64,000 nt of DNA, from positions 1 through 64,000 of the forward strand of contig CANJNY010000004.1 of assembly GCA_947475715.1 (NCBI GenBank), given 5' to 3'. The number at the start of each line of letters is the position of its first letter. Within the stretch, counting starts at the first letter, position 1. Made by a program: the position numbers and the translations under genes. This DNA is from Prolixibacteraceae bacterium. Lineage in GTDB: Bacteria > Bacteroidota > Bacteroidia > Bacteroidales > Prolixibacteraceae. The notes beneath the pieces were generated by a model that saw nothing but the letters and a program-made list of their open reading frames with translations, was not told the DNA's origin and searched no databases. Positions 1 through 64,000 of the stretch are shown here, piece by piece.

Positions 1-189
1 CTTTCGGATGATGGGAAAGAGTTTAAAAAGATCAATCCGATTACCAATGATATCCCTTTAACCCAATCGGAGCTGACACTGAAAAATTTCGAGTTTAACC
101 TTTCCGGAAAGAAGGCAAGGTATATCAGGGTCTTTGCAAAAAACGGTCAACATGGATTTCTGTTTGCTGATGAGATAATCGTTTATTAA
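1..189 (+). CDS. C-terminal fragment of a probable secreted glycosidase (F5/8 type C-like end)
   Basis: The reading frame is open from the first base of the window and stops with TAA at 187-189, leaving 62 residues of the protein's C-terminus. The end reads as a small beta-sandwich of discoidin (F5/8 type C) type, with a pattern around ARYIRVFAKN followed by LFADEIIVY. That pattern is typical of the C-terminal module of Bacteroidota family 20 beta-N-acetylhexosaminidases and related glycosidases. The catalytic domain lies outside the window, so the enzyme class is inference. The gene converges with ispE across a large inverted repeat. Confidence 0.6.
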   Translation, partial: LSDDGKEFKKINPITNDIPLTQSELTLKNFEFNLSGKKARYIRVFAKNGQHGFLFADEIIVY

Positions 190-206
190 TTAAAATTGTA
201 ACTAGT

Positions 207-306
207 AAAATTCAAAATGCAACTGGTTTGAGCTCGATTTCGCGTATGTGAAGGAGAGGAAATCGCTCCATCAACGGCAAATCTCAAACGTTGCATTTTG
301 AATTTT
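207..306. repeat. Large imperfect inverted repeat between convergent genes
   Basis: Positions 207-232 pair with 284-306, apart from a two-base bulge. The outer arms carry a 17-bp perfect match (AAAATTCAAAATGCAAC and its complement). A second small inverted repeat (CGATTTC / GAAATCG, 235-241 and 259-265) sits in the loop. The element lies between the glycosidase fragment and ispE, which point towards each other, so a bidirectional terminator is the simplest role. Its size, near 100 bp, also fits a small non-autonomous repeat element. Confidence 0.6.
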
Positions 307-330
307 GACTTTTCTCATTTTGAATTATTC

Positions 331-1155
331 TCAAGTCGAAAGCCACTCTTTCCAAATAAAGCATTCTGCCGGAAAATCATCCTCCTTTATTGCGGGCTCA
401 TCTTTAAATAATCCGAAGACCGACGAACCAGTGCCTGACATAGCTGTATAAAAAGCTCCGCTTTCAAGTAATCTGGATTTGATTTGGGCAATCTTCGGAA
501 AGTGGAGAAATACAGATGCTTCAAAATCATTTAAAACAATATCCTGCCATTTTTCTAATGGCTGACCGATGGAATCAGATAAGGAGAAGTGAGGTATAGC
601 AGGTTTGATTCCTTCATACGCCTCCTTAGTTCCGACTGCAAACGGAGGTTTCACAAGAACCAAATAAACACCTCTTAAAGTTAAGTCGATGCTTTGAAGC
701 TTTTCCCCTATTCCTGCGGCAAAGGCAGGTCGGTTTTCGATAAAAAAAGAGCAGTCTGCACCTAACTGAAGGGCATACCCTCTTAATTGGACATTGGTCA
801 ATCCCAGTTCAAAGAAAGTATTTAGTCCCTTTAGTAAAAAAGCAGCATCCGATGAACCACCTCCCAATCCGGCACCGAAGGGAATAACCTTGTGTAAGTG
901 GATATCAAGTCCCGGAAGCGGAAAATCAGCAGCGAGTAATCGGTAAGCTTTTACAATAATATTTTCCTCTGAATCAATGTCAAGAGAAATACCCGAGCCT
1001 GAAAAATTAATTTTATTATCCTTATTTTCAATAAACTCCAAACCATCCTTAAGGCCGATCGGGTAAAAAACTGTTTCAAGTTCATGATAACCATCATCCC
1101 GCTTACGAAGAATATTCAGGCCGAGGTTAATTTTGGCATTGGGGAATAATACCAT
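331..1155 (-). CDS. ispE: 4-diphosphocytidyl-2-C-methyl-D-erythritol kinase IspE
   Basis: A GHMP-family kinase of 274 residues that phosphorylates CDP-methylerythritol in the non-mevalonate (MEP) isoprenoid pathway in the cytoplasm. The N-terminal PNAKINLGL motif is at residues 5-13 and the GHMP phosphate-binding loop GAGLGGGSSDAA at 94-105. A C-terminal glycine-rich motif (MSGTGSSVFG) is also present. Length is normal for the family. The ATG at 1155 immediately precedes the PNAKIN motif, so the start is well placed. It lies 62 bp downstream of gcvP on the same strand, with a hairpin between them, so cotranscription is possible but not required. Confidence 0.96.
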   Translation of the reverse strand: MVLFPNAKINLGLNILRKRDDGYHELETVFYPIGLKDGLEFIENKDNKINFSGSGISLDIDSEENIIVKAYRLLAADFPLPGLDIHLHKVIPFGAGLGGGSSDAAFLLKGLNTFFELGLTNVQLRGYALQLGADCSFFIENRPAFAAGIGEKLQSIDLTLRGVYLVLVKPPFAVGTKEAYEGIKPAIPHFSLSDSIGQPLEKWQDIVLNDFEASVFLHFPKIAQIKSRLLESGAFYTAMSGTGSSVFGLFKDEPAIKEDDFPAECFIWKEWLST

Positions 1156-1171
1156 AAGTAAATATTAATTT

Positions 1172-1204
1172 AGCCATGACAGGGTTTAAACCCCTGTCAT
1201 GGCT
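1172..1204 (-). terminator. 13-bp hairpin between gcvP and ispE
   Basis: Positions 1172-1184 are the exact complement of 1192-1204, with a 7-base loop. It lies 14 bp past the gcvP stop. The downstream stretch on the minus strand is AT-rich but has no uninterrupted T tract, so termination may be partial and ispE may be reached by read-through. Confidence 0.5.
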
Positions 1205-1217
1205 GTTTAAGAACCAA

Positions 1218-4082
1218 TTATTTGTAACTGTCCAGCGGCTCGCAGGTGCAGAACAGGTTACGATCACCCCAGGCGGCATCCACGCGGCCCACGGGTACCC
1301 AAAACTTATTCTCGCGAAGCCATGGAAGCGGGTAAGCAGCCTTCTCTCGCGAATAGGTATGTGACCATTCATTGGAAGTCAGCATTTCTGCGGTATGAGG
1401 GGCGTTCATCAATACATTATCCACTTTATCGGCAACTCCTGTTTCAACCTCTTTGATCTCTTCATAAATTGCATTCATCGTATCGACAAAACGATCGAGC
1501 TCCGCTTTTGATTCGCTCTCGGTAGGCTCCACCATCAGGGTTCCATGAACCGGAAATGAGAGTGTTGGAGCATGAAATCCATAATCCATCAGTCGTTTGG
1601 AGATATCAGTTTCGGAGATCCCTGAAGATGCCTTCAGATGGCGGCATTCAAGAATCATTTCGTGCCCTACACGCCCATGTTCTCCGGTATAGAGGATTCC
1701 GTAATTATCTTTCAGACGTGTGGCAATATAATTTGCATTCAGAATTGCTATTCTGGTAGACTCGGTAAGACCATCGGCACCAAGCATCTTGATATAGCCA
1801 TAGGTAACTGTCAGTACGGAAGCGCTTCCCCATGGTGCACCCGCAACGGCATGAATTCCCACATGACCGTTATTCATTACCGAATGGGTAGGTAAAAACT
1901 CAACAAGATGCTGAGCTACACAAACAGGACCGACTCCGGGTCCACCACCACCGTGGGGAATGGCAAAGGTTTTGTGAAGATTCAGATGGCAAACATCTGC
2001 CCCTATCCGACTTGGGTTGGTTAACCCAACCTGAGCATTCATATTGGCACCATCCATATAAACCTGTCCTCCAAAATGGTGGATTATGCTGCACATTTCA
2101 GTAATTGAAGATTCAAACACACCGTGTGTTGAAGGATAAGTGACCATAAAGCATGAAAGATCATTCTTATACTCTTCTGCCTTAATCTTAAGGGCTTCGA
2201 CATCGATATTACCCCTTTCATCACAAGGGACAACCACTACCTTCATCCCTGCCATTACAGCGCTGGCTGGGTTTGTCCCATGGGCAGATGATGGGATTAA
2301 CGCTACATTCCGGTGACCTTCCCCTCTGCTTTTATGGTATTCTCTGATCACAAGCAGTCCGGCATATTCACCGGCAGCACCTGAATTTGGCTGCAAGGAT
2401 ATATCGGCAAAACCGGTAATTTCAGCAAGGTCACGTCGCAACTCTTCCATAAGTTCCTGGTATCCCATTGCCTGATTTTTAGGGACGAAGGGGTGTATTC
2501 CATTAAATTCGATCCAGCTAAGTGGTAACATTTCCGTTGCGGCATTGAGCTTCATCGTACACGATCCCAGAGAAATCATTGAGTGAACCAGCGAGATATC
2601 TTTCTTTTCCAACCGTTTAATATAACGGGCCATCTCAGTCTCTGAACGGTATTTGCTGAAAACATTCTGTTTAAGAAATGACGATTTACGCACATATTGA
2701 GCAGCAATGGTCAAATTCTCCGGAATTGTGGCAATCACTGGAACAGGTTTGTTGGCAGCCTTTGCAAAAACTTCCAAAATCCAGTTAATATCTTCAATAT
2801 TCGTTGTTTCATCAATACTTAAACCAACCTGTCCGTTAGGAAAATAACGGAAATTCATCTCCAAATCGGTTGAAAGCCATTCAATATCTTCCCGCTTTAC
2901 ATGTCTGGGAAGGTCAATTCTAATGGTATCGAAGAAATTTGGATTAACCTGTTCATAGCCCAGTCTGTTAATCTGGTCCGATAAGAGGGTGGCAATGCTG
3001 TGGACCCTGTCTGCAATAGCCTTGATCCCTTCGGGGCCATGATAAGTGGCATACATTCCGGCCATCGTTGCCAGGAGTGCCTGTGCGGTACAGATATTTG
3101 AAGTTGCTTTCTCACGTTTGATATGTTGTTCGCGCGTCTGAAGCGCCATACGAAGGGCAGTCTTTCCGTTGACATCTTTCGAAACACCGATGATCCTGCC
3201 GGGCAGATCCCTTTTGTATTCATCCCGCGTTGCGAAGAATGCGGCAATCGGGCCACCGTAACCCATCGAAACGCCAAAACGTTGTGAAGAGCCGAAAACA
3301 ATGTCTGCACCCCACTCACCCGGAGGGGTAATCAATGCAAGAGCGAGTAAGTCTGTCGCCACTGAAACCTTGCACCCTTTTTCCTGAACAGATTTAGTAA
3401 ATTGAGCATAATCCTCAATTTCACCATTGGAATTTGGATACTGTAAAATAGCTCCAAACCAATTATCTTCGGCAATGGCATCTTTAAAACTTCCGACTAT
3501 AAGCTCAATACCCAATGGTTCTGCCCTGGTAATCAATACATCAAGCGTATGAGGCCAAATCAGCTCATCAACAAAGCAAACATTTGCGCCGGCTTTCTCC
3601 TGCGCCCTCGAACGAAGTGCATACATCATATGCATAGACTCTGCTGCAGCTGTTGCTTCATCCAAAAGAGAGGCATTGGCCAGCGGCATGGCAGTCATTT
3701 CGCAAACCATAGTCTGGAAATTAAGTAATGCCTCAAGCCTTCCCTGCGAAATCTCAGCCTGGTATGGAGTATAAGAGGTGTACCAAACAGGGTTTTCCAG
3801 GATATTGCGCAAAATCACTGATGGAGTGATCGTGTCATACCATCCCATTCCGATATAGGTATTGAAAACCTTATTCTTCTTCGCAAGTTTCATGATCTTG
3901 CGATAATACTCCCGTTCAGTTAATCCGTTGGGAAGATTTAATGGATTCGCCAACCGAATATTGGAAGGAATAGTCTGATCGATCAACTCATCAAGTGAAT
4001 CTACCCCGATCACCTTTAACATTTCCTGGATATCCTCTTCGCGCGGTCCTATATGTCGGCTTGCAAATTTATCTATTGCCAT
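1218..4082 (-). CDS. gcvP: Glycine dehydrogenase (decarboxylating), glycine cleavage system P protein
   Basis: A full-length single-chain P protein of 954 residues. It decarboxylates glycine with pyridoxal phosphate and passes the aminomethyl group to the lipoyl arm of the H protein. The PLP-binding motif [16 protein letters not shown] is visible with the Schiff-base lysine at about residue 704. The N-terminal FASRHIGP signature is also present. The protein is the fused (alpha plus beta) type rather than the split type found in many anaerobes. gcvT and gcvH are not in the window, so the system is dispersed. It follows the MBL hydrolase on the same strand across 129 bp that contain a strong hairpin. 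Confidence 0.98.
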
Positions 4083-4121
4083 TGTTTTTATTTATTAAAA
4101 TTAGCGCTGTTATTAAAAATT

Positions 4122-4154
4122 AGCAGCTGGCAACTGGCGGCTGACAACTGGCTG
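4122..4154. repeat. Short CTGGC-type intergenic repeat cluster (locus A)
   Basis: The stretch contains three spaced near-copies of a word resembling AGCTGGCAACTGGC or CTGACAACTGGCTG. Similar clusters occur at 32118-32178 and about 32249-32283, with a weaker one near 49809-49840. All are in non-coding gaps. It sits between the gcvP start and the 24-bp palindrome. Confidence 0.5.
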
Positions 4155-4176
4155 ATTAAAATTTAAATATAAAGTA

Positions 4177-4226
4177 CCCTTTCTAAATTGATTACCTGAC
4201 ATGTCAGGTAATCAATTTAGAAAGGG
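4177..4226. terminator. Perfect 24-bp palindrome at the end of the MBL hydrolase gene
   Basis: Positions 4177-4200 are the exact complement of 4203-4226, leaving only two loop bases. The right arm covers the last five codons and the stop of the MBL hydrolase. On the minus strand the hairpin is followed by a T/A-rich stretch. On the plus strand it is followed by a run of eight T. It therefore looks like a bidirectional terminator that shields gcvP from the upstream gene. Confidence 0.65.
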
Positions 4227-4847
4227 GTTATTTTTTTTCTCTGCACCGATAGTGGTATCAGGGCCATGGCCGCAATAAACCTTAACTTCGGGATCAAGGA
4301 CTAACAGTTTTTCCTTTATTCCGGAAATCAATTGTTCATGATTACCTCGTGGAAGATCAGTACGGCCAACAGAACCATAAAAGAGAATATCGCCTCCGAT
4401 TAAAACCTTATCAGCTTCGGAATAAAATCCAACTCCTCCCGGTGCATGACCGGGAACAAAAATCACTTTTAAGGTTGAATTACCAAAGGTTATCAGATCA
4501 CCATCCTCGAAGTAACGACCGGGTAACGGAGGATTAACCATCGGCATTCCAAACATTAAAGCCTGATTAGCTGCCTGTTCAACCAGAAAATTATCCTCCT
4601 TGTGAATCTCACTCTTCAATCCCCAGGTCTTCTCAACAAATCCATTTCCCATCAGGTGATCGAAATGGCCATGAGTATTGAGCAACCGAACCGGTTTGAG
4701 GTGATTTGCTTCGATGAAGGTTTTTAGTTCCTGTTCTTCATAGGGGTAAAAGCACGCAGGATCAATAATCACACACTCCAGTGTTTCGTCCCATAATACA
4801 ATGGCATTTACTTCGACCGGATTAAATGTGAACTTTTTTATTTGCAT
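4212..4847 (-). CDS. MBL-fold metallo-hydrolase (glyoxalase II-like)
   Basis: 211 residues with the metallo-beta-lactamase fold. The metal motif H59-x-H61-x-D63-H64 (THGHFDHLMG) is intact, with later ligands in GHAPGG, the GGDILF aspartate and CGHGPDT. The short single-domain form matches the hydroxyacylglutathione-hydrolase-like family common in anaerobes. Bacteroidota generally lack glutathione, so the natural substrate is probably another thioester or a quite different hydrolysable compound. A consensus promoter lies about 95 bp upstream. The last codons fall inside a perfect palindrome. Confidence 0.9.
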   Translation of the reverse strand: MQIKKFTFNPVEVNAIVLWDETLECVIIDPACFYPYEEQELKTFIEANHLKPVRLLNTHGHFDHLMGNGFVEKTWGLKSEIHKEDNFLVEQAANQALMFGMPMVNPPLPGRYFEDGDLITFGNSTLKVIFVPGHAPGGVGFYSEADKVLIGGDILFYGSVGRTDLPRGNHEQLISGIKEKLLVLDPEVKVYCGHGPDTTIGAEKKNNPFLN

Positions 4848-4943
4848 AATTGATTTGACGGGTATTAAATATCTAAATATGTAGCACTTACCACTAAAAT
4901 TGATTCAGCCAGGAATCTGCGACCTTGATTTTATCCGGCGCAA

Positions 4944-4974
4944 CAAAGGTAAAAAATGGTTTAGTAAGATCAAA
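4944..4974 (-). promoter_or_regulatory. Bacteroidota-type promoter for the MBL hydrolase
   Basis: Read on the minus strand this is TTTG, 19 bp, TACCTTTG. It is an exact match to the Bacteroidota primary sigma consensus (TTTG near -33, TAnnTTTG near -7) with ideal spacing. Transcription would begin near 4938, giving a leader of about 90 bases. Confidence 0.75.
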
Positions 4975-5036
4975 TTAATCGATCTCCTATATCTTCAAAT
5001 TCCCAGAGTAATCTTTTTGAAGTTACTTTGGGGCAT

Positions 5037-5150
5037 TCATATTTCCACCTTTTGCTTTTCCATCACGGGACCCAGGTATTTTCCCACAAAAGGAGCAAGG
5101 CTTTGAGGTCCATATGCAGCCAGGAAATGGCTGACAGGAATTAAATTCAT
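5037..5150 (-). CDS. Possible 37-residue small ORF, unknown
   Basis: An ATG-started frame of 37 codons that begins MNLIPVSHFLAAYGPQ and ends PVMEKQKVEI. It is downstream of the DUF2442 pair on the same strand. I recognise no family, and the length is too short for codon statistics. It could be a real small protein, the remnant of a larger gene, or chance. Confidence 0.2.
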   Translation of the reverse strand: MNLIPVSHFLAAYGPQSLAPFVGKYLGPVMEKQKVEI

Positions 5151-5180
5151 TTTGTATCTTAAGAACCAGAGCTTTACTGC

Positions 5181-5393
5181 TTAATTTAAACTTAATTGCT
5201 CTTTGTATTTGTCATAAAACCAGATAATTAGATCATCTCCGCAATCTTCATCGCTTTCCTGAATTAGTTTTACAGCCTTATTGATTACTTCTCCAAAGGT
5301 AATCATGTCCTCTTCTGAAGTCTGAAACGCTGATATTTCACCCTTTAGATACTTCTCAATGACAGCTATTTGCTTTAAGTTTAACTCAATCAA
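5181..5393 (-). CDS. Small acidic helical protein, unnamed family, paired with DUF2442
   Basis: 70 residues, predicted mostly helical and acidic. The pattern IEKYLKGEISAF, then an acidic stretch, then GDDLIIWFYDKYKEQ resembles small unnamed Bacteroidota proteins. The only long frame starts at TTG (5391-5393), 18 bp after the DUF2442 stop, so the two genes are very likely cotranscribed. DUF2442 genes are often found beside toxin-like genes, but this partner does not look like the usual DUF4160 toxin. No function can be assigned. Confidence 0.55.
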   Translation of the reverse strand: MIELNLKQIAVIEKYLKGEISAFQTSEEDMITFGEVINKAVKLIQESDEDCGDDLIIWFYDKYKEQLSLN

Positions 5394-5411
5394 GGTTTGA
5401 TATTTTAAAGT

Positions 5412-5666
5412 TTATAAATCAGAATTCTCATTTATCCTGACACTATCTAAATATAGAGTTTCAGGATCCAGGTCTGCTTCGTTATCCCATTGTATCGTAT
5501 CAAAACTAATCCTGACAGAATTAAATTTTGCAATATTTCTAAGCTCTTTGAAAATGCCCTTATCTAAAAACGGATTCATATCAAACTGACGCTTTTCCCC
5601 ATTTTCAAAAGTCAGGATAAGGTTATAATCATTAATAGGAATTACACTTGTGATTGCGAGGTACAT
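5412..5666 (-). CDS. DUF2442 domain-containing protein
   Basis: 84 residues covering one DUF2442 domain: a beta strand around ILTFENGEKRQFDM, then NPFLDKGIFKELRN, then VRISFDTIQWDNEADLDPETLY. In other genomes such proteins commonly sit next to DUF4160 proteins in putative toxin-antitoxin pairs and are thought to bind DNA. Here the downstream partner is a different small acidic protein. The ATG at 5664-5666 gives the usual family length. Confidence 0.8.
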   Translation of the reverse strand: MYLAITSVIPINDYNLILTFENGEKRQFDMNPFLDKGIFKELRNIAKFNSVRISFDTIQWDNEADLDPETLYLDSVRINENSDL

Positions 5667-5732
5667 CTCTGTTTATTTTAAGGGTTCAATTGAATCACTT
5701 TGGCGCTTCTCTCTATTTTTTGGAACCCTCTG

Positions 5733-6701
5733 TCAATACCTCCACTTTTCAGTGGCCCATTTTATCTGTTCTGCCTTTGCAAGAAATGTCCAGGTTACAA
5801 CTCTGCTTAGCTTATTCCCCTGTCCCATCGGAATAGTCCGGACTTGGGTAGCCTCCACGATCTTTAAGAAAGCATAGATCTGTTTAAGATTTGATTCTTT
5901 GGAAATGAGCGATGAAAACCAAAAACAGGATTCTTTAAATTGTTTACTCTGGAAAACCATTTCCTTAACAAAACGTAGTTCACCCCCTTCGCACCATAAT
6001 TCACCTTGCTGCCCGCCAAAGTTCAGGTGTGGTTTGGTGATTTTTTTTGAGGATAAGTTATTTAATTTCCTGAGCGTTCCTGCTTGAGCCATTGCAGCAG
6101 AGGCGTGAAATGGTGGATTACAAATTGACAAATCAAAATATTCCCCCTTTTTAATCACCCCTTCAAAAATATTTCGGGGATTAATCTGCAATCTCAATTC
6201 AACCTTACCGGTTAATATTGGATTTGAATCAACGATTTTACGCGCCGATTCAATGGCCACCGGATCGATTTCGGCGCCAACAAACGACCAGCCGTATTCC
6301 TTAATTCCAATAATGGGGTAAACACAATTGGCACCAACACCAATATCGAGGCATCTGATTTGATCTCCTCCTGGGATATCTCCGTGATTACTGCTTCCAA
6401 GCAGATCCGCTAAATGATGAATATAATCGGCTCTTCCCGGGATTGGTGGGCATAAATAACCGGCAGGAATACTCCAGTTCGTGATATTGTAATAGTGGTT
6501 TAACAATGCTTTATTAAGCATCAGTACAGCATCGGGATTAAAAAAATCGATCGAATCATCACCGTAAGGATTTGGTCTGACAAACTGCGCTAATTCCGGA
6601 CAATTCTCAGTCAGCAATTTAAAATCGTAACGCTCACGGTGACGATTTTGCCGATGAAGGTTAACTTTTTCTTTGGGATGTTCCCGCTTTGTTTTAGGCA
6701 T
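5733..6701 (-). CDS. rlmF: 23S rRNA (adenine(1618)-N(6))-methyltransferase RlmF
   Basis: A SAM-dependent methyltransferase that modifies A1618 (E. coli numbering) of 23S rRNA. Visible signatures are the N-terminal KREHPKEKVNLHRQNRHRERYDF block, SAM motif LDIGVGANCVYPIIG and the catalytic NPPFH near residue 185 of the ATG-started protein. The frame extends five codons upstream to a TTG at 6716 that would overlap the pcm stop. The ATG at 6699-6701 is the likelier start, giving 322 residues. The gene is directly downstream of pcm and certainly shares its transcript. Confidence 0.93.
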   Translation of the reverse strand: MPKTKREHPKEKVNLHRQNRHRERYDFKLLTENCPELAQFVRPNPYGDDSIDFFNPDAVLMLNKALLNHYYNITNWSIPAGYLCPPIPGRADYIHHLADLLGSSNHGDIPGGDQIRCLDIGVGANCVYPIIGIKEYGWSFVGAEIDPVAIESARKIVDSNPILTGKVELRLQINPRNIFEGVIKKGEYFDLSICNPPFHASAAMAQAGTLRKLNNLSSKKITKPHLNFGGQQGELWCEGGELRFVKEMVFQSKQFKESCFWFSSLISKESNLKQIYAFLKIVEATQVRTIPMGQGNKLSRVVTWTFLAKAEQIKWATEKWRY

Positions 6702-6712
6702 GAGGCATATTA

Positions 6713-7366
6713 TCAATCCGATAACCCCTTGAGCAGTGGCACAAATACAAAACCTCCTTTATCTACTTCTGTAAATTCAGTTTCGCTGATACGGGTTATG
6801 ATTTTCATGATTTGTAAATTGTCATTTCCAACTGGTATAACCAATATACCCCCGATCTTTAATTGTTGCTTCAAAGGCTCGGGAACAAAAGAGGCCCCGG
6901 CAGTCACGATAATCTTGTCAAAGGGTCCATAGGTAGGAAGTCCCAGATAACCGTCACCGTAGAAAAAATGAGGACGGTAACCCAATCCGGGAAGGAGATT
7001 ACGGGCAAATTCATATAAGGATTTCTGCCTTTCGATGGTAAACACAGAAGCCCCCATTTTACAAAGCACCGCGGCCTGATATCCGGAACCTGTTCCAACT
7101 TCCAGTACCCTTTCAAATTTTTTTATTTGTAAAGCCTGCGATTGAAATGCAACAGTATATGGCTGTGAAATTGTCTGTCCTGCAGCTATGGGAAAGGCTT
7201 TATCGATATAGGCAAATTGAACAAAAGTGGTGTCCATAAACAAATGGCGTGGAATTGATCCTATTGCCTCCAGAACTTTCTCATCGGTAATCCCTTTTTT
7301 CCTGATCTCCTCCACCAGTTTACGCCGCATCCCCTGATGCATAAATGTATCCGCTATCCGAGCCAT
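6713..7366 (-). CDS. pcm: Protein-L-isoaspartate O-methyltransferase
   Basis: 217 residues. It methylates L-isoaspartyl residues to start repair of age-damaged proteins. The family motif GQTISQP is at residues 63-69, SAM-binding motif I VLEVGTGSGYQAA at 87-99, and the IIVTAGA post-motif later. Length is typical. It is the first gene of a two-gene unit with rlmF and has a perfect consensus promoter about 50 bp upstream. Confidence 0.96.
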   Translation of the reverse strand: MARIADTFMHQGMRRKLVEEIRKKGITDEKVLEAIGSIPRHLFMDTTFVQFAYIDKAFPIAAGQTISQPYTVAFQSQALQIKKFERVLEVGTGSGYQAAVLCKMGASVFTIERQKSLYEFARNLLPGLGYRPHFFYGDGYLGLPTYGPFDKIIVTAGASFVPEPLKQQLKIGGILVIPVGNDNLQIMKIITRISETEFTEVDKGGFVFVPLLKGLSD

Positions 7367-7418
7367 CGTTTATTAATTCTAAAAAAGGTTATACTCCAGT
7401 AATTGGTCTGACAATTTG

Positions 7419-7448
7419 CAAAATTATCATAAAATCGGGGTTTGTCAA
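7419..7448 (-). promoter_or_regulatory. Promoter for pcm-rlmF
   Basis: Minus strand reads TTG, 19 bp, TAATTTTG, an exact fit to the Bacteroidota consensus. The leader to the pcm ATG would be about 47 bases. Confidence 0.75.
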
Positions 7449-7504
7449 CATCAGGTGGTTGATAAAAACAATGAAGGAGGGTGTAACCCGATCAGGTATA
7501 AAAG

Positions 7505-7512
7505 TATATTTG
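7505..7512 (+). promoter_or_regulatory. Possible -7 element for the 7520 gene
   Basis: TATATTTG matches the TAnnTTTG element, but no TTG lies at the right distance upstream. If it is used, transcription would start only a few bases before the ATG at 7520, giving a nearly leaderless message. Confidence 0.3.
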
Positions 7513-7519
7513 TTTCAGA

Positions 7520-8416
7520 ATGTTAAGTACTGCAATTATAATACCGGACGAAAAAGAAAAATTTCCGTTTGATACCTTTCGAAATATCGAGGGGATTGAA
7601 TGGGATGGGATATTTTATGCCGGAAAAAGAGTGCACACCCCTTATGACCGGGCTCAAATCTTTTCATCGCCGGAGATCATCCCATTACTTTGTGATCTGT
7701 TAATTGTTGGTGACCCTCAATTCTGCACATTTGACTTTCTCTCCTTTGCAATCAGAAGTGGATGCCATCTGTTTCTTACAGATAAACTTAACCTGAATGC
7801 CCAGGAGCATAAACAGTTGGTGCATCTGGCTAATGAAGGAGGCACTTACATCCGGATTCAGAATGACTTCATGTTTCATCCTTTTTTGGAACAGATTAGA
7901 AATCAGTTCAATCTAACTGCTTTTATCGAGGCTTCTCAAACTGCACCGGGGAAATATGACCAAATAAATGAGTTGTTGTATAATAATCTTTTAGTAATTC
8001 TGCGGGCGGCTGGTTCAGTAGTTCACAAGGTGGATCTATTTTGTGGAACTCGCCCATACATGGAGCCCGATGTCATAAATATACATATTAACTTCAAAAA
8101 CGGATCTGTTGCCACCCTAACACTTAAATTCTGTGAGCAGGAACCGGCACATCTGCTCTCCATTCACTCAGGGGGAGAAACAACAACCGTTGACTTTGAA
8201 AAAAACAAGATTAACCGTTGGCCCTTAAATCAGCCGGCAGAATTAATTACGGGTAGATCTGAAAATCCGTTAAGGGAGCAAATTATCGATTTTATTCTGA
8301 CACTAAAAGGGAAACATAACCCGGGTTTAAGCCTGAACGATGAAATAACGGTTTTTCTTTTAATGGAAAAAATTCAAAAGAAAATCGAAAATCAATTTAA
8401 TAATATACCAGTCTGA
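7520..8416 (+). CDS. Degenerate Gfo/Idh/MocA-like protein
   Basis: 298 residues resembling a Gfo/Idh/MocA oxidoreductase from the second half of the Rossmann domain onwards. The CDLLIVGDPQ strand, the SGCHLFLTDKLNLNAQEHKQLVHLAN segment (position of the EKP motif, with lysine 89 kept) and the C-terminal FILTLKG helix region are visible. The N-terminus lacks the GxGxxG dinucleotide loop, and EKP has become TDK. It may no longer bind NAD(P) and could act as a binding or scaffolding protein. It is transcribed divergently from pcm and converges with the next gene with a 2-bp gap. Confidence 0.6.
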   Translation: MLSTAIIIPDEKEKFPFDTFRNIEGIEWDGIFYAGKRVHTPYDRAQIFSSPEIIPLLCDLLIVGDPQFCTFDFLSFAIRSGCHLFLTDKLNLNAQEHKQLVHLANEGGTYIRIQNDFMFHPFLEQIRNQFNLTAFIEASQTAPGKYDQINELLYNNLLVILRAAGSVVHKVDLFCGTRPYMEPDVINIHINFKNGSVATLTLKFCEQEPAHLLSIHSGGETTTVDFEKNKINRWPLNQPAELITGRSENPLREQIIDFILTLKGKHNPGLSLNDEITVFLLMEKIQKKIENQFNNIPV

Positions 8417-8418
8417 CT

Positions 8419-8742
8419 TTATTTTACAAAATCCCAATATTCATCGACGCAATCTGTTGAAAGCTGATTCCAGTAAGCCGGGGATACCTTCTCTCCTTCA
8501 GGTGTTTTCAATGACATTTCGTACACCGCAATCACCGGATTAAAAACCAGATTCGTCGTGCCGATGGTAAAAGTTGCCGGTTCTCCCTCGATAATGGCTT
8601 CGTCAGCAACAAGTATTTCATAGTTGTTAAATTCCAGCAACGTCTTTAAAAAATCAAGACGATCTGCCTTTGCCCCTTTTTCAATAATCGTGCAACGAGT
8701 TCCGTTTATTTCCTCAACAATATGTTTTGCTCTCAGTGTCAT
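8419..8742 (-). CDS. Conserved small protein of unknown function, tail of the nuo cluster
   Basis: 107 residues, soluble, alpha/beta, without signal peptide or membrane segment. It contains an internal stretch around LKTLLEFNNYEILVADEAI, then a strand-rich half with FTIGTTNLVFNPVIAVYEMSL, and ends DEYWDFVK. I recognise no named family. It lies 72 bp after nuoN on the same strand, and no clear terminator separates them, so it may be the last gene of the nuo transcript. A role linked to complex I is only suggested by position. Confidence 0.6.
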   Translation of the reverse strand: MTLRAKHIVEEINGTRCTIIEKGAKADRLDFLKTLLEFNNYEILVADEAIIEGEPATFTIGTTNLVFNPVIAVYEMSLKTPEGEKVSPAYWNQLSTDCVDEYWDFVK

Positions 8743-8814
8743 GTTTTTTTGTTTTTAGCTTACTTTGGCAGTACCCGAAATGGATACCACCTGTTGAATT
8801 CGATTAAAATCGGG

Positions 8815-10242
8815 TTAATGAATAATCCCGAAACTCAGACTGTTGATTATCTCATAGATCTGACTCCAGAACCCAAGAATAAAGATTCCCAATCCGCTTA
8901 ATATTAATCCCGTCCTGGTTGCCAAATCGCTTTTAAAATAAGCCAGAGGAGTTTCATTCTTATTAATAAACATTGCCTTTACAACCAGCAGATAATAATA
9001 CAGGGAGACCGTTGCGTTTAAAACTGCAATAAAAACCAACCAGTAATAACCGGCAGATGCTGCAGAGGCAAAGAGGAAGAACTTACCAAAGAATCCGGCC
9101 ACCGGTGGAATACCGGCTAGCGAAAATAGCGCCAGCATCATCAACAGACTCAGTTTTGGGTTGGTGGCATATAATCCGTCATAATCATCCATTGACTCTT
9201 TACCAGTAACGGTCTGAATGGCAGAAACGACTCCGAAAGCACCCAGGTTTGAGAAGATATAAACAAGAACAAAATAAATCACCGAGGTCATCCCCAGAAT
9301 ATTTCCACCAAGGATACCAAGAAGGATAAAGCCTGCTTGGGCTATGGAGGAGAAAGCCAGGAACCGTTTCATGTTTTTCTGGCGTAAGGCGAACAGATTT
9401 CCGATCGTCATAGTCAGAACACTGATCAGATATAGGATATGATTATAGATTGGAGCAAGTTTATTGAAAACTGTAAACATTACAATAATCAGAATAAATG
9501 CGGCTGCACCCTTTGAAATGACAGATAAATAAGAGGTTACATTGATAGGAGCACCTTCATAAACGTCAGCGGTCCATAAGTGGAATGGAACCAGTGAGAT
9601 CTTAAAGGCCATGCCGGTAAAGAAGAAAATAAATGCCATTACCTGCATGGGTGAATTCTGATACAATTCCATGACCGTATCGTAATAGATCGATCCTGTT
9701 GAACCGTAAATAAGCGAAATTCCAAAAAGGAGTATTCCCGAAGAGAGTGCAGAACTTAGCAGTAACTTGATCCCCGCTTCAGCAGATTTAGTATTGTGAT
9801 GCGTATAAGCTGCAAGTGCGGCAACAGGAATTGTGGCTAACTCCAAACCAAGATAAAACATCAAAAAATCGCCTGATGAAATCATAAAATTCATACCGAT
9901 CAGCGTGGAGAATAACAGAATAAAATATTCACTGATCTTTTCCCTGTTCTCCTCCTTTTTTAACCAGGTTACCGATTGCAGAAGAATGATTAATACCCCG
10001 ACATTCAGAATGTTTTTCATCATCACCAGCAATGAATTAGTCCGGTACATACCACCGAAGAGGACGCTTTTATCGACCGGAAGGAAACCGACCAGGGTAT
10101 GGATAAAAAAGAGCGAGAGTGTTATCGGAATGATCAGATGCTTATCCCTGTTGTGAAGATTGAGGTCAATGATCAGCACTACCAATGCCAGCAAAGTGAG
10201 CATCAGTTCGTGTCTCATGGTCAGAATATCGCTAAAGTTCAT
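8815..10242 (-). CDS. nuoN: NADH-quinone oxidoreductase subunit N
   Basis: 475 residues with about 14 membrane segments. It is one of the three antiporter-like proton-pumping subunits of complex I. The conserved proton-antiporter core is visible, including the region KISLVPFHLWTADVYEGAP and the later FSLAGIPPVAGFFGKF. Length fits NuoN. It is the last clear nuo gene, 32 bp after nuoM. Confidence 0.95.
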   Translation of the reverse strand: MNFSDILTMRHELMLTLLALVVLIIDLNLHNRDKHLIIPITLSLFFIHTLVGFLPVDKSVLFGGMYRTNSLLVMMKNILNVGVLIILLQSVTWLKKEENREKISEYFILLFSTLIGMNFMISSGDFLMFYLGLELATIPVAALAAYTHHNTKSAEAGIKLLLSSALSSGILLFGISLIYGSTGSIYYDTVMELYQNSPMQVMAFIFFFTGMAFKISLVPFHLWTADVYEGAPINVTSYLSVISKGAAAFILIIVMFTVFNKLAPIYNHILYLISVLTMTIGNLFALRQKNMKRFLAFSSIAQAGFILLGILGGNILGMTSVIYFVLVYIFSNLGAFGVVSAIQTVTGKESMDDYDGLYATNPKLSLLMMLALFSLAGIPPVAGFFGKFFLFASAASAGYYWLVFIAVLNATVSLYYYLLVVKAMFINKNETPLAYFKSDLATRTGLILSGLGIFILGFWSQIYEIINSLSFGIIH

Positions 10243-10274
10243 AGAATATTATCTTATTAAACTGAATAATTCAA

Positions 10275-11789
10275 TTAAAACAAACTGGTTATCTGAATTG
10301 CAGAGAGCTTTTCAACAATCGGAGCAAGACTGAAATTGATCATATTGGTTAGCCAGAACGGAGCAACTCCAATTGCAGTAATTGCCAATACTAACGTGAT
10401 TGTTGAGATCCTTTCATACCATTTAGCATCATCAAGATGAAGGAAATGGTCATTTTTAATAGGCCCCATTAATAAAAGACCTACAACCCGAAGAATATAA
10501 ACGGCAGTAATAACAATCGACGAGGCGGCTACAATAGTAATAACGCGATGAAAGACATCCACATGCTGGAAAGCTCCGGTGAAAATAATCATCTCTGCCA
10601 CAAAGCCGCTGAATCCCGGAAGCCCAAGAGAAGCCAGACCGGCGATCACATAAACAACACCTAAGAAAGGGATTACCTTCATCAGACCACCCATCTCCTG
10701 TATGATACGGGTATGTGTCCGGCCATAAATCATCCCGATCAGAGCGAAGAAGAGGGCTGTCATCAAACCATGAGAGATCATCTGAACAATGGCACCATTC
10801 ATCGCAGTCTGGTTCATCATCAGAACTGCAAAGAGTACAAGACCGCAGTGGCTTACCGATGAATAGGCATTAATATATTTAAGGTCGTTTTGAACCGCGG
10901 CGGAAAATGCACCGTAAACAACACTGACCGATGTAAGAATAAGGAAAATCCAGGCTTGTTCGTGAGCAGCTTCAGGCATAAGAAAAATCGCAACGCGAAA
11001 CGCGCCATAGCCTCCAAGTTTCATTAATACTCCGGCATGAAGCATCGAAACAGCAGTCGGCGCTGAGGCATGACCATCGGGAGACCAGGTATGAAATGGG
11101 AAGAGCGCACCAAGAATACCAAACCCAATAAAAGTGAATTGGAAGAGAAAGCGTTGCATCTGAATCGGAATCCGTATTTTAGATATCTCCAGCAAATTAA
11201 AGGTTAAATGGGTGTGATCTGGCGAGGAGAAGAAATAAATTCCCAAGATTCCCACCATGAGCATTGCCGAACCTGCCATTAACATTAAGGTCAACTTCAT
11301 CGCCGAATATTCCTTCGGACCACTACCCCAGATTCCAATTAGGAGGTACATGGGGATCACCGCTAATTCATAAAATAGGAACATCGTGAAAAGGTCCACC
11401 GAGATAAAGAATCCGAAAACTCCTGAAGCCAGAATAATCAATGAAATAAAAAACTCCCGCGGCAAATAGGTCACCTTCCAGGATGCGAATATCCCCGCAA
11501 ACACCACAATCCCCGTAAGGGCGATCATCGCCACCGAAATACCATCCACACCCAGGGAATAATGAATATTTAAAGTTGGAAACCAAAGGGCATCATAGGT
11601 AAAGAGCATTGCAGCGGTATTTCCGGTAGCCCGCTCTTTCAGGTAAAGATATACCAGAATAAACGACAAAATCATTTGAACTCCCATTCCAATCGCAGAT
11701 ACGAGCCTTGATTGCTTTAAATCCTTTGTCAGCACAATGCCAACAACAGTGAGAATAGGAATGACAATAAATAAATTAAGTATATTCAT
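10275..11789 (-). CDS. nuoM: NADH-quinone oxidoreductase subunit M
   Basis: 504 residues, a membrane-embedded antiporter-like subunit. Characteristic segments are FYELAVIPMYLLIGIWG (with the conserved membrane glutamate), FPFHTWSPDGHASAPTAVSMLHAGVLMKLGGYG and GLASLGLPGFSGFVAE. Length and motifs distinguish it from NuoL and NuoN. It follows nuoL after 15 bp. Confidence 0.96.
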   Translation of the reverse strand: MNILNLFIVIPILTVVGIVLTKDLKQSRLVSAIGMGVQMILSFILVYLYLKERATGNTAAMLFTYDALWFPTLNIHYSLGVDGISVAMIALTGIVVFAGIFASWKVTYLPREFFISLIILASGVFGFFISVDLFTMFLFYELAVIPMYLLIGIWGSGPKEYSAMKLTLMLMAGSAMLMVGILGIYFFSSPDHTHLTFNLLEISKIRIPIQMQRFLFQFTFIGFGILGALFPFHTWSPDGHASAPTAVSMLHAGVLMKLGGYGAFRVAIFLMPEAAHEQAWIFLILTSVSVVYGAFSAAVQNDLKYINAYSSVSHCGLVLFAVLMMNQTAMNGAIVQMISHGLMTALFFALIGMIYGRTHTRIIQEMGGLMKVIPFLGVVYVIAGLASLGLPGFSGFVAEMIIFTGAFQHVDVFHRVITIVAASSIVITAVYILRVVGLLLMGPIKNDHFLHLDDAKWYERISTITLVLAITAIGVAPFWLTNMINFSLAPIVEKLSAIQITSLF

Positions 11790-11804
11790 CTTATATTCAG
11801 TTTC

Positions 11805-13721
11805 TTAAGTAAGGTAAACAAAAATAAGGACTAAGATTACAGTACCACCTACAAACACATAAGCATATTGCTGAAGTTTTCCCGATTGAAGGCCTTTTAT
11901 GGCATAGGCAGCATAGACCGTCATTCCGGCAATTCCGTTCATTGTGCCATCGACAATATGCCGGTCGAACCATGCAATCGGATCCGAAATATAACGGAAG
12001 ATGATCTTGCGGGTGACAAAGAGGTAAACTTCATCCATATAGAATTTGCGGTGTGCCCAATTATAAAGATGCTTGAATGTGGCTGCAATTTTATCGGGAA
12101 TAGCAGACTCATTTTTATACATCACTGTTGCGATGGCAATTCCGATAACACCAATCAGAACCGAAGGAATTGCGATCATCCAGTCGATATGTGATTCAAA
12201 TCCTATTCCATCGGAGGTAACCAGATTGTGAAAAGGGAGAAAACCTGCGAAAACAGAACCGAATGCAAGAATCATCAGCGGGATTGTCATCACCAGTGGT
12301 GACTCATGCGGGGTGTGATGATAGTGAGTCTTTTTACCCCAGAATATTCCATAATATAGGCGGAACATATAAAAGGCAGTCAACCCGGCAACGATATATT
12401 CGATTGCAAAAAGGATTTTATTACTGTGGAATGCGGCAACTAAAATTTCATCTTTACTGAAGAATCCCGAGAACGGTGGTATACCTGCGATAGTAAGACA
12501 AGCGATTAAAAATGTGATATGGGTAATGGGTAAATATTTGCGAAGATTTCCCATGTCCTTAATTTCATTACTGTGAACAGCATGAATTACAGCTCCAGCT
12601 CCAAGGAATAACAATGCCTTAAACATTGCATGGGTGAACAGGTGGAAGTTGGATGCCATAAATCCCAGGCCCTCTTCGCCTCCAAAACCAGAAACACCAA
12701 GCGAAAGCATCATATAACCAATCTGCGACATGGTTGAAAACGCGAGTACCCGTTTAATATCGGTTTGGGTACAGGCGATTACTGCGGCGAAAATCGAAGA
12801 AAATCCACCTATCCATGCCACCACATGAAGGGCATCGGGTGCAGCAAGGGCGTAAACCGGAAAAAGACGGGCAACCAGATAAACACCTGCAACAACCATC
12901 GTTGCAGCATGAATCAAGGCAGAAACCGGTGTCGGGCCCTCCATGGCATCGGGTAACCAAATATGGAACGGGAACATCGCCGATTTACCGGCGCCACCCA
13001 CGAATATGAAAATCAGTGACCAGGTTAACACCGACATTCCCATGAATGCAGCACCTCCCAGGGATGCAATAGCAGGTCCGTGAGGATCTGTAAGGGTCTG
13101 AAAATCGTAAGTTCCGGTGTTGAACGAAAGCATCAGGATACCGATCAGGAACCCAAGGTCAGCAAATCGGGTTACGATAAATGCTTTCTTGGAAGCAGCT
13201 ACCGCACTCGGTTTCTCGTAATAATAACCAATCAGCAGGAAGGAGGAGACTCCCACGAGCTCCCAGAAGATATACATCTGAAAGATATTGGTTGCCAATA
13301 CCAATCCCAGCATCGAAAAGCTGAACAGGGAGAGGAACGAGAAGAACCTGTAAAAACCGGGATCGCCCTTCATATAACCAATACTGTAAATATGCACCAT
13401 CAGCGACACCGTTGTAATAACCACCAACATCATCACTGAGATCGGGTCAATTAAAACACCCAGATGAATGGTTAGCTTTTCGGTCAGATGCAGCCATGAG
13501 ACTTCAAATGCCTTGATTGAAGCATAGGATGTTCCGGCAACATGTCCCGTCCAAAAATACCTGATAGCAGTAGCATATGCAAGAATTGCACCAATCCCAA
13601 GTCCTGAAGTCCCGATCAGCCCCGAAACCACAGGTTTCATTTTATGCCCCGTAAGTCCGAGCAACAGGAACATAAACAAAGGGATCAGCGGAATAAGTAA
13701 AGTATACGTATAATCGGCCAT
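11805..13721 (-). CDS. nuoL: NADH-quinone oxidoreductase subunit L
   Basis: 638 residues, the largest antiporter-like subunit, with a C-terminal extension expected to form the lateral helix. Diagnostic blocks are FWELVGVSSFLLIGYYYEKPSA, SAMFPFHIWLPDAMEGPTPVSALIHAATMVVAGVYL (split here only for naming) and HAMFKALLFLGAGAVIHA. It lies between nuoK (32 bp gap) and nuoM (15 bp gap). Long antisense frames across it are shadows. Confidence 0.97.
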   Translation of the reverse strand: MADYTYTLLIPLIPLFMFLLLGLTGHKMKPVVSGLIGTSGLGIGAILAYATAIRYFWTGHVAGTSYASIKAFEVSWLHLTEKLTIHLGVLIDPISVMMLVVITTVSLMVHIYSIGYMKGDPGFYRFFSFLSLFSFSMLGLVLATNIFQMYIFWELVGVSSFLLIGYYYEKPSAVAASKKAFIVTRFADLGFLIGILMLSFNTGTYDFQTLTDPHGPAIASLGGAAFMGMSVLTWSLIFIFVGGAGKSAMFPFHIWLPDAMEGPTPVSALIHAATMVVAGVYLVARLFPVYALAAPDALHVVAWIGGFSSIFAAVIACTQTDIKRVLAFSTMSQIGYMMLSLGVSGFGGEEGLGFMASNFHLFTHAMFKALLFLGAGAVIHAVHSNEIKDMGNLRKYLPITHITFLIACLTIAGIPPFSGFFSKDEILVAAFHSNKILFAIEYIVAGLTAFYMFRLYYGIFWGKKTHYHHTPHESPLVMTIPLMILAFGSVFAGFLPFHNLVTSDGIGFESHIDWMIAIPSVLIGVIGIAIATVMYKNESAIPDKIAATFKHLYNWAHRKFYMDEVYLFVTRKIIFRYISDPIAWFDRHIVDGTMNGIAGMTVYAAYAIKGLQSGKLQQYAYVFVGGTVILVLIFVYLT

Positions 13722-13753
13722 AACTGATAATTCTCTTTACGGTTATTAAATTT

Positions 13754-14071
13754 TCAATATTTCATTTCATCGACATTTTCAACATCGATTGATTTAAAAT
13801 TACGGTATATATTGATAATGATTGCGATCGCAACGGCTGCCTCTGCAGCAGCAACCGCAACAACAATCAGCATAAAGAAATGCCCCTGAAGCTGTTGTGG
13901 ATAGAGATAACGGTTAAAAGCCACAAAATTGATATTGACCGAATTAAGAATTAACTCGACAGACATAAGCATGGTAATCAGATTTCTGCGGGTGAGAAAA
14001 CCATAGATGCCTATAAAAAACATCAGGGTACTGATTATTAAATAATAGCTGAGCGGAATGTTCTGGATCAT
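13754..14071 (-). CDS. nuoK: NADH-quinone oxidoreductase subunit K
   Basis: 105 residues with three membrane helices, the size expected for NuoK. The conserved glutamates of the membrane arm are present in MLMSVELILNSVNINFV and VAAAEAAVAIAI. It lies 46 bp downstream of nuoJ. Confidence 0.96.
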   Translation of the reverse strand: MIQNIPLSYYLIISTLMFFIGIYGFLTRRNLITMLMSVELILNSVNINFVAFNRYLYPQQLQGHFFMLIVVAVAAAEAAVAIAIIINIYRNFKSIDVENVDEMKY

Positions 14072-14117
14072 ATGAAAGTTGAATTAACTGAACTTTAATT
14101 AATTGATTAACAGAAAA

Positions 14118-14633
14118 TTATTTCTTAAGCATTTTTTCCTTTTTAGCCACCACGATCGCTCCGATCATTGCAGCAAGCAGAAGCACTGAAACGACCTCAA
14201 AAGGGAGTGCGTAACCATCCCTGTTATAAGAGACCAGGGCATTACCCACATCGGTAATATTGAAATGAGGATCTGCTGCACTACTGGGAACGAAGGTAAA
14301 CCTCAGAATTGTCATCAATGTCAGGGTAGCACCTGCCACAGTTGCCAGTGCAGAAAGGAGACTCTGTTTTAACGGGGCCATTACCGCCCGCTCACTCACA
14401 TGACTGGTCAGCAGGATCGAAAAGATGATTAACACCACAATACCTCCGGCATAGACCGTTAACTGGACGGCAGCAAGGAAATTGTAATTGAGTGCAAAAT
14501 ACAATCCGGCTGTTGAAATAAGGACAAACAGCAGAAAAACGGCGGCCCGAAGGATCTTCCTGCTCGTAACTGTGAGCAACGAGAAAATCACAATCATTGC
14601 ACCAAACAGAAAAAACATGACTTGATTAAGCAT
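14118..14633 (-). CDS. nuoJ: NADH-quinone oxidoreductase subunit J
   Basis: 171 residues with five predicted membrane helices. The conserved region LTVYAGGIVVLIIFSILLTS, which contains the pi-bulge helix TM3 of NuoJ, is clear. It sits between nuoI and nuoK as in other nuo operons. Confidence 0.95.
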   Translation of the reverse strand: MLNQVMFFLFGAMIVIFSLLTVTSRKILRAAVFLLFVLISTAGLYFALNYNFLAAVQLTVYAGGIVVLIIFSILLTSHVSERAVMAPLKQSLLSALATVAGATLTLMTILRFTFVPSSAADPHFNITDVGNALVSYNRDGYALPFEVVSVLLLAAMIGAIVVAKKEKMLKK

Positions 14634-14656
14634 AACTCTTATTCTTTATATTCTGA

Positions 14657-15139
14657 TTATTCTTTTACCCCTTCAGCAATCTTCGATCCCGGTTGGTTAA
14701 GAACCTTAGTAAGCAAGGCACGGTCCCAGACTGCATGTTCGAATTTTTGACCCATTACGATTGCTCCGGTAGGACAAGCCTTCACGCAAAGGTTACACAG
14801 GGTACACATCCCCAGGTGATAAATATGCTGATCGATGATTCGCTTCTTTTTCCCCTCAGGAGTTAATATTGATTTTGAAATGATTTCAATTGAACCGTTG
14901 GGACAGTTGATTTCGCAAATCCCGCAGCCGGTGCACAAGTGTTCATTATTCTCAGTGTGTGGCATAATCACCTCACCCCGAAAGCGTTCAAACATCACCA
15001 ATGTATCACGGTTTTCCGGATATTGTTGTGTTACATGATTCCATGGGGTAAAGAAGTACTTTGCAGTAACTTTCATCCCAACAAGAAGAGTCCACAACCC
15101 TTTAAAGACTGAAACAATATATTCGATAAAAGACTTCAT
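14657..15139 (-). CDS. nuoI: NADH-quinone oxidoreductase subunit I (two 4Fe-4S clusters)
   Basis: 160 residues. Two ferredoxin-type motifs are present, CTGCGICEINCP and CTLCNLCVKACP, which hold the N6a and N6b clusters that carry electrons towards NuoB. The N-terminal part has an amphipathic segment typical of NuoI. Spacing to nuoH is 17 bp. With NuoEFG absent, an external donor must deliver electrons close to this subunit or to NuoB/C/D. Confidence 0.96.
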   Translation of the reverse strand: MKSFIEYIVSVFKGLWTLLVGMKVTAKYFFTPWNHVTQQYPENRDTLVMFERFRGEVIMPHTENNEHLCTGCGICEINCPNGSIEIISKSILTPEGKKKRIIDQHIYHLGMCTLCNLCVKACPTGAIVMGQKFEHAVWDRALLTKVLNQPGSKIAEGVKE

Positions 15140-15156
15140 ATCTACTTATAAATCAG

Positions 15157-16245
15157 TTAAAAATGAAATTTCGTCAGCACTACCAGCGCCATTAGTAAAA
15201 TATTTACCAGGTTAATAGGGAGCAGATATTTCCACTCCAGTGTCAGTATCTGGTCAACACGTAAGCGGGGGAATGTCCATTTGAACCACATGATAATAAA
15301 AATCACAAACAAGACCTTTCCGAAGAACCAGACCACTGGGGGAATAAAATCCATCACGTGATTAAATGATTCCAGATTACCAAAATGCAATGGCATCCAT
15401 CCACCCAGAAACACGGTTGCCGCAACAGCTGAGATGATAAAGAGATTGATATACTCTGCAAGGAAGAACATAGCAAATTTCACACCCGAATACTCGGTAT
15501 GGAATCCGGCAACCAGTTCCGACTCGGCCTCAGCAAGGTCAAAAGGACCCCGGTTTGTTTCGGCGGTTCCTGCAATGAGGAAGATAATGAAAGCGATCAT
15601 GGCCGGAATATGCCCTGAAAATATATACCAGGCGTCGCGCTGACCTTCAACGATCGTAGAGAACTGCATTGATCCGGCAAAAACAACCATGGTGAGCAGC
15701 GACAACGAGACTGACAACTCATAGCTAAGTATCTGAGCACCGCTTCGCATCGCTCCGATAAGTGAATATTTGTTATTACTCGACCACCCTGCAATAAGGA
15801 TACCGATAACACCCACCGAGGAGACCGCAGTGAGGTAGAAAATACCGATGTCAAAATCGAAAGATTGTAATCCTGGAGCAAAAGGTAATATCGCAATTGC
15901 CATAAAAGAAGCAATGATTACAATAAAAGGGGCGATGTTATAAAGAAACCAGTCAGCCTTGCGAGGCATAATCAGCTCTTTCATTAACAGCTTAATAAAG
16001 TCAGCGATTGTCTGAAGCAGCCCCCAGGGTCCAACCCTCATTGGTCCAAGTCGTTGCTGGAATGCGGCACATACTTTGCGTTCGGCATAAACCAGAAACA
16101 ATCCAAAAAGAGCTACAAATAAAAGGTAAGTCACCCCTACGATTATCCATTCAATGGTTGTAGCGACAACAGGTGAAAAACTTTCTGCCAATCCCACATG
16201 AATACTGTGAGTCAACGTTGTAAAGTCGTAAATATTAAATGCCAT
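15157..16245 (-). CDS. nuoH: NADH-quinone oxidoreductase subunit H
   Basis: 362 residues, eight or nine membrane helices, the heel subunit that forms the quinone channel. The conserved sequences [23 protein letters not shown] and [25 protein letters not shown] are intact. It follows nuoD directly, where nuoE, nuoF and nuoG would sit in a 14-gene operon. Confidence 0.97.
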
Positions 16246-16287
16246 ATTGAAAATATCTTAAGCGTCAGTGTTGATCTTCAATGTTTA

Positions 16288-17421
16288 TTAACGGTCAATA
16301 TCGGGAATAATCAGGTCGAGTGTCGACATAATTGCAACCAGGTCGGCAATTTTGTGCCCTTTGGCCATCTTGTTCAGCGCGAACATGTTCGAAAAACCGG
16401 GTGACCGAAATTTAACACGGTATGGATTCTTCTTTCCATCACTCACAATATAAACCCCAAATTCACCTCTGGCCGATTCAACCCGTTGATAAAATTCACC
16501 CTCAGGAAGTTTAATCACCCCCTTCATCTTAACAGCATAATCGCCTTCAGGAATATTATCAATCAATTGCTCGATGATGGATAATGATTCGTACATCTCT
16601 AAAATACGCACTTCATACCGTGCCAGCGTATCGCAGCGATGGTCGAGGATCTCATTAAATTTCACGAATGGATAAGCACTGTAAGGGTGGTGTTTCCGCA
16701 TATCGCATGAAAAGCCTGAAGCTCTTCCTGATGGTCCGGTGACCCCAAAATCAATTGCATCTTTTAGTGACAGATGGCCTATCCCTTCAGCACGCTCCCT
16801 AAGAATCACATTGCCTGAAAGCAACTTATCGTATTCCGGAAGTTTTGTTCTGAAGTAGGTGATAAATTCTTTTACCCGCTTTTGAAAATTTGGGTGAATA
16901 TCGAACATCAACCCGCCGGGGGTGCTGTAACTGACCGTCATTCGGGCTCCGCAGGTCTCCTCGAAGATGTCGAGAATCTTCTCCCGATCGCGAAGACCAT
17001 AAAAGAATGTGGTTAAGGCCCCCATATCCATTCCAAACACACACCACCACAACTGATGCGAGGCCAGACGGCTTAACTCATCCATAATGGTGCGGATATA
17101 TTTGACCCGGTCGGGCACTTCAACCTGAAGTGCCTTTTCAACGCATAAGGCGACAGCTTCGTTGTTCATGTGAGCCGAAAGGTAATCCATACGGTCGGTC
17201 AAATGGATAATCTGCGGATAGCTTATCGCCTCACACATTTTCTCAATTCCGCTATGAATGTAACCTGTATGAGGCTGAACATTAAGAACCTTCTCACCTT
17301 CAAGTCTGACAAGCAAACGTAACACGCCATGTGTTGAAGGGTGCTGCGGACCCATATTGACCAGATACTCATCTGTGGCAAGCCTGTCGTTATTAATAAT
17401 GACTTCTCTTATTTCGGACAT
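16288..17421 (-). CDS. nuoD: NADH-quinone oxidoreductase subunit D
   Basis: 377 residues, the 49-kDa subunit, related to the [NiFe]-hydrogenase large subunit and forming the quinone-binding site with NuoB. The QHPSTHGVLRLLVRLEGE and RMDYLSAHMNNEA blocks are intact. In many Bacteroides nuoC and nuoD are fused; here they are separate genes 4 bp apart. Confidence 0.96.
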   Translation of the reverse strand: MSEIREVIINNDRLATDEYLVNMGPQHPSTHGVLRLLVRLEGEKVLNVQPHTGYIHSGIEKMCEAISYPQIIHLTDRMDYLSAHMNNEAVALCVEKALQVEVPDRVKYIRTIMDELSRLASHQLWWCVFGMDMGALTTFFYGLRDREKILDIFEETCGARMTVSYSTPGGLMFDIHPNFQKRVKEFITYFRTKLPEYDKLLSGNVILRERAEGIGHLSLKDAIDFGVTGPSGRASGFSCDMRKHHPYSAYPFVKFNEILDHRCDTLARYEVRILEMYESLSIIEQLIDNIPEGDYAVKMKGVIKLPEGEFYQRVESARGEFGVYIVSDGKKNPYRVKFRSPGFSNMFALNKMAKGHKIADLVAIMSTLDLIIPDIDR

Positions 17422-17425
17422 AATT

Positions 17426-17890
17426 CTATCGTTCTACAATTCGTACTTCGTCCACATAATCTTTTCGCAGGGGAAAACCCCAGCCATCGTCCAGAAAAAG
17501 ACGGCGTAAATCGGTATGGTTGTTGAAATGGATTCCAAGTAAATCATAAGCTTCGCGCTCGTGATATTTTGCAGTAATCCAAACATCACTCACGGTATCT
17601 ATAACCGGATTGACCCGGTCTGCTGTTCGAACCTTCAGAACCATCATGTGCCTGTGCACTGTTGAATCCAGGTGGTAGACGATTCCCATATTTTCAGCAT
17701 AATCGACTCCGGTAAGACAGAAAAGATAGTCGAACGAAATCTCATCCAGCTGTTTTAACTGCCGGGCAGTCTTATTGAGTGCGGCATTTGTAACTATCAT
17801 CTCAACATATTGAGGTCCGGGTTTAATCTCAGCCTCAGGAAACCTCTCGGTCAGATAGGATTGTAATTCTTCGTTAGTCATAAAACCCAA
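17426..17890 (-). CDS. nuoC: NADH-quinone oxidoreductase subunit C
   Basis: 154 residues, the 30-kDa peripheral-arm subunit. The signature YHEREAYDLLGIHFNNHTDLRRLFLDDGW with the following FPLRKDYV is complete. It is separated from nuoB by 3 bp and from nuoD by 4 bp, so the three are translationally linked. Confidence 0.96.
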   Translation of the reverse strand: MGFMTNEELQSYLTERFPEAEIKPGPQYVEMIVTNAALNKTARQLKQLDEISFDYLFCLTGVDYAENMGIVYHLDSTVHRHMMVLKVRTADRVNPVIDTVSDVWITAKYHEREAYDLLGIHFNNHTDLRRLFLDDGWGFPLRKDYVDEVRIVER

Positions 17891-17893
17891 TAT

Positions 17894-18487
17894 TTAAAGA
17901 GAAGATTTATCAGAATTAATTGGCTTAGCTTCCAGGTATTTAACCTTTCCGAAATTTTTTGTGCTCTTTATTTTCTTTTGCAACTGCATCAGGCCATAAA
18001 GAAATGCCTCGGGGCGCGGAGGACAACCGGGAACATAAACATCAACCGGAATCACATGGTCGGCACCTTTGACAATGGCATAGGAGTTATAATAAAACGG
18101 CCCTCCGGAGACTGCGCAGGCACCCATTGCAATCACATATTTCGGTTCCGGCATCTGATCATATAACCGTCTTAGCACTGGCGCCATTTTGTAATTAATT
18201 GTTCCTGAGATTACTATCAAATCGGCCTGTCGTGGTGAAGGGCGTGCAACTTCTGCCCCAAACCGGGCAAAGTCGTGACGCGATGCCCCGGCAGCCATAA
18301 ACTCAATCGCACAACATCTGGTCCCAAAGGTTAACGGCCATAATGAATTAGCCCTCGCCCAATTGACCAGCGCATCTAACTGCGCCAGTATAATACCTCC
18401 CCCTTCGTATTCCGCAACAATTGGGTAATCGTTCTTCCCGAAATCGCTTTTTTTATTTACTCCCATCTTAACGCATGTTTTTTCCAT
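17894..18487 (-). CDS. nuoB: NADH-quinone oxidoreductase subunit B (N2 cluster)
   Basis: 197 residues. It carries the four cysteines of the N2 4Fe-4S cluster: the tandem pair in [12 protein letters not shown], one in [12 protein letters not shown] and one in [10 protein letters not shown]. The ATG at 18487 overlaps nuoA by 31 bp; an internal ATG at 18466 would reduce the overlap to 10 bp and is equally plausible. The family N-terminus is variable, so the start is not decided by homology. Confidence 0.95.
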
Positions 18488-18807
18488 CCATACAACAGAC
18501 CTAATCCTAAAATCGCAAAGAAGATCAGGATCTCAATAAATCCGGTTAAACCGGCAGTTCTCATCACAATTGCCCAGGGAAACAGAAAAATCGTCTCCAC
18601 ATCAAAAATGAGGAAAAGTATTGCGAACAAATAATAGCCAACAGTATATTGAAGCCACGCATCACCGATGGTTTCAATACCACATTCATAAGGCTCAAAT
18701 TTTACATCATTGGTGGAAGTTGGCGGAATGTAACTGGAGAAAACCATCGCAAACCCGACCAGGGTAACTGCGGCAAGAAAAAAGACTAAAAGTGCACTAC
18801 TTTCCAT
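18457..18807 (-). CDS. nuoA: NADH-quinone oxidoreductase subunit A
   Basis: 116 residues, three membrane helices. The conserved [19 protein letters not shown] loop and the [12 protein letters not shown] helix identify it. It is the first gene of the nuo operon. A -7 element lies 70-77 bp upstream. Confidence 0.96.
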
Positions 18808-18876
18808 ATAATTATAATTAGACTATTTGTATAGTTTCTAAATAAAACGACCCTTTATATCTTGGAAGTGAAGTCG

Positions 18877-18884
18877 CAAATGTA
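18877..18884 (-). promoter_or_regulatory. Probable -7 element for the nuo operon
   Basis: Minus strand TACATTTG matches TAnnTTTG. No good TTG is seen at 19 bp, so the -33 part is weak or an activator is needed. Expected transcript start is near 18871, giving a leader of about 64 bases. Confidence 0.4.
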
Positions 18885-19045
18885 TAACTTTTAATAATCC
18901 GGAATTCTAATTTTCTCAATTTTGTCGCCTAATTTACGCCAAATGGCTCTATTTATATTCAATATAAATTTGGCATGCAGACATAGCAGTCACTTAAAAC
19001 CGAATCTTAGAACATTAGATGAAGGCTAATACAAGCTATAGAAAC

Positions 19046-19858
19046 CTAGCTACAAAAGGTATAAAAATCGCGCCTGGAGTTTACGCACATCACGGATAAA
19101 TCTTCCGATTTTGAGATTACTTTCTCTTCCGTTAATCCCAGAAGGGTGTCAAGAAATGTTGTTTTATCACTCGATGCAATAATCAACATGGCAAATTTAA
19201 GGCTCAAAGCATGACCAAGGGAGCCTTTTTGAAGCTTCCACGTCGGGGTATGGCTTTCGATTACCTGGAAGGGGAATTTAAATCTGCCGAAAAATCGCTG
19301 GATCGAAAAGAGGTTGTTTTTCACGGTTTTCTGATCCTCACCCCACTCCTCCTCAGACAAAAAAAGGGAGATCATGGCATTATTGTGCCTGCCCAGATAG
19401 CTCGCCCATAAAGCGAGATCTTTACTCTTTTTCATGTATCCAACAGGCACAATAATCTGTTTGTAAATTTGATCCAGTGCTGTTTTAGCAGAGACAAAAA
19501 GGAATGGGAACGCTGCATATTGCAAAAACGGAAGAAGATCTTTTGTTGAACTCTTATGTGCTACAAGAGCCAGACATTCATACCGTTCGGACAGTTCATT
19601 CAAACTCTTAACCATCTCATGATCCCGAACCAAATAACGAACCTTTAGATTTAAAAGGTAACCCGATACCTTGGCAGTTGTACCTCTTAGTCTGGCTTCG
19701 GCAACCTCCACATTTTCATGCAGTTTTTTATCCAGTAAATGGAAAAGGCAGAGTTCTTTCCCGAGTGTTGAAGCAATCATGATCCCATGCAGGATTGAAT
19801 CGTCCATCCCCTCCGAGAAATTACACCAAACAAAAATTTTTTGTTCTCCGTTTTCCAT
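19046..19858 (-). CDS. Tandem universal stress protein-like protein
   Basis: 270 residues built as two Usp-like alpha/beta halves. The first ends near residue 125 (FLFVSAKT) and the second begins at IYKQIIVPVGYMKKSKDLALWAS. The second half lacks a clear GxxGxG nucleotide loop, so ATP binding is doubtful. It has no signal peptide and probably acts in the cytoplasm. It is transcribed alone, divergently from the acyl-CoA synthetase. The -7 box ends 5 bp before the ATG, suggesting a nearly leaderless mRNA. Confidence 0.65.
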   Translation of the reverse strand: MENGEQKIFVWCNFSEGMDDSILHGIMIASTLGKELCLFHLLDKKLHENVEVAEARLRGTTAKVSGYLLNLKVRYLVRDHEMVKSLNELSERYECLALVAHKSSTKDLLPFLQYAAFPFLFVSAKTALDQIYKQIIVPVGYMKKSKDLALWASYLGRHNNAMISLFLSEEEWGEDQKTVKNNLFSIQRFFGRFKFPFQVIESHTPTWKLQKGSLGHALSLKFAMLIIASSDKTTFLDTLLGLTEEKVISKSEDLSVMCVNSRRDFYTFCS

Positions 19859-20171
19859 AGCCCAAAATTAAAAAAATATCGGTGAGAACAATATATTGAG
19901 ATGAGAAATGGTTAATGAGTAATGGTTAATGGCTGCCATAATATTCTCCCTTCTACTGGATATAATCAAAAAAACCTTATTTACGTTCCTTTAACCTCAC
20001 TAGGTACAGAATTAAAATCGGAGAACAATAAGGTTGATCTAACTGTGGATTTCTTGACTACCAAGGTTGAAAAAGGAAATAAGGTTTTAAATCTCCCTAA
20101 TGATGGTTCTCATTTGTATTTGTCTATTTTTCAAGTAAGTTTGATTGGTTAACCGAAACGTGTAAAAGATC
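19859..20171. other. Gap of about 310 bp between divergent genes
   Basis: It contains the promoter-like element at 19863-19891 and two copies of AATGGTTAATG (19906-19931). A 76-codon plus-strand frame (19922-20152) begins inside that repeat and has no recognisable protein features, so I do not call it. Confidence 0.45.
19863..19891 (-). promoter_or_regulatory. Promoter-like element next to the Usp start codon
   Basis: Minus strand TTG, 18 bp, TAATTTTG. Spacing is one base short of ideal. The predicted start point falls at or just before the ATG at 19858. Confidence 0.4.
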
Positions 20172-22232
20172 ATGCTAAACAGGCAATTACTGGCTCCACG
20201 AAGCATCGTTGTTGTGGGAGCTTCAAACGATATCACCAAACCAGGCGGAAAAATTCTTAAAAATCTGCTGGAACATGAATACAAAGGGAATCTGATTGTT
20301 TTTAATCCCAACAGTTCAAATATCCAGGGGGTTAAGACTTTCAATAAGCTGGAAGATTTGCCCGAAACCGATCTGGCAATTCTGGCTATCCCGGCTGGGT
20401 TGTGTGCTGAAGTTGTTGAATTCCTCGCCGTAACAAAAAATGTCCGGGCCTTTATCGTGATCTCAGGGGGCTTTAGCGAAACGGGTGAGGCAGGCAAGAT
20501 TCTGGAAGAACGCATGACTGCCGTTGTAAATAAAACCGGAGGATGCCTTATCGGACCCAATTGTATCGGAGTAATCACCCCTGAATATGCAGGTGTGTTC
20601 ACGACCCCTATCCCCCATCTAAAGTCTGATGGTTGCGACTTCGTTTCAGGTTCGGGTGCTACTGCAGTATTTATTCTCGAATCGGCAATTCCCAAAGGGG
20701 TCAATTTTTCACGGGTAATTACCGTGGGAAACTCAGCTCAGTTAGGTATTGAAGAGGTACTTGAATACTGGGATTCCCATTCAGAAGAAGAGGCTGATTT
20801 ACGCGTTAAACTCCTTTATATTGAATCGATTAACGATCCCGATAAATTTCTTTTCCATGCCCGGTCACTGGTAAACAAGGGGTTTAGGATCGCCGCGATA
20901 AAGGCGGGAAGTTCAGCAGCCGGAAGCAGGGCAGCTTCATCGCATACCGGAGCGATGGCAAGTTCGGATGCTGCTGTAGAGGCGCTATTCCGGAAAGCCG
21001 GCATTGTCAGGTGTTACGGACGGGAGGAATTAACTACAGTCGCCGGAATCTTTATGACTAAAAGGCTTAAGGGGAAGAATATGGCCATTATTACCCATGC
21101 CGGGGGACCAGCAGTTATGCTTACCGATGCACTGGAAGCAGGTGGTCTGAATATCCCTCAGTTGCCAGATTCGATGGCCAAAGAGAGCCTTAAACGGAGG
21201 TTGTTTGCAGGCTCATCGGTTGAAAATCCGATCGATTTTCTGGCTACCGGTACAGCTGAGCAACTGGGCGATATTATTGACGCCTGTGAAAATGATTTTG
21301 ACGAAATCGATGGGATGGCGGTGATATTTGGCAGCCCCGGATTAACCTCGGTAACTGATGTCTACCAGGTTCTTGATGAAAAAATGAGAGGATGCAAAAA
21401 ACCAATTTATCCGATATTACCCTCCATAATGAATGTGAAAAAAGATCTTGCCTATTTTTTATCACATGGGAATATAAACTTCCCCGATGAAGTGGTGCTG
21501 GGAAGGGCTCTGACACGGGTTTACCGCACTCCTGTGCCTTCCGACGACAATGTTACCTTCGAGGGGGTAGATGTTCCTGAAATACGCCGTATTATTAAAA
21601 GTTGTTTGCCGGGACAATTATCTCCCGATCAGATTCATGCCCTTTTTAATGCAGCTTCGATTCCAATTGCCCGCGAAATAATAACAGCCACTGTTGAACA
21701 GGCCCTGGAGGCTGCTCATCAGATCGGATACCCCCTGGTGATGAAAGTGGTTGGACCAATCCACAAAACCGATGTAGGTGGTGTCTCATTAAATATTCGT
21801 TCAGATGAATCAGTCCGGCTCGAATTTAACCGGATGATGCAAATTACTGAAACAACAGCAATCTTAATGGCGGAACAGGCCGAGGGGATAGAACTTTTCC
21901 TTGGAGCCAAATATGAACCCAAATTCGGACATGTAATACTCTGCGGAATTGGGGGAATATTCGTTGAAGTACTTAAAGATGTAACCTCAGGGCTGGCTCC
22001 CCTGACACCCGATGAGGCTCTCTCAATGATCCGGAACCTGAAGGCCTATCCAATCATAAAAGGTTTCAGAGGACAACCGGGGGTTAACAGAAGGAAATTT
22101 GCAGAAATCATCGTCCGTCTCTCAACCATGCTACGATTTGCCACTGAAATCAAAGAAATGGACATCAATCCGCTGATGGGACGTGGCGATAAGATCATCG
22201 CTGTGGATGCCCGGATTACGATTGGAAAATAA
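20172..22232 (+). CDS. ADP-forming acyl-CoA (acetate-CoA) synthetase, fused subunits
   Basis: 686 residues. Domain order is CoA-binding Rossmann (about 1-130, starting LLAPRSIVVVGASND), succinyl-CoA ligase-like domains (about 150-450) and a C-terminal ATP-grasp domain (about 470-686, with YPLVMKVVGPIHKTDVGGV). The phosphohistidine that carries phosphate between domains is H258 in the SHTGA motif. The enzyme makes ATP from acyl-CoA, ADP and phosphate, a fermentative energy-saving step; acetyl-CoA is the likely substrate but branched or aryl acyl-CoAs cannot be excluded. Confidence 0.9.
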   Translation: MLNRQLLAPRSIVVVGASNDITKPGGKILKNLLEHEYKGNLIVFNPNSSNIQGVKTFNKLEDLPETDLAILAIPAGLCAEVVEFLAVTKNVRAFIVISGGFSETGEAGKILEERMTAVVNKTGGCLIGPNCIGVITPEYAGVFTTPIPHLKSDGCDFVSGSGATAVFILESAIPKGVNFSRVITVGNSAQLGIEEVLEYWDSHSEEEADLRVKLLYIESINDPDKFLFHARSLVNKGFRIAAIKAGSSAAGSRAASSHTGAMASSDAAVEALFRKAGIVRCYGREELTTVAGIFMTKRLKGKNMAIITHAGGPAVMLTDALEAGGLNIPQLPDSMAKESLKRRLFAGSSVENPIDFLATGTAEQLGDIIDACENDFDEIDGMAVIFGSPGLTSVTDVYQVLDEKMRGCKKPIYPILPSIMNVKKDLAYFLSHGNINFPDEVVLGRALTRVYRTPVPSDDNVTFEGVDVPEIRRIIKSCLPGQLSPDQIHALFNAASIPIAREIITATVEQALEAAHQIGYPLVMKVVGPIHKTDVGGVSLNIRSDESVRLEFNRMMQITETTAILMAEQAEGIELFLGAKYEPKFGHVILCGIGGIFVEVLKDVTSGLAPLTPDEALSMIRNLKAYPIIKGFRGQPGVNRRKFAEIIVRLSTMLRFATEIKEMDINPLMGRGDKIIAVDARITIGK

Positions 22233-22559
22233 ATCAGGTAATTCAGCAATTAGGTAATTAGATAATTCGGCAATTGGGCAGCATCAGCCAGGAGACACAT
22301 AACTAATTATTATTCAGTAAAATATAAATCAATCTGATAATTAATGTGCAAGAAAATTGAACTGCAATGGCAAAATCCATGTATCCAAATATCTCTAAAA
22401 TTCGTAAAAATCCTGCTCCCGATATATCGGGATAATTTGAATTACCCCAAATAAAGTGAAACAAAACTGGGGGTAAAGAAACCTGTGTAGACAGAACCCC
22501 GGATAGGGTTGAATAAAATATATAGAAAACCGGATTGAAACCTTTCCAATCAATCGGAT
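22233..22559. other. Gap of about 325 bp between convergent genes
   Basis: It starts with a loose repeat of GGTAATTnAG and CGGCAATT words (22235-22285), contains the perfect palindrome TCCCGATATATCGGGA, and ends with the hairpin at 22530-22557. No gene is visible. Confidence 0.4.
22530..22557 (-). terminator. Likely terminator of the DUF2339 gene
   Basis: CCGGATTGA (22530-22538) pairs with TCAATCGG (22550-22557) with one bulged base. On the minus strand it is followed by a T-rich stretch. It begins 2 bp after the stop of the DUF2339 gene. Confidence 0.5.
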
Positions 22560-24947
22560 TTATTCTTTAACATCCCCCGAAATAAGGTGCTTATATTTAT
22601 TGTACAAGAATGAAATGATCAGCAACAACAAACCAAGGGAGACGAAAACAACCGTTTTTGCAATTGTATCAAGATCTGAAATATCAAAGAAAAAGAGCTT
22701 ATAAAGGGTGATCCCGAACAGAACAATGGCGCCTATTCTTAAATATTTTTTCTTTTTGGAGATCCCTAAAATAATCACGACTAACGCATAAACTCCCCAA
22801 AGAATGGTTAACCCCAGTTTGGAAAAGTGTGAAAATTTCACGATGTCCAACCAGGTAAGCAATTCACTGCTCGCAATCCATAAAAGTGTAATATGAACCA
22901 CTATTTCAAAAACCTTTTTTAGTTCCTTTGAAACGGTTTTAAAATAATCCTGGCACAAATTCAGGTAGGCCGAGAAAAGTATCAGGCCAACAAAAACGTA
23001 AGAGATATACCTTACGCCAATGTTAAAACCACTAACATGCGAATTTTCAGATAAGGTCTGATTCAGATAGCTCTCTTTAAGATCATTCAGTACAGTTAAC
23101 CCCAGGATCAGAAAAACAACTAAAATCAAAAAAGTTAAGATCAGGGCTGCCAATCCAAGGTTAAAATTCTTCAGTTTTTTAATATTCAAAAAGCTTAAGA
23201 GTGAAATCATAAAAAGAGAATAATTAAGCACCCACACATCCATAAATTTTAACAAATCAGATTCCTGATATATACCAACCGATGAAGTAGTTATATGCCC
23301 TTCTGTCCGAAGTGAATCCAGATATAATTGTTGCCAATAGGTCTCTATTTCGATCCTGAACGCATAATAGGTCACAATAAATAAGAACGAAGGAATTAAA
23401 AACGAAACAATTACCGACAAACTACTCATCGAAAAATTTGGAGTAAGATATCTTGAATTTAGATACAGGATATTTATAAATGCTAATGAAGCAATAACAA
23501 AAACTGAGGTGAGAAAATTGACATTGAACATCGGAAATATTCTTGTTTCGGGTTTATCCGGAGAATAACCATCATAAAGAGTCATCCAATCCTGAATGAT
23601 ACTGAAGAAGGTCAACACGATTAAAGCATAGGCCAATAATTCATAGAATTGAATGCTTTTGGTCCTGCCGATCCAAAAAAGGAGGGCTGCTTCACCTGCC
23701 CACAATAGCGTAACCCAATTCCCATCCAATTGAACAGGAACTGCAATCGTGACAAAAAGAAGAACCAGTCCGGCAATAAGGTAAAACAAGTTTCGGTCGG
23801 CCAGTTTTTCACGATAAATAATAAGGCATACCCCACAATGAACCAATGCATTTACCAGCGTGTAAATGCCTGTTAAATGCTGAGCCACGGAGTCCATTTT
23901 TAGAATGGAATAACCAATACCATAAAAAATAAAAGAGTTCGTCAGTAACAGAATAACATCATCAATATTAAATAACTCCTTTTGAACCAGTTTGTAGGCC
24001 AGAAATATAGCATAAAAGGTAACAAAAAACAGAGCGAGAAAAATAAGGGCAATAATAAAATGGTCTGAGGAGGATAAATTATTGTTATACCAGGCGAGAT
24101 AAATGAGCCATGAAATTACAAAAGCTGCGTAATAAAGAGGTTTCCAATATTTTTTAAAAGCCAGTATAAGGATACCAATATTAATAAGCGCAATGTAACT
24201 AAAAAGAATTGAAACATTCCCGGAGTCCTTACTTAACAAAAACGGTACCGCATAGGCTCCCACCATTCCAATATGTGCAATAATCTGCCTGTTATATCGA
24301 ATGGCTGCCAAAATCGCTAATAAGGTAAAAACGACCATTAATGTGAAAGTCAATAGCTGTGGGAACAGATTATAAAGACTATAGGCAAAATAGGTAATGA
24401 AATACAAAATGGCCACTGCCCCACTCACGAGAACTGCACTGTAATTTTCGTAATTTCTCTTTAATTTAAGTCCGGTTCCAAGGATGCCCAATCCCACAAG
24501 ATAGCCAAGTAATATCCTGGAAAGGGGGCTTATCAGGTCGTGATCGATAGAATATTTAGCCCCTATTGCCACACCAATAATGGTTATTGCAATACCAATT
24601 TTATTGATCAGATTTTCACCTATGAATTTCTCAATATCAGACCTGGGTTGTGGCGGTTTGGCAGGAATAAATGTAGCATATTCAGATTCTGCAGAATATA
24701 CAACAGGAGCAGATTCTGTATAAACAGATTCCGAAATTCCAATCTGATTATCAACCTCAATTAATTTTTCGGAGTTGTTAAAATATACAGGATTCTCATC
24801 CTCCGGCTCCTCGCCGATCTGAAGACTTTGTAAGGTCCTGATTTCATCACTCAATTCCTTGATCTCAATTGAAAAGAGCTCCTGTTTTTTGATTAACGCT
24901 TCAAGCTTGCGCGAGAGCTCTTCGATAGGATGGTTAATTGAATTCAT
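22560..24947 (-). CDS. DUF2339 polytopic membrane protein
   Basis: 795 residues from the ATG at 24945-24947; the frame reaches a TTG 24 bp further upstream, which I judge less likely. Residues 1-45 form a coiled-coil (LSRKLEALIKKQELFSIEIKELSDEIRTLQ). After a polar linker, the motif ENLINKIGIAITIIGVAIGAKY starts a very long series of about twenty membrane helices. DUF2339 proteins are widespread inner-membrane proteins of unknown function. It stands alone in its transcription unit. Confidence 0.85.
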   Translation of the reverse strand: MNSINHPIEELSRKLEALIKKQELFSIEIKELSDEIRTLQSLQIGEEPEDENPVYFNNSEKLIEVDNQIGISESVYTESAPVVYSAESEYATFIPAKPPQPRSDIEKFIGENLINKIGIAITIIGVAIGAKYSIDHDLISPLSRILLGYLVGLGILGTGLKLKRNYENYSAVLVSGAVAILYFITYFAYSLYNLFPQLLTFTLMVVFTLLAILAAIRYNRQIIAHIGMVGAYAVPFLLSKDSGNVSILFSYIALINIGILILAFKKYWKPLYYAAFVISWLIYLAWYNNNLSSSDHFIIALIFLALFFVTFYAIFLAYKLVQKELFNIDDVILLLTNSFIFYGIGYSILKMDSVAQHLTGIYTLVNALVHCGVCLIIYREKLADRNLFYLIAGLVLLFVTIAVPVQLDGNWVTLLWAGEAALLFWIGRTKSIQFYELLAYALIVLTFFSIIQDWMTLYDGYSPDKPETRIFPMFNVNFLTSVFVIASLAFINILYLNSRYLTPNFSMSSLSVIVSFLIPSFLFIVTYYAFRIEIETYWQQLYLDSLRTEGHITTSSVGIYQESDLLKFMDVWVLNYSLFMISLLSFLNIKKLKNFNLGLAALILTFLILVVFLILGLTVLNDLKESYLNQTLSENSHVSGFNIGVRYISYVFVGLILFSAYLNLCQDYFKTVSKELKKVFEIVVHITLLWIASSELLTWLDIVKFSHFSKLGLTILWGVYALVVIILGISKKKKYLRIGAIVLFGITLYKLFFFDISDLDTIAKTVVFVSLGLLLLIISFLYNKYKHLISGDVKE

Positions 24948-25029
24948 GGTGTATACGTTGAAGTAAGACAAGAAAGGCAGATTTTCTCACATTAACTTCA
25001 ATAAAAATACACCATTAAAACAATAAATC

Positions 25030-25065
25030 AAAATAACAAAAAAAGGGAGCCGATTTGGCTCCCTT
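25030..25065 (-). terminator. Rho-independent terminator of the OmpA/TPR lipoprotein gene
   Basis: AAGGGAGCC (25043-25051) pairs with GGCTCCCTT (25057-25065) around a 5-base loop. On the minus strand it is followed by a T-rich tract. It begins 22 bp after the stop codon. Confidence 0.8.
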
Positions 25066-25087
25066 CTAATTTTCAAAAACTAACAGA

Positions 25088-26845
25088 TTAGTTCAAAATC
25101 AATTTGAAATTCTGATCGTCAAAGTATTTTGCGAATTCAAGATCTGTTTTAGCTAGTTCCTTGTAAGCTGCATCTTTTTTGATTGCATTACCAAGGTTTT
25201 CAAAAAGCATGCTTGATTTTGCAGTACGGGCAGCTATAATAGCTTTAAGGTAAGCGATACGTCCTGTTTCAACAGCAGCAGCACTCAGGGTACGTAATGC
25301 ACCATTGTTATCATTGTTTAATAACTGAGACAAAGCGTGGTTTGCAACATTTTGAGAATCGTCACCGAAGTATTTCACTGCAGTTTCATATTGTCCCTGC
25401 ATAATTTTCACTATTCCAAGATTATCACGAACCTCTTTGCCAGCACCTGATGCGGCACCAAAAAGTTCTTCTGCCTTAGCAAGATTTTTCTTTTTAAGTT
25501 CAATACAACCTAAGTTATTCTGAACAATCGGATTTTTAGGATCAAGTTTGTCCGCTTTTTCAAATTCAGAAGCTGCTGCATCTGCATCGCCAAGACCAAA
25601 AACAACACTACCCAGGTTGTTGAAACCACGCCAGTCATCAGAATAGATCTTAGTAAAGCTGGTATATATTGTTTTTTGTACCTGTGGGTTGTTGGTAAGA
25701 GTTGCTGCATAAAGCAATTCCGCCTGATTTAATTTAGAAGGATCACTGATCGCCAAAGTGCTGATTTCATCATCGGTACGACCAATAAGATCGACAGATG
25801 CGGTGATTTTTGCACGACGAAGTTTAGGAAGAATGTCGTTGGCAACTGCAGTAAATGAAGAAGAAAGGTTTTTGATTTCACGTTCACGAACTTCAGGATC
25901 GGCATACATTGAAAGAACACGAAGAATTAATTCTTTATCCTGAATTGCAGATTTCTCCATCATTTCCTTAAATCCGTCCCAGTCTTCAGGGGTGTATTTG
26001 GTTTTAACGGCAGTTTTAACTTTATTTTTAGCTAAATCTTTTTCAATAACCTTTGAAGAGGTACCCTGACGTTTTTGAGAAAGAGAAGTATTGAAATCTA
26101 ATTTACCGTCCGGAGAGGCGTAAGCAGAAATCTCAACACCTTTAAGCTCCTTGCGATCTGCCTTGTAAGCTTCAGCGATGTACTGACTTAATAATTTGAT
26201 ATCCTCTTTGGTTACCTCTTTTCCACGAACTTCTGAACTATTAATCAGATAGATAAGATCGGCCACATATTTATCAGGAACAACACGTTGGAATTTATCG
26301 ATCGAAGGATCATAAACACCGGTTGTATTTTTCTTTTTTTGAAAACCCAGAATAGAGAGTGGGCTATTGTCAACCAATGTACTTGTTGCAATTACGCCAT
26401 TAGCCAGTTTAACCGGATTGAAATCAAGTGATTTAGAACCTTTGGTTGCATGTATATTCAAATAGAGTTCCGATTTGCGCATCGCATACTCATAAGGAAT
26501 AGAACCCTTATACGAAACCGTTCCGCCACCTGAATAGCTAATCACTTTATTATTAGCTTTAACTTTGTCACCCTGAAGAATATAAGGTTCAAAGAATTTT
26601 TCGCCATCTGAGGTTTTTAAAACAGGCGTAGCAACGATAGTTGCCTTTTTCACAAAATATTTTGCAGGAATATTTCCTTGCAAGGTTACATCCACCTTAC
26701 CCGCATGAGCCTCAAGTGTTTCAGGAACAACAGAGTAACTCACCTTCCCTGCATCTCTTTTCATTTTTTTCAGGGAAGCACAACTCATTACAACAGCAGT
26801 GCCCAAAATGAATAAAACCAAATAATTAAATTTTAAATTTCTCAT
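25088..26845 (-). CDS. Outer-membrane-type lipoprotein with OmpA-like and TPR regions
   Basis: 585 residues. The signal peptide ends in a lipobox (VVMSCASL, cysteine about residue 22). A beta-rich N-terminal region is followed at about 190-350 by an OmpA-like peptidoglycan-binding segment with VEISAYASPDGKLDFNTSLSQKRQ. TPR repeats fill about 390-570. The arrangement recalls the Bacteroidota PorE-type cell-envelope lipoproteins that link outer membrane and peptidoglycan; orthology is inference. It is a single-gene unit with a terminator and a possible promoter. Confidence 0.75.
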   Translation of the reverse strand: MRNLKFNYLVLFILGTAVVMSCASLKKMKRDAGKVSYSVVPETLEAHAGKVDVTLQGNIPAKYFVKKATIVATPVLKTSDGEKFFEPYILQGDKVKANNKVISYSGGGTVSYKGSIPYEYAMRKSELYLNIHATKGSKSLDFNPVKLANGVIATSTLVDNSPLSILGFQKKKNTTGVYDPSIDKFQRVVPDKYVADLIYLINSSEVRGKEVTKEDIKLLSQYIAEAYKADRKELKGVEISAYASPDGKLDFNTSLSQKRQGTSSKVIEKDLAKNKVKTAVKTKYTPEDWDGFKEMMEKSAIQDKELILRVLSMYADPEVREREIKNLSSSFTAVANDILPKLRRAKITASVDLIGRTDDEISTLAISDPSKLNQAELLYAATLTNNPQVQKTIYTSFTKIYSDDWRGFNNLGSVVFGLGDADAAASEFEKADKLDPKNPIVQNNLGCIELKKKNLAKAEELFGAASGAGKEVRDNLGIVKIMQGQYETAVKYFGDDSQNVANHALSQLLNNDNNGALRTLSAAAVETGRIAYLKAIIAARTAKSSMLFENLGNAIKKDAAYKELAKTDLEFAKYFDDQNFKLILN

Positions 26846-26894
26846 TACAATAATTGATTGGTAAATGAATTGTTAGTTTTTATTGATTTTAGCG

Positions 26895-26902
26895 CAAAAA
26901 TA
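26895..26902 (-). promoter_or_regulatory. Possible -7 element for the OmpA/TPR lipoprotein
   Basis: Minus strand TATTTTTG matches TAnnTTTG, about 50 bp upstream of the ATG. No clear TTG at 19 bp. Confidence 0.35.
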
Positions 26903-27001
26903 CATTCTTTTCGTATTAAAGAAAAACTATTTTAACATTTATACGGTAAAAAATCAAACTATTTTTATATGTTAATAGACTTGCTAAATCGTTTTAATAA
27001 A

Positions 27002-27026
27002 ACATGCCCGAATTAACCGGGCATGT
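27002..27026 (-). terminator. Terminator of pnp
   Basis: ACATGCCCG (27002-27010) pairs with CGGGCATGT (27018-27026) with a 7-base loop. It lies 13 bp after the pnp stop and is followed on the minus strand by T-rich sequence. Confidence 0.7.
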
Positions 27027-27038
27027 AAAAAAATTTAA

Positions 27039-29258
27039 CTATTGGTTAGGTTTCTTTAATGAATGGCTATGGCCGGGGTCTCTCCCTTCGCCCCTTTCAG
27101 GACGAGGTGCACGGTCCCCGCGATCACCATCGCTATGACCCTCCGGTTTTGGAAGCAATGCTTTTCGTGATAGCTTCAGTTTTCCGGAACGCTGATCAAC
27201 TTCAAGCAATTTAACTTCCAGAATATCACCAACCTTCAAAACACTTTCAGGATTTTCAATCCGTTTCCAGTCGATCTCCGAAACATGCAGAAGTCCTTCT
27301 TTACCAGGCATAATTTCAATAAATGCACCAAACTGAACGATCGATTTCACCTTCCCTTTATAGATCTCTCCAACCTCAGGTAAGGCCACAATAGCACGAA
27401 TCCTGGCAATAGCTGCATCAATAGCATCCTTGTCCGGAGCACTAATCTCAATACGTCCCTGATCTTCAACTTCTTCAATTGAAATGGTTGCTTTGGTATC
27501 TGCCTGAATCTGCTGAATGATCTTTCCTCCAGGACCAATAACAGGTCCGATCATATCCTTTGGAATCATCATGGTGACAATTCGTGGAACATTAGGTTTA
27601 TAATCTTCACGAGGCTGGCTTATTACTTCAAGTAATTTACCCAGGATGTGTGCCCTGCCCTCTTTTGCCTGCTGCAATGCTTTTGACATTACTTCATACG
27701 ATAACCCATCAACTTTGATGTCCATCTGCGTTGCGGTGATCCCTTTTGTGGTACCGGTAACTTTAAAGTCCATATCTCCCAAATGATCCTCGTCGCCAAG
27801 AATATCGGAAAGGACCGCAAATTTATCGGAACCCTTATCGGTGATAAGGCCCATGGCGATACCTGAAACAGGACGTTTGAGTTGAATACCGGCGTCAAGC
27901 ATCGCCATTGTTCCGGCACAAACCGTTGCCATGGATGAAGAACCGTTAGATTCAAGGATATCAGAAACTATTCGTACGATGTAAGGGAATCCTTCAGGAA
28001 TCATCTTTTTTAAACCACGGTGAGCCAAATTGCCATGCCCGATTTCGCGACGCGAAAGTCCACGCGGAACTTTTGCTTCACCAGTACTGAAAGAGGGGAA
28101 ATTATAGTGTAATAAAAAGCGTTCTCTACCTTTAAAAGTAACATTATCAATGATTTTCTCATCCATTTTTGTTCCAAGGGTAACACTGGTCAATGACTGA
28201 GTCTCACCCCGGGTAAAGATCGCAGAACCATGTGAACCTGGCAGGTAAGCTACTTCACCCCAGATCGGTCTGATTTGTGTTGTCGAACGGCCATCGAGAC
28301 GGATACCGTCATCCAGAATCATCCGGCGCATAGCCTCTTTCTCGACATCGTGATAATATCTGGAAATCAATGATTTATTGATTTCTGAAGACTCTTTCCC
28401 TTCGCTGTAGGAGGCTACAAAATCTTCCTTTATTTTTGCAAAAGAGCCCACGCGCAGGTGTTTATCATTGATTAATGAACGTGCTGTATCATAAGCTTTC
28501 TGATAAGTCTCTTTCCAGATTTGCTCACGCAGCAGTTCGTCATTTTTCTCATGGCAGTACTCTCTTTTCTTAGTACCGATTTCCGCTGCAAGCTCTTCCT
28601 GGATTTTGCAATGAATCTTAATATTATCGTGGGCAAATTTGATTGCTTCGAGCATCTCCTCTTCGGATACTTCATCCATTTCCCCTTCAACCATCATGAT
28701 ATTATCGTAGGATGCTCCTACCATAATGTCAATATCTGCGTTACTTAATTGTTCCGCAGAGGGATTGATCATGAATTTCCCATCGATACGGGCTACGCGT
28801 ACTTCGGAGATCGGCCCGTTAAACGGAACATCCGAAACGGCAAGCGCGGCCGAAGCAGCTAACCCGGCAAGGCAATCGGGCATTTCATTTTTTCCTGAAG
28901 AGATCAATGCAATCATCACCACAGTTTCTGCATGATAATTATCCGGAAATAACGGACGCAAAACACGATCCACTAAACGTGCAGTAAGAATCTCATCATC
29001 CGATGGCCTGCTCTCTCTTTTCAAAAATCCGCCTGGAAACCTGCCTGCTGCAGAATATTTCTCGCGATAATCCACTGAAAGGGGCATAAAATCGACATTT
29101 TCAGCAGCCTCTGTTGCTGATACCACCGTAGCAAGCAACATGGTATCACCCATTTTTACGACGACAGAACCGTCGGCCTGTTTGGCCAGTTTTCCCGTTT
29201 CGATGTTAATCGTACGTCCATCTCCAAGATCAATTGTCTTATTAACAGCTTTGTACAT
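27039..29258 (-). CDS. pnp: Polyribonucleotide nucleotidyltransferase (PNPase)
   Basis: 739 residues. It degrades RNA phosphorolytically from the 3' end. Two RNase PH domains (about 10-230 and 320-540), a KH domain (about 560-615, [12 protein letters not shown]) and an S1 domain (about 630-700, [22 protein letters not shown]) are in the standard order. The C-terminal tail is rich in Arg, Asp, Gly and His. The gene follows rpsO, the classical rpsO-pnp order, with an intergenic terminator. Confidence 0.98.
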
Positions 29259-29310
29259 AATTTAAAAAATAATTTTATTAATATTTAAAACTAATGGGTG
29301 GGGCTTTTGT

Positions 29311-29343
29311 ATTAAAAAAAAGGCAATTCGAAAATTGCCTTTT
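29311..29343 (-). terminator. Terminator between rpsO and pnp
   Basis: AAAAGGCAATT (29318-29328) pairs with AATTGCCTTTT (29333-29343) around a CGAA tetraloop, followed on the minus strand by seven T. A terminator in the rpsO-pnp gap is also found in E. coli. No separate promoter for pnp is visible, so pnp may rely on read-through. Confidence 0.8.
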
Positions 29344-29354
29344 TAGGAAGTTCG

Positions 29355-29624
29355 TTATTTACGAAGATTGAGATCCTTAATGATTGCACGGTAACGATCA
29401 ATGTGCCTTTTCTTGAGGTAATCCAGAAGCGAACGACGCTTTCCAACTAATCCAATCAAGGCACGTTGTGTTCCGTAATCTTTTTTATTCACTTTCAGAT
29501 GCTCTGTAAGGTGACTGATCCTAAAAGAGAAGAGTGCAATCTGTCCTTCTGCAGACCCGGTGTTGGTTTCAGTCAGACCATGCTTTGCAAAAATCTCCTG
29601 TTTTTTTTGTGCTGTTAAATACAT
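29355..29624 (-). CDS. rpsO: 30S ribosomal protein S15
   Basis: 89 residues, standard length. The S15 signatures (NTGSAEGQIALFSFRISHLTEHLKVNKKDYGTQR split over two helices and LLDYLKKRHIDRYRAIIKDLNLRK at the end) are complete. It binds 16S rRNA in the central domain. A strong -7 element lies about 88 bp upstream. Confidence 0.98.
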   Translation of the reverse strand: MYLTAQKKQEIFAKHGLTETNTGSAEGQIALFSFRISHLTEHLKVNKKDYGTQRALIGLVGKRRSLLDYLKKRHIDRYRAIIKDLNLRK

Positions 29625-29711
29625 TTCTTTAGTATTAAAAGATTATACAATTATTGCGCCGCAGTATTCGCGTTCGATAGCAACGGATCAACATTAATTA
29701 AAAATTCGGAA

Positions 29712-29719
29712 CAAAGGTA
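29712..29719 (-). promoter_or_regulatory. -7 element upstream of rpsO
   Basis: Minus strand TACCTTTG matches the TAnnTTTG consensus exactly. A TTG at the ideal distance is not seen. The predicted leader of about 80 bases could carry S15 autoregulation, but no specific fold is shown. Confidence 0.45.
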
Positions 29720-29760
29720 CTAAATTATCTCTAATTATTTAACCTTGCAACCGATTTAAA

Positions 29761-30783
29761 TCAAATCCCCTGAAGGTAATTATTCAGATTATGAATTTGC
29801 TCGGGTGATCCCAAAACAAAAAGCTGATCCTGGGTCGTGAGCACATATTCACTTACCGGATTAAAGATGTATTTCCCTTCCCCATTTTTTAGCCCGATAA
29901 TTGTGGTTCCCGTTACCTTGCCTAAACTCAAATCGCCAATGGTTTTGCCGCGGTTAACCGCACTCATATTCCGGCAATTTATTTCATGGATGCTGATATC
30001 GCGGTTACGCTGAAGCATAATATATTCCATAAATTCAACCACGTCGGGTTGGGTAACTAACCGGGCCATTCGTTGCCCCCCCATCCGTTCAGGCATAATG
30101 ACATTGGTGGCTCCGGCTCTTCTTAATTTGGTATCCGATCCTATTTCAGATGCCCGACTGACAATGGTCAGTTTCGGATTCATGCTTCGCGCTGTAAGTA
30201 CAACGAACATATTATCCGCATCATTGGGAGTTGTGGCAATCAAGGCGCGTGCCCGGTCAATTCCCGCTGTCCGAAGTACCTCCTCATTGGTGGCATCACC
30301 CTGAATAAACAGGAGATTCGGATCCTCCTGAATACGCAAAATAACATTTTCTCTGCGCTCGATGATCACAAACGGATGGTTATGATCGGTTAATTCCAAT
30401 GCCGTTTGTTCCCCGTTACGGCCATAACCGCAAATAATCACGTGGTCGGTTAATTTTTCAATCCGCTTACTCACCCTGCTGTTTTTTAATTTTTTTACAA
30501 ATTCACCATCCAAAAAAAACCGTACAATTGTTGATCCGACGAATGCAAAACTTCCAAGACTAAAGATAATTAGCAACGAAACGAATACTTTCCCAAGAGG
30601 AGTGAGCGGCCTTACAACCTCAAATCCAACTGTCGAAACAGAAAGGACTGTCATGTAAAAAGAATCAATAAATCCGTATCCCTCAATGAAATGAAATCCA
30701 AGAAATCCGACAACAAACACAATCAAGACCAATGCAAGTGCAATTCTTAAAGTTCGGGATGTCTGCTGTTCAAACTGGTTCAT
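29761..30783 (-). CDS. Two-TM potassium channel with RCK (TrkA-N, TrkA-C) domains
   Basis: 340 residues from the ATG at 30783; a TTG two codons upstream is possible. Two membrane helices flank a pore loop whose filter reads TVGFEV (about residues 51-56) instead of the usual TVGYGD. A TrkA-N domain follows (VIICGYGRNGEQTALEL) and then TrkA-C. It should form a ligand-gated K+ channel in the inner membrane, regulated by nucleotide or Ca2+ binding. The filter change may alter selectivity. It overlaps the DUF2851 gene by 14 bp and is probably cotranscribed. Confidence 0.88.
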   Translation of the reverse strand: MNQFEQQTSRTLRIALALVLIVFVVGFLGFHFIEGYGFIDSFYMTVLSVSTVGFEVVRPLTPLGKVFVSLLIIFSLGSFAFVGSTIVRFFLDGEFVKKLKNSRVSKRIEKLTDHVIICGYGRNGEQTALELTDHNHPFVIIERRENVILRIQEDPNLLFIQGDATNEEVLRTAGIDRARALIATTPNDADNMFVVLTARSMNPKLTIVSRASEIGSDTKLRRAGATNVIMPERMGGQRMARLVTQPDVVEFMEYIMLQRNRDISIHEINCRNMSAVNRGKTIGDLSLGKVTGTTIIGLKNGEGKYIFNPVSEYVLTTQDQLFVLGSPEQIHNLNNYLQGI

Positions 30784-32047
30784 GTACAATTATTTTATGT
30801 CCTATGGTGCAATCAAGGCATCTCCTTGGTTCACAATAGTTCCGTTGCAATTGAAGCAGTGCCTGCGATTCGAGCGCATTAGCCGCCACGACTCCGGCTT
30901 CACCCCATCTGCTGATTAAACGATTATTCTCTGCCGGCATCTGTTCAAGAATATCCAAAGCTCTGTCTTTCAAAATTAGTTTATTTTGGCTATCTCCAAA
31001 CAAAAAATAGAAAGGTACAACAACATTTATTACGATCAGACTGAAAATCTGATCCCCAAACACTTTTATTCTGTTTATTGAGGATTTATTAAAACTATAA
31101 TGATCGTTCCAGTATTCCGAAGCTTTAAGGGTAAACAGACGTTTGAGATCTTCGAGATTAGCAGCCTCAATCACCGCAGTGAAAAGACCTTGCGATTGGT
31201 GAATAAGTGCCGCAAACTGTGCAATCCGAAGGGTTGGAAAATTCCCCGGGTGCATCCGCATAAATTTCCACAAATGTCCCGGGATTGGCTTTAATCCATA
31301 CTTCATGGCCAAAAACCGGTACTCCTTGCGCAGTTCAAGATAATACTCATCCCCAAAAAGCTCCTCTCCCAGTAAACCTGCCTGCCCAAACAGAAGCGCT
31401 TCAAGCTGAAAAAGTGAATCGTGATGATGGGCCAAAACCGACTGTGGCAACGAACGTGCCATCATTTCGAATGGAAGTGCATTCTCTCTTAACCCAAAAC
31501 CACGCGCAAGCATACAATAAAACGTCTCACCCCAATCCTGATTAGTCTCCGATAAAATCTTACTTATCGCTTCAAGCTTTTGCTTAAGGCGCTCAATAAC
31601 CACTCCATTGAGAAAAAATTTAATACGAAATGGATCAACCTGATACAGCAGGGAGGCGCAACCTATCCAATCCTGACTCCGTATAAGCATTTCATAATTG
31701 TCAGCTATCCACTCAGGCCATTTGATTACAATGGCTGGCACAGCCGCTCCCGATTGATTATAAACCGGTATGTCTGAAATCGCAACTACATGAAGAATTG
31801 TATTATTGTAAACAGGGTCGTTTTGATGACCATGCTTGTTCCAATCGGATGCTTTCTGGTGAATCTCAATATTACCTGCCCATAAAGTCTCGCCAATCCG
31901 GATCCGGGCATCAAAAAAATCGGGACCGGCATTTGTATTGTGACGCCCCGGATTAACAATTTGAATGGGTTCTCCATCATTAGTCCACAATGAATCTGAT
32001 TGAAACAATTTATTTTCCCAGATAAAATGGAGAAATTCTTCTTTCAT
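30770..32047 (-). CDS. DUF2851 family protein
   Basis: 425 residues from the ATG at 32045-32047. The frame continues upstream to a GTG at 32107, but that part reads as hydrophobic noise and the family begins MKEEFLHFIWENKLF. Conserved blocks include GRHNTNAGPDFFDARI, NIEIHQKASDW and, at the C-terminus, a cysteine cluster CEPRRCLDCTIG. This family is common in Bacteroidota and has no known function; the N-terminal motif has an aspartate-rich, nuclease-like look, which is only an impression. Confidence 0.85.
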   Translation of the reverse strand: MKEEFLHFIWENKLFQSDSLWTNDGEPIQIVNPGRHNTNAGPDFFDARIRIGETLWAGNIEIHQKASDWNKHGHQNDPVYNNTILHVVAISDIPVYNQSGAAVPAIVIKWPEWIADNYEMLIRSQDWIGCASLLYQVDPFRIKFFLNGVVIERLKQKLEAISKILSETNQDWGETFYCMLARGFGLRENALPFEMMARSLPQSVLAHHHDSLFQLEALLFGQAGLLGEELFGDEYYLELRKEYRFLAMKYGLKPIPGHLWKFMRMHPGNFPTLRIAQFAALIHQSQGLFTAVIEAANLEDLKRLFTLKASEYWNDHYSFNKSSINRIKVFGDQIFSLIVINVVVPFYFLFGDSQNKLILKDRALDILEQMPAENNRLISRWGEAGVVAANALESQALLQLQRNYCEPRRCLDCTIGHKIIVHEPV

Positions 32048-32117
32048 AGCCTCTTGAAATTCGGTTATTGAAAGATACGAAAAAATCAGAAATAAAAATG
32101 GGATCACTCATTGAATT

Positions 32118-32178
32118 GTGACTGGCTGCTGGCAGCTGGCAATTGGCTGCGGGTAACCGGCGGCTGGCGATTGGCGAC
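32118..32178. repeat. CTGGC-type intergenic repeat cluster (locus B)
   Basis: Five or more overlapping near-copies of CTGGCTGC, AGCTGGCAATTGGC and CGGCTGGCGATTGGC. It belongs to the same family as 4122-4154. A further related patch is at about 32249-32283. It lies between the DUF2851 gene and the O-methyltransferase gene. Confidence 0.55.
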
Positions 32179-32351
32179 AAATGAAATATTAAACTTCTAA
32201 AATACAATATATTGAATAATATGGGACATGCATTCTTTGAAGCAATTAACTGCCAATGGCAAGTTGCTGGTTGCCAGAAGCTGTTTAAACAGATTAATAC
32301 GTTAAAGGAGGCACTTTAATATTGAGAAAGACCACATTTCTTCGATGCAAC

Positions 32352-32996
32352 CTATTGCGAAATCTTCCGAAGAATTGTCATCCCATCCCGCACCGGAATC
32401 ATAAAGGTTTCAACACGAGGGTCGTTTTTGACAAAGTCATTAAACTCTAAAATCTGTATCGTCTGTTCGTCGGTTCGGGCGACTCTCTGAACAACTTTGC
32501 CAGCCCAAAGGGTATTGTCTGCAACAATCACCCCTCCGATTGCAACTTTAGGAAATACTAATTGATAGTGCGTGAGATATTTTCGTTTATCGGCATCAAT
32601 AAAAACAAGATCAAAAATATCTTCCAGAGTCGGGACAACCTGTTCGGCATCACCAATATGCTGAACAATCCGATCCCGCATGCCCGACTCTTCAAAAAAT
32701 GAGGATGCAAGCCGCTGCAGTTCATCGTTAATCTCGATGGTATGAATAACCCCCTGAGCCGATAACCCTTCGGCTAAACATAAGGCAGAATATCCCGTAT
32801 ATGTTCCGATCTCCAAAATCCGGTGTGGCCGAATCAGTTTACTAAGCAGTGTTAAGAGGGAGCCTTGTAAATGGCCCGAACACATCCGTCCATTCACCAT
32901 CCGGATTTGTGTCTCCCGATAGAGTCTGGCCAACAGCGGAGACTCATCAACAATATGATCCAATATATATTGCTCAAGGGCTTTATCGATCTTCAT
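32352..32996 (-). CDS. Class I SAM-dependent O-methyltransferase
   Basis: 214 residues of the caffeoyl-CoA/catechol O-methyltransferase family. SAM motif EIGTYTGYSALCLAEG is at about 81-96, the metal-region DLVFIDADKRKYLTHY further on, and VADNTLWAGKV after it. Bacterial members act on diverse small hydroxylated compounds; the substrate here is unknown. It is 4 bp downstream of the M16 peptidase gene and shares its promoter. Confidence 0.9.
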   Translation of the reverse strand: MKIDKALEQYILDHIVDESPLLARLYRETQIRMVNGRMCSGHLQGSLLTLLSKLIRPHRILEIGTYTGYSALCLAEGLSAQGVIHTIEINDELQRLASSFFEESGMRDRIVQHIGDAEQVVPTLEDIFDLVFIDADKRKYLTHYQLVFPKVAIGGVIVADNTLWAGKVVQRVARTDEQTIQILEFNDFVKNDPRVETFMIPVRDGMTILRKISQ

Positions 32997-33000
32997 CGCC

Positions 33001-34221
33001 TTATTTATAAATCAGCATTGAGAGCTTATCAAAATCAAGAATCTCATTGGCAATATTTCGGATCTGGGTGGGCGTAATGGCATTAATTTTATTATAAATC
33101 ACATCCAGACCATCCATTTTATTATAAATCAGAAAGCTCTTTCCCAGTGTAAGCATAAGATCTTCATGATTTTCCTGAGACATGGCCAGCTGTCCCACTA
33201 GTTGTTTCCTGGCCTTGCTGATCTGAATATCGCCCAGTAACTTCTCCTGAAGAATCCGAATCTCCCTTTTAATCAGCGAAATCGCCTTGTCAAGATTCAC
33301 ATTGTCGGTTCCAAAATAGATTGTAATTGTTCCGGTATCAGAATAGGCCGTGTATGAAGATTCAAGGTTATAGGCAATTCCGTTCCGTTCACGCAACGCA
33401 AGGTTAAGCCGTGAATTTCCCGATTGCCCCCCAAGTACGCTGTTAAGTAAAACCAAACCAATTCGATTGGCATGAGCGACATCATAGGCTAAACCACCGA
33501 TCACGCAGTGAGTCTGAAAAGTTTCCTTTTCGAAAGATTTTATTTGAGCCGAATTTCCTTCAAATTTCTCACGGGAAAAAGAGCGATGATTCAACGGGAA
33601 ATGGGTAAAAAAGCGTTCACAAAGATGAAAAAACCGCTTCCCTGAGATGTTGCCAACCGAGCAAATCACAATCTGGTCTGTATTGTAATTCTTAGCCATA
33701 AACCGTTGAATATCTTCGCGCGTAAATGCTTTTACATTTTCGGGTGTACCCAGGATATTACGTCCAATTGGATGACCTTCAAAAATCAATTCTTCAAATT
33801 CATCAAAAATAAGTTCCGATGGTGAATCGTTATATGAATTTATTTCATCAATAATAACGTCTTTTTCCTTCCTCAACTCCTGATCAGGGAAAGTGCTGTG
33901 GATCAAAATATCGCTGAACAACTCCATCGTCCGTTCATAATACTCTGCCAGGAATGACGCGTGAATAGCTGTCTCCTCTTTTGTCGTATACGCATTTAAT
34001 TCACCTCCTACATCTTCAAGCCTGCTAAGAATATGAAATGACTTTCTTTTCAGGGTCCCCTTAAAGATAGTGTGCTCAATAAAATGGGCAAGTCCCTGCT
34101 CCTGCAAATCTTCGTCGCGGGAGCCTGTATTTATAATCACGCCACAATGGGCAACTGGTGAATCAACATACTGGTGAACCAGCCGAATGCCATTGGGTAA
34201 TTGAGAAGAAAAATATTCCAT
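33001..34221 (-). CDS. M16 family zinc metallopeptidase
   Basis: 406 residues, a single-chain pitrilysin/processing-peptidase type. The inverted zinc motif HxxEH is H46-F-I-E-H50, with a downstream conserved glutamate in KDVIIDEINSY. The C-terminal half has the usual non-catalytic M16 fold (SSYTAYSDTGTITIYFGTD). No signal peptide is visible, so it is probably cytoplasmic. It is the first gene of a two-gene unit with the O-methyltransferase. Confidence 0.92.
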   Translation of the reverse strand: MEYFSSQLPNGIRLVHQYVDSPVAHCGVIINTGSRDEDLQEQGLAHFIEHTIFKGTLKRKSFHILSRLEDVGGELNAYTTKEETAIHASFLAEYYERTMELFSDILIHSTFPDQELRKEKDVIIDEINSYNDSPSELIFDEFEELIFEGHPIGRNILGTPENVKAFTREDIQRFMAKNYNTDQIVICSVGNISGKRFFHLCERFFTHFPLNHRSFSREKFEGNSAQIKSFEKETFQTHCVIGGLAYDVAHANRIGLVLLNSVLGGQSGNSRLNLALRERNGIAYNLESSYTAYSDTGTITIYFGTDNVNLDKAISLIKREIRILQEKLLGDIQISKARKQLVGQLAMSQENHEDLMLTLGKSFLIYNKMDGLDVIYNKINAITPTQIRNIANEILDFDKLSMLIYK

Positions 34222-34242
34222 TAATCAGTTTTGAACAACGTG

Positions 34243-34271
34243 CAAAAGTATTCAAAATAGTGTTTCGTCAA
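34243..34271 (-). promoter_or_regulatory. Promoter for the M16 peptidase unit
   Basis: Minus strand TTG, 18 bp, TACTTTTG. The -7 box is exact and spacing is one base short. It lies 22 bp upstream of the ATG. Confidence 0.55.
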
Positions 34272-34709
34272 CGGGATAATCTGCAAACTTTATTAATCGT
34301 TTATTCGGAATAATATAATACCTTAATAGCCCACTGCTCTCATCCAAATAAAGAGTGAAAGCTATGCAAAGAAAATTTGTAGCTTTAGGTTAGGAACTGG
34401 CAGCCGAAATCAGGCGGTGGATGACTTACTTTTCAGTTACGTTTGCAAAAAAAGGAGTTTGTAACAGTATAAAGGGTCCAATAAGCCGAAAGAAACCTAC
34501 TGTTTTCTTTATTCAGCTGTGAGTTTGTTGTTATATTCCTACAAATGTAAAAAGGATTCATATCCGGGTAAAAATTACAAAAAATTGTCACTGATCTAAA
34601 AACAGCAGCATACCCTTAATAGTAAAAGACTTAGAGAAAGCACTAGTTTATTTAGTAACGGGAATACCCCGCAACAAGAAACTTTATTGCTTTTTTTTTC
34701 AGACAGTGC

Positions 34710-34739
34710 TTGGAGAGAAGTAAAAATTGATTAGTTTTG
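34710..34739 (+). promoter_or_regulatory. Promoter for tRNA-Phe
   Basis: TTG, 19 bp, TAGTTTTG, a perfect Bacteroidota consensus with ideal spacing. The tRNA begins 18 bp after the -7 box. Confidence 0.8.
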
Positions 34740-34757
34740 CCACGCGTTCAAAAACAA

Positions 34758-34830
34758 GGTGCCATAGCTCAGTTGGTAGAGCAATGGACTGAAAATCCAT
34801 GTGTCCCTGGTTCAATTCCAGGTGGCACCA
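34758..34830 (+). tRNA. tRNA-Phe (anticodon GAA)
   Basis: A complete 73-base cloverleaf. The acceptor stem GGTGCCA (34758-34764) pairs with TGGCACC (34823-34829), discriminator A at 34830. D stem GCTC/GAGC, anticodon stem ATGGA/TCCAT with loop CTGAAAA giving GAA at 34791-34793, T stem CCTGG/CCAGG with TTCAATT loop. The 3' CCA is not encoded and must be added after transcription. All stems pair without mismatch. Confidence 0.97.
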
Positions 34831-34853
34831 CACCTTAAGAAGGCAAATTTAAT

Positions 34854-34889
34854 AATAGGGTTGATTTTCATATGAAAATCAACCCTATT
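34854..34889. terminator. Perfect 36-bp palindrome after tRNA-Phe
   Basis: Positions 34854-34871 are the exact complement of 34872-34889. It starts 23 bp after the tRNA. The following bases are only moderately T-rich (TAATTTC), so it may terminate or protect the tRNA transcript's 3' end. Confidence 0.55.
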
Positions 34890-34960
34890 TAATTTCAAGT
34901 AGAAATTTTCAACCCCATCAATTTATGTTTCCATATTTCTAACCGGAAGTCATAAAAAAA

Positions 34961-35001
34961 GAACCGGTCTTATTGAGTTTAAACTCAAATAAGACCGGTT
35001 C
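34961..35001. terminator. Bidirectional terminator, TPR gene and tRNA side
   Basis: GAACCGGTCTTATTGAGTTT (34961-34980) pairs with 34981-35001, with one bulged T. On the minus strand it is followed by seven T, and on the plus strand by five T. It closes the TPR/TonB cluster transcript, 18 bp after the TPR gene stop. Confidence 0.8.
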
Positions 35002-35019
35002 CGTTTTTAGCACTATTTG

Positions 35020-36750
35020 CTAATTGGCTGTAGGAAGCGGAATCTTTAACTTCTTAAATACTTCCAGTGCTTTATCATCGGCAGGATCAATAAGAAGTAT
35101 TTTTCTCCAAAAATCTATAGAGGTTTGCTTTAAAGTTTCCGATTGTTTTTTATCCGTTTTCAATACCCGCTCACTCTCCAAAAAGTAATAAGAGCCCAGA
35201 TATTTATAACATTCTATTACTGTTTTTCGGTTTTTTGTAGGATCTCCAGCTTCGAATATAGCCAGCGCTTTTTCATAGGCCTCTTTAGCCAGGGTTCCGG
35301 TAGCCTCAGGGTCAAGCATCGAGTTCATTCGTCCTCTCCAGATAAAGCCACCTGCATATTTATCATTTAAGATCGTTACCTGGGTAAATGAACTGTCAGC
35401 CTTCTGGAAAAACATCCGCTTTGTATCATTTACTGCAACACTGTCGGTGAATGGAATCCGTTTAGTAACCTGCATATTCATTAATGAATCATACTTCATA
35501 CGGTATTTTTCACCCTCGAAATAGTACTCCTTTCCGATTGTAAAGGAGGTATTTACCTTATCAGCCCCATTATCAATCATCTTTTTATAAACTCGCGCAG
35601 CTTCGCTATGCATCTTGTTTCCAGCATAAAGCTTAGCCAAATCCTCGTAGATTTCAGTCTTTGTCGAATCCATCTCCAAAGCTTTATTGTAATTTGCTAT
35701 TGCTAAAGTATCTTTACCCACCTTTTGAAGAAGTCTGCCATAGTAAACGTAATCTGAAGTGATATTCTTTTCAGGATCATGAATTTTAAAGAATTTAGAG
35801 AGGTACTCTATCCCTTTTGCATATTCACCTGTTTCAAATGCAATATATCCCCTGACGCGCAATAAAACAGATTCGTCTGAATTTTGTTTCATAATCTGAT
35901 CCAAAAGTTTCTCAGACTCCGCATATTTTTTATTGAAGAACAGAATAATTGCATACCGTTCTTTGTCATCATTATTAACTTCGCCTCTGGATATGTAAAT
36001 ATCATAATTTTTTTCGGCTTCGGCGTATCTTCCAATGCCATAATAGAGATCTCCAAGATTTTTGTAAACTAAAATCTGATCGGTATTTAATTCTATACTT
36101 TTTGCCAAAGCATTTAAAGCATCTCTGTTTGCACGGGCTAAAGTATGGATAACACCAAGCTTGCGATAGGCCAGTGCATAGTTTGGATCAAAAAATATGG
36201 CGCGCTCATAAGCATTCGAAGCAGCTCCGAATTTGTGCTTTAATAACTCATAATCACCAGTTACAATATGAAAAGGGGCGTATTTTGAATTAAGTTCCAT
36301 TCCCAAAGCCAGAAAACGGTTACCGGTAGCCGTATCATTCCTGGCCAGGTCGAAACAACCATGAGCTATGGTGTAAAAAACTTCAGGATTCTTTTTATCA
36401 GCGCGTCGGGCTTTTTCAAAAAAATCAAGTTCACTAACCTTCTCCCCTTTGTACATTGCCACTTTACCCAATCCCACAAGAGGAAACGGAGATTTTGGAT
36501 CGATTGTTGAAGCTTGCTGATACATCAACCTGGCACTATCCGGATTTTGCAAATAAAGATAAGTGTCGCCCAAAGAGCACAACGTTTTGATATCATTGGG
36601 CGATGCTTTAAGCCTGTTGAGATAAAACCCGCGCGCCTGATGATACTGATGATCATCGAGAAAATTTTGACCTTGATTGGTGTTTTGCTGAGCAAAACCT
36701 GCCACAACGAAGAAAAGAAGTCCTAGCAGAGAGAATAAACTACGTTTCAT
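35020..36750 (-). CDS. Secreted TPR-repeat protein of the TonB cluster
   Basis: 576 residues with a signal peptide (cleavage after about A20, VVAGFA). About ten TPR repeats follow (for example ALAYRKLGVIHTLARANRDALNALAKSIELN read as one unit and a half). It is exported to the periplasm or outer membrane and probably serves as a protein-binding scaffold. It lies 45 bp downstream of the PstS-like gene, so it is the last gene of the TonB/ExbBD cluster. In other Bacteroidota this arrangement seems to be conserved, from memory. Confidence 0.85.
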   Translation of the reverse strand: MKRSLFSLLGLLFFVVAGFAQQNTNQGQNFLDDHQYHQARGFYLNRLKASPNDIKTLCSLGDTYLYLQNPDSARLMYQQASTIDPKSPFPLVGLGKVAMYKGEKVSELDFFEKARRADKKNPEVFYTIAHGCFDLARNDTATGNRFLALGMELNSKYAPFHIVTGDYELLKHKFGAASNAYERAIFFDPNYALAYRKLGVIHTLARANRDALNALAKSIELNTDQILVYKNLGDLYYGIGRYAEAEKNYDIYISRGEVNNDDKERYAIILFFNKKYAESEKLLDQIMKQNSDESVLLRVRGYIAFETGEYAKGIEYLSKFFKIHDPEKNITSDYVYYGRLLQKVGKDTLAIANYNKALEMDSTKTEIYEDLAKLYAGNKMHSEAARVYKKMIDNGADKVNTSFTIGKEYYFEGEKYRMKYDSLMNMQVTKRIPFTDSVAVNDTKRMFFQKADSSFTQVTILNDKYAGGFIWRGRMNSMLDPEATGTLAKEAYEKALAIFEAGDPTKNRKTVIECYKYLGSYYFLESERVLKTDKKQSETLKQTSIDFWRKILLIDPADDKALEVFKKLKIPLPTAN

Positions 36751-36795
36751 TTGTATGATATTGGATATTAAATACTTTCAATTTCAAAAACCAGC

Positions 36796-37734
36796 TTAAA
36801 AATCTTTACGGATGTTGATTACCCGTGTCGGTGCGATTGCCGGAAGAACACCTGATTTTAAAATTATCCGTTGACCCTTATCGCTGGCCACAAAAGAGGA
36901 GAAGCCGGTAACTAATCCATTGCGTGGTTCTGCATTAATGATATAAATATCACGGGTTAACGGGTAAATATGATCTGCCATATATGCCTGGTAAGGCTTA
37001 TAGCTATTCTCGCTATCGGGGCGGGTATTTTCGCTAACGGAAACAACCTTAATTTTTTTATGAAAAGTGAGATGCAGAGAGTCTGTATCATTACTAATCC
37101 AGCTTGCGCCGATAAAACCCAGAACGCCAGGATGGGAACTGGTATACTCAATAACATCACGATTATATTCAAGTGCAAATACATTAGTTTTTACTAATTG
37201 TCCTTTACAAATAGAATCTACGAGGAAATTAATAATACTCGATTTTTCATTATCAAAAACCGCTTTAATATCCCCCATTTTCGAAAGGGGATTAATCTGA
37301 TTCCACCTGGTTATTTTTCCGGTTAAGATATCTCTAATCTGGTTAACAGTAATTAAGGTATCTGAACTTTTAGGGGATACGATCAGAGCAATCGCATCGA
37401 CCGCTATTTTTGTCTGACGCGGAAATATTTTTCTTTGATGAAAAATTGCCAATTCATCTTTACTTAACGTGCGGGAGGCGACAATTAATTGAACTTGTTC
37501 ATTAAAAAGTTGATTAAAAGCGGCTACTTCGGGGACATAATTGGCTTTAAATTCGGTATACCCGTAAATCGCTTTAAACACCTCCAACTCCGATTCTATA
37601 ATAGGGCGAAAAGTCTCATCTGTAGTAATAGCAGCTAATCCGGTAGTTGGCGTATTTCGATATGGATCTCCCTTGAAAAACCGACACCCTGCGGCTATTA
37701 CCAGTAAAAACAGAAACAGACTAATTCGCATCAT
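36796..37734 (-). CDS. PstS-like phosphate-binding lipoprotein
   Basis: 312 residues. A lipobox gives lipid attachment at C17 (VIAAGCRFF). The rest is a PBP type II fold of the PstS kind, with TTDETFRPIIESELEVFKAIYG at the start and GVLGFIGASWISND in the C-terminal lobe. No pstC, pstA or pstB is nearby; the neighbours are a TonB protein and a TPR protein. The residue after the cysteine is Arg, so outer-membrane sorting is plausible. Its ligand (phosphate or another anion) is inferred from the family only. Start and upstream stop overlap by one base (TAATG). Confidence 0.85.
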   Translation of the reverse strand: MMRISLFLFLLVIAAGCRFFKGDPYRNTPTTGLAAITTDETFRPIIESELEVFKAIYGYTEFKANYVPEVAAFNQLFNEQVQLIVASRTLSKDELAIFHQRKIFPRQTKIAVDAIALIVSPKSSDTLITVNQIRDILTGKITRWNQINPLSKMGDIKAVFDNEKSSIINFLVDSICKGQLVKTNVFALEYNRDVIEYTSSHPGVLGFIGASWISNDTDSLHLTFHKKIKVVSVSENTRPDSENSYKPYQAYMADHIYPLTRDIYIINAEPRNGLVTGFSSFVASDKGQRIILKSGVLPAIAPTRVINIRKDF

Positions 37735-37931
37735 TACTTGGAAGTTTTAAAAACCACAGAATAACTTCTGATTAATCCATAAAGAACAAGAAGTATGCCA
37801 AACCAGGTTCTTACAGAATGATTTACTGGGAGCAGAAACATGTCTGATGACAATATTACTACTCCCAGTATCAAATAGACAAAGGCCATGAAAAACTTAA
37901 ATATTAGAAAAATTTGCTTCCTATCTGTCAT
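37734..37931 (-). CDS. Small two-helix membrane protein in the TonB cluster
   Basis: 65 residues with two predicted membrane helices (about 9-29 and 40-60) joined by a short loop LPVNHSVRTW. The N-terminus and C-terminus are basic. No named family is recognised. It sits 14 bp after TonB and overlaps the PstS-like gene by one base, so it is a genuine member of the operon. It may be an accessory of the TonB/ExbBD complex. Confidence 0.7.
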   Translation of the reverse strand: MTDRKQIFLIFKFFMAFVYLILGVVILSSDMFLLPVNHSVRTWFGILLVLYGLIRSYSVVFKTSK

Positions 37932-37945
37932 TTTTCAGCAAACTC

Positions 37946-38740
37946 CTATTGCAATACGTATTTAATTGGAACAGTATAGCTTACTAAGACGGCTTTCCCT
38001 CCTTGTTTACCAGGGCTCCATGCCGGCATTTTAGTCAAAACGCGAATAGCTTCTTCGTCACAACCCCCACCGATACCACGCACTACTTTAATTCTGGTAA
38101 TTTTACCATCGCGGTCAACCACAAAATTAACAATTACAGTACCTTGTATTCCGTTTTCGGCTGCAAGGGAAGGATACCTTAGATTATTTTTAATAAATTT
38201 CATCATCTCTTTTTCGCCACCTGGAAACTGCGGCATCTGTTCAACGATGACAAACGGCTGGTCAGGCTCTTCGGTGATCTTTTGAGTAGCAATCGGAGCT
38301 GCCACATCATCAGACCCCTTATCAAAAGCGACATTACTGATCGCAGCTTTTGTTTCGATAACCTCTTTTTGAAGTTTCGGTTGCTCCTCCTCCAGAACCT
38401 GCTCATCAGGTTTAATCACCGGAGGTGTAAACTTGATCGTATTGCGTAATGGTGGTGGTGGTGGTGGAATCTCTTTCAATAAATTTTCCTTGGGTTTATC
38501 CAATTCGATATTTGAAAGAGCTCTTACGCTCACATCCTTTTCCACTGTTTTAGGAAAAATCTGTTTTAATAATCCTGGCGCTGAAACTGCCAGAACAAAT
38601 ACAACGATGGCAATGAGTAAAGCATTGAAGTGTCTTTTAGAAGAATTTTTTCTCAGTTCAAAAGCTCCATACTCCTGGTTCTTGGCCTCAAAAACCAGAT
38701 CGCACCATTCGTTCGAAAAAATATCATTGTTTGCTGCCAT
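37946..38740 (-). CDS. TonB family energy transducer (copy 1)
   Basis: 264 residues. A cytoplasmic N-terminus of about 35 residues (MAANNDIFSNEWCDLVFEAKNQEYGAFELRK) precedes a single membrane helix (about 39-60), a proline-rich spacer (EIPPPPPPLRNTIKFTPPVIKPDEQ) and the TonB C-terminal domain (about 180-264, with FPGGEKEMMKFIKNNLRYP and RIKVVRGIGGGCDEEAIRVL). The long N-terminal tail is a Bacteroidota feature. It couples the proton gradient, via ExbB/ExbD, to outer-membrane transporters. It is a close paralogue of the copy at 41255. Confidence 0.93.
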   Translation of the reverse strand: MAANNDIFSNEWCDLVFEAKNQEYGAFELRKNSSKRHFNALLIAIVVFVLAVSAPGLLKQIFPKTVEKDVSVRALSNIELDKPKENLLKEIPPPPPPLRNTIKFTPPVIKPDEQVLEEEQPKLQKEVIETKAAISNVAFDKGSDDVAAPIATQKITEEPDQPFVIVEQMPQFPGGEKEMMKFIKNNLRYPSLAAENGIQGTVIVNFVVDRDGKITRIKVVRGIGGGCDEEAIRVLTKMPAWSPGKQGGKAVLVSYTVPIKYVLQ

Positions 38741-38866
38741 TAGGATACAATTTTCATCCGTAAATAATTTAAAAATGAGGTCAGATGGAACTCTAATTTG
38801 AGAATTCTGATTCGCTAATTTTCACTTTGTTCCAATTTGTATTTAAAGCTGTAAAAACTACGGATT

Positions 38867-39478
38867 TCATAATTTTTTCGCTAATAATTCCAAATCAAAC
38901 GGAGTGATATCCACGATTGCATAACGCCCGATATTACAAATAGCCATTTCATCGAGCGCATCGATAAGGTTTTTGTAAGAACTATCCACCGTCCCCTTAA
39001 TCAGAATTATGGGAGCCTTTTTATCTCCAATAATCTCCTGCTTCTGCTTCTCGAAATCTTCGTCGGAAAGATTTTTTGAGTCTTTCTTCGTTTTAAGATC
39101 CCGCACTTTGACCATGATTTCGTAATTCTTCTTGATCAGAAACTGACGCATCCCCGTAGGAGAAAAGTCTGTTTGATTTACAACCGGATCAATATTGTTT
39201 TCACGTGTTCCTTCATAGTAAAAAACCTTGTTCTCTTTCCCAAGCAGTATGGTAACAGCACGTGAAGCCTTAATCTTGGTTTGATCCTCTTCCGTAACCT
39301 TCTCTTTTGAAGGCATGGCGATCTCCATGGTCTGAGGCTTACTCATTGATGTTGCCAACATGAAAAATGTAATCAGCAAAAACCCGAGGTCAACCATTGG
39401 GGTAAAATCCACCCGCGTTGACATTTTTTTGGTTTTTCCTTTTTGCTTTACTTGCGTTTCCGCAGCTACTTCAGACAT
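38867..39478 (-). CDS. ExbD/TolR family protein (second of two)
   Basis: 203 residues. One membrane helix near the N-terminus (about 29-45) contains the conserved aspartate in FTPMVDLGFLLITFFMLATSMS. A periplasmic domain follows. It is 17 bp downstream of the other exbD. Two different ExbD proteins with one ExbB suggest a mixed stator. The periplasmic insertion between about 90 and 150 is longer than in proteobacterial ExbD. Confidence 0.92.
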   Translation of the reverse strand: MSEVAAETQVKQKGKTKKMSTRVDFTPMVDLGFLLITFFMLATSMSKPQTMEIAMPSKEKVTEEDQTKIKASRAVTILLGKENKVFYYEGTRENNIDPVVNQTDFSPTGMRQFLIKKNYEIMVKVRDLKTKKDSKNLSDEDFEKQKQEIIGDKKAPIILIKGTVDSSYKNLIDALDEMAICNIGRYAIVDITPFDLELLAKKL

Positions 39479-39495
39479 GAATTTGAAATTTATAG

Positions 39496-40104
39496 TTATT
39501 CATAATCAGGTGTATTCTTAAGACTCGTGAGCAGGTTATACCTGTTCTCATTGATATCCTGAAGACTACCCATTAACTTTTTAATTACAGGATATGTGGT
39601 AGCCTGATCAGCTTTGATAGCTATCCGATACTCCCGGTTGACCCCTTTTGCAATCGATACCCAGCTCTTAAACTGATTATCCAATGAGTCACATGGAATA
39701 CCAAGTGCATTCTGAGGCAAATCGCGCTCTTCACTCTTCAAAGCCAAATAGGATTTCATCAGCGAGATAGGAACTCCAAACTTATTAACCAGACTAAACT
39801 CCTTTAATTCTGCAGGAGTGAATGTCACATTATAAGCGGCTCCCATCTTGGTCAGCAACTGGACACGGTTCTCTTGTCCGTCTGCCCCAAAAAATACTTT
39901 CCCTTTTGCATCAACTAAGATCGAAATAATATTCCGGTCGGGTATCTTAATCTCCGAAATCGAAGATGGAGTATTAACCGCCACCGGTTCTTTCTGAATA
40001 AAGTTGGAGGTAAGCATAAAGAAGGTCAGAAGTAAGAACGCAACATCGCACATTGCGGTCATGTCAACAGCCGTACTCTTCCTTTTAATTTTTACTTTTG
40101 GCAT
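39496..40104 (-). CDS. ExbD/TolR family protein (first of two)
   Basis: 202 residues with an N-terminal KRKSTAVDMTAMCDVAFLLLTFFMLTSNF helix carrying the proton-path aspartate. The periplasmic part is about 150 residues, larger than the 100-residue E. coli domain. It lies between exbB (27 bp) and the second exbD (17 bp). Confidence 0.92.
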   Translation of the reverse strand: MPKVKIKRKSTAVDMTAMCDVAFLLLTFFMLTSNFIQKEPVAVNTPSSISEIKIPDRNIISILVDAKGKVFFGADGQENRVQLLTKMGAAYNVTFTPAELKEFSLVNKFGVPISLMKSYLALKSEERDLPQNALGIPCDSLDNQFKSWVSIAKGVNREYRIAIKADQATTYPVIKKLMGSLQDINENRYNLLTSLKNTPDYE

Positions 40105-40131
40105 AGAACTAATATATTTTAGACTATAAAA

Positions 40132-40935
40132 TTAGTGTTTCGCAGCAAATGTTTGAACGATGCTGTAACCTGTTTCATCAATGGTATAGGTCAGCTTATC
40201 AATTTTTGTTGTGAAATAATTATAGGAAATCATCGCAAGAGCACCGGTACCGATACCAAAGGCCGTGTTGATAAGCGCTTCCGAAATACCGGTCGATAAA
40301 GCTACAGAGTCAGGAGCACCCGCATTAGCCATCGCAGCAAATGAACGAATCATACCAAGTACAGTTCCCAGAAGTCCCATCATTGTACCAAGAGAGGAAA
40401 TGGTCGCCAGAATAGGAAGATTTTGCTCTAAACTAGGTAGCTCCAAAGAAGTTGCCTCTTCAATGTTTTTAGTAATATCAAGTAATTTCTGCTCCTTAGT
40501 CATTGAGGTATCCTTCTCAAGCATCGCATATTTGATCAGTGCGGCTTTAGTAACACTTGCAATTGAACCCTGAAAACGATCGCATTCAGCAAGTGCACTG
40601 TTAATGTCATTCTTTGAAAGTGATCCCTTTATGGTCTCAACAAACTTCACTGTAGATCCTTTTCCGGCAGCTTTATTGATTGTGAAATAACGTTCAATTG
40701 CAAAAACAATAACGGTCAAAAGCAAGGTCATAATAATAGGAACAATAAATCCCCCTTTATAAATTACCCCCAGAAAATTACCCGGAATTGGAGCATTTGC
40801 AGGATTATTCCCTTGAAAATTGCCATTTGCGCCCATAATGAAATTAAATACAAGAAACGCAATAACCAGCGAAACCGGAATAACCGATGCGGAAAAAATC
40901 CTTTGAAATTTTAAAAATCCATTTTGTGATTTCAT
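40132..40935 (-). CDS. exbB: MotA/TolQ/ExbB proton channel protein
   Basis: 267 residues with three membrane helices: about 17-37, 56-77 and the long C-terminal pair around 175-240. The ExbB/TolQ core LATISSLGTMMGLLGTVLGMIRSF and ALINTAFGIGTGALAMISYNYF is intact. It builds the stator channel with the two ExbD proteins. It is the first gene of the exbB-exbD-exbD-tonB-small protein-pstS-TPR run. Confidence 0.94.
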   Translation of the reverse strand: MKSQNGFLKFQRIFSASVIPVSLVIAFLVFNFIMGANGNFQGNNPANAPIPGNFLGVIYKGGFIVPIIMTLLLTVIVFAIERYFTINKAAGKGSTVKFVETIKGSLSKNDINSALAECDRFQGSIASVTKAALIKYAMLEKDTSMTKEQKLLDITKNIEEATSLELPSLEQNLPILATISSLGTMMGLLGTVLGMIRSFAAMANAGAPDSVALSTGISEALINTAFGIGTGALAMISYNYFTTKIDKLTYTIDETGYSIVQTFAAKH

Positions 40936-41254
40936 ACTCTAATGATTACTAAGTGTTTAAATAAAAGTTTAAGATAATGCCTGAGAAAATTATTAAAATT
41001 TAGATATCTAAATCTTAATCCCAAATTGTATTAAAAAATAAGATCAAATATCAGGATCTACCAATGTTAAATATTGATCTCCCCATCTAAATCGCTGACA
41101 AAATTAATAATCCAATTCAATCCACATCGGGGGGGGATAACAAAAATTCCTCAAATAGTAAAAATTAACATATTTTAACATTTGTAGTTATCTAACAAAG
41201 ATCAACATATCAGCATATTCATATGCTTTTTCCGCTTTAACAAACGGATAATAT
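40936..41254. other. Gap of about 320 bp upstream of exbB, with a G8 tract
   Basis: Very AT-rich sequence that should contain the promoter of the exbB run; a TAATTTTG box on the minus strand is at 41099-41106 without a clear partner. A run of eight G (41129-41136) stands out. No gene is visible. Confidence 0.4.
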
Positions 41255-42064
41255 TTATTGTAAGACAAATCTAAAAGGTACAGTATAACTAACCAGAACT
41301 GTCATTCCACCCTGTTTACCCGGACTCCAGGGTGGCATCTTCTGCAATATTCTCACTGCCTCTTCATCACAGCCGCCACCGATACCGCGTATTACTTTAA
41401 TATTCGTTATCCGTCCATCCCTGCCAACAACAAAGTTTACAGTGACGGTGCCAGATATTCCCATCTCAATAGCTGTTGTTGGGTATCTTAAATTATTTTT
41501 GATAAATTTCATCATCTCCTTTTCACCTCCGGGGAATTGGGGCATTTGCTCAACAATGATAAATGGCTTTTCAGGCTCCTCGGTTATCTCTGTCTTTATC
41601 GTCGTTGTCGCAATTGGAGCTGCAACATCATCGGTGCCCTTGTCATAATTCACATTACTGATTGCAGCCTTTGCCTCAACAGCATCCTTTTGAAGCATCG
41701 GTAACTCCTCGTCCTGAACCTGTTCATCCGGTTTAATTACAGGAGGGGTGAATTTAATCGTATTACGCATCGGTGGTGGAGGGGGAATCTCCTTCAGAAA
41801 AACTGCCTCCTTGGGTTTATCCAGCTTTATATCGGTTATTACCCTAACGCTTAATTCTTTGTCCTTCTTTTCAGGAATTATTGACTTAATAAGAATGGGT
41901 ATTGTAATCCCAAAGACAAAAAATAAACTTGCCAAAACCAGTGCCCAAAAATGACGTTTGACCGAATTTTTCCGGAGTTCATAGGCACCGTATTCATGAT
42001 TGGGTTGCGTTTGAAAAATCATTTCGCACCATTCATCCGAAAATATATCATTATTTGCTGCCAT
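41255..42064 (-). CDS. TonB family energy transducer (copy 2)
   Basis: 269 residues, nearly the same architecture as the copy at 37946: MAANNDIFSDEWCEMIFQ N-terminus, one membrane helix (about 40-60), Pro-rich spacer and TonB C-terminal domain from about 185. The two copies share long identical stretches such as PQFPGGEKEMMKFIKNNLRY. It stands upstream of exbB with a 319-bp gap and its own transcription is likely. The pair looks like a recent duplication flanking the exb genes. Confidence 0.93.
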   Translation of the reverse strand: MAANNDIFSDEWCEMIFQTQPNHEYGAYELRKNSVKRHFWALVLASLFFVFGITIPILIKSIIPEKKDKELSVRVITDIKLDKPKEAVFLKEIPPPPPMRNTIKFTPPVIKPDEQVQDEELPMLQKDAVEAKAAISNVNYDKGTDDVAAPIATTTIKTEITEEPEKPFIIVEQMPQFPGGEKEMMKFIKNNLRYPTTAIEMGISGTVTVNFVVGRDGRITNIKVIRGIGGGCDEEAVRILQKMPPWSPGKQGGMTVLVSYTVPFRFVLQ

Positions 42065-42552
42065 AAGATCAAAGTTCTATCAGGTTTTTACACTAATAAT
42101 TTAAGATCATTTAAAAGAGCGAATGCAAAAAATCACGTTACTGGCCGGTACATCTAATTTCAACTTTATCAAAATGAATAAAAACGGAACAACCACTTCG
42201 CTTTAAATCTCCGCTGTATTACTTTGATGCATTAAATATAAGTAAAATATATCATATTTATCATCCTGATTGCTCTTTTTTCCAAAAATATGACACAAAT
42301 ATTCAGAGCACTACCAGGAATTTCATAAGTCCAAATTAATAAATCTTATCATATTGATTTATAATCATATAAAATAAATCAGGAAGCTTACTTCAGGAAG
42401 AAAAACAGGTGCGTCAAAGCTTTTGATCCTAGCTTACACCTTCACAAATGACAAACAAGAAAATTAATATGAGAAACAGGTCGGAAACAAAGGAGCGAAC
42501 CTGATGATAAAATATATATTGACAAATTTTGAACCGGAGGAAGTCCCAAAAA
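42065..42552. other. Gap of about 490 bp between the retropepsin-like and TonB genes
   Basis: AT-rich, with a possible -7 box TATTTTTG on the minus strand at 42283-42290. No ORF longer than about 20 codons looks real, and I see no stable hairpin or RNA gene. Confidence 0.4.
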
Positions 42553-42972
42553 CTAATCTAGCTGCAATAAAATTTTTTTGGACTGAAAATCGATGATTGC
42601 ACGTTTTGCAAAGAGAAAATCACTTCCGATTAATCCGATAATCCGCTTTTCTGAAAATTTTGCATATTCATGATTGATATGAATAAAATCAATCAGGGCC
42701 ACTTTAAGTTCTCCAAAATCAGTATCCCCCAATATTACGGAGGAGATCTTTCCTGAATTAGTTTCAACCATCTCTTTGCCCAGTCCTGTTGCCATAACAT
42801 GTTCATCATTATCTGCTGAAAAGCAGTTGGATTTCGTCTCATCAAAAACGCTCTTGGAGGCCCCTGTGTCGACAACCCACCAATAGTTCTCCAGACCTGG
42901 AAATTGAGCCTCTACCAAAGGATGGTAAGTATCCTCTTCTAATTCTATAATCTCAAAACTGATCTCCTTCAT
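42553..42972 (-). CDS. Retropepsin-like aspartic protease domain protein
   Basis: 139 residues, a single retropepsin-like domain. The catalytic triad DTGAS is at 35-39 (VVDTGASKSVF) and the hydrophobic-glycine motif GLIGSDFL is about 80 residues later. As in retroviral and bacterial one-domain proteases, two chains are needed for the active site. There is no signal peptide. Proteolytic activity is inferred from fold and motif only. It follows mdh on the same strand, separated by a terminator. Confidence 0.85.
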   Translation of the reverse strand: MKEISFEIIELEEDTYHPLVEAQFPGLENYWWVVDTGASKSVFDETKSNCFSADNDEHVMATGLGKEMVETNSGKISSVILGDTDFGELKVALIDFIHINHEYAKFSEKRIIGLIGSDFLFAKRAIIDFQSKKILLQLD

Positions 42973-42990
42973 AATTAACGATTACCAGAA

Positions 42991-43021
42991 AAAGAAAGGG
43001 GGCCAAAGACCCCCTTTCTTT
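42991..43021 (-). terminator. Terminator of mdh
   Basis: AAAGAAAGGGGG (42991-43002) pairs with CCCCCTTTCTTT (43010-43021) around a 7-base loop. Read on the minus strand, the stem ends in a T-rich run. It is 17 bp after the mdh stop and also precedes the retropepsin-like gene. Confidence 0.75.
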
Positions 43022-43038
43022 AGATTATTTGAAAAGAA

Positions 43039-43974
43039 TTATTTCGAATTTAAATTATCCAGTACATTCATAACCTCGCGAACATGCCCTTCGCTGGTTT
43101 TCATCATTTGCATCTCCTCTTCGTTCAAATGGAGTTCTACAATTTTTTCGATGCCATCTTTACCCAGTACAACAGGAACACCAAGATAGCAATTATCGAT
43201 GCCATATTCACCCTGAAGCTGAATACAAACAGGGAAAATCCGTCGCTGATCTTTAACGATAGCTTCTACCATCTGAGCTGCAGCTGCTCCCGGAGCATGC
43301 CATGCCGAAGTCCCGATAAGCTTAACCAGTTCTCCACCTCCGGCTTTAGTGCGTTCAACAATCGCATTTAATGTTTCGGCATCAAGTAATTCGGTGATTG
43401 GAATTCCTCCGACGGTAGTATACCTTGTCAGAGGAACCATGGTATCTCCATGACCTCCAAGAAGCATACCCTGGATCTCTTTTTGAGAGATATCAAGCGC
43501 TTCAGAAAGAAAAGCACGGTAACGGGCAGTATCGAGAATCCCGGCCATTCCCATTACTCTGGTACGTGGAAATCCGGAAGTGATATGTGCCTGATAGGTC
43601 ATCACATCGAGTGGATTGGACACAATAATCAGAATGGCATTCGGAGAATATTTAATAACATTTTCTGTTACAGATTTTACAATTCCCGCATTGATTTGGA
43701 TCAAATCGTCGCGGGTCATTCCCGGCTTACGCGGTAATCCGGAAGTAATCACTACCACATCGGAACCTGCTGTCCGTGCATAATCATTTGTAACCCCGAC
43801 AGTACGGGTATCGTATCCAATAATTGGGGCTTTCTGCCAAATATCAAGCGCTTTACCCTCGGCAAAGCCCTCCTTGATATCCAATAAGATTACTTCATTT
43901 ACTACTTCGCGATATGCCAATGTATCAGCACACGTTGATCCAACATTTCCTGCTCCTACAACTGTAACTTTCAT
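43039..43974 (-). CDS. mdh: Malate dehydrogenase
   Basis: 311 residues from the ATG at 43974. The longest frame begins 57 bp upstream, but the family starts MKVTVVGAGNVGSTCAD, so the internal ATG is preferred. The Rossmann motif GAGNVGS, substrate arginines in SGLPRKPGMTRDDL and the catalytic histidine in LGGHGDTMVPL are present. It interconverts malate and oxaloacetate with NAD. It belongs to the LDH-like MDH group. Confidence 0.97.
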   Translation of the reverse strand: MKVTVVGAGNVGSTCADTLAYREVVNEVILLDIKEGFAEGKALDIWQKAPIIGYDTRTVGVTNDYARTAGSDVVVITSGLPRKPGMTRDDLIQINAGIVKSVTENVIKYSPNAILIIVSNPLDVMTYQAHITSGFPRTRVMGMAGILDTARYRAFLSEALDISQKEIQGMLLGGHGDTMVPLTRYTTVGGIPITELLDAETLNAIVERTKAGGGELVKLIGTSAWHAPGAAAAQMVEAIVKDQRRIFPVCIQLQGEYGIDNCYLGVPVVLGKDGIEKIVELHLNEEEMQMMKTSEGHVREVMNVLDNLNSK

Positions 43975-44119
43975 AAAAATCAAATTATATATTCTGATTA
44001 AAAAACTATTACTGTTAAAAAACCAATACAAATCCAGGTAGATTGCACCGATTTCAAAAAAAAATCATCACACTTAACAAATACTTAACATATTTAATAA
44101 GCACTTAAAAACCACCTTG

Positions 44120-44127
44120 CAAATATA
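44120..44127 (-). promoter_or_regulatory. Possible -7 element for mdh
   Basis: Minus strand TATATTTG fits the consensus; the -33 part is not clear. It is about 145 bp upstream of the mdh start. Confidence 0.3.
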
Positions 44128-44207
44128 ATTCAAAATACTAAAAATATTCCCATTCGGGTTCAAACCCCTACATCGGTGATATCCGTTGCTTTTAAATACT
44201 GCTCACA

Positions 44208-45599
44208 TTAAATTCCGGCAATCTGGCGGATGACAGAAATAATCTCTTCTGCTAAACTATTAGCCCTAACGGCTGACTTGCTTTCTGAGTAAATTCTGAT
44301 TATGGGTTCAGTATTTGATTTCCTCAAATGTACCCACTCCTTGTCAAAATCGATTCGAACACCATCCACATCATTAACCTTTTCGTTGTGGTACTTCTCT
44401 TTAATTTTCAAAAGAATGTCATCCACATCGATATCCGGGGTAAGTTCAATTTTATTTTTTGATATCGTATAGTCAGGATAAGTGGCCCGAAGCTCCGAAC
44501 ATTTCAATCCTGATTTAGCCAAATGAGAGAGAAAAAGTGCAATCCCAACCATAGAATCACGACCGTAATGACTTGCCGGATAGATCACACCTCCATTTCC
44601 TTCGCCTCCGATTACTGCATTTGTTGCTTTCATAATGGTTGTTACATTAACCTCTCCTACCGCTGAGGGGGTGTAGCTTTGGCCATGCAATTCGGTTATA
44701 TCGCGCAGCGCTCTTGAAGATGAAAGATTAGATACGGTATTTCCGGGAGTATTCCCAAGCACATAATCAGCTACCGCAACAAGGGTATATTCCTCATTAA
44801 ACATGGTTCCATCCTCATTAATAATCGCTAACCGGTCAACATCAGGATCAACCACAAAACAGACATCTACATTTCTATCCTTAACTATTTTGGCAGTTTC
44901 TCTGAGATTTTCAGGAATTGGCTCGGGGTTATGTGCGAAGTGTCCATTAACCTCACAATTAATTTCTACAATTTGAGAAACGCCCAAAGCCTTTAATAAT
45001 TCAGGGACAATAATACCACCAACTGAATTGACTGCGTCAACGGCGATCCTGAAATTTCTTTTTTTGATCATTTCAACATTTACAAGAGCAAGATCGAGTA
45101 CATGCTGAACATGATAACCGGTATAATCCTTAAAAGACTCATGGCCCAGATCATCGACCTCTGCAAATACAAATCGCTCATTTTCGGCTATTTCCAAAAC
45201 CATCTTCCCTTCAGTATCATTGAGAAACTCTCCATGCTCATTGAGTAGCTTAAGGGCATTCCATTGTTTGGGATTGTGGCTTGCCGTAAGAATGATTCCT
45301 CCGTCACCATTTTCAGCCACAACGGCAAGTTCAGTAGTAGGGGTAGAAGCAAGACCGAGGTTTACAACATCCGCACCCATTCCAATTAAAGTGCCAGTTA
45401 CCAGTGCATTGACCATGTCGCCAGAGATTCTGGCATCACGCCCCACTACGATTTTTAATTTTCGGTTATCCTTACTTCGCTCTTTTATCCAGGTAAGGTA
45501 TGCGGCAGTAAATTTCACCAGATCTAACGGACTCAGTCCCTCACCCGGTAATCCTCCGATTGTACCACGTATTCCCGATATTGATTTTATTAGCGCCAT
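44208..45599 (-). CDS. glmM: Phosphoglucosamine mutase
   Basis: 463 residues of the alpha-D-phosphohexomutase family. The active-site phosphoserine motif TASHNPKQWN has S107; the metal-binding loop DPDVDRL and the sugar-binding GEGNGGVIYP are intact. The N-terminus MALIKSISGIRGTIGG is the pattern annotated as GlmM in Bacteroidota, though a phosphomannomutase activity cannot be excluded. It supplies glucosamine-1-phosphate for peptidoglycan and LPS. Confidence 0.88.
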   Translation of the reverse strand: MALIKSISGIRGTIGGLPGEGLSPLDLVKFTAAYLTWIKERSKDNRKLKIVVGRDARISGDMVNALVTGTLIGMGADVVNLGLASTPTTELAVVAENGDGGIILTASHNPKQWNALKLLNEHGEFLNDTEGKMVLEIAENERFVFAEVDDLGHESFKDYTGYHVQHVLDLALVNVEMIKKRNFRIAVDAVNSVGGIIVPELLKALGVSQIVEINCEVNGHFAHNPEPIPENLRETAKIVKDRNVDVCFVVDPDVDRLAIINEDGTMFNEEYTLVAVADYVLGNTPGNTVSNLSSSRALRDITELHGQSYTPSAVGEVNVTTIMKATNAVIGGEGNGGVIYPASHYGRDSMVGIALFLSHLAKSGLKCSELRATYPDYTISKNKIELTPDIDVDDILLKIKEKYHNEKVNDVDGVRIDFDKEWVHLRKSNTEPIIRIYSESKSAVRANSLAEEIISVIRQIAGI

Positions 45600-45633
45600 A
45601 AGTTTTTGTATTATTTTTCGATTATTTAAGGTG

Positions 45634-45664
45634 CAAAGTTGTTAAATTGGGTTAATTATTCAAA
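45634..45664 (-). promoter_or_regulatory. Promoter for glmM
   Basis: Minus strand TTTG, 19 bp, CAACTTTG. One mismatch in the -7 box, but spacing is exact. It gives a leader of about 30 bases. Confidence 0.55.
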
Positions 45665-45754
45665 GGATTATTCTGTCGAAACAAAATATAAGTTCTTTTT
45701 TACTTTTTTTTTCCGACCTTTGCACCCGAAATATTAATAAGTCAGAGAATTAAG

Positions 45755-46909
45755 ATGATTATCAGAAGAGCAAGAGGACAGGAGCGCACCGATAAGCGTA
45801 CCGTCGAGAAGAGGGAGCCGGGAACAAGACCACGTATCCACAAAGGTGGGGCATCTCAGGGCGATCAGAGCAGAAGGCCTGCAGGAAGCAGAAGTGAGCC
45901 AAAAGATTTAGGCTCAGGTAAGAGAGTCGGAAAGACCAAGGTATTAAAAACAGCATCGGGATCACGACCCGCAACCGCACCCACGGGTCGGTTTGGAAAA
46001 GAGCGGACCTCCGATATTTTTCGCAGAAATGTGATTGAAAAGCGCCCGGAAAAGAAATTTGACGGTGCCGAGTCTGATCAATTCCTGAACAAAACAGGAA
46101 AAGTATTACGTGGAAGACTGGGAATCCAAAATTTGAATAACGAATTTAAATCAGCCAATAAAGGGACCAAACCGGCGCCCTCAAAAAAAGAGCCGGGTTC
46201 AATGCGTCTGAACCGATACATCGCCAATGCCGGATTATGTTCACGTCGTGAAGCCGACACCTATATCGCAACCGGTTGTGTTACAATCAACGGTAAAATT
46301 GTTTCAGAGATGGGACATCAGGTATTACCCGGCGAGTCGGTTAGTTTTAACGGCAGAATTATTACCGCCGAAAAAAAAATGTATGTGCTGCTGAATAAAC
46401 CAAAGGGTTATGTCACCACCCTTGAAGATCCCCATGCAGATAAAACCGTAATGGAACTTATCGCCAATGCATGTCCCGAGCGAATCTATCCCGTTGGCCG
46501 GCTCGATAAGAGTACCACCGGCCTGTTGCTTTTCACCAACGACGGCGATATGACCAAACGGTTAACCCATCCCAAATACAATCGCAAGAAGATTTACCAC
46601 GTACATCTGGATCAGAAAGTTACGAAAAATCACCTTCAGGAGATTGTCGATGGGATAACCCTTGAAGATGGATTTGTTGCTGCCGATTCGGTAAGTTATG
46701 TAAGTGAAGATGATAAAAAGCAGGTGGGCATTGAGATCCATTCAGGAAAAAATAAGATCGTTCGCCGTATCTTTGAACATCTTGGCTATAAGGTTGAAAA
46801 ACTCGACCGGGTTTATTTCTGCGGATTGACAAAGAAAGACCTTCCCCGCGGCCGATGGCGTTTCCTTACCGAAGAGGAGGTATCGCTATTGAAGATGTCC
46901 TCCAAATAA
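45755..46909 (+). CDS. RluB-type 23S rRNA pseudouridine synthase with basic N-terminal tail
   Basis: 384 residues. Residues 1-145 are a low-complexity basic extension rich in Arg, Lys, Gly and Ser. An S4 RNA-binding domain follows (about 149-205, RLNRYIANAGLCSRREAD) and then the RsuA/RluB catalytic domain, with D251 in GRLDKSTTGLLL. It isomerises uridine in 23S rRNA. Extensions of this kind occur in other Bacteroidota RluB-like enzymes. The gene is divergent from glmM. Confidence 0.92.
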   Translation: MIIRRARGQERTDKRTVEKREPGTRPRIHKGGASQGDQSRRPAGSRSEPKDLGSGKRVGKTKVLKTASGSRPATAPTGRFGKERTSDIFRRNVIEKRPEKKFDGAESDQFLNKTGKVLRGRLGIQNLNNEFKSANKGTKPAPSKKEPGSMRLNRYIANAGLCSRREADTYIATGCVTINGKIVSEMGHQVLPGESVSFNGRIITAEKKMYVLLNKPKGYVTTLEDPHADKTVMELIANACPERIYPVGRLDKSTTGLLLFTNDGDMTKRLTHPKYNRKKIYHVHLDQKVTKNHLQEIVDGITLEDGFVAADSVSYVSEDDKKQVGIEIHSGKNKIVRRIFEHLGYKVEKLDRVYFCGLTKKDLPRGRWRFLTEEEVSLLKMSSK

Positions 46910-46965
46910 CCATTAAAAACTTAATTTTCCCCAAAATTATTGTGCTTTAATAGATTGTGAATTGA

Positions 46966-48420
46966 ATGAATTGGTTAAAAATTAAAATTTATCCTGTTTT
47001 GATGACTTTGGTTTTGATGACCACTATTCCCGGTTTTGCAACCAACAGATTAAACGGAGTGATTTTAAGCAATAGTACCAAATCATTCAATTCTCAGATT
47101 ATTAAACTGTGGAATTATAGCGAATCAGACTCCTTGCCGGGAGACACTGCTCAATCACATACTGTCAAAACAGAAAACTTTGGGTTTAGGCCTTTTAGCG
47201 GATCGGAACTGCATACCCTATTCATCGCAGATAGTCTGTTTAGGGCCGATCGCGAAAAAAAGAACCTTAAACTTGTTCGGTTGATGGCTGAAGGGAAGAT
47301 TTCCATTGGTTTCTTTAACCTTGATTTCAGCAAACCCTTTAGCTATACCATCTATGAAGGGATTAAATTAGGAATCGGGGGTGAAACCAATGAGAAATTA
47401 TCGCACCATTTTACGGTAGGGGCAGCCACCACCTATGGAATGAAAAACGGCTCGTTAAAACATGCCGAGTGGATTAATTTTTATCCGATTGGCAGGTCCG
47501 ATTTACGAATTCACCTCGATTATCAGGATATGAATCTTGAATTCGGCGGGTCTGAATTCCTCGAATCCAAATCATTACTAAACCCGGAAAGTTTTCGAAA
47601 TCTACTGATAACAAATATGTTTGCAACCAAGCGAACAACTTTCGGATTTGAAATCCGCCCCGTCAATGATTTTAATTTCTATATTTTCGGAGACCTCTCT
47701 GAAAACAGGACGATCAAAGATACCCGGTTCCTGCTCGAACATCCCTTTTCGCCCATCACGCTGGCTCGCACCGGCTTACAATTAAGATATGCACCTGGAA
47801 TCGTATTTGAACTGGACGAAGGACATTTGAACGAAACAAAAGCCCCTTTATCCGATTTCTATTTGACAATTATCCAGTGTCTTTCGGCTTTGGGGGGGGA
47901 ATACCGGTTTACAAAATTAGAGATCAAATGGAAATTTAATCTTCCCAAGTCCCCTATTGGAACCACTACCGTTATTCTGCGGGGAGGATTAATTTCATCA
48001 CAAAGCCCAATGATTGAACTGTTTAATGGAAATGGAAGTTATACTGGAACATACACAATGGATGCCCCCTTCTCATTTGGGACGATGCAAATGAATGAAT
48101 TTTCTGCTACCAATTATACTTCGATTAATCTGAGGCATAATTTCAGCACCTGGCTCTTTTCAGCTAACATTAAAAACCGGCCAGCAATTATTTTTGCGCA
48201 AAATATGGGTGTAGGAAGGTTGAGCTCTCATTTTATCACTCAACTTAATCTTAAGGATTACCATAAAGGTTTTTACGAATCGGGATTTGAGATCAACAAT
48301 TTAATCCGTTTGAGCCATGTATCATTCGGTGCAGGTGTTTTTTACCGTTATGGTCCTTATGGATTCAATGCGATACATGATAATTTTGCCTATAAATTTG
48401 GATTTCTCGTAACCCTGTAG
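46966..48420 (+). CDS. Outer-membrane beta-barrel protein, DUF5686-like C-terminal part
   Basis: 484 residues with a signal peptide (cleavage near residue 25, GFATN). From about 90 onwards there are alternating strands typical of a barrel. The C-terminal block KGFYESGFEINNLIRLSHVSFGAGVFYRYGPYG, read in part, resembles the end of DUF5686 proteins, which normally also carry a carboxypeptidase-regulatory domain that is missing here. A run of eight G at 47892-47899 (codons 309-311) is a possible slippage site. It converges with the MacB-like permease gene with a 12-bp gap. Confidence 0.65.
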   Translation: MNWLKIKIYPVLMTLVLMTTIPGFATNRLNGVILSNSTKSFNSQIIKLWNYSESDSLPGDTAQSHTVKTENFGFRPFSGSELHTLFIADSLFRADREKKNLKLVRLMAEGKISIGFFNLDFSKPFSYTIYEGIKLGIGGETNEKLSHHFTVGAATTYGMKNGSLKHAEWINFYPIGRSDLRIHLDYQDMNLEFGGSEFLESKSLLNPESFRNLLITNMFATKRTTFGFEIRPVNDFNFYIFGDLSENRTIKDTRFLLEHPFSPITLARTGLQLRYAPGIVFELDEGHLNETKAPLSDFYLTIIQCLSALGGEYRFTKLEIKWKFNLPKSPIGTTTVILRGGLISSQSPMIELFNGNGSYTGTYTMDAPFSFGTMQMNEFSATNYTSINLRHNFSTWLFSANIKNRPAIIFAQNMGVGRLSSHFITQLNLKDYHKGFYESGFEINNLIRLSHVSFGAGVFYRYGPYGFNAIHDNFAYKFGFLVTL

Positions 48421-48432
48421 ATCAATTACCTA

Positions 48433-49677
48433 TTATTCATATCGTAACGCCTCAATAGGATCCAGCTTCGAGGCTTTTATCGCAGGAAGCACTCCGGAAC
48501 CCAAACTTACCAGCAGACATAAAACGACACCTGCAAACATCCATTGCCAGGGAATTATAAAGGAGCTCCCAATAAGCATTGAGACACCATTACCTGCAAG
48601 AATTCCCAAAATAATTCCCAGCAATCCGCCCAATTGTCCGATTACAATCGATTCGATCAGAAATTGCTGTTTAATTGAACGGGAGTTTGCCCCCATCGCT
48701 TTATGAATCCCAATTTCACGGGTCCTTTCAGCCACCGTTACCAAAAGGATATTCATCAGGCCTATTGCCGCGCCCAGCAGGGTAATAAATCCGATAATGG
48801 TAGCCGCCAGAGTTACGTATTTGATATTATCGAGTAAAACATTGACCAGGTTATCGCTCTTTTCAACTATAAAATCTGTATCATCCAGAACATTAAGCCC
48901 CCTGATATTTCGGAATGCAGCTTCGGCATCTCCGATGGCAGCATCGAGCAATTGCGGTGTTTTGGGCATCACACTGATCCGGAAGTTCATCTGAGGCCTT
49001 GGAAAATACTGCCTTACATTGGTAAATGGAAGAAGTACAACCTGATCCCCGCCACTGCCAAACCCGCTTCCCTTATCTTTTAAAACACCTACAATCGTAT
49101 ATTTGCCGCTCCCAACCGAAATAACTTTTCCCACAGGATCTGCATCACCGGAGAACAGTTTTTTAATCAGTGCCGAACCCAAAAGGGCTACATTGTCACC
49201 CTCAAAAGACTCCTTAAAGGTGAGCCCCCTCCCCGACTCCAGCTCATAACCGGCAGTCTGGAGAAAATTTTCATCAATCCCACGCACAGTAACATTGGGA
49301 TTACTCTTTTTTGATTCGTATTTTACCGTAGCGGTCTGTGTTGCATTAACCGAGACAGAAACTGTTGCCGGGAAAGTATAACGCTCACGGAACTCACGTG
49401 CCTGAAAATAGCTGATATAACTGTAATTCTTTGAACGATAACGCTTATTTCCTATCTGAACACGCATACTTCGACTTTGAATGCTAAAGGTATTAGCTCC
49501 CAAACGTGTAAATTCAGTTGAGTTCTTAATCGAATCGATTGCAGTTAAAATTCCAACAAGGGCTGAAATTCCTATTGCTATAATTAATATAGTAAGGACA
49601 GACCGAACCAGGTTCCCACGAATAGACTGAAAGGCAATTCGTATATTTTCAAATACCAAAGGTTTAATCCAAATCAT
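48433..49677 (-). CDS. MacB/FtsX-type ABC transporter permease
   Basis: 414 residues. An N-terminal membrane helix (about 22-44) is followed by a large periplasmic MacB core domain and three C-terminal helices (FtsX domain, with MNILLVTVAERTREIGIHKAMGA). Proteins of this type export peptides, lipoproteins or macrolides with an ATPase and a periplasmic adaptor. Neither partner is encoded next to it. The product ends PIEALRYE, typical for the family. Confidence 0.9.
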   Translation of the reverse strand: MIWIKPLVFENIRIAFQSIRGNLVRSVLTILIIAIGISALVGILTAIDSIKNSTEFTRLGANTFSIQSRSMRVQIGNKRYRSKNYSYISYFQAREFRERYTFPATVSVSVNATQTATVKYESKKSNPNVTVRGIDENFLQTAGYELESGRGLTFKESFEGDNVALLGSALIKKLFSGDADPVGKVISVGSGKYTIVGVLKDKGSGFGSGGDQVVLLPFTNVRQYFPRPQMNFRISVMPKTPQLLDAAIGDAEAAFRNIRGLNVLDDTDFIVEKSDNLVNVLLDNIKYVTLAATIIGFITLLGAAIGLMNILLVTVAERTREIGIHKAMGANSRSIKQQFLIESIVIGQLGGLLGIILGILAGNGVSMLIGSSFIIPWQWMFAGVVLCLLVSLGSGVLPAIKASKLDPIEALRYE

Positions 49678-49986
49678 TCGGACTTTAAAATTGATTTACA
49701 CTAATTTTTGTGCTAATTTAAAACTAACAATCGATTAAATGTAACCTGAATCGGTAAATATTAAAATTAATCGGATCAAAGCGTCAGAGAATCTGTTTGA
49801 GGAGGGGCAAATTGGCAACCGATAGGCTGCTAATGGCAGAAAATCACTGGAAGCAGAACAACTTTAAAAAAACAAATAAAGAGGAATATCGTTCGGTTTT
49901 CCTGCATATTTCATCAAAGGGTTTATTTTTTCTCACCAATAATCATTAACATTGCAAATGTTTGTATAATCTTAAAATTGAACCGT
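49678..49986. other. Gap of about 310 bp between divergent permease and aconitase genes
   Basis: It should contain both promoters, but no box fits the consensus well. A CTGGC-type patch is near 49809-49840 (AATTGGCAACCGATAGGCTG). No gene is visible. Confidence 0.4.
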
Positions 49987-52248
49987 ATGGCTTACGACAT
50001 TGATATGATTCGGAAAGTGTATTCACAAATGCCTGAACGAGTTAACAAATTACGCACATTACTGGGAAGGCCGGTTACTTTAACCGAGAAAATCCTCTAT
50101 TCGCACCTTTCCGGAGAATTTCCGGAGCTCCCTTTTGAAAAAGGGGTGTCTTATGTTAACTTTGATCCGGATCGTGTTGCGATGCAGGATGCAACTGCCC
50201 AAATGGCATTGCTTCAATTTATGCAGGCAGGAAAGAGCACAGTTTCTGTCCCCTCAACGGTACATTGCGACCACCTGATTCTTGCACAAACCGGTGCGGT
50301 TGAAGATCTTAAAAAAGCAGAAGAGACCAATAAGGAAGTTTACAGCTTTCTCTCTTCGGTGTCAAAAAAATATGGAATTGGTTTCTGGAAGCCGGGAGCA
50401 GGGATAATTCACCAGGTGGTACTCGAAAATTATGCCTTCCCCGGTGGTATGATGGTTGGAACCGATTCACACACTGTAAATGCGGGTGGATTGGGAATGA
50501 TTGCTATTGGGGTCGGTGGCGCTGATGCAGTCGATGTAATGACCGGTATTCCTTGGGAACTTAAATTTCCAAAACTTATCGGAGTCAATCTTACCGGGAA
50601 ACTTAGCGGATGGGCCTCTCCTAAAGATGTTATTCTTAAAGTTGCCGGAATCTTAACCGTTAAGGGTGGTACCGGTTGTATCATCGAATATTTTGGTCCC
50701 GGGGCTTCCAGTATCTCTTGCACCGGTAAAGGGACAATCTGTAATATGGGAGCTGAAGTGGGTGCTACAACTTCAACATTCGCCTTTGATGAGAGTATGA
50801 GCCAATACCTCCAGGCAACTGGCCGGGCAGATGTTGCAGAAATGGCTTCGAAAATTGCATCTGACCTGAGCGCCGATCCTGAAGTATTTGCCAATCCTGA
50901 AAGATTTTTCGACCAGGTAATCGAAATAAATCTTTCCGAGCTTGAACCACATATAAACGGCCCATTCACGCCCGATTTAGCAACACCACTTTCAAAATTC
51001 AAGAGTGTTGCCAGGGAGAAAGGGTGGCCGATGGAGATGAAAGTAGGATTAATTGGATCGTGTACCAATTCATCCTACGAGGATATCAGCCGCGCAGCTT
51101 CTGTAGCCCGGCAGGCTAGAATTAAAAACCTAAAGGTAAAGGCAGAGTTTACGATTTCTCCCGGTTCGGAACTTGTTCGTTACACCGTTGCACGGGATGG
51201 TTTTCTCGATTCGTTCGAGGAGATGGGTGGAATTGTGATGACCAATGCATGTGGACCTTGTATCGGTCAGTGGGCCAGGCATAATGCCGCTAATTTGCCC
51301 GAAAATTCGATTATGACCTCCTTTAACCGGAATTTTGCAAAGCGTACCGATGGAAATCCCAAAACCCATGGCTTTGTAGCTTCACCAGAAATTGTGACCG
51401 CATTTGCCATTGCAGGAACATTGGATTTTAATCCGGTTACCGACTTCTTAACCAACGAAAACGGAGAATTGGTCAAACTTGATCCGCCAACCGGAGATAA
51501 TTTACCGGTAAACGGTTTTGCAGTAGAAGATCAGGGACTGATCCCACCATCAACAGACCATCAGGGAATCGAAATTTCAGTAAATCCATCCTCTGACCGA
51601 CTTCAGTTACTCGCCCCATTTGCACCCTGGGAAGGGCACGACCTGAAAAATCTAAAACTTTTGATCAAAGCCCGTGGAAAGTGTACAACTGACCATATCT
51701 CGATGGCCGGCCCATGGCTTACTTACCGGGGGCACCTCGATAATATTTCAGAGAATCTGCTGATTGGAGCAATCAATGATTTTAACGGGAATACAAACTC
51801 GGTAAAAAATCAACTGACCTCAGAATATGGAGCCGTTCCTGCAACGGCAAGGGCCTATAAAAAAGAGGGGCTTGGTTCGTTGATTGTAGGTGATGAAAAC
51901 TATGGTGAAGGTTCATCCCGTGAACATGCCGCGATGGAGCCACGCCACCTTGGAGTAAGAGTGGTTTTGACCCGATCGTTTGCCAGAATTCACGAAACAA
52001 ACCTGAAAAAACAGGGTATGCTCGCACTTACCTTTTCAAATCCTGAAGATTACAACAAAATCGAGGAAGACGATTCAATTGATATTATTGGACTTGAATC
52101 GTTTGAACCCGGCAAATTATTGCAGCTCACCTTACATCACAGCAATGGATCGTCGGAAATTATTGAGGTAAAACATACTTATAATGAAGCACAGATCGCC
52201 TGGTTCAAGGCCGGTTCATGTCTCAATTTCATTAAGGAAAATCAATAA
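49987..52248 (+). CDS. Aconitate hydratase
   Basis: 753 residues from the ATG at 49987; the longest frame starts with a TTG nine bases upstream. It is of the mitochondrial-type aconitase family. The cluster cysteines are in [11 protein letters not shown] and [11 protein letters not shown], and the C-terminal swivelling domain carries [12 protein letters not shown]. It isomerises citrate to isocitrate with a 4Fe-4S cluster. It has its own terminator. Confidence 0.95.
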
Positions 52249-52264
52249 CTTTTTTGAAAATATT

Positions 52265-52299
52265 TTAAATAGGCCGGGACATTTTTCCGGCCTATTTAA
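52265..52299 (+). terminator. Terminator of the aconitase gene
   Basis: TTAAATAGGCCGG (52265-52277) pairs with CCGGCCTATTTAA (52287-52299), 13 bp with a 9-base loop, followed by TTATTCG. It is 16 bp after the stop. Confidence 0.75.
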
Positions 52300-52480
52300 T
52301 TATTCGAACGAATGATTTCATTTTTCCAAAATACCCAGCCTTTTCACTGTAATTCAAATAGTTGCAATTTATTATTTTCGAATTAACATTTTTTAATACT
52401 TTTACCACTCCGAACTGCCCTGGCCCGATATACCTTTAGAACCATTTCCAGATAGGTTATTCGCGAAGTTTAAAAGCAAA

Positions 52481-53005
52481 ATGGTATTTCGATTCAGAAT
52501 CATATCCGACAAGGTGGAAAATTTTGTATTGCATATTGATGCCAATGCAAGAAATACCTTTTTCGAACTTCACGAAGCGATTCAGCATGCATGCAAGTAC
52601 GATTCTTCAGAACTTGCCACCTTTTTTCTTGCCGATGAGGAGTGGGACAAAGGGGAGGAGATCATGATGTTTAGTGACAAGAAGAGTAAACAGTTTCCGG
52701 TACTTTTAATGAAAAACACCTTTCTTGGTGATTATCTAAAGGAGAGGGAGGATAAATTAATCTATATTTTTGATATTACAAGTCAAAAATCATTTTATAT
52801 TGAATTAAATGAGCTGGTTATGGAAAACAAACTAAACGCACCCACGATTACTTACCACAGAGGAAATGCTCCTGCACAGAGTTTTTCCGGTTACAATGCA
52901 GATTTACTTGCAGAACACGATTCTGAACTTCAAAATGTTTTTACCGATTTTGGGGAGCTTGAGGATCTGAATCTGATCTATGGTGAAATTGGAGAGGTGA
53001 TGTAG
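52481..53005 (+). CDS. pRiA4b ORF-3-like family protein
   Basis: 174 residues matching the plasmid pRiA4b ORF-3 family by the pattern FRFRIISDKVENFVLHID, FELHEAIQHACKYD, SELATFFLADEEWDKGEEI and GDYLKEREDKLIYIFDI. These proteins were first found next to IS elements, but chromosomal ones are common and their role is unknown. It lies 84 bp before miaA on the same strand, with a -7 box between them. Confidence 0.8.
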   Translation: MVFRFRIISDKVENFVLHIDANARNTFFELHEAIQHACKYDSSELATFFLADEEWDKGEEIMMFSDKKSKQFPVLLMKNTFLGDYLKEREDKLIYIFDITSQKSFYIELNELVMENKLNAPTITYHRGNAPAQSFSGYNADLLAEHDSELQNVFTDFGELEDLNLIYGEIGEVM

Positions 53006-53041
53006 GTCTGAAAAAGAAAATTACATTAATTAATTTCTAAC

Positions 53042-53049
53042 TACCTTTG
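53042..53049 (+). promoter_or_regulatory. -7 element for miaA
   Basis: TACCTTTG matches the consensus exactly, but no TTG is at the ideal distance. It is 40 bp before the miaA ATG. Confidence 0.4.
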
Positions 53050-53089
53050 GGCTTTACTTTTTGAGTGCCTTTAAGTCATTTTTTCATTA

Positions 53090-54001
53090 ATGCCCAAAAC
53101 TCTTCTAATACTTCTGGGTCCGACAGGCGTTGGGAAAACAGAACTCAGTATTGATATTGCGAACTATTATCACACAGAGATCATCTCGTGTGATTCGAGG
53201 CAGATATTTATGGAGATGGTAATCGGAACAGCGGTTCCGGACCGGAAGAGCCTTGAAACTATCCCCCATCATTTTATTGGTTCGCACTCAATCCACGAGA
53301 ATTACAACGCACGAAGATTTGAACTTGAAGTCCTGGAGAAATTAGAGGTATTATTTCAAAACAGGGATGTTGTATTGATGACAGGTGGTTCGATGTTATA
53401 CATTGATGCACTGTGCAAGGGATTGGACGATTTTCCCGACATCGATCCTGAACTACGACAATCACTGATGAACCGTCTTGCCACAGAAGGGCTTGAAATA
53501 CTTAAAAATGAACTTTTTGAACTGGATCCCAAATACTTTAATCAGGTTGACCTCCAGAATCCGAAGCGAATTCTTCATGCCCTTGAAATCTGCATGATGA
53601 CCGGCAAACCTTACTCTGAACTAAGGACCAATAAACCCCGAAAACGACCGTTTAACATTCTAAAGGTTGGCTTGAATTGCGACAGGGAGATTTTGTATAA
53701 CCGAATCAATCAGCGTGTTGACAATATGTTTGAGGATGGACTCGAAAAGGAAGCTTTTGAACTTCATCCGTTCAGTGAGCTCAATTCGCTCAATACCGTT
53801 GGTTACCGGGAGTTATTTGAATATTTCGAAGGTAAGATAACACTTGAACTGGCACGTGAGAAGATCAAAGCCAATTCAAGGAAATATGCGCGTAAGCAGT
53901 TAACATGGTTTAGACGCGATCCTGAAATTACATGGTTTAAGCCGGGAATGAAGGCTGAAATCATTTCATTTGTAAATGAACAATTAATACTTCACCCCTG
54001 A
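53090..54001 (+). CDS. miaA: tRNA dimethylallyltransferase
   Basis: 303 residues. It transfers a dimethylallyl group to A37 of tRNAs that read codons starting with U. The P-loop GPTGVGKTEL is at about 9-18, DSRQIF at about 35-40, and the LNCDREILYNRINQRVDNM region later. Phe-tRNA of this window is a typical substrate. The stop codon is inside a hairpin that forms the terminator. Confidence 0.96.
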   Translation: MPKTLLILLGPTGVGKTELSIDIANYYHTEIISCDSRQIFMEMVIGTAVPDRKSLETIPHHFIGSHSIHENYNARRFELEVLEKLEVLFQNRDVVLMTGGSMLYIDALCKGLDDFPDIDPELRQSLMNRLATEGLEILKNELFELDPKYFNQVDLQNPKRILHALEICMMTGKPYSELRTNKPRKRPFNILKVGLNCDREILYNRINQRVDNMFEDGLEKEAFELHPFSELNSLNTVGYRELFEYFEGKITLELAREKIKANSRKYARKQLTWFRRDPEITWFKPGMKAEIISFVNEQLILHP

Positions 54002-54033
54002 CTCAATTCCAAACCTTGCCAGGGGTGAAGTAT
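53987..54033 (+). terminator. Terminator overlapping the miaA stop
   Basis: ATACTTCACCCCTG (53987-54000) pairs with CAGGGGTGAAGTAT (54020-54033), 14 bp with a 19-base loop. The left arm covers the last codons and part of the stop codon. Confidence 0.65.
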
Positions 54034-54039
54034 TCAAAC

Positions 54040-54078
54040 AACAAACCCTCACGAACTTAAATTTCCTGAGGGTTTGTT
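54040..54078. terminator. Second hairpin between miaA and the acidic gene
   Basis: AACAAACCCTCA (54040-54051) pairs with TGAGGGTTTGTT (54067-54078), 12 bp, loop of 15. Together with the previous hairpin it separates convergent genes. It probably ends transcription of the acidic protein gene. Confidence 0.6.
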
Positions 54079-54100
54079 AAATAGGTTAAAGCCACTGAAT

Positions 54101-54466
54101 TTAAATATCATCATCATCATCAGCATCATCCTCAGGCAGGTCGTCCGGAATATCATTCACATCTTCATCAACGTCATCATGCCCTTCAAACTCCTGTAGC
54201 GCAAAGTCATCACGGAGAATTCCATCATCTCCAAAATCATCATCATTTTCAACGATGTTATTTGCCTCCTCAAGGGTCATTCGAACAAGGTAATAAAATT
54301 CATCTGTTTCGTAAGGTAGTGCAGAGACCACTTTCCCCTTGGCATTAACATAAGTAATGAGACTTCCTGAAAAACCATGCGGGTAATTCAGCTTAATTTG
54401 CCCTTGAACATCAAGAGGAAGCTTGTCATAATCCTTCACAATGCGTGGTTTGTTGATTTTTGCCAT
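54101..54466 (-). CDS. Small acidic protein, conserved but unnamed
   Basis: 121 residues. The first 75 residues are ordinary (PRIVKDYDKLPLDVQGQIKLNYPHGF, then an ITYVNAKGKVVSALPYETD stretch); the last 45 are almost wholly Asp and Glu, encoded partly by a GAT repeat near 54107-54125. The protein resembles Bacteroidota proteins of unknown function that may bind basic partners through this tail. It is a single gene convergent with miaA. Confidence 0.65.
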   Translation of the reverse strand: MAKINKPRIVKDYDKLPLDVQGQIKLNYPHGFSGSLITYVNAKGKVVSALPYETDEFYYLVRMTLEEANNIVENDDDFGDDGILRDDFALQEFEGHDDVDEDVNDIPDDLPEDDADDDDDI

Positions 54467-54773
54467 AGTATGTTTCGTATAAGAATATCTCTAATATATT
54501 GTATTATAAATGATTAATAAGATGCAACGAACTCAATTATCGGGTTGTTTAACGGTTGCAAAATAATAATTCAATACATTAATAAAATAGCTTTTTAAAA
54601 AATATCGAAAAAAAACTCAAATTAGCTCCCTTTTCCTCTGAATATCCTCCCAACTGTCCCTAAAAATCAAGGAATTCAGGCTTAGAATAATATTTTCTGA
54701 AATTATCAGGTTTGGGCAATGATCCTAAATTGCCTATATTTGCCCCTCTATACTATCAAGCAGAATTTTTAAA
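54467..54773. other. Gap of about 305 bp upstream of pheT
   Basis: AT-rich and without a gene. It contains the pheT promoter near its right end. No T-box or attenuator hairpin is obvious. Confidence 0.4.
54711..54742 (+). promoter_or_regulatory. Promoter for pheT
   Basis: TTTG, 20 bp, TATATTTG. Both boxes are exact and spacing is one base longer than ideal. It gives a leader of about 25-30 bases. Confidence 0.65.
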
Positions 54774-57230
54774 ATGAATATCTCATACAGCTGGCTAAAA
54801 GATTATCTTAATTTTGAACTCTCTCCCGCCGAAGTTGCGGCCACATTAACACAACTTGGACTTGAAACAGGAAGTATCGACGAAGTTGAATCTGTTAAGG
54901 GTGGATTAAAGGGACTTGTCGTGGGGGAGGTTATCACATGCCATAAACATCCAAATTCAGACCACTTAAGTGTAACAACGGTGAATGTAGGAAGTGGCGA
55001 AAACCTCCCGATCGTCTGTGGAGCACCTAATGTTGCAGCTGGCCAAAAGGTTATTGTTGCCATTGTTGGAACGGTGTTATACAATGGAGACGAACAATTT
55101 ACTATCCAGAAGTCCAAGATCAGAGGTGAAGTATCGATGGGTATGATCTGTGCAGAGGATGAGATAGGAATTGGCCACGATCACAACGGCATTTTGGTTT
55201 TAAATAGCGAAGCTGTTCCCGGAACTCCTGCCAGTGAGTATTTCAATATCCAGTCAGATTTCGTCCTTGAAGTCGACCTGACTCCAAACCGCATTGACAG
55301 CGCTTCACACATTGGCATCGCACGTGATTTGTCTGCTTTTCTAAGCCAAAAAGAGACTATTCCTTATACACGCCCTGAGATCGGATCATTTCTAATCGAA
55401 AATCAGAAACTTCAGATATCAGTCACCGTTGAGAATACAGAGGCTTGCCCAAGATACAGTGGTTTAACTATTTCAGATATCAAAGTAGCCCCTTCGCCTG
55501 AATGGCTTCAAAACAGGCTTAAAGCAATTGGTCAGAATCCGATTAATAATATTGTGGATATCACCAATTATATCCTGCACGAAACAGGCCAACCGCTTCA
55601 TGCGTTTGATGCCGCCGAAATAAAAGGGAATCAGGTGATTGTAAAGACTCTTGATGCTGGAACAAAATTCATCACATTGGATGGCGTTGAACACGAATTA
55701 TCGGATAAAGACCTCATGATCTGCAGCGCCAATGAACCAATGTGTATTGGTGGCGTTTTTGGTGGATTACATTCAGGTGTAAAGGAGAGTACAACCGCTA
55801 TCTTTCTGGAGAGTGCCTTCTTTAATCCGGTTTTCATCCGTAAGACTGCCCGCAGGCATGGCTTAAATACCGACGCCTCATTCCGCTTCGAACGGGGTGT
55901 TGATCCCAACGAAACACTCTATGCATTAAAACGGGCAGCATTGCTTATTAAAGAGATCGCAGGGGGTACAATCTCCTCTGAGATTATCGATATTATTGGC
56001 GACCCTTCAATCCTGGATTTTTTTCCGGTTGAAGTAACCTGGACTAACATCAGCCGACTCATCGGTAAGGAACTACCTAAAGAGACCATTAAACGGATAC
56101 TTAACTCCCTTGAAATCAAAATCATACAAGAGACAGCCGAGGGGTTAAGCCTCTCTGTACCACCCTACCGCGTAGATGTAAAAAGAGAGGTAGATATTAT
56201 TGAAGAGATCCTCCGGATTTACGGTTATAATAATGTTGAACCAAACAAAGCGATAAAGGCTTCGATTCAGCATGCCGACCATCCCGATAAGATGAAATTG
56301 CAGAACCTGATCTCTGAAATCTTCACTGCAAGAGGATTTAATGAAATCATGTCCAACTCGCTGACTAAACGCTCCTATTACGAACATCTTGAAACTTTCG
56401 CGGCAGCAAATAGCGTACAACTTTTTAATCCGTTAAGCAGCGATCTCAATGCAATGCGTCAGACACTGATCTTTGGCGGGCTCGAAGCGATTAACAGAAA
56501 CACCAACTTCCGTAATGCCGATCTTCGGTTATATGAATTCGGAAATGTTTACCAATTTGATGGAAGTAAAACTTATGAAAATCCGGTAAAAAACTACTCC
56601 GAATCAGAACATATTGGCATCTGGGTTACTGGCAGCAAAGAGACCGGGAACTGGAATCTTAAAGAGGAGCCCACCTCTTTTTTTACCTTGAAAGCAAATA
56701 TTGAAAATATCCTCACCCGAATTGGTCTGAATCCGGCAAAATGTGTCATAGAATCATTCTCAAATGATCTCTTTTCTGAAGGGTTAGAGTTTCGGGTAAA
56801 TAATATTTTGATCGGACAGATTGGATATGTTAGTCGGACAATTCTAAAAAACCTCAATATCGACGTGAACGTATGGTATGGTGATCTAAACTGGACTGCA
56901 ATTTTAAAGGCAATCAAAAATAATAAGGTAACCTATACCCCACTGATGAAATATCCGGAAGTAAAACGCGATTTGGCATTACTATTGGATAAAGAGATAA
57001 AATTCAGTACCATAAAAGCACTTGCCTATAGAACTGAAAAGCAAATATTACGCAATGTCAATATCTTTGATGTCTATGAAGGTGCGAACCTGCCCGCAGG
57101 CAAAAAATCTTATGCTGTGAGCTTCATCCTTCAGGACGAAGAAAAAACACTCAATGACAAGCAGATAGAAAAAACGATGAGCCGACTAATCAGCGTTTAC
57201 GAACGTGAAGCAGGGGCGCAGATTCGTTGA
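54774..57230 (+). CDS. pheT: Phenylalanine-tRNA ligase beta subunit
   Basis: 818 residues. Domains in order: EMAP-like tRNA binding (about 40-150, CHKHPNSDHLSVTTV), B3/B4 (about 210-390), B5 (about 400-475), core (about 490-690) and the FDX-ACB anticodon-binding domain (about 725-818). It pairs with PheS, which is not in the window. It charges the tRNA-Phe encoded at 34758. It is transcribed alone as seen here. Confidence 0.97.
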   Translation: MNISYSWLKDYLNFELSPAEVAATLTQLGLETGSIDEVESVKGGLKGLVVGEVITCHKHPNSDHLSVTTVNVGSGENLPIVCGAPNVAAGQKVIVAIVGTVLYNGDEQFTIQKSKIRGEVSMGMICAEDEIGIGHDHNGILVLNSEAVPGTPASEYFNIQSDFVLEVDLTPNRIDSASHIGIARDLSAFLSQKETIPYTRPEIGSFLIENQKLQISVTVENTEACPRYSGLTISDIKVAPSPEWLQNRLKAIGQNPINNIVDITNYILHETGQPLHAFDAAEIKGNQVIVKTLDAGTKFITLDGVEHELSDKDLMICSANEPMCIGGVFGGLHSGVKESTTAIFLESAFFNPVFIRKTARRHGLNTDASFRFERGVDPNETLYALKRAALLIKEIAGGTISSEIIDIIGDPSILDFFPVEVTWTNISRLIGKELPKETIKRILNSLEIKIIQETAEGLSLSVPPYRVDVKREVDIIEEILRIYGYNNVEPNKAIKASIQHADHPDKMKLQNLISEIFTARGFNEIMSNSLTKRSYYEHLETFAAANSVQLFNPLSSDLNAMRQTLIFGGLEAINRNTNFRNADLRLYEFGNVYQFDGSKTYENPVKNYSESEHIGIWVTGSKETGNWNLKEEPTSFFTLKANIENILTRIGLNPAKCVIESFSNDLFSEGLEFRVNNILIGQIGYVSRTILKNLNIDVNVWYGDLNWTAILKAIKNNKVTYTPLMKYPEVKRDLALLLDKEIKFSTIKALAYRTEKQILRNVNIFDVYEGANLPAGKKSYAVSFILQDEEKTLNDKQIEKTMSRLISVYEREAGAQIR

Positions 57231-57329
57231 GAAGATTAATACATATTCACGGATCTGTAATTTAATCATCGTTAAATCGGTGGAACTTTAAAAGATTTTA
57301 TATGTGGTAAATTTAACATACTGTTTAAT

Positions 57330-60044
57330 ATGAAGCCTCTTCCAAATCTGCTTATTGTTGACGACCTGGTCGAAAACATCTACCTGTTGGAAGTAATTCT
57401 CAGGAAGGTTAAGGTTCGGCTCATTACGGCACTCTCAGGAGCAGAAGCTCTTGAGAAGACAAAGAATGTGGAACTGGCTTTGGCAATTGTTGATGTAAGA
57501 ATGCCCGTAATGGATGGTTTCGAGCTTGCATTACGGTTAAATCAAGACCGGGTTGGTGATAAAGTTCCGGTTATTTTCCTGACTGCCAGTAATTTCAATA
57601 AAACAGAAGTATTTCAGGGGTATGACTCAGGGGCAGTTGATTATATGTCGAAGCCCATTGACAATCATATTCTGCTTTGTAAAATCAATATATTCCTCGA
57701 TCTGTTTAATCAAAAGCAGACCATCATTCTTAATGGATTACAATTAAAAGCTACATCCGATGAATTGACAAGGGTGAATTCAGCCCTTAAAAAGAGTGAA
57801 CGAAGGCTCAGTGACATCATGTACAGCATGGCCGATTGGGTTTGGGAGGTAGATGAGAAAGGTATATATACGTATAGTTCGAAGCGGGGTTCTGATCTTT
57901 TGGGAGTTTCGCGGGAGGAGATTATCGGAAAGACGATGTTCGATTTTGTCCCTTCGGATGAAGTTGAGCGGGCATCGGTTATATTTTCGGAGATCATGTC
58001 CAGTAAAGCAGCAATTAAAGATTTTGAGAGCTGGAATATTGGAAAAAACGGGGAGCGGATCTGCCTTTTAACAAATGGCGTTCCCATTATTGATGAGGAG
58101 GGTAATTTTAAAGGTTACCGGGGTATAGCCAAAGATATAACAGAGCGCAAGTGTGCCGAAGCTGCACTTAAGGAGAGCGAAGAGAAATTCCGCTCAGTAA
58201 CACAATCAGCAAATGATGCCATTATTACTTCAGATAGTTCAGGAATTATAACAGACTGGAATGATGCCGCCGAAAAAATATTTGGTTATACCGAATTTGA
58301 GATTACCGGAAAAAATCTCTCTATTATTCTTCCCCTGCGTTTCCATCAGTTATATCTGGAATATATTGGAGAAAATTTAAAAAATAAGGAATTTGAAACA
58401 TTGTTTAAAACCTTTGAGATTAGTGGATTACGAAAAAACAAAGAAGAATTCCCATTAGAATTATCGCTGGCACAATGGGAAACAGATTCAGGACGGTATT
58501 TTACCGGCATCATTCGGGATATTACACGGCGCAAGCGAGCTGAGGAGGAGATAAAGCAGGCAAGCAACTTTTTGGACTCCATTATTGAGAATATTCCCCA
58601 TATGATATTTATTAAAGACGCTAAAAATCTAAGGTTTGTAAGATTTAACAAGGCAGCTGAGAATCTTCTTGGGATTGTAAAAGATGATATATTAGGCAAA
58701 AATGATTTTGACCTTTTTCCAAACAAGCAGGCTGAAGTTATTGTAGCTAAGGACAGAGAAGTGCTGGACAAAAGGGAGATGATGGTAATTAAAGCAGAAT
58801 CATTACCAACCAGGCACGATGGAATCCGGATCTTACATACCAAAAAAGTTCCCATCTTGGATGAGCAAGGTGTTCCCAAATATCTGCTCGGAATATCTGA
58901 GGATATCACAGAACAAAAGATGTCAGAGCAAGCGCTTAAAATAAGTGAGGAGAAATACCGGACGATGGTAAATAACTCCCCTGACGGAATTCTTCTTGTG
59001 AACATGAATGGAATAATAACAGAAGCTTCCGGAATAGGACTCGAACTGTTGGGAGCTGACAATAAGGAGGATCTGGTGGGTAAAAATTTTCATGCTTTTG
59101 TCCCTTCTGACGAGAACGATGCCATTAAAGATGTCTTTGAAAAGACAATGAATGATGGGATCTGCCAGAATTTTGAGATTAAAATCAGGAAGAAAAACAA
59201 ATCGATATTTTTAAGCGAAATAAGCTCAACACTAATACAGGATAACCAGGGGCAACCCATCTCGGTAATGATTGCGATCAGGGATATCTCCTTCAGAAAG
59301 AAATTAGAGACCAAACAGATCCATGCCGACAGAATGGCTAATCTTGGCGAAATGGCTTCGGGGATTGCTCATGAAATCAATCAGCCCTTAAACATTATTT
59401 CGATGGTAATGGATCGGATCTTGTACGAAACCTCAAAAAATGAGGTGATAGATATCGAATTCCTCAAAACTAAATCAGATAAAATTTTTGAAAATATTAT
59501 CCGTATCCGAAATATCATTGATCATGTCAGGGCTTTTTCCAGAAGCCATGAAAATTTTGTATTAACGGCATTTGATATCAATAAAACCATTGAAAATGCC
59601 GTTTCGCTAATCTCTGAGCAATTCAAACATCTGGGAATCAAGTTATCCCTTGAGTTAAGTACCGAAATTCCACCCTTCGTGGGGAATACCTACAAATTTG
59701 AACAGGTAATTATCAACCTGCTTACCAATGCAAAAGATGCAGTAATGGAGAAGAGAACCAAACAGCAGGAATACTCTGAACCATCGATTACAATTAAAAC
59801 CGCATCTCATAAAAGAACAATAATTACCGAAATAATTGATAATGGGAGCGGTGTTAATGATGATATCATACATAACATCATGCTCCCCTTTTTCACCACC
59901 AAAGAGGAGGGGAAAGGGACCGGACTTGGATTGTCAATTTGTTATCAGATTATTAAAGAGATGAATGGAATTATTGATATTACCAGTGATCCTTTAATTG
60001 GAACAACAATTAAGGTGGTATTGAATATTCCAAACGAAAAATAA
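57330..60044 (+). CDS. Soluble hybrid histidine kinase with N-terminal receiver and four PAS domains
   Basis: 904 residues without membrane segments. Order: receiver domain (about 5-125, phospho-acceptor D55 in AIVDVRMP), PAS 1 (about 155-275), PAS 2 (about 285-405), PAS 3 (about 415-535), PAS 4 (about 545-660), HisKA with H681 (SGIAHEINQPLN) and HATPase with NLLTNAKDA, DNGSG and GTGLGLS. It senses an intracellular signal and passes phosphate to the response regulator encoded 2 bp downstream. The receiver at the N-terminus may take phosphate from another kinase, making the system a relay input. Confidence 0.95.
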   Translation: MKPLPNLLIVDDLVENIYLLEVILRKVKVRLITALSGAEALEKTKNVELALAIVDVRMPVMDGFELALRLNQDRVGDKVPVIFLTASNFNKTEVFQGYDSGAVDYMSKPIDNHILLCKINIFLDLFNQKQTIILNGLQLKATSDELTRVNSALKKSERRLSDIMYSMADWVWEVDEKGIYTYSSKRGSDLLGVSREEIIGKTMFDFVPSDEVERASVIFSEIMSSKAAIKDFESWNIGKNGERICLLTNGVPIIDEEGNFKGYRGIAKDITERKCAEAALKESEEKFRSVTQSANDAIITSDSSGIITDWNDAAEKIFGYTEFEITGKNLSIILPLRFHQLYLEYIGENLKNKEFETLFKTFEISGLRKNKEEFPLELSLAQWETDSGRYFTGIIRDITRRKRAEEEIKQASNFLDSIIENIPHMIFIKDAKNLRFVRFNKAAENLLGIVKDDILGKNDFDLFPNKQAEVIVAKDREVLDKREMMVIKAESLPTRHDGIRILHTKKVPILDEQGVPKYLLGISEDITEQKMSEQALKISEEKYRTMVNNSPDGILLVNMNGIITEASGIGLELLGADNKEDLVGKNFHAFVPSDENDAIKDVFEKTMNDGICQNFEIKIRKKNKSIFLSEISSTLIQDNQGQPISVMIAIRDISFRKKLETKQIHADRMANLGEMASGIAHEINQPLNIISMVMDRILYETSKNEVIDIEFLKTKSDKIFENIIRIRNIIDHVRAFSRSHENFVLTAFDINKTIENAVSLISEQFKHLGIKLSLELSTEIPPFVGNTYKFEQVIINLLTNAKDAVMEKRTKQQEYSEPSITIKTASHKRTIITEIIDNGSGVNDDIIHNIMLPFFTTKEEGKGTGLGLSICYQIIKEMNGIIDITSDPLIGTTIKVVLNIPNEK

Positions 60045-60046
60045 AA

Positions 60047-61438
60047 ATGGAGAAAAAGGAAAGAATAAAGATCCTGATTTTAGATGACGAGAAGCAGTTC
60101 ACGGAAGAGCTAAGCGGCTTCTTTGATGATTCTGAATATCAGGCATTTGAAGCAAACACTGCCAGCGAAGGCAAAAAAATATTGAGCAATCACGAAATTG
60201 ACCTCCTAATTCTGGATGTGAGGCTCCCCGGAGTCAACGGGCTTGATATTCTGAAAGAGGTGAAGATCCAATATCCCTCAATGGAAGTGATTATCATTTC
60301 TGCTCACGGTGACATGGATACCGTAATAAAGGCTATTCGACTTGGTGCATTCGATTATTTGCGCAAACCTTTCCGCTTTATCGATATTCAGATTGCAATT
60401 GAGCGAACCCAGAAATATCTTCAGATGCAACGGTTGCTCAAGCGGATGGAAGAGAAGAACTCCCTGATTTCCAAATCACTTGAAGAAAAAATTGACCGTC
60501 AATTTATTGGTGTCAGTCCGCAAATTCTCAAAGTATTTGAGCAATCAGTAACAGCTGCCCATTACCCTGATGCAAACGTGCTCATTACCGGTGAGAGTGG
60601 GACAGGAAAAGAGAACATCGCCAGAATTATTCACTATTCAAGTCCACGAAAAGATCATCTTTTGTGTGCTGTTAACAGCAGTGCAATTACCGATTCGTTA
60701 CTCGAGAGTGAATTCTTTGGTCACAAAAAAGGATCTTTTACCGGAGCCATCGCCGATAAGATGGGTTTTTTTGAAGTATGCAACAAGGGCACTTTATTCC
60801 TGGACGAAATTGCCGATATGCCTTTAAATCTTCAGGCCAAGCTTTTGCGTACCACCGAAGAGAAGGTGATTACACGGGTTGGCGATACAATCCCCATCCA
60901 TACTGATTTTCGGGTCATCTCAGCCACTAATCAGGATCTTGAAAAACTTGTCGATAAAAAGCAATTCAGACTGGACCTGCTGCACAGGCTAAATACCCTG
61001 CATATCCATATCCCCCCTTTACGCGAACGTCCAGATGATATTAAGCCGTTGCTAATCCATTTTGTTGAGATCTATTCAAATAAGTTTAATAAACCTGCTA
61101 TTCGAATCTCAAAAGAGGTATTTAATGTGCTTCAGAAATACGATTTTCCGGGAAATGTGAGGGAATTAAGGAATATGACCGAAAGGGCAATAATCCTTTG
61201 TAAAAGCAATTTACTTGAAGTCTCTGATTTTCCCATGAAAACAAATAAACCGGAATTTTCCAAACCGGATGATGACATGATTACTCTGAAAACCAACGAA
61301 ATGACAATGATTCACAAAGCTCTGAAAATCTGCAATTTCAATCAGAGCGCAGCCGCTGATCTGCTTGGCATAACCCGTGATGCCCTGATCCGCAAAATGA
61401 AAAAATATGATATTGCTGTCAGCAAAATCGATGAGTAA
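60047..61438 (+). CDS. NtrC-family sigma-54-dependent response regulator
   Basis: 463 residues. Receiver (about 6-120, D57 in LILDVRLPG), AAA+ sigma-54 interaction domain (about 155-390) with Walker A GESGTGKE, sigma-54 contact loop GSFTGA (usually GAFTGA) and Walker B LFLDEI, then a Fis-type HTH (about 420-455, NFNQSAAADLLGITRDALIRKM). It activates promoters recognised by sigma-54. A perfect such promoter lies about 460 bp downstream. Translation is coupled to the kinase gene by a 2-bp gap. Confidence 0.96.
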   Translation: MEKKERIKILILDDEKQFTEELSGFFDDSEYQAFEANTASEGKKILSNHEIDLLILDVRLPGVNGLDILKEVKIQYPSMEVIIISAHGDMDTVIKAIRLGAFDYLRKPFRFIDIQIAIERTQKYLQMQRLLKRMEEKNSLISKSLEEKIDRQFIGVSPQILKVFEQSVTAAHYPDANVLITGESGTGKENIARIIHYSSPRKDHLLCAVNSSAITDSLLESEFFGHKKGSFTGAIADKMGFFEVCNKGTLFLDEIADMPLNLQAKLLRTTEEKVITRVGDTIPIHTDFRVISATNQDLEKLVDKKQFRLDLLHRLNTLHIHIPPLRERPDDIKPLLIHFVEIYSNKFNKPAIRISKEVFNVLQKYDFPGNVRELRNMTERAIILCKSNLLEVSDFPMKTNKPEFSKPDDDMITLKTNEMTMIHKALKICNFNQSAAADLLGITRDALIRKMKKYDIAVSKIDE

Positions 61439-61488
61439 TCCCTCCGGGCGTTTATAAAGTCCCCAAACGGTTCAGAATATAATTTAGT

Positions 61489-61547
61489 AAAAGGGTGATC
61501 TGCGGAGTGTGTGTTACTTAAACATGCAGTCGATCACCTTTATTTTT
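61489..61547 (+). terminator. Probable terminator of the kinase-regulator operon
   Basis: AAAAGGGTGATC (61489-61500) pairs with GATCACCTTT (61532-61541) with one bulge, around a 31-base loop that may extend the stem (CTGC/GCAG). It is followed by ATTTTTG. Confidence 0.5.
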
Positions 61548-61740
61548 GTTGTAATTATCCTTCACTTATACTTCCTGTCATTGGCGGCAGTTGAAAAAAC
61601 AGACCTTTTTTTATGCATCTGCTTCAAAGAATCTAAAGGGTGCTCCAAAATGGTGGGTTGAAAATTCGAATTGTCGTTTATGTTTCACCTTACCCTTTAA
61701 AAATTGAGGTGAATTGGCAGTTTCAGACCTGGCTTATTTC

Positions 61741-61761
61741 CGCACACCTGTGCGTTTTTTT
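61741..61761 (+). terminator. Orphan rho-independent terminator
   Basis: CGCAC (61741-61745), loop ACCT, GTGCG (61750-61754), then seven T. It is about 300 bp after the regulator stop, beyond an earlier hairpin, and has no annotated gene in front. It could end a read-through transcript or a small RNA from 61550 onwards. Confidence 0.65.
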
Positions 61762-61769
61762 CAATTAGA

Positions 61770-61891
61770 ATTGCCTGATTATTAACTCAAGTAATTCACC
61801 CGTATTTTATTTTTAAAAATAATCAACCCCTTAATTCACTCTATTATTGCCTATTAGACTTTACTTTCAGTGCTAATTTTACTGATTATTA
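61770..61891. repeat. Direct repeats upstream of the sigma-54 promoter
   Basis: CTGATTATTA occurs at 61775-61784 and 61882-61891. ATTGCCTGATTA (61770-61781) has a close copy, ATTGCCTATTA, at 61846-61856. Such repeats 40-130 bp before a sigma-54 promoter are candidate binding sites for the NtrC-type activator. The copy at 61882-61891 abuts the -24 element and is less likely to be an enhancer site. Confidence 0.4.
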
Positions 61892-61896
61892 TTTTT

Positions 61897-61911
61897 TGGC
61901 CCGCTCTTTGC
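61897..61911 (+). promoter_or_regulatory. Sigma-54 promoter (-24/-12) for the downstream operon
   Basis: TGGCCCGCTCTTTGC fits the sigma-54 consensus TGGCNCG, 4 bp, TTGC with the invariant GG and GC at the correct distance. Transcription should start near 61923, giving a leader of about 70 bases before the ATG at 61994. The adjacent NtrC-family gene makes this a likely regulatory target. Confidence 0.8.
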
Positions 61912-61993
61912 CTTGTACCATTACAAATGAGATAAAATATTCCAGATCTTATTTTAAAACAGAATCGAACATACTCATCAGGAGATAAAAATT

Positions 61994-62209
61994 ATGAAAC
62001 TAGAATCAAAAGTACTCGATTATATCAATGAACATCTGCAAGGGGTAAGGATTTCCGATATGGAGGCTCCACTTGGTGAAAGCAGAATGATCCTTGGGTT
62101 CGTGGCAAAAAATCTAATTAACCAGGGGAAGATCGTAAAAATTGAAAATAGTTATTATCCAAATCATGTAACACACTTTAGCGGTCCGAAAAATTTACAC
62201 AGTCCATAG
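61994..62209 (+). CDS. Small winged-helix-like protein
   Basis: 71 residues with a winged helix-turn-helix pattern: SKVLDYINEHLQGVRISDME, then RMILGFVAKNLINQGKIVKIEN with a short wing and YYP end. This type of small protein is common in Bacteroidota. It is preceded by AGGAGA 8 bp before the ATG, an unusually good ribosome site for this phylum. It is the first gene after the sigma-54 promoter and may fine-tune the same operon; DNA binding is not shown. Confidence 0.75.
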   Translation: MKLESKVLDYINEHLQGVRISDMEAPLGESRMILGFVAKNLINQGKIVKIENSYYPNHVTHFSGPKNLHSP

Positions 62210-62368
62210 ATTCGCATGACAAACCAGAGAGATGCAAAGTCATAACAAGGGAACCCGCATATCATCCCGGTTTGCTTTTCACTATCAGATAATGGGAAAC
62301 AAACAGCACTATGCAAATAAAAATTAAACGATCATTTTAAATTTTAAAAATCTTTAAATCAAATTATT

Positions 62369-62941
62369 ATGAAAAATTCAATCGTTATTTTAGCAGTTGC
62401 CGCATTGATTGCCGGCTTTTCAGGAAAAACAATGGCTCAGGATAATGGAACTGCAGGACATGCAATCAATTACACGCTGCCTTCTATGCACATCATGAAT
62501 TTGCAAAATACTGTTGCGAAACCGGTTTTAACCTTTGCTGCACCTGCCACAGCCGGAGCAAAAATTGCCGCAGTAACCAATGAGCTTTCATGGATCAATG
62601 TCACCTCAATTATTACTACCGGTAAGACTAAAACAATCCAGGTTTCAAGAACAGGTACAATTCCGGCAGGAACAACCTTAACAGTTATCGCTGCTGCAGC
62701 TTCTGCAAATGGAAACGGCTCCTTTGGCACACCGGTTGGCACTGCGGTTGATGTAACTACGACCGGAACAGGTCAGGACCTGATTACCGGAATCGGAAGT
62801 TGCTGGACTGATGCAGGAGTTGGAATGGGTTATAAACTTACTTATAACTGGTCAGTTGATGCTGCATATGCAACAGGACTTGTCGCCGCAGCTTCCGCTA
62901 CAGCAGTTACACTTACCTATACAATTTCTGAAACGCTGTAA
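62369..62941 (+). CDS. Small secreted Ala/Thr-rich beta protein, putative surface or pilus-like subunit
   Basis: 190 residues with a signal peptide (cleavage after about A23, GKTMAQDN). The mature part is rich in Ala, Thr, Gly and Val and looks all-beta; it has one cysteine (GSCWTDAG) and ends VTLTYTISETL. The end is reminiscent of DUF4402 and WxL-type secreted domains, where ATLTYT-like last strands occur, but I cannot assign the family. It is followed by a chaperone-like protein, which suggests a secreted structural subunit. Confidence 0.7.
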   Translation: MKNSIVILAVAALIAGFSGKTMAQDNGTAGHAINYTLPSMHIMNLQNTVAKPVLTFAAPATAGAKIAAVTNELSWINVTSIITTGKTKTIQVSRTGTIPAGTTLTVIAAAASANGNGSFGTPVGTAVDVTTTGTGQDLITGIGSCWTDAGVGMGYKLTYNWSVDAAYATGLVAAASATAVTLTYTISETL

Positions 62942-62979
62942 ACAGAAAGAGGAAAAACAAAGGTGCCAATTTAATTAAT

Positions 62980-63012
62980 GATACTGTTTTACCTTCCTGG
63001 TAAAACAGTATC
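62980..63012 (+). terminator. Strong hairpin between the secreted protein and the chaperone-like gene
   Basis: GATACTGTTTTACC (62980-62993) pairs exactly with GGTAAAACAGTATC (62999-63012) around a 5-base loop. No T tract follows. It could be a partial terminator or an mRNA stabiliser, raising the level of the upstream gene relative to the downstream gene, as in pilin operons. Confidence 0.6.
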
Positions 63013-63055
63013 ACCTTATTCAGCTTCAAACTCAAACTAATAAAAAACACATACC

Positions 63056-63850
63056 ATGAAGGCTAAAAATATTCTTTTAATCGTTGTGATCTTAGGTTTA
63101 ATGCCTTTCAGGATATTAGCCGGCTTTGAAGTCGTCGGAAGCCTGACAAACAAATATGTCGCACAAAAAGGTGAAAGATATTCTGCAACCTTAAAAGTGA
63201 GAAACATCGGGGATACAGAACAGGAAGTAAAGCTTTATCTTCGCGATTATGTATTTGATTATCAAGGCGCTTCATTATACAATGAGCCAGGTACATTGAA
63301 ACGGTCAAACGCTACATGGATACAATACAGTCCTAAGACCATTTTTCTTAAAGGGAATGAGATCAAAGATGTACTACTGGAAATAAATGTTCCTCAGGGC
63401 GATTCCCTTTCAGGAACTTATTGGAGTGTACTTATGGTAGAAGGGGTGGGACAGATAGATCCAAGTTCTAAAGGACAATTAAGTATTAATGAGTCGGTTC
63501 GTTATGCAGTTCAGATCATTACCAATATTGGCAAAACGGGGACAGGACAGCTGGAATTTGAGAATCCAGGGATCGTAACCGATAATAATAAAACATATTT
63601 TGATTTTGTATTAATCAATACAGGTGAGCGATTGATTTCACCGGACGTTTCGATGGAGCTGTTTGATGAAACGACGGGGAATTCGTTAAAACTTTTAAAA
63701 GCCCCCAAAAATGGGATGTATCCGACCACTTCAACAAAATGGAGATTTTCGATGGACGGGATACCAACGGGAAAAAACTATAAAGCAATTATAGTTGCAG
63801 ATGGTGCGGGAGAGGATGTATTTGGACTGGAATACACCATAGCACTTTAG
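63056..63850 (+). CDS. Secreted Ig-like chaperone-type protein (DUF916-like)
   Basis: 264 residues with a signal peptide (cleavage after about A22). An N-terminal Ig-like domain (about 25-130) has the pattern GERYSATLKVRNIGDTEQEVKLYLRDYVFDY, then SGTYWSVLMVEG, like DUF916 and fimbrial-chaperone first domains. A second beta domain runs about 140-264. The basic cleft residues of classical PapD chaperones are not clearly seen. The likely partner is the small secreted protein just upstream. It has no membrane anchor at the C-terminus. Confidence 0.7.
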   Translation: MKAKNILLIVVILGLMPFRILAGFEVVGSLTNKYVAQKGERYSATLKVRNIGDTEQEVKLYLRDYVFDYQGASLYNEPGTLKRSNATWIQYSPKTIFLKGNEIKDVLLEINVPQGDSLSGTYWSVLMVEGVGQIDPSSKGQLSINESVRYAVQIITNIGKTGTGQLEFENPGIVTDNNKTYFDFVLINTGERLISPDVSMELFDETTGNSLKLLKAPKNGMYPTTSTKWRFSMDGIPTGKNYKAIIVADGAGEDVFGLEYTIAL

Positions 63851-64000
63851 GTTATCAAAATGATGCAACGAGCGTTTATCCCATAAAGCTAAAGGGTGAA
63901 AAAATCTCAATCGCTCTGAAAGGAATAAATGGGATCCGTTTTTATTTTGAATTAATTAACCAACTAATTAAATCAGCCCCTATCTAAAACAGCTATAAAA
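63851..64000. other. Right edge, 150 bp without a gene
   Basis: AT-rich sequence with short frames only. A further gene of the same unit probably begins beyond the edge, but nothing can be called here. Confidence 0.4.

Follow-up and report, generated by a model that had tools for sequence, protein, structure and literature searches.

A probable sigma-54 switch with a candidate dyad enhancer upstream of a fimbria-like operon in Prolixibacteraceae

The described systems closest to the locus considered here are the kinase-regulator pairs of the NtrB/NtrC and PilS/PilR type, in which a -24/-12 site is combined with an adjacent kinase, a regulator composed of REC, AAA+ and Fis domains and an upstream dyad enhancer. 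A possible DNA-bending site between enhancer and promoter is a further common element. Candidates for all these elements are present in the window (the whole stretch of DNA analyzed, 64,000 nucleotides, contig C4:1-64000 of a Prolixibacteraceae genome), which differs by its own enhancer word, a fixed spacing of enhancer and -24 box (about 149 bp) and its own cargo. PilR drives type IV pilins, whereas the cargo in the window is a chaperone-usher-type operon.

Serratia sp. ATCC 39006 possesses an NtrC-family regulator, GvrA, and a sigma-54 gvpA1 promoter (PMC4982088). The same combination precedes gvpA in the loci of sister species of the window's host; in contrast to Serratia, the module of the sister species and of the window has its kinase-regulator pair before the promoter and also serves fimbria-like operons. 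As for Bacteroidota, -24/-12 promoters of the sigma-54 regulon were mapped experimentally in Flavobacterium psychrophilum, with surface functions among the targets (PMC9723704). Unlike the window, the targets listed there comprise chaperones, gliding and envelope genes and no chaperone-usher-type operons. A general role of sigma-54 in the cell exterior was argued (PMC3162934). Ushers and fimbriae are not mentioned in a survey of sigma-54 regulons from 2025 (PMC12316311), and none of the papers searched describes chaperone-usher-type operons under sigma-54 control in Bacteroidota.

The operon of the window resembles the alternate (class 5) chaperone-usher systems of the CfaA/CooC type, as well as the WxLIP/WxL proteins of Gram-positive cell walls, in the predicted folds of chaperone and usher and in the gene order subunit-chaperone-usher-subunit. 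It is distinguished from them by sequences that remain under all Pfam cut-offs, by its host (Bacteroidota, as judged by its relatives) and by CarboxypepD_reg-like C-terminal domains of the usher-like protein.

Promoter, regulator gene and gene order in relatives

The features are collected in Table 1. The kinase gene ends 2 nt short of the regulator gene, the same order is found in the orthologous modules read, and the hybrid kinase is likely the partner of the response regulator. The latter possesses the complete set of NtrC-family elements, namely a receiver, an AAA+ domain with the G[AS]FTGA motif (GSFTGA at residue 229) and a Fis-type HTH whose recognition helix is LGITRDALIRKMKKY. In genome G080, the ortholog of the regulator gene (L194:961-2352 of the reversed contig, G080:C316) contains one in-frame TAG, which could reflect either a decaying gene or an assembly error. 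A second PAS-rich kinase is encoded directly after the fimbria-like operon (L009:11523-13607, contig C4 about 67522-69606).

Table 1. Features of the proposed switch and of the operon behind it
Feature	Position	Strand	Basis or remark
Hybrid sensor kinase (REC, four PAS, HisKA, HATPase)	57330..60044	+	Pfam domains
NtrC-family sigma-54 activator (REC, AAA+, Fis-type HTH)	60047..61438	+	Pfam Sigma54_activat (E 9e-60), Response_reg, HTH_8
Probable enhancer (UAS-I) CGCACACCTGTGCG	61741..61754	.	palindrome, centred 149 bp before the TGG of the -24 box
IHF-consensus-like site AATCAACCCCTTA (weak)	61821..61833	.	between enhancer and promoter
Probable sigma-54 promoter TGGCCCG-CTCT-TTGC (TGGCCCGCTCTTTGC)	61897-61911	+	pattern match and orthologous position
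First gene after the promoter, encoding a 71-aa probable winged-helix protein	61994..62209	+	conserved directly behind the site
190-aa secreted pilin-like subunit	62369..62941	+	aligns with pilin-like proteins from 30+ loci
264-aa periplasmic chaperone-like protein	63056..63850	+	AlphaFold2 model, pLDDT 86.8
Usher-like 902-aa outer-membrane protein, then 170-aa pilin-like gene	contig C4 about 64054-67294, outside the window

The initial annotation had placed a sigma-54 promoter, matching the consensus at each defined position, in the only gap behind the NtrC-type gene. Both statements agree with the sequence: the site is present on the forward strand, and the gap in question is a region of 555 bp (61439-61993) between the regulator gene and the 71-aa ORF. 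The GG at -24 and the GC at -12 are 10 bp apart, which is the sigma-54 spacing. Compared with the stricter consensus YTGGCACG-N4-TTGCW, the site departs at two weak positions, having C for A in the -24 box and a C directly behind TTGC. The rpoN gene, whose absence had been named as evidence against the promoter, was found on contig C49 (Sigma54_DBD, E 7e-53).

Further TGGCNCG-N4-TTGC sites, from which a regulon was to be defined, do exist in the genome (G000, 315 contigs, 5.77 Mb), where 7 exact matches were counted vs 3 for the reversed control pattern; six of them lie inside ORFs, however, and the site of the window is the only non-genic one. The pattern TGGCAYN5TTGCW gave 11 matches in the same genome, and all nine placeable ones are inside ORFs. 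Very probably, the site at 61897-61911 is a genuine sigma-54 promoter; transcription is predicted to start at about 61923, 12 nt past the GC.

Orthologous modules were found with the 71-aa protein and the regulator as queries against the family. The order kinase-regulator-site-71-aa gene recurs in them, and the site is located 97 nt before the ATG in the window, 85 nt in L042/L174, 96 nt in L194 and 91 nt in L193. The same order with a weaker -12 box is observed in L195, L196 and L198 (site 61-82 nt before the ATG), so that orthologous sites lie 61-97 nt before the 71-aa gene; in some orthologs the -12 box is TTGA/TTGT instead of TTGC.

In many Prolixibacteraceae, a TGGCAY-N5-TTG(C/T)T site is found 84-97 nt before the ATG of the leading pilin. 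A site score of at least 14.5 was reached by 14/73 leading pilin genes, 0/34 trailing ones and 2/332 other ORFs, counts that come from related loci and do not constitute a probability. In the leaders of Draconibacterium-type pilin operons (L045, L049, L060, L064, L065, L072 and others), a hairpin follows the -12 box and precedes the pilin ATG; it varies in sequence with the pairing kept (GTATCC..GGATAC, GTAG..CTAC, GCATC..GGTGC) and has a GACC/GGACGC loop.

Two Desulfobacterota/Deltaproteobacteria contigs encode a related regulator (42% identity) just upstream of an operon of the same type. In both, a perfect TGGCACATAARTTGCT is located after the regulator and before a small Fis-like HTH gene, for which the called start is not the same in the two contigs; another perfect site precedes pilins, chaperone and usher. 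The stand-alone Fis-type HTH gene between the two perfect sites (L131:5464-6061, L141:5422-6119) occupies the position that the 71-aa gene has in the window.

Probable enhancer palindrome and the site of activation

The palindrome of Table 1, situated 16-29 nt upstream of the stretch described in the initial annotation and missed there, is likely the enhancer of the adjacent regulator. A de novo dyad search in seven orthologous gaps returned CGCACA-N2-TGTGCG, and 0/200 shuffled sets scored as well. The distance from the enhancer centre to TGG is exactly 149 bp in five loci (the window, L202, L203, L204 and L206) and 147-151 bp in most others, some of which have a second copy 12 bp further.

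The dyad word and the regulator helix covary across loci. UAS-I (CGCACANNTGTGCG) accompanies the helix ITRDALIRK and also LGISRDALIRK, and UAS-II (TACGCATTTTCGCGTA) accompanies IHRDALSRK. Loci with LGIHRDALSRK regulators are devoid of UAS-I and carry TACGC(A/G)TTTTC(G/A)CGTA centred 159-161 bp before TGG (8/8). With fixed criteria, UAS-I was detected in 8/10 ITRDALIRK-type loci vs 0/8 of the IHRDALSRK type, and UAS-II in 8/8 of the latter vs 0/10 of the former; the match rates in shuffled sequences were 1/3000 and 0/2400, respectively. The corresponding Fisher values (0.001 and 2e-5) overstate certainty, because the motifs were counted on the sequences used to define them and the loci are related; the counts are descriptive and do not represent an independent test. 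The pairwise footprint of the window and L042 revealed no common upstream element, since the recognition helix of L042 differs, and the remaining gap was not alignable.

The exact palindrome occurs twice in 5.77 Mb. The second copy is part of a repeat hairpin and has no promoter, which points to a regulon that consists of a single operon. None of the other genomic CGCACANNTGTGCG sites (0-1 mismatch) has a convincing promoter site at 149 bp, and 4/5 of them lie in GTAGAGACGCAC..GTGCGTCTCTAC repeat hairpins. This palindromic repeat, the core of which resembles the enhancer word, is scattered in the genome (G000:C3:90639, C28:24117, C30:7149, C84:12156) and is also present in L194.

Alternatively, the sigma-54 promoter could be real while its activator binds AT-rich direct repeats, the palindrome being a mere terminator of the kinase-regulator operon. 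The palindrome of the window is followed by a run of seven T and scores as a terminator-like stem too. The repeated words pointed out in the initial annotation are also present in the gap (CTGATTATTA at 61775 and 61882, ATTGCCTGATTA at 61770 and ATTGCCTATTA at 61846). However, an exact direct repeat of at least 10 nt was found in 243/1000 dinucleotide shuffles of 61439-61896, and none of the words recurs in the orthologous gaps; as activator sites, the AT-rich repeats were rejected as chance-level and unconserved. The terminator reading is opposed by the distance from palindrome to promoter, fixed at 147-151 bp while regulator gene and promoter are 155 to >1100 bp apart. Moreover, the palindrome lacks the T-run in L194, stands in tandem 12 bp apart in other loci and tracks the recognition helix. 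This alternative is considered unlikely.

Between enhancer and promoter, the weak IHF-like site of the window has its equal in 118/2000 shuffles (6%), and none was found in the L042 ortholog; a perfect IHF consensus near the promoter is present in 7/30 other family loci vs 0.4 expected. In L045, L049 and L065, TTGGCAY words recur before the -24 box, at distances of about 11 and 45 nt, and an IHF-like TAANNNNTTGATA is located between these words.

That an NtrC-type regulator other than the adjacent one, either distant or paralogous, activates the promoter seems still less probable. Other genera have a similar pilin promoter with no close relative of the regulator next to it, and the genome would encode other proteins of this class, judging from the scored candidates. 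Yet the regulator is always adjacent in the window and its orthologs, and it is the helix of this adjacent regulator that covaries with the enhancer. A chance consensus match with the operon read from an ordinary promoter is hardly credible: the genome-wide enrichment is modest (7 sites vs 3), and sigma-70-type look-alikes are at background level in a scan that excludes the primary promoter type of Bacteroidota, but the position is conserved in orthologs, the activator gene is adjacent and the enhancer distance is fixed.

It is, in our judgment, highly probable that the sigma-54 promoter is real and that its cognate activator is encoded next to it. The earlier proposal of a promoter beside its likely activator is well supported by conserved synteny, position and covariation of helix and enhancer. 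Comparison of the loci brings out the predicted promoter, its position and this covariation. We are likewise confident that kinase, regulator, palindrome, promoter and fimbria-like operon compose a self-contained sigma-54 switch. In such a switch, the kinase would phosphorylate the NtrC-type regulator, which could bind the palindrome via the helix ITRDALIRK, loop over about 150 bp and remodel RNA polymerase-sigma-54 at the promoter. Transcription would then proceed from near 61923 through the 71-aa winged-helix gene into the chaperone-usher-type operon, the products of which could form a fimbria.

Fimbria-like and gas-vesicle cargo

The stand-alone 71-aa form matched no Pfam or NCBIfam family. 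The 190-aa subunit also aligns with the 170-aa secreted protein encoded behind the usher. The model of the 264-aa protein has a PapD-type two-domain fold, with WxLIP as the best PDB match (Z 16.9), followed by CfaA (Z 13.9 over 197-198 residues) and FimC (Z 12.8). For the 902-aa protein (pLDDT 80.6, pTM 0.47), the top 12 Foldseek matches are all FimD/PapC, with E from 3e-16 (FimD, the best) to 1e-10. With a second aligner the barrel alone aligns, the Mtr-complex barrel outscores the usher (Z 20.8 vs 16.9) and unrelated barrels also score well. Curated Pfam cut-offs are not reached by CooC_C (20.0 bits vs 29, the 902-aa protein) or WxLIP_PGBD (14.6 vs 27.3), and a family-profile sequence search of PDB gave no informative match. 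On the strength of the predicted structures, the operon is called chaperone-usher-type (fimbria-like), and its product would form fibres. The chaperone is present in 41/140 family genomes; the named relatives possessing it are Prolixibacteraceae (Draconibacterium, Maribellus, Mariniphaga and Tangfeifania).

In sister species, the orthologous regulator (71-81% identical), enhancer and promoter are followed by gvpA and a gas-vesicle operon, in which Pfam identifies GvpA, GvpF/L, GvpK and an HSP20 protein. These loci include same-genus species (L203/L243, L206/L244 and L204). In the window genome and in G080, gvpA is absent, the query protein finding 18 relatives. Fimbria-type operons encode the 71-aa domain as a stand-alone protein, whereas in gas-vesicle operons it is the C-terminal part of a coiled-coil protein of 390-450 aa; coiled-coil proteins ending in this winged-helix-like domain were observed in L178-L190 and at L243:6103-7389. 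A third kind of cargo, DUF4402 pilins, is found in genus g3 and in G020, in the latter with another chaperone-like and usher-like protein.

The position of orthologous modules before gas-vesicle operons in sister species indicates that the cargo was exchanged at least once. In the regulator tree, gas-vesicle-linked and fimbria-linked regulators form one clade (support 100/100). A single fimbria-linked group inside the core clade is not rejected (p 0.13), and only one cargo switch is therefore claimed.

The promoter itself is of a known, ordinary kind; what is new is the exchange of cargo. This exchange, between gas vesicles and fimbriae, is worth following, as are the precise geometry of the enhancer and the pairing of helices with enhancer words. 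What began as a consensus match is now a circuit that can be tested and has a defined enhancer, and the natural pairs of helix and enhancer word (I and II) could serve as a handle on the DNA code of NtrC-family regulators. Sigma-54 control would be extended to chaperone-usher-type operons in Bacteroidota, and the cassette is a case of retained regulation with a changed output, gas vesicles having given way to fimbria-like genes or vice versa. The chances are about even that a portable sensor-regulator-enhancer-promoter cassette of Prolixibacteraceae swapped gas vesicles and adhesive fimbriae, the same winged-helix domain being carried with both, in which case one signal would lead to floating in some species and to attaching in others.
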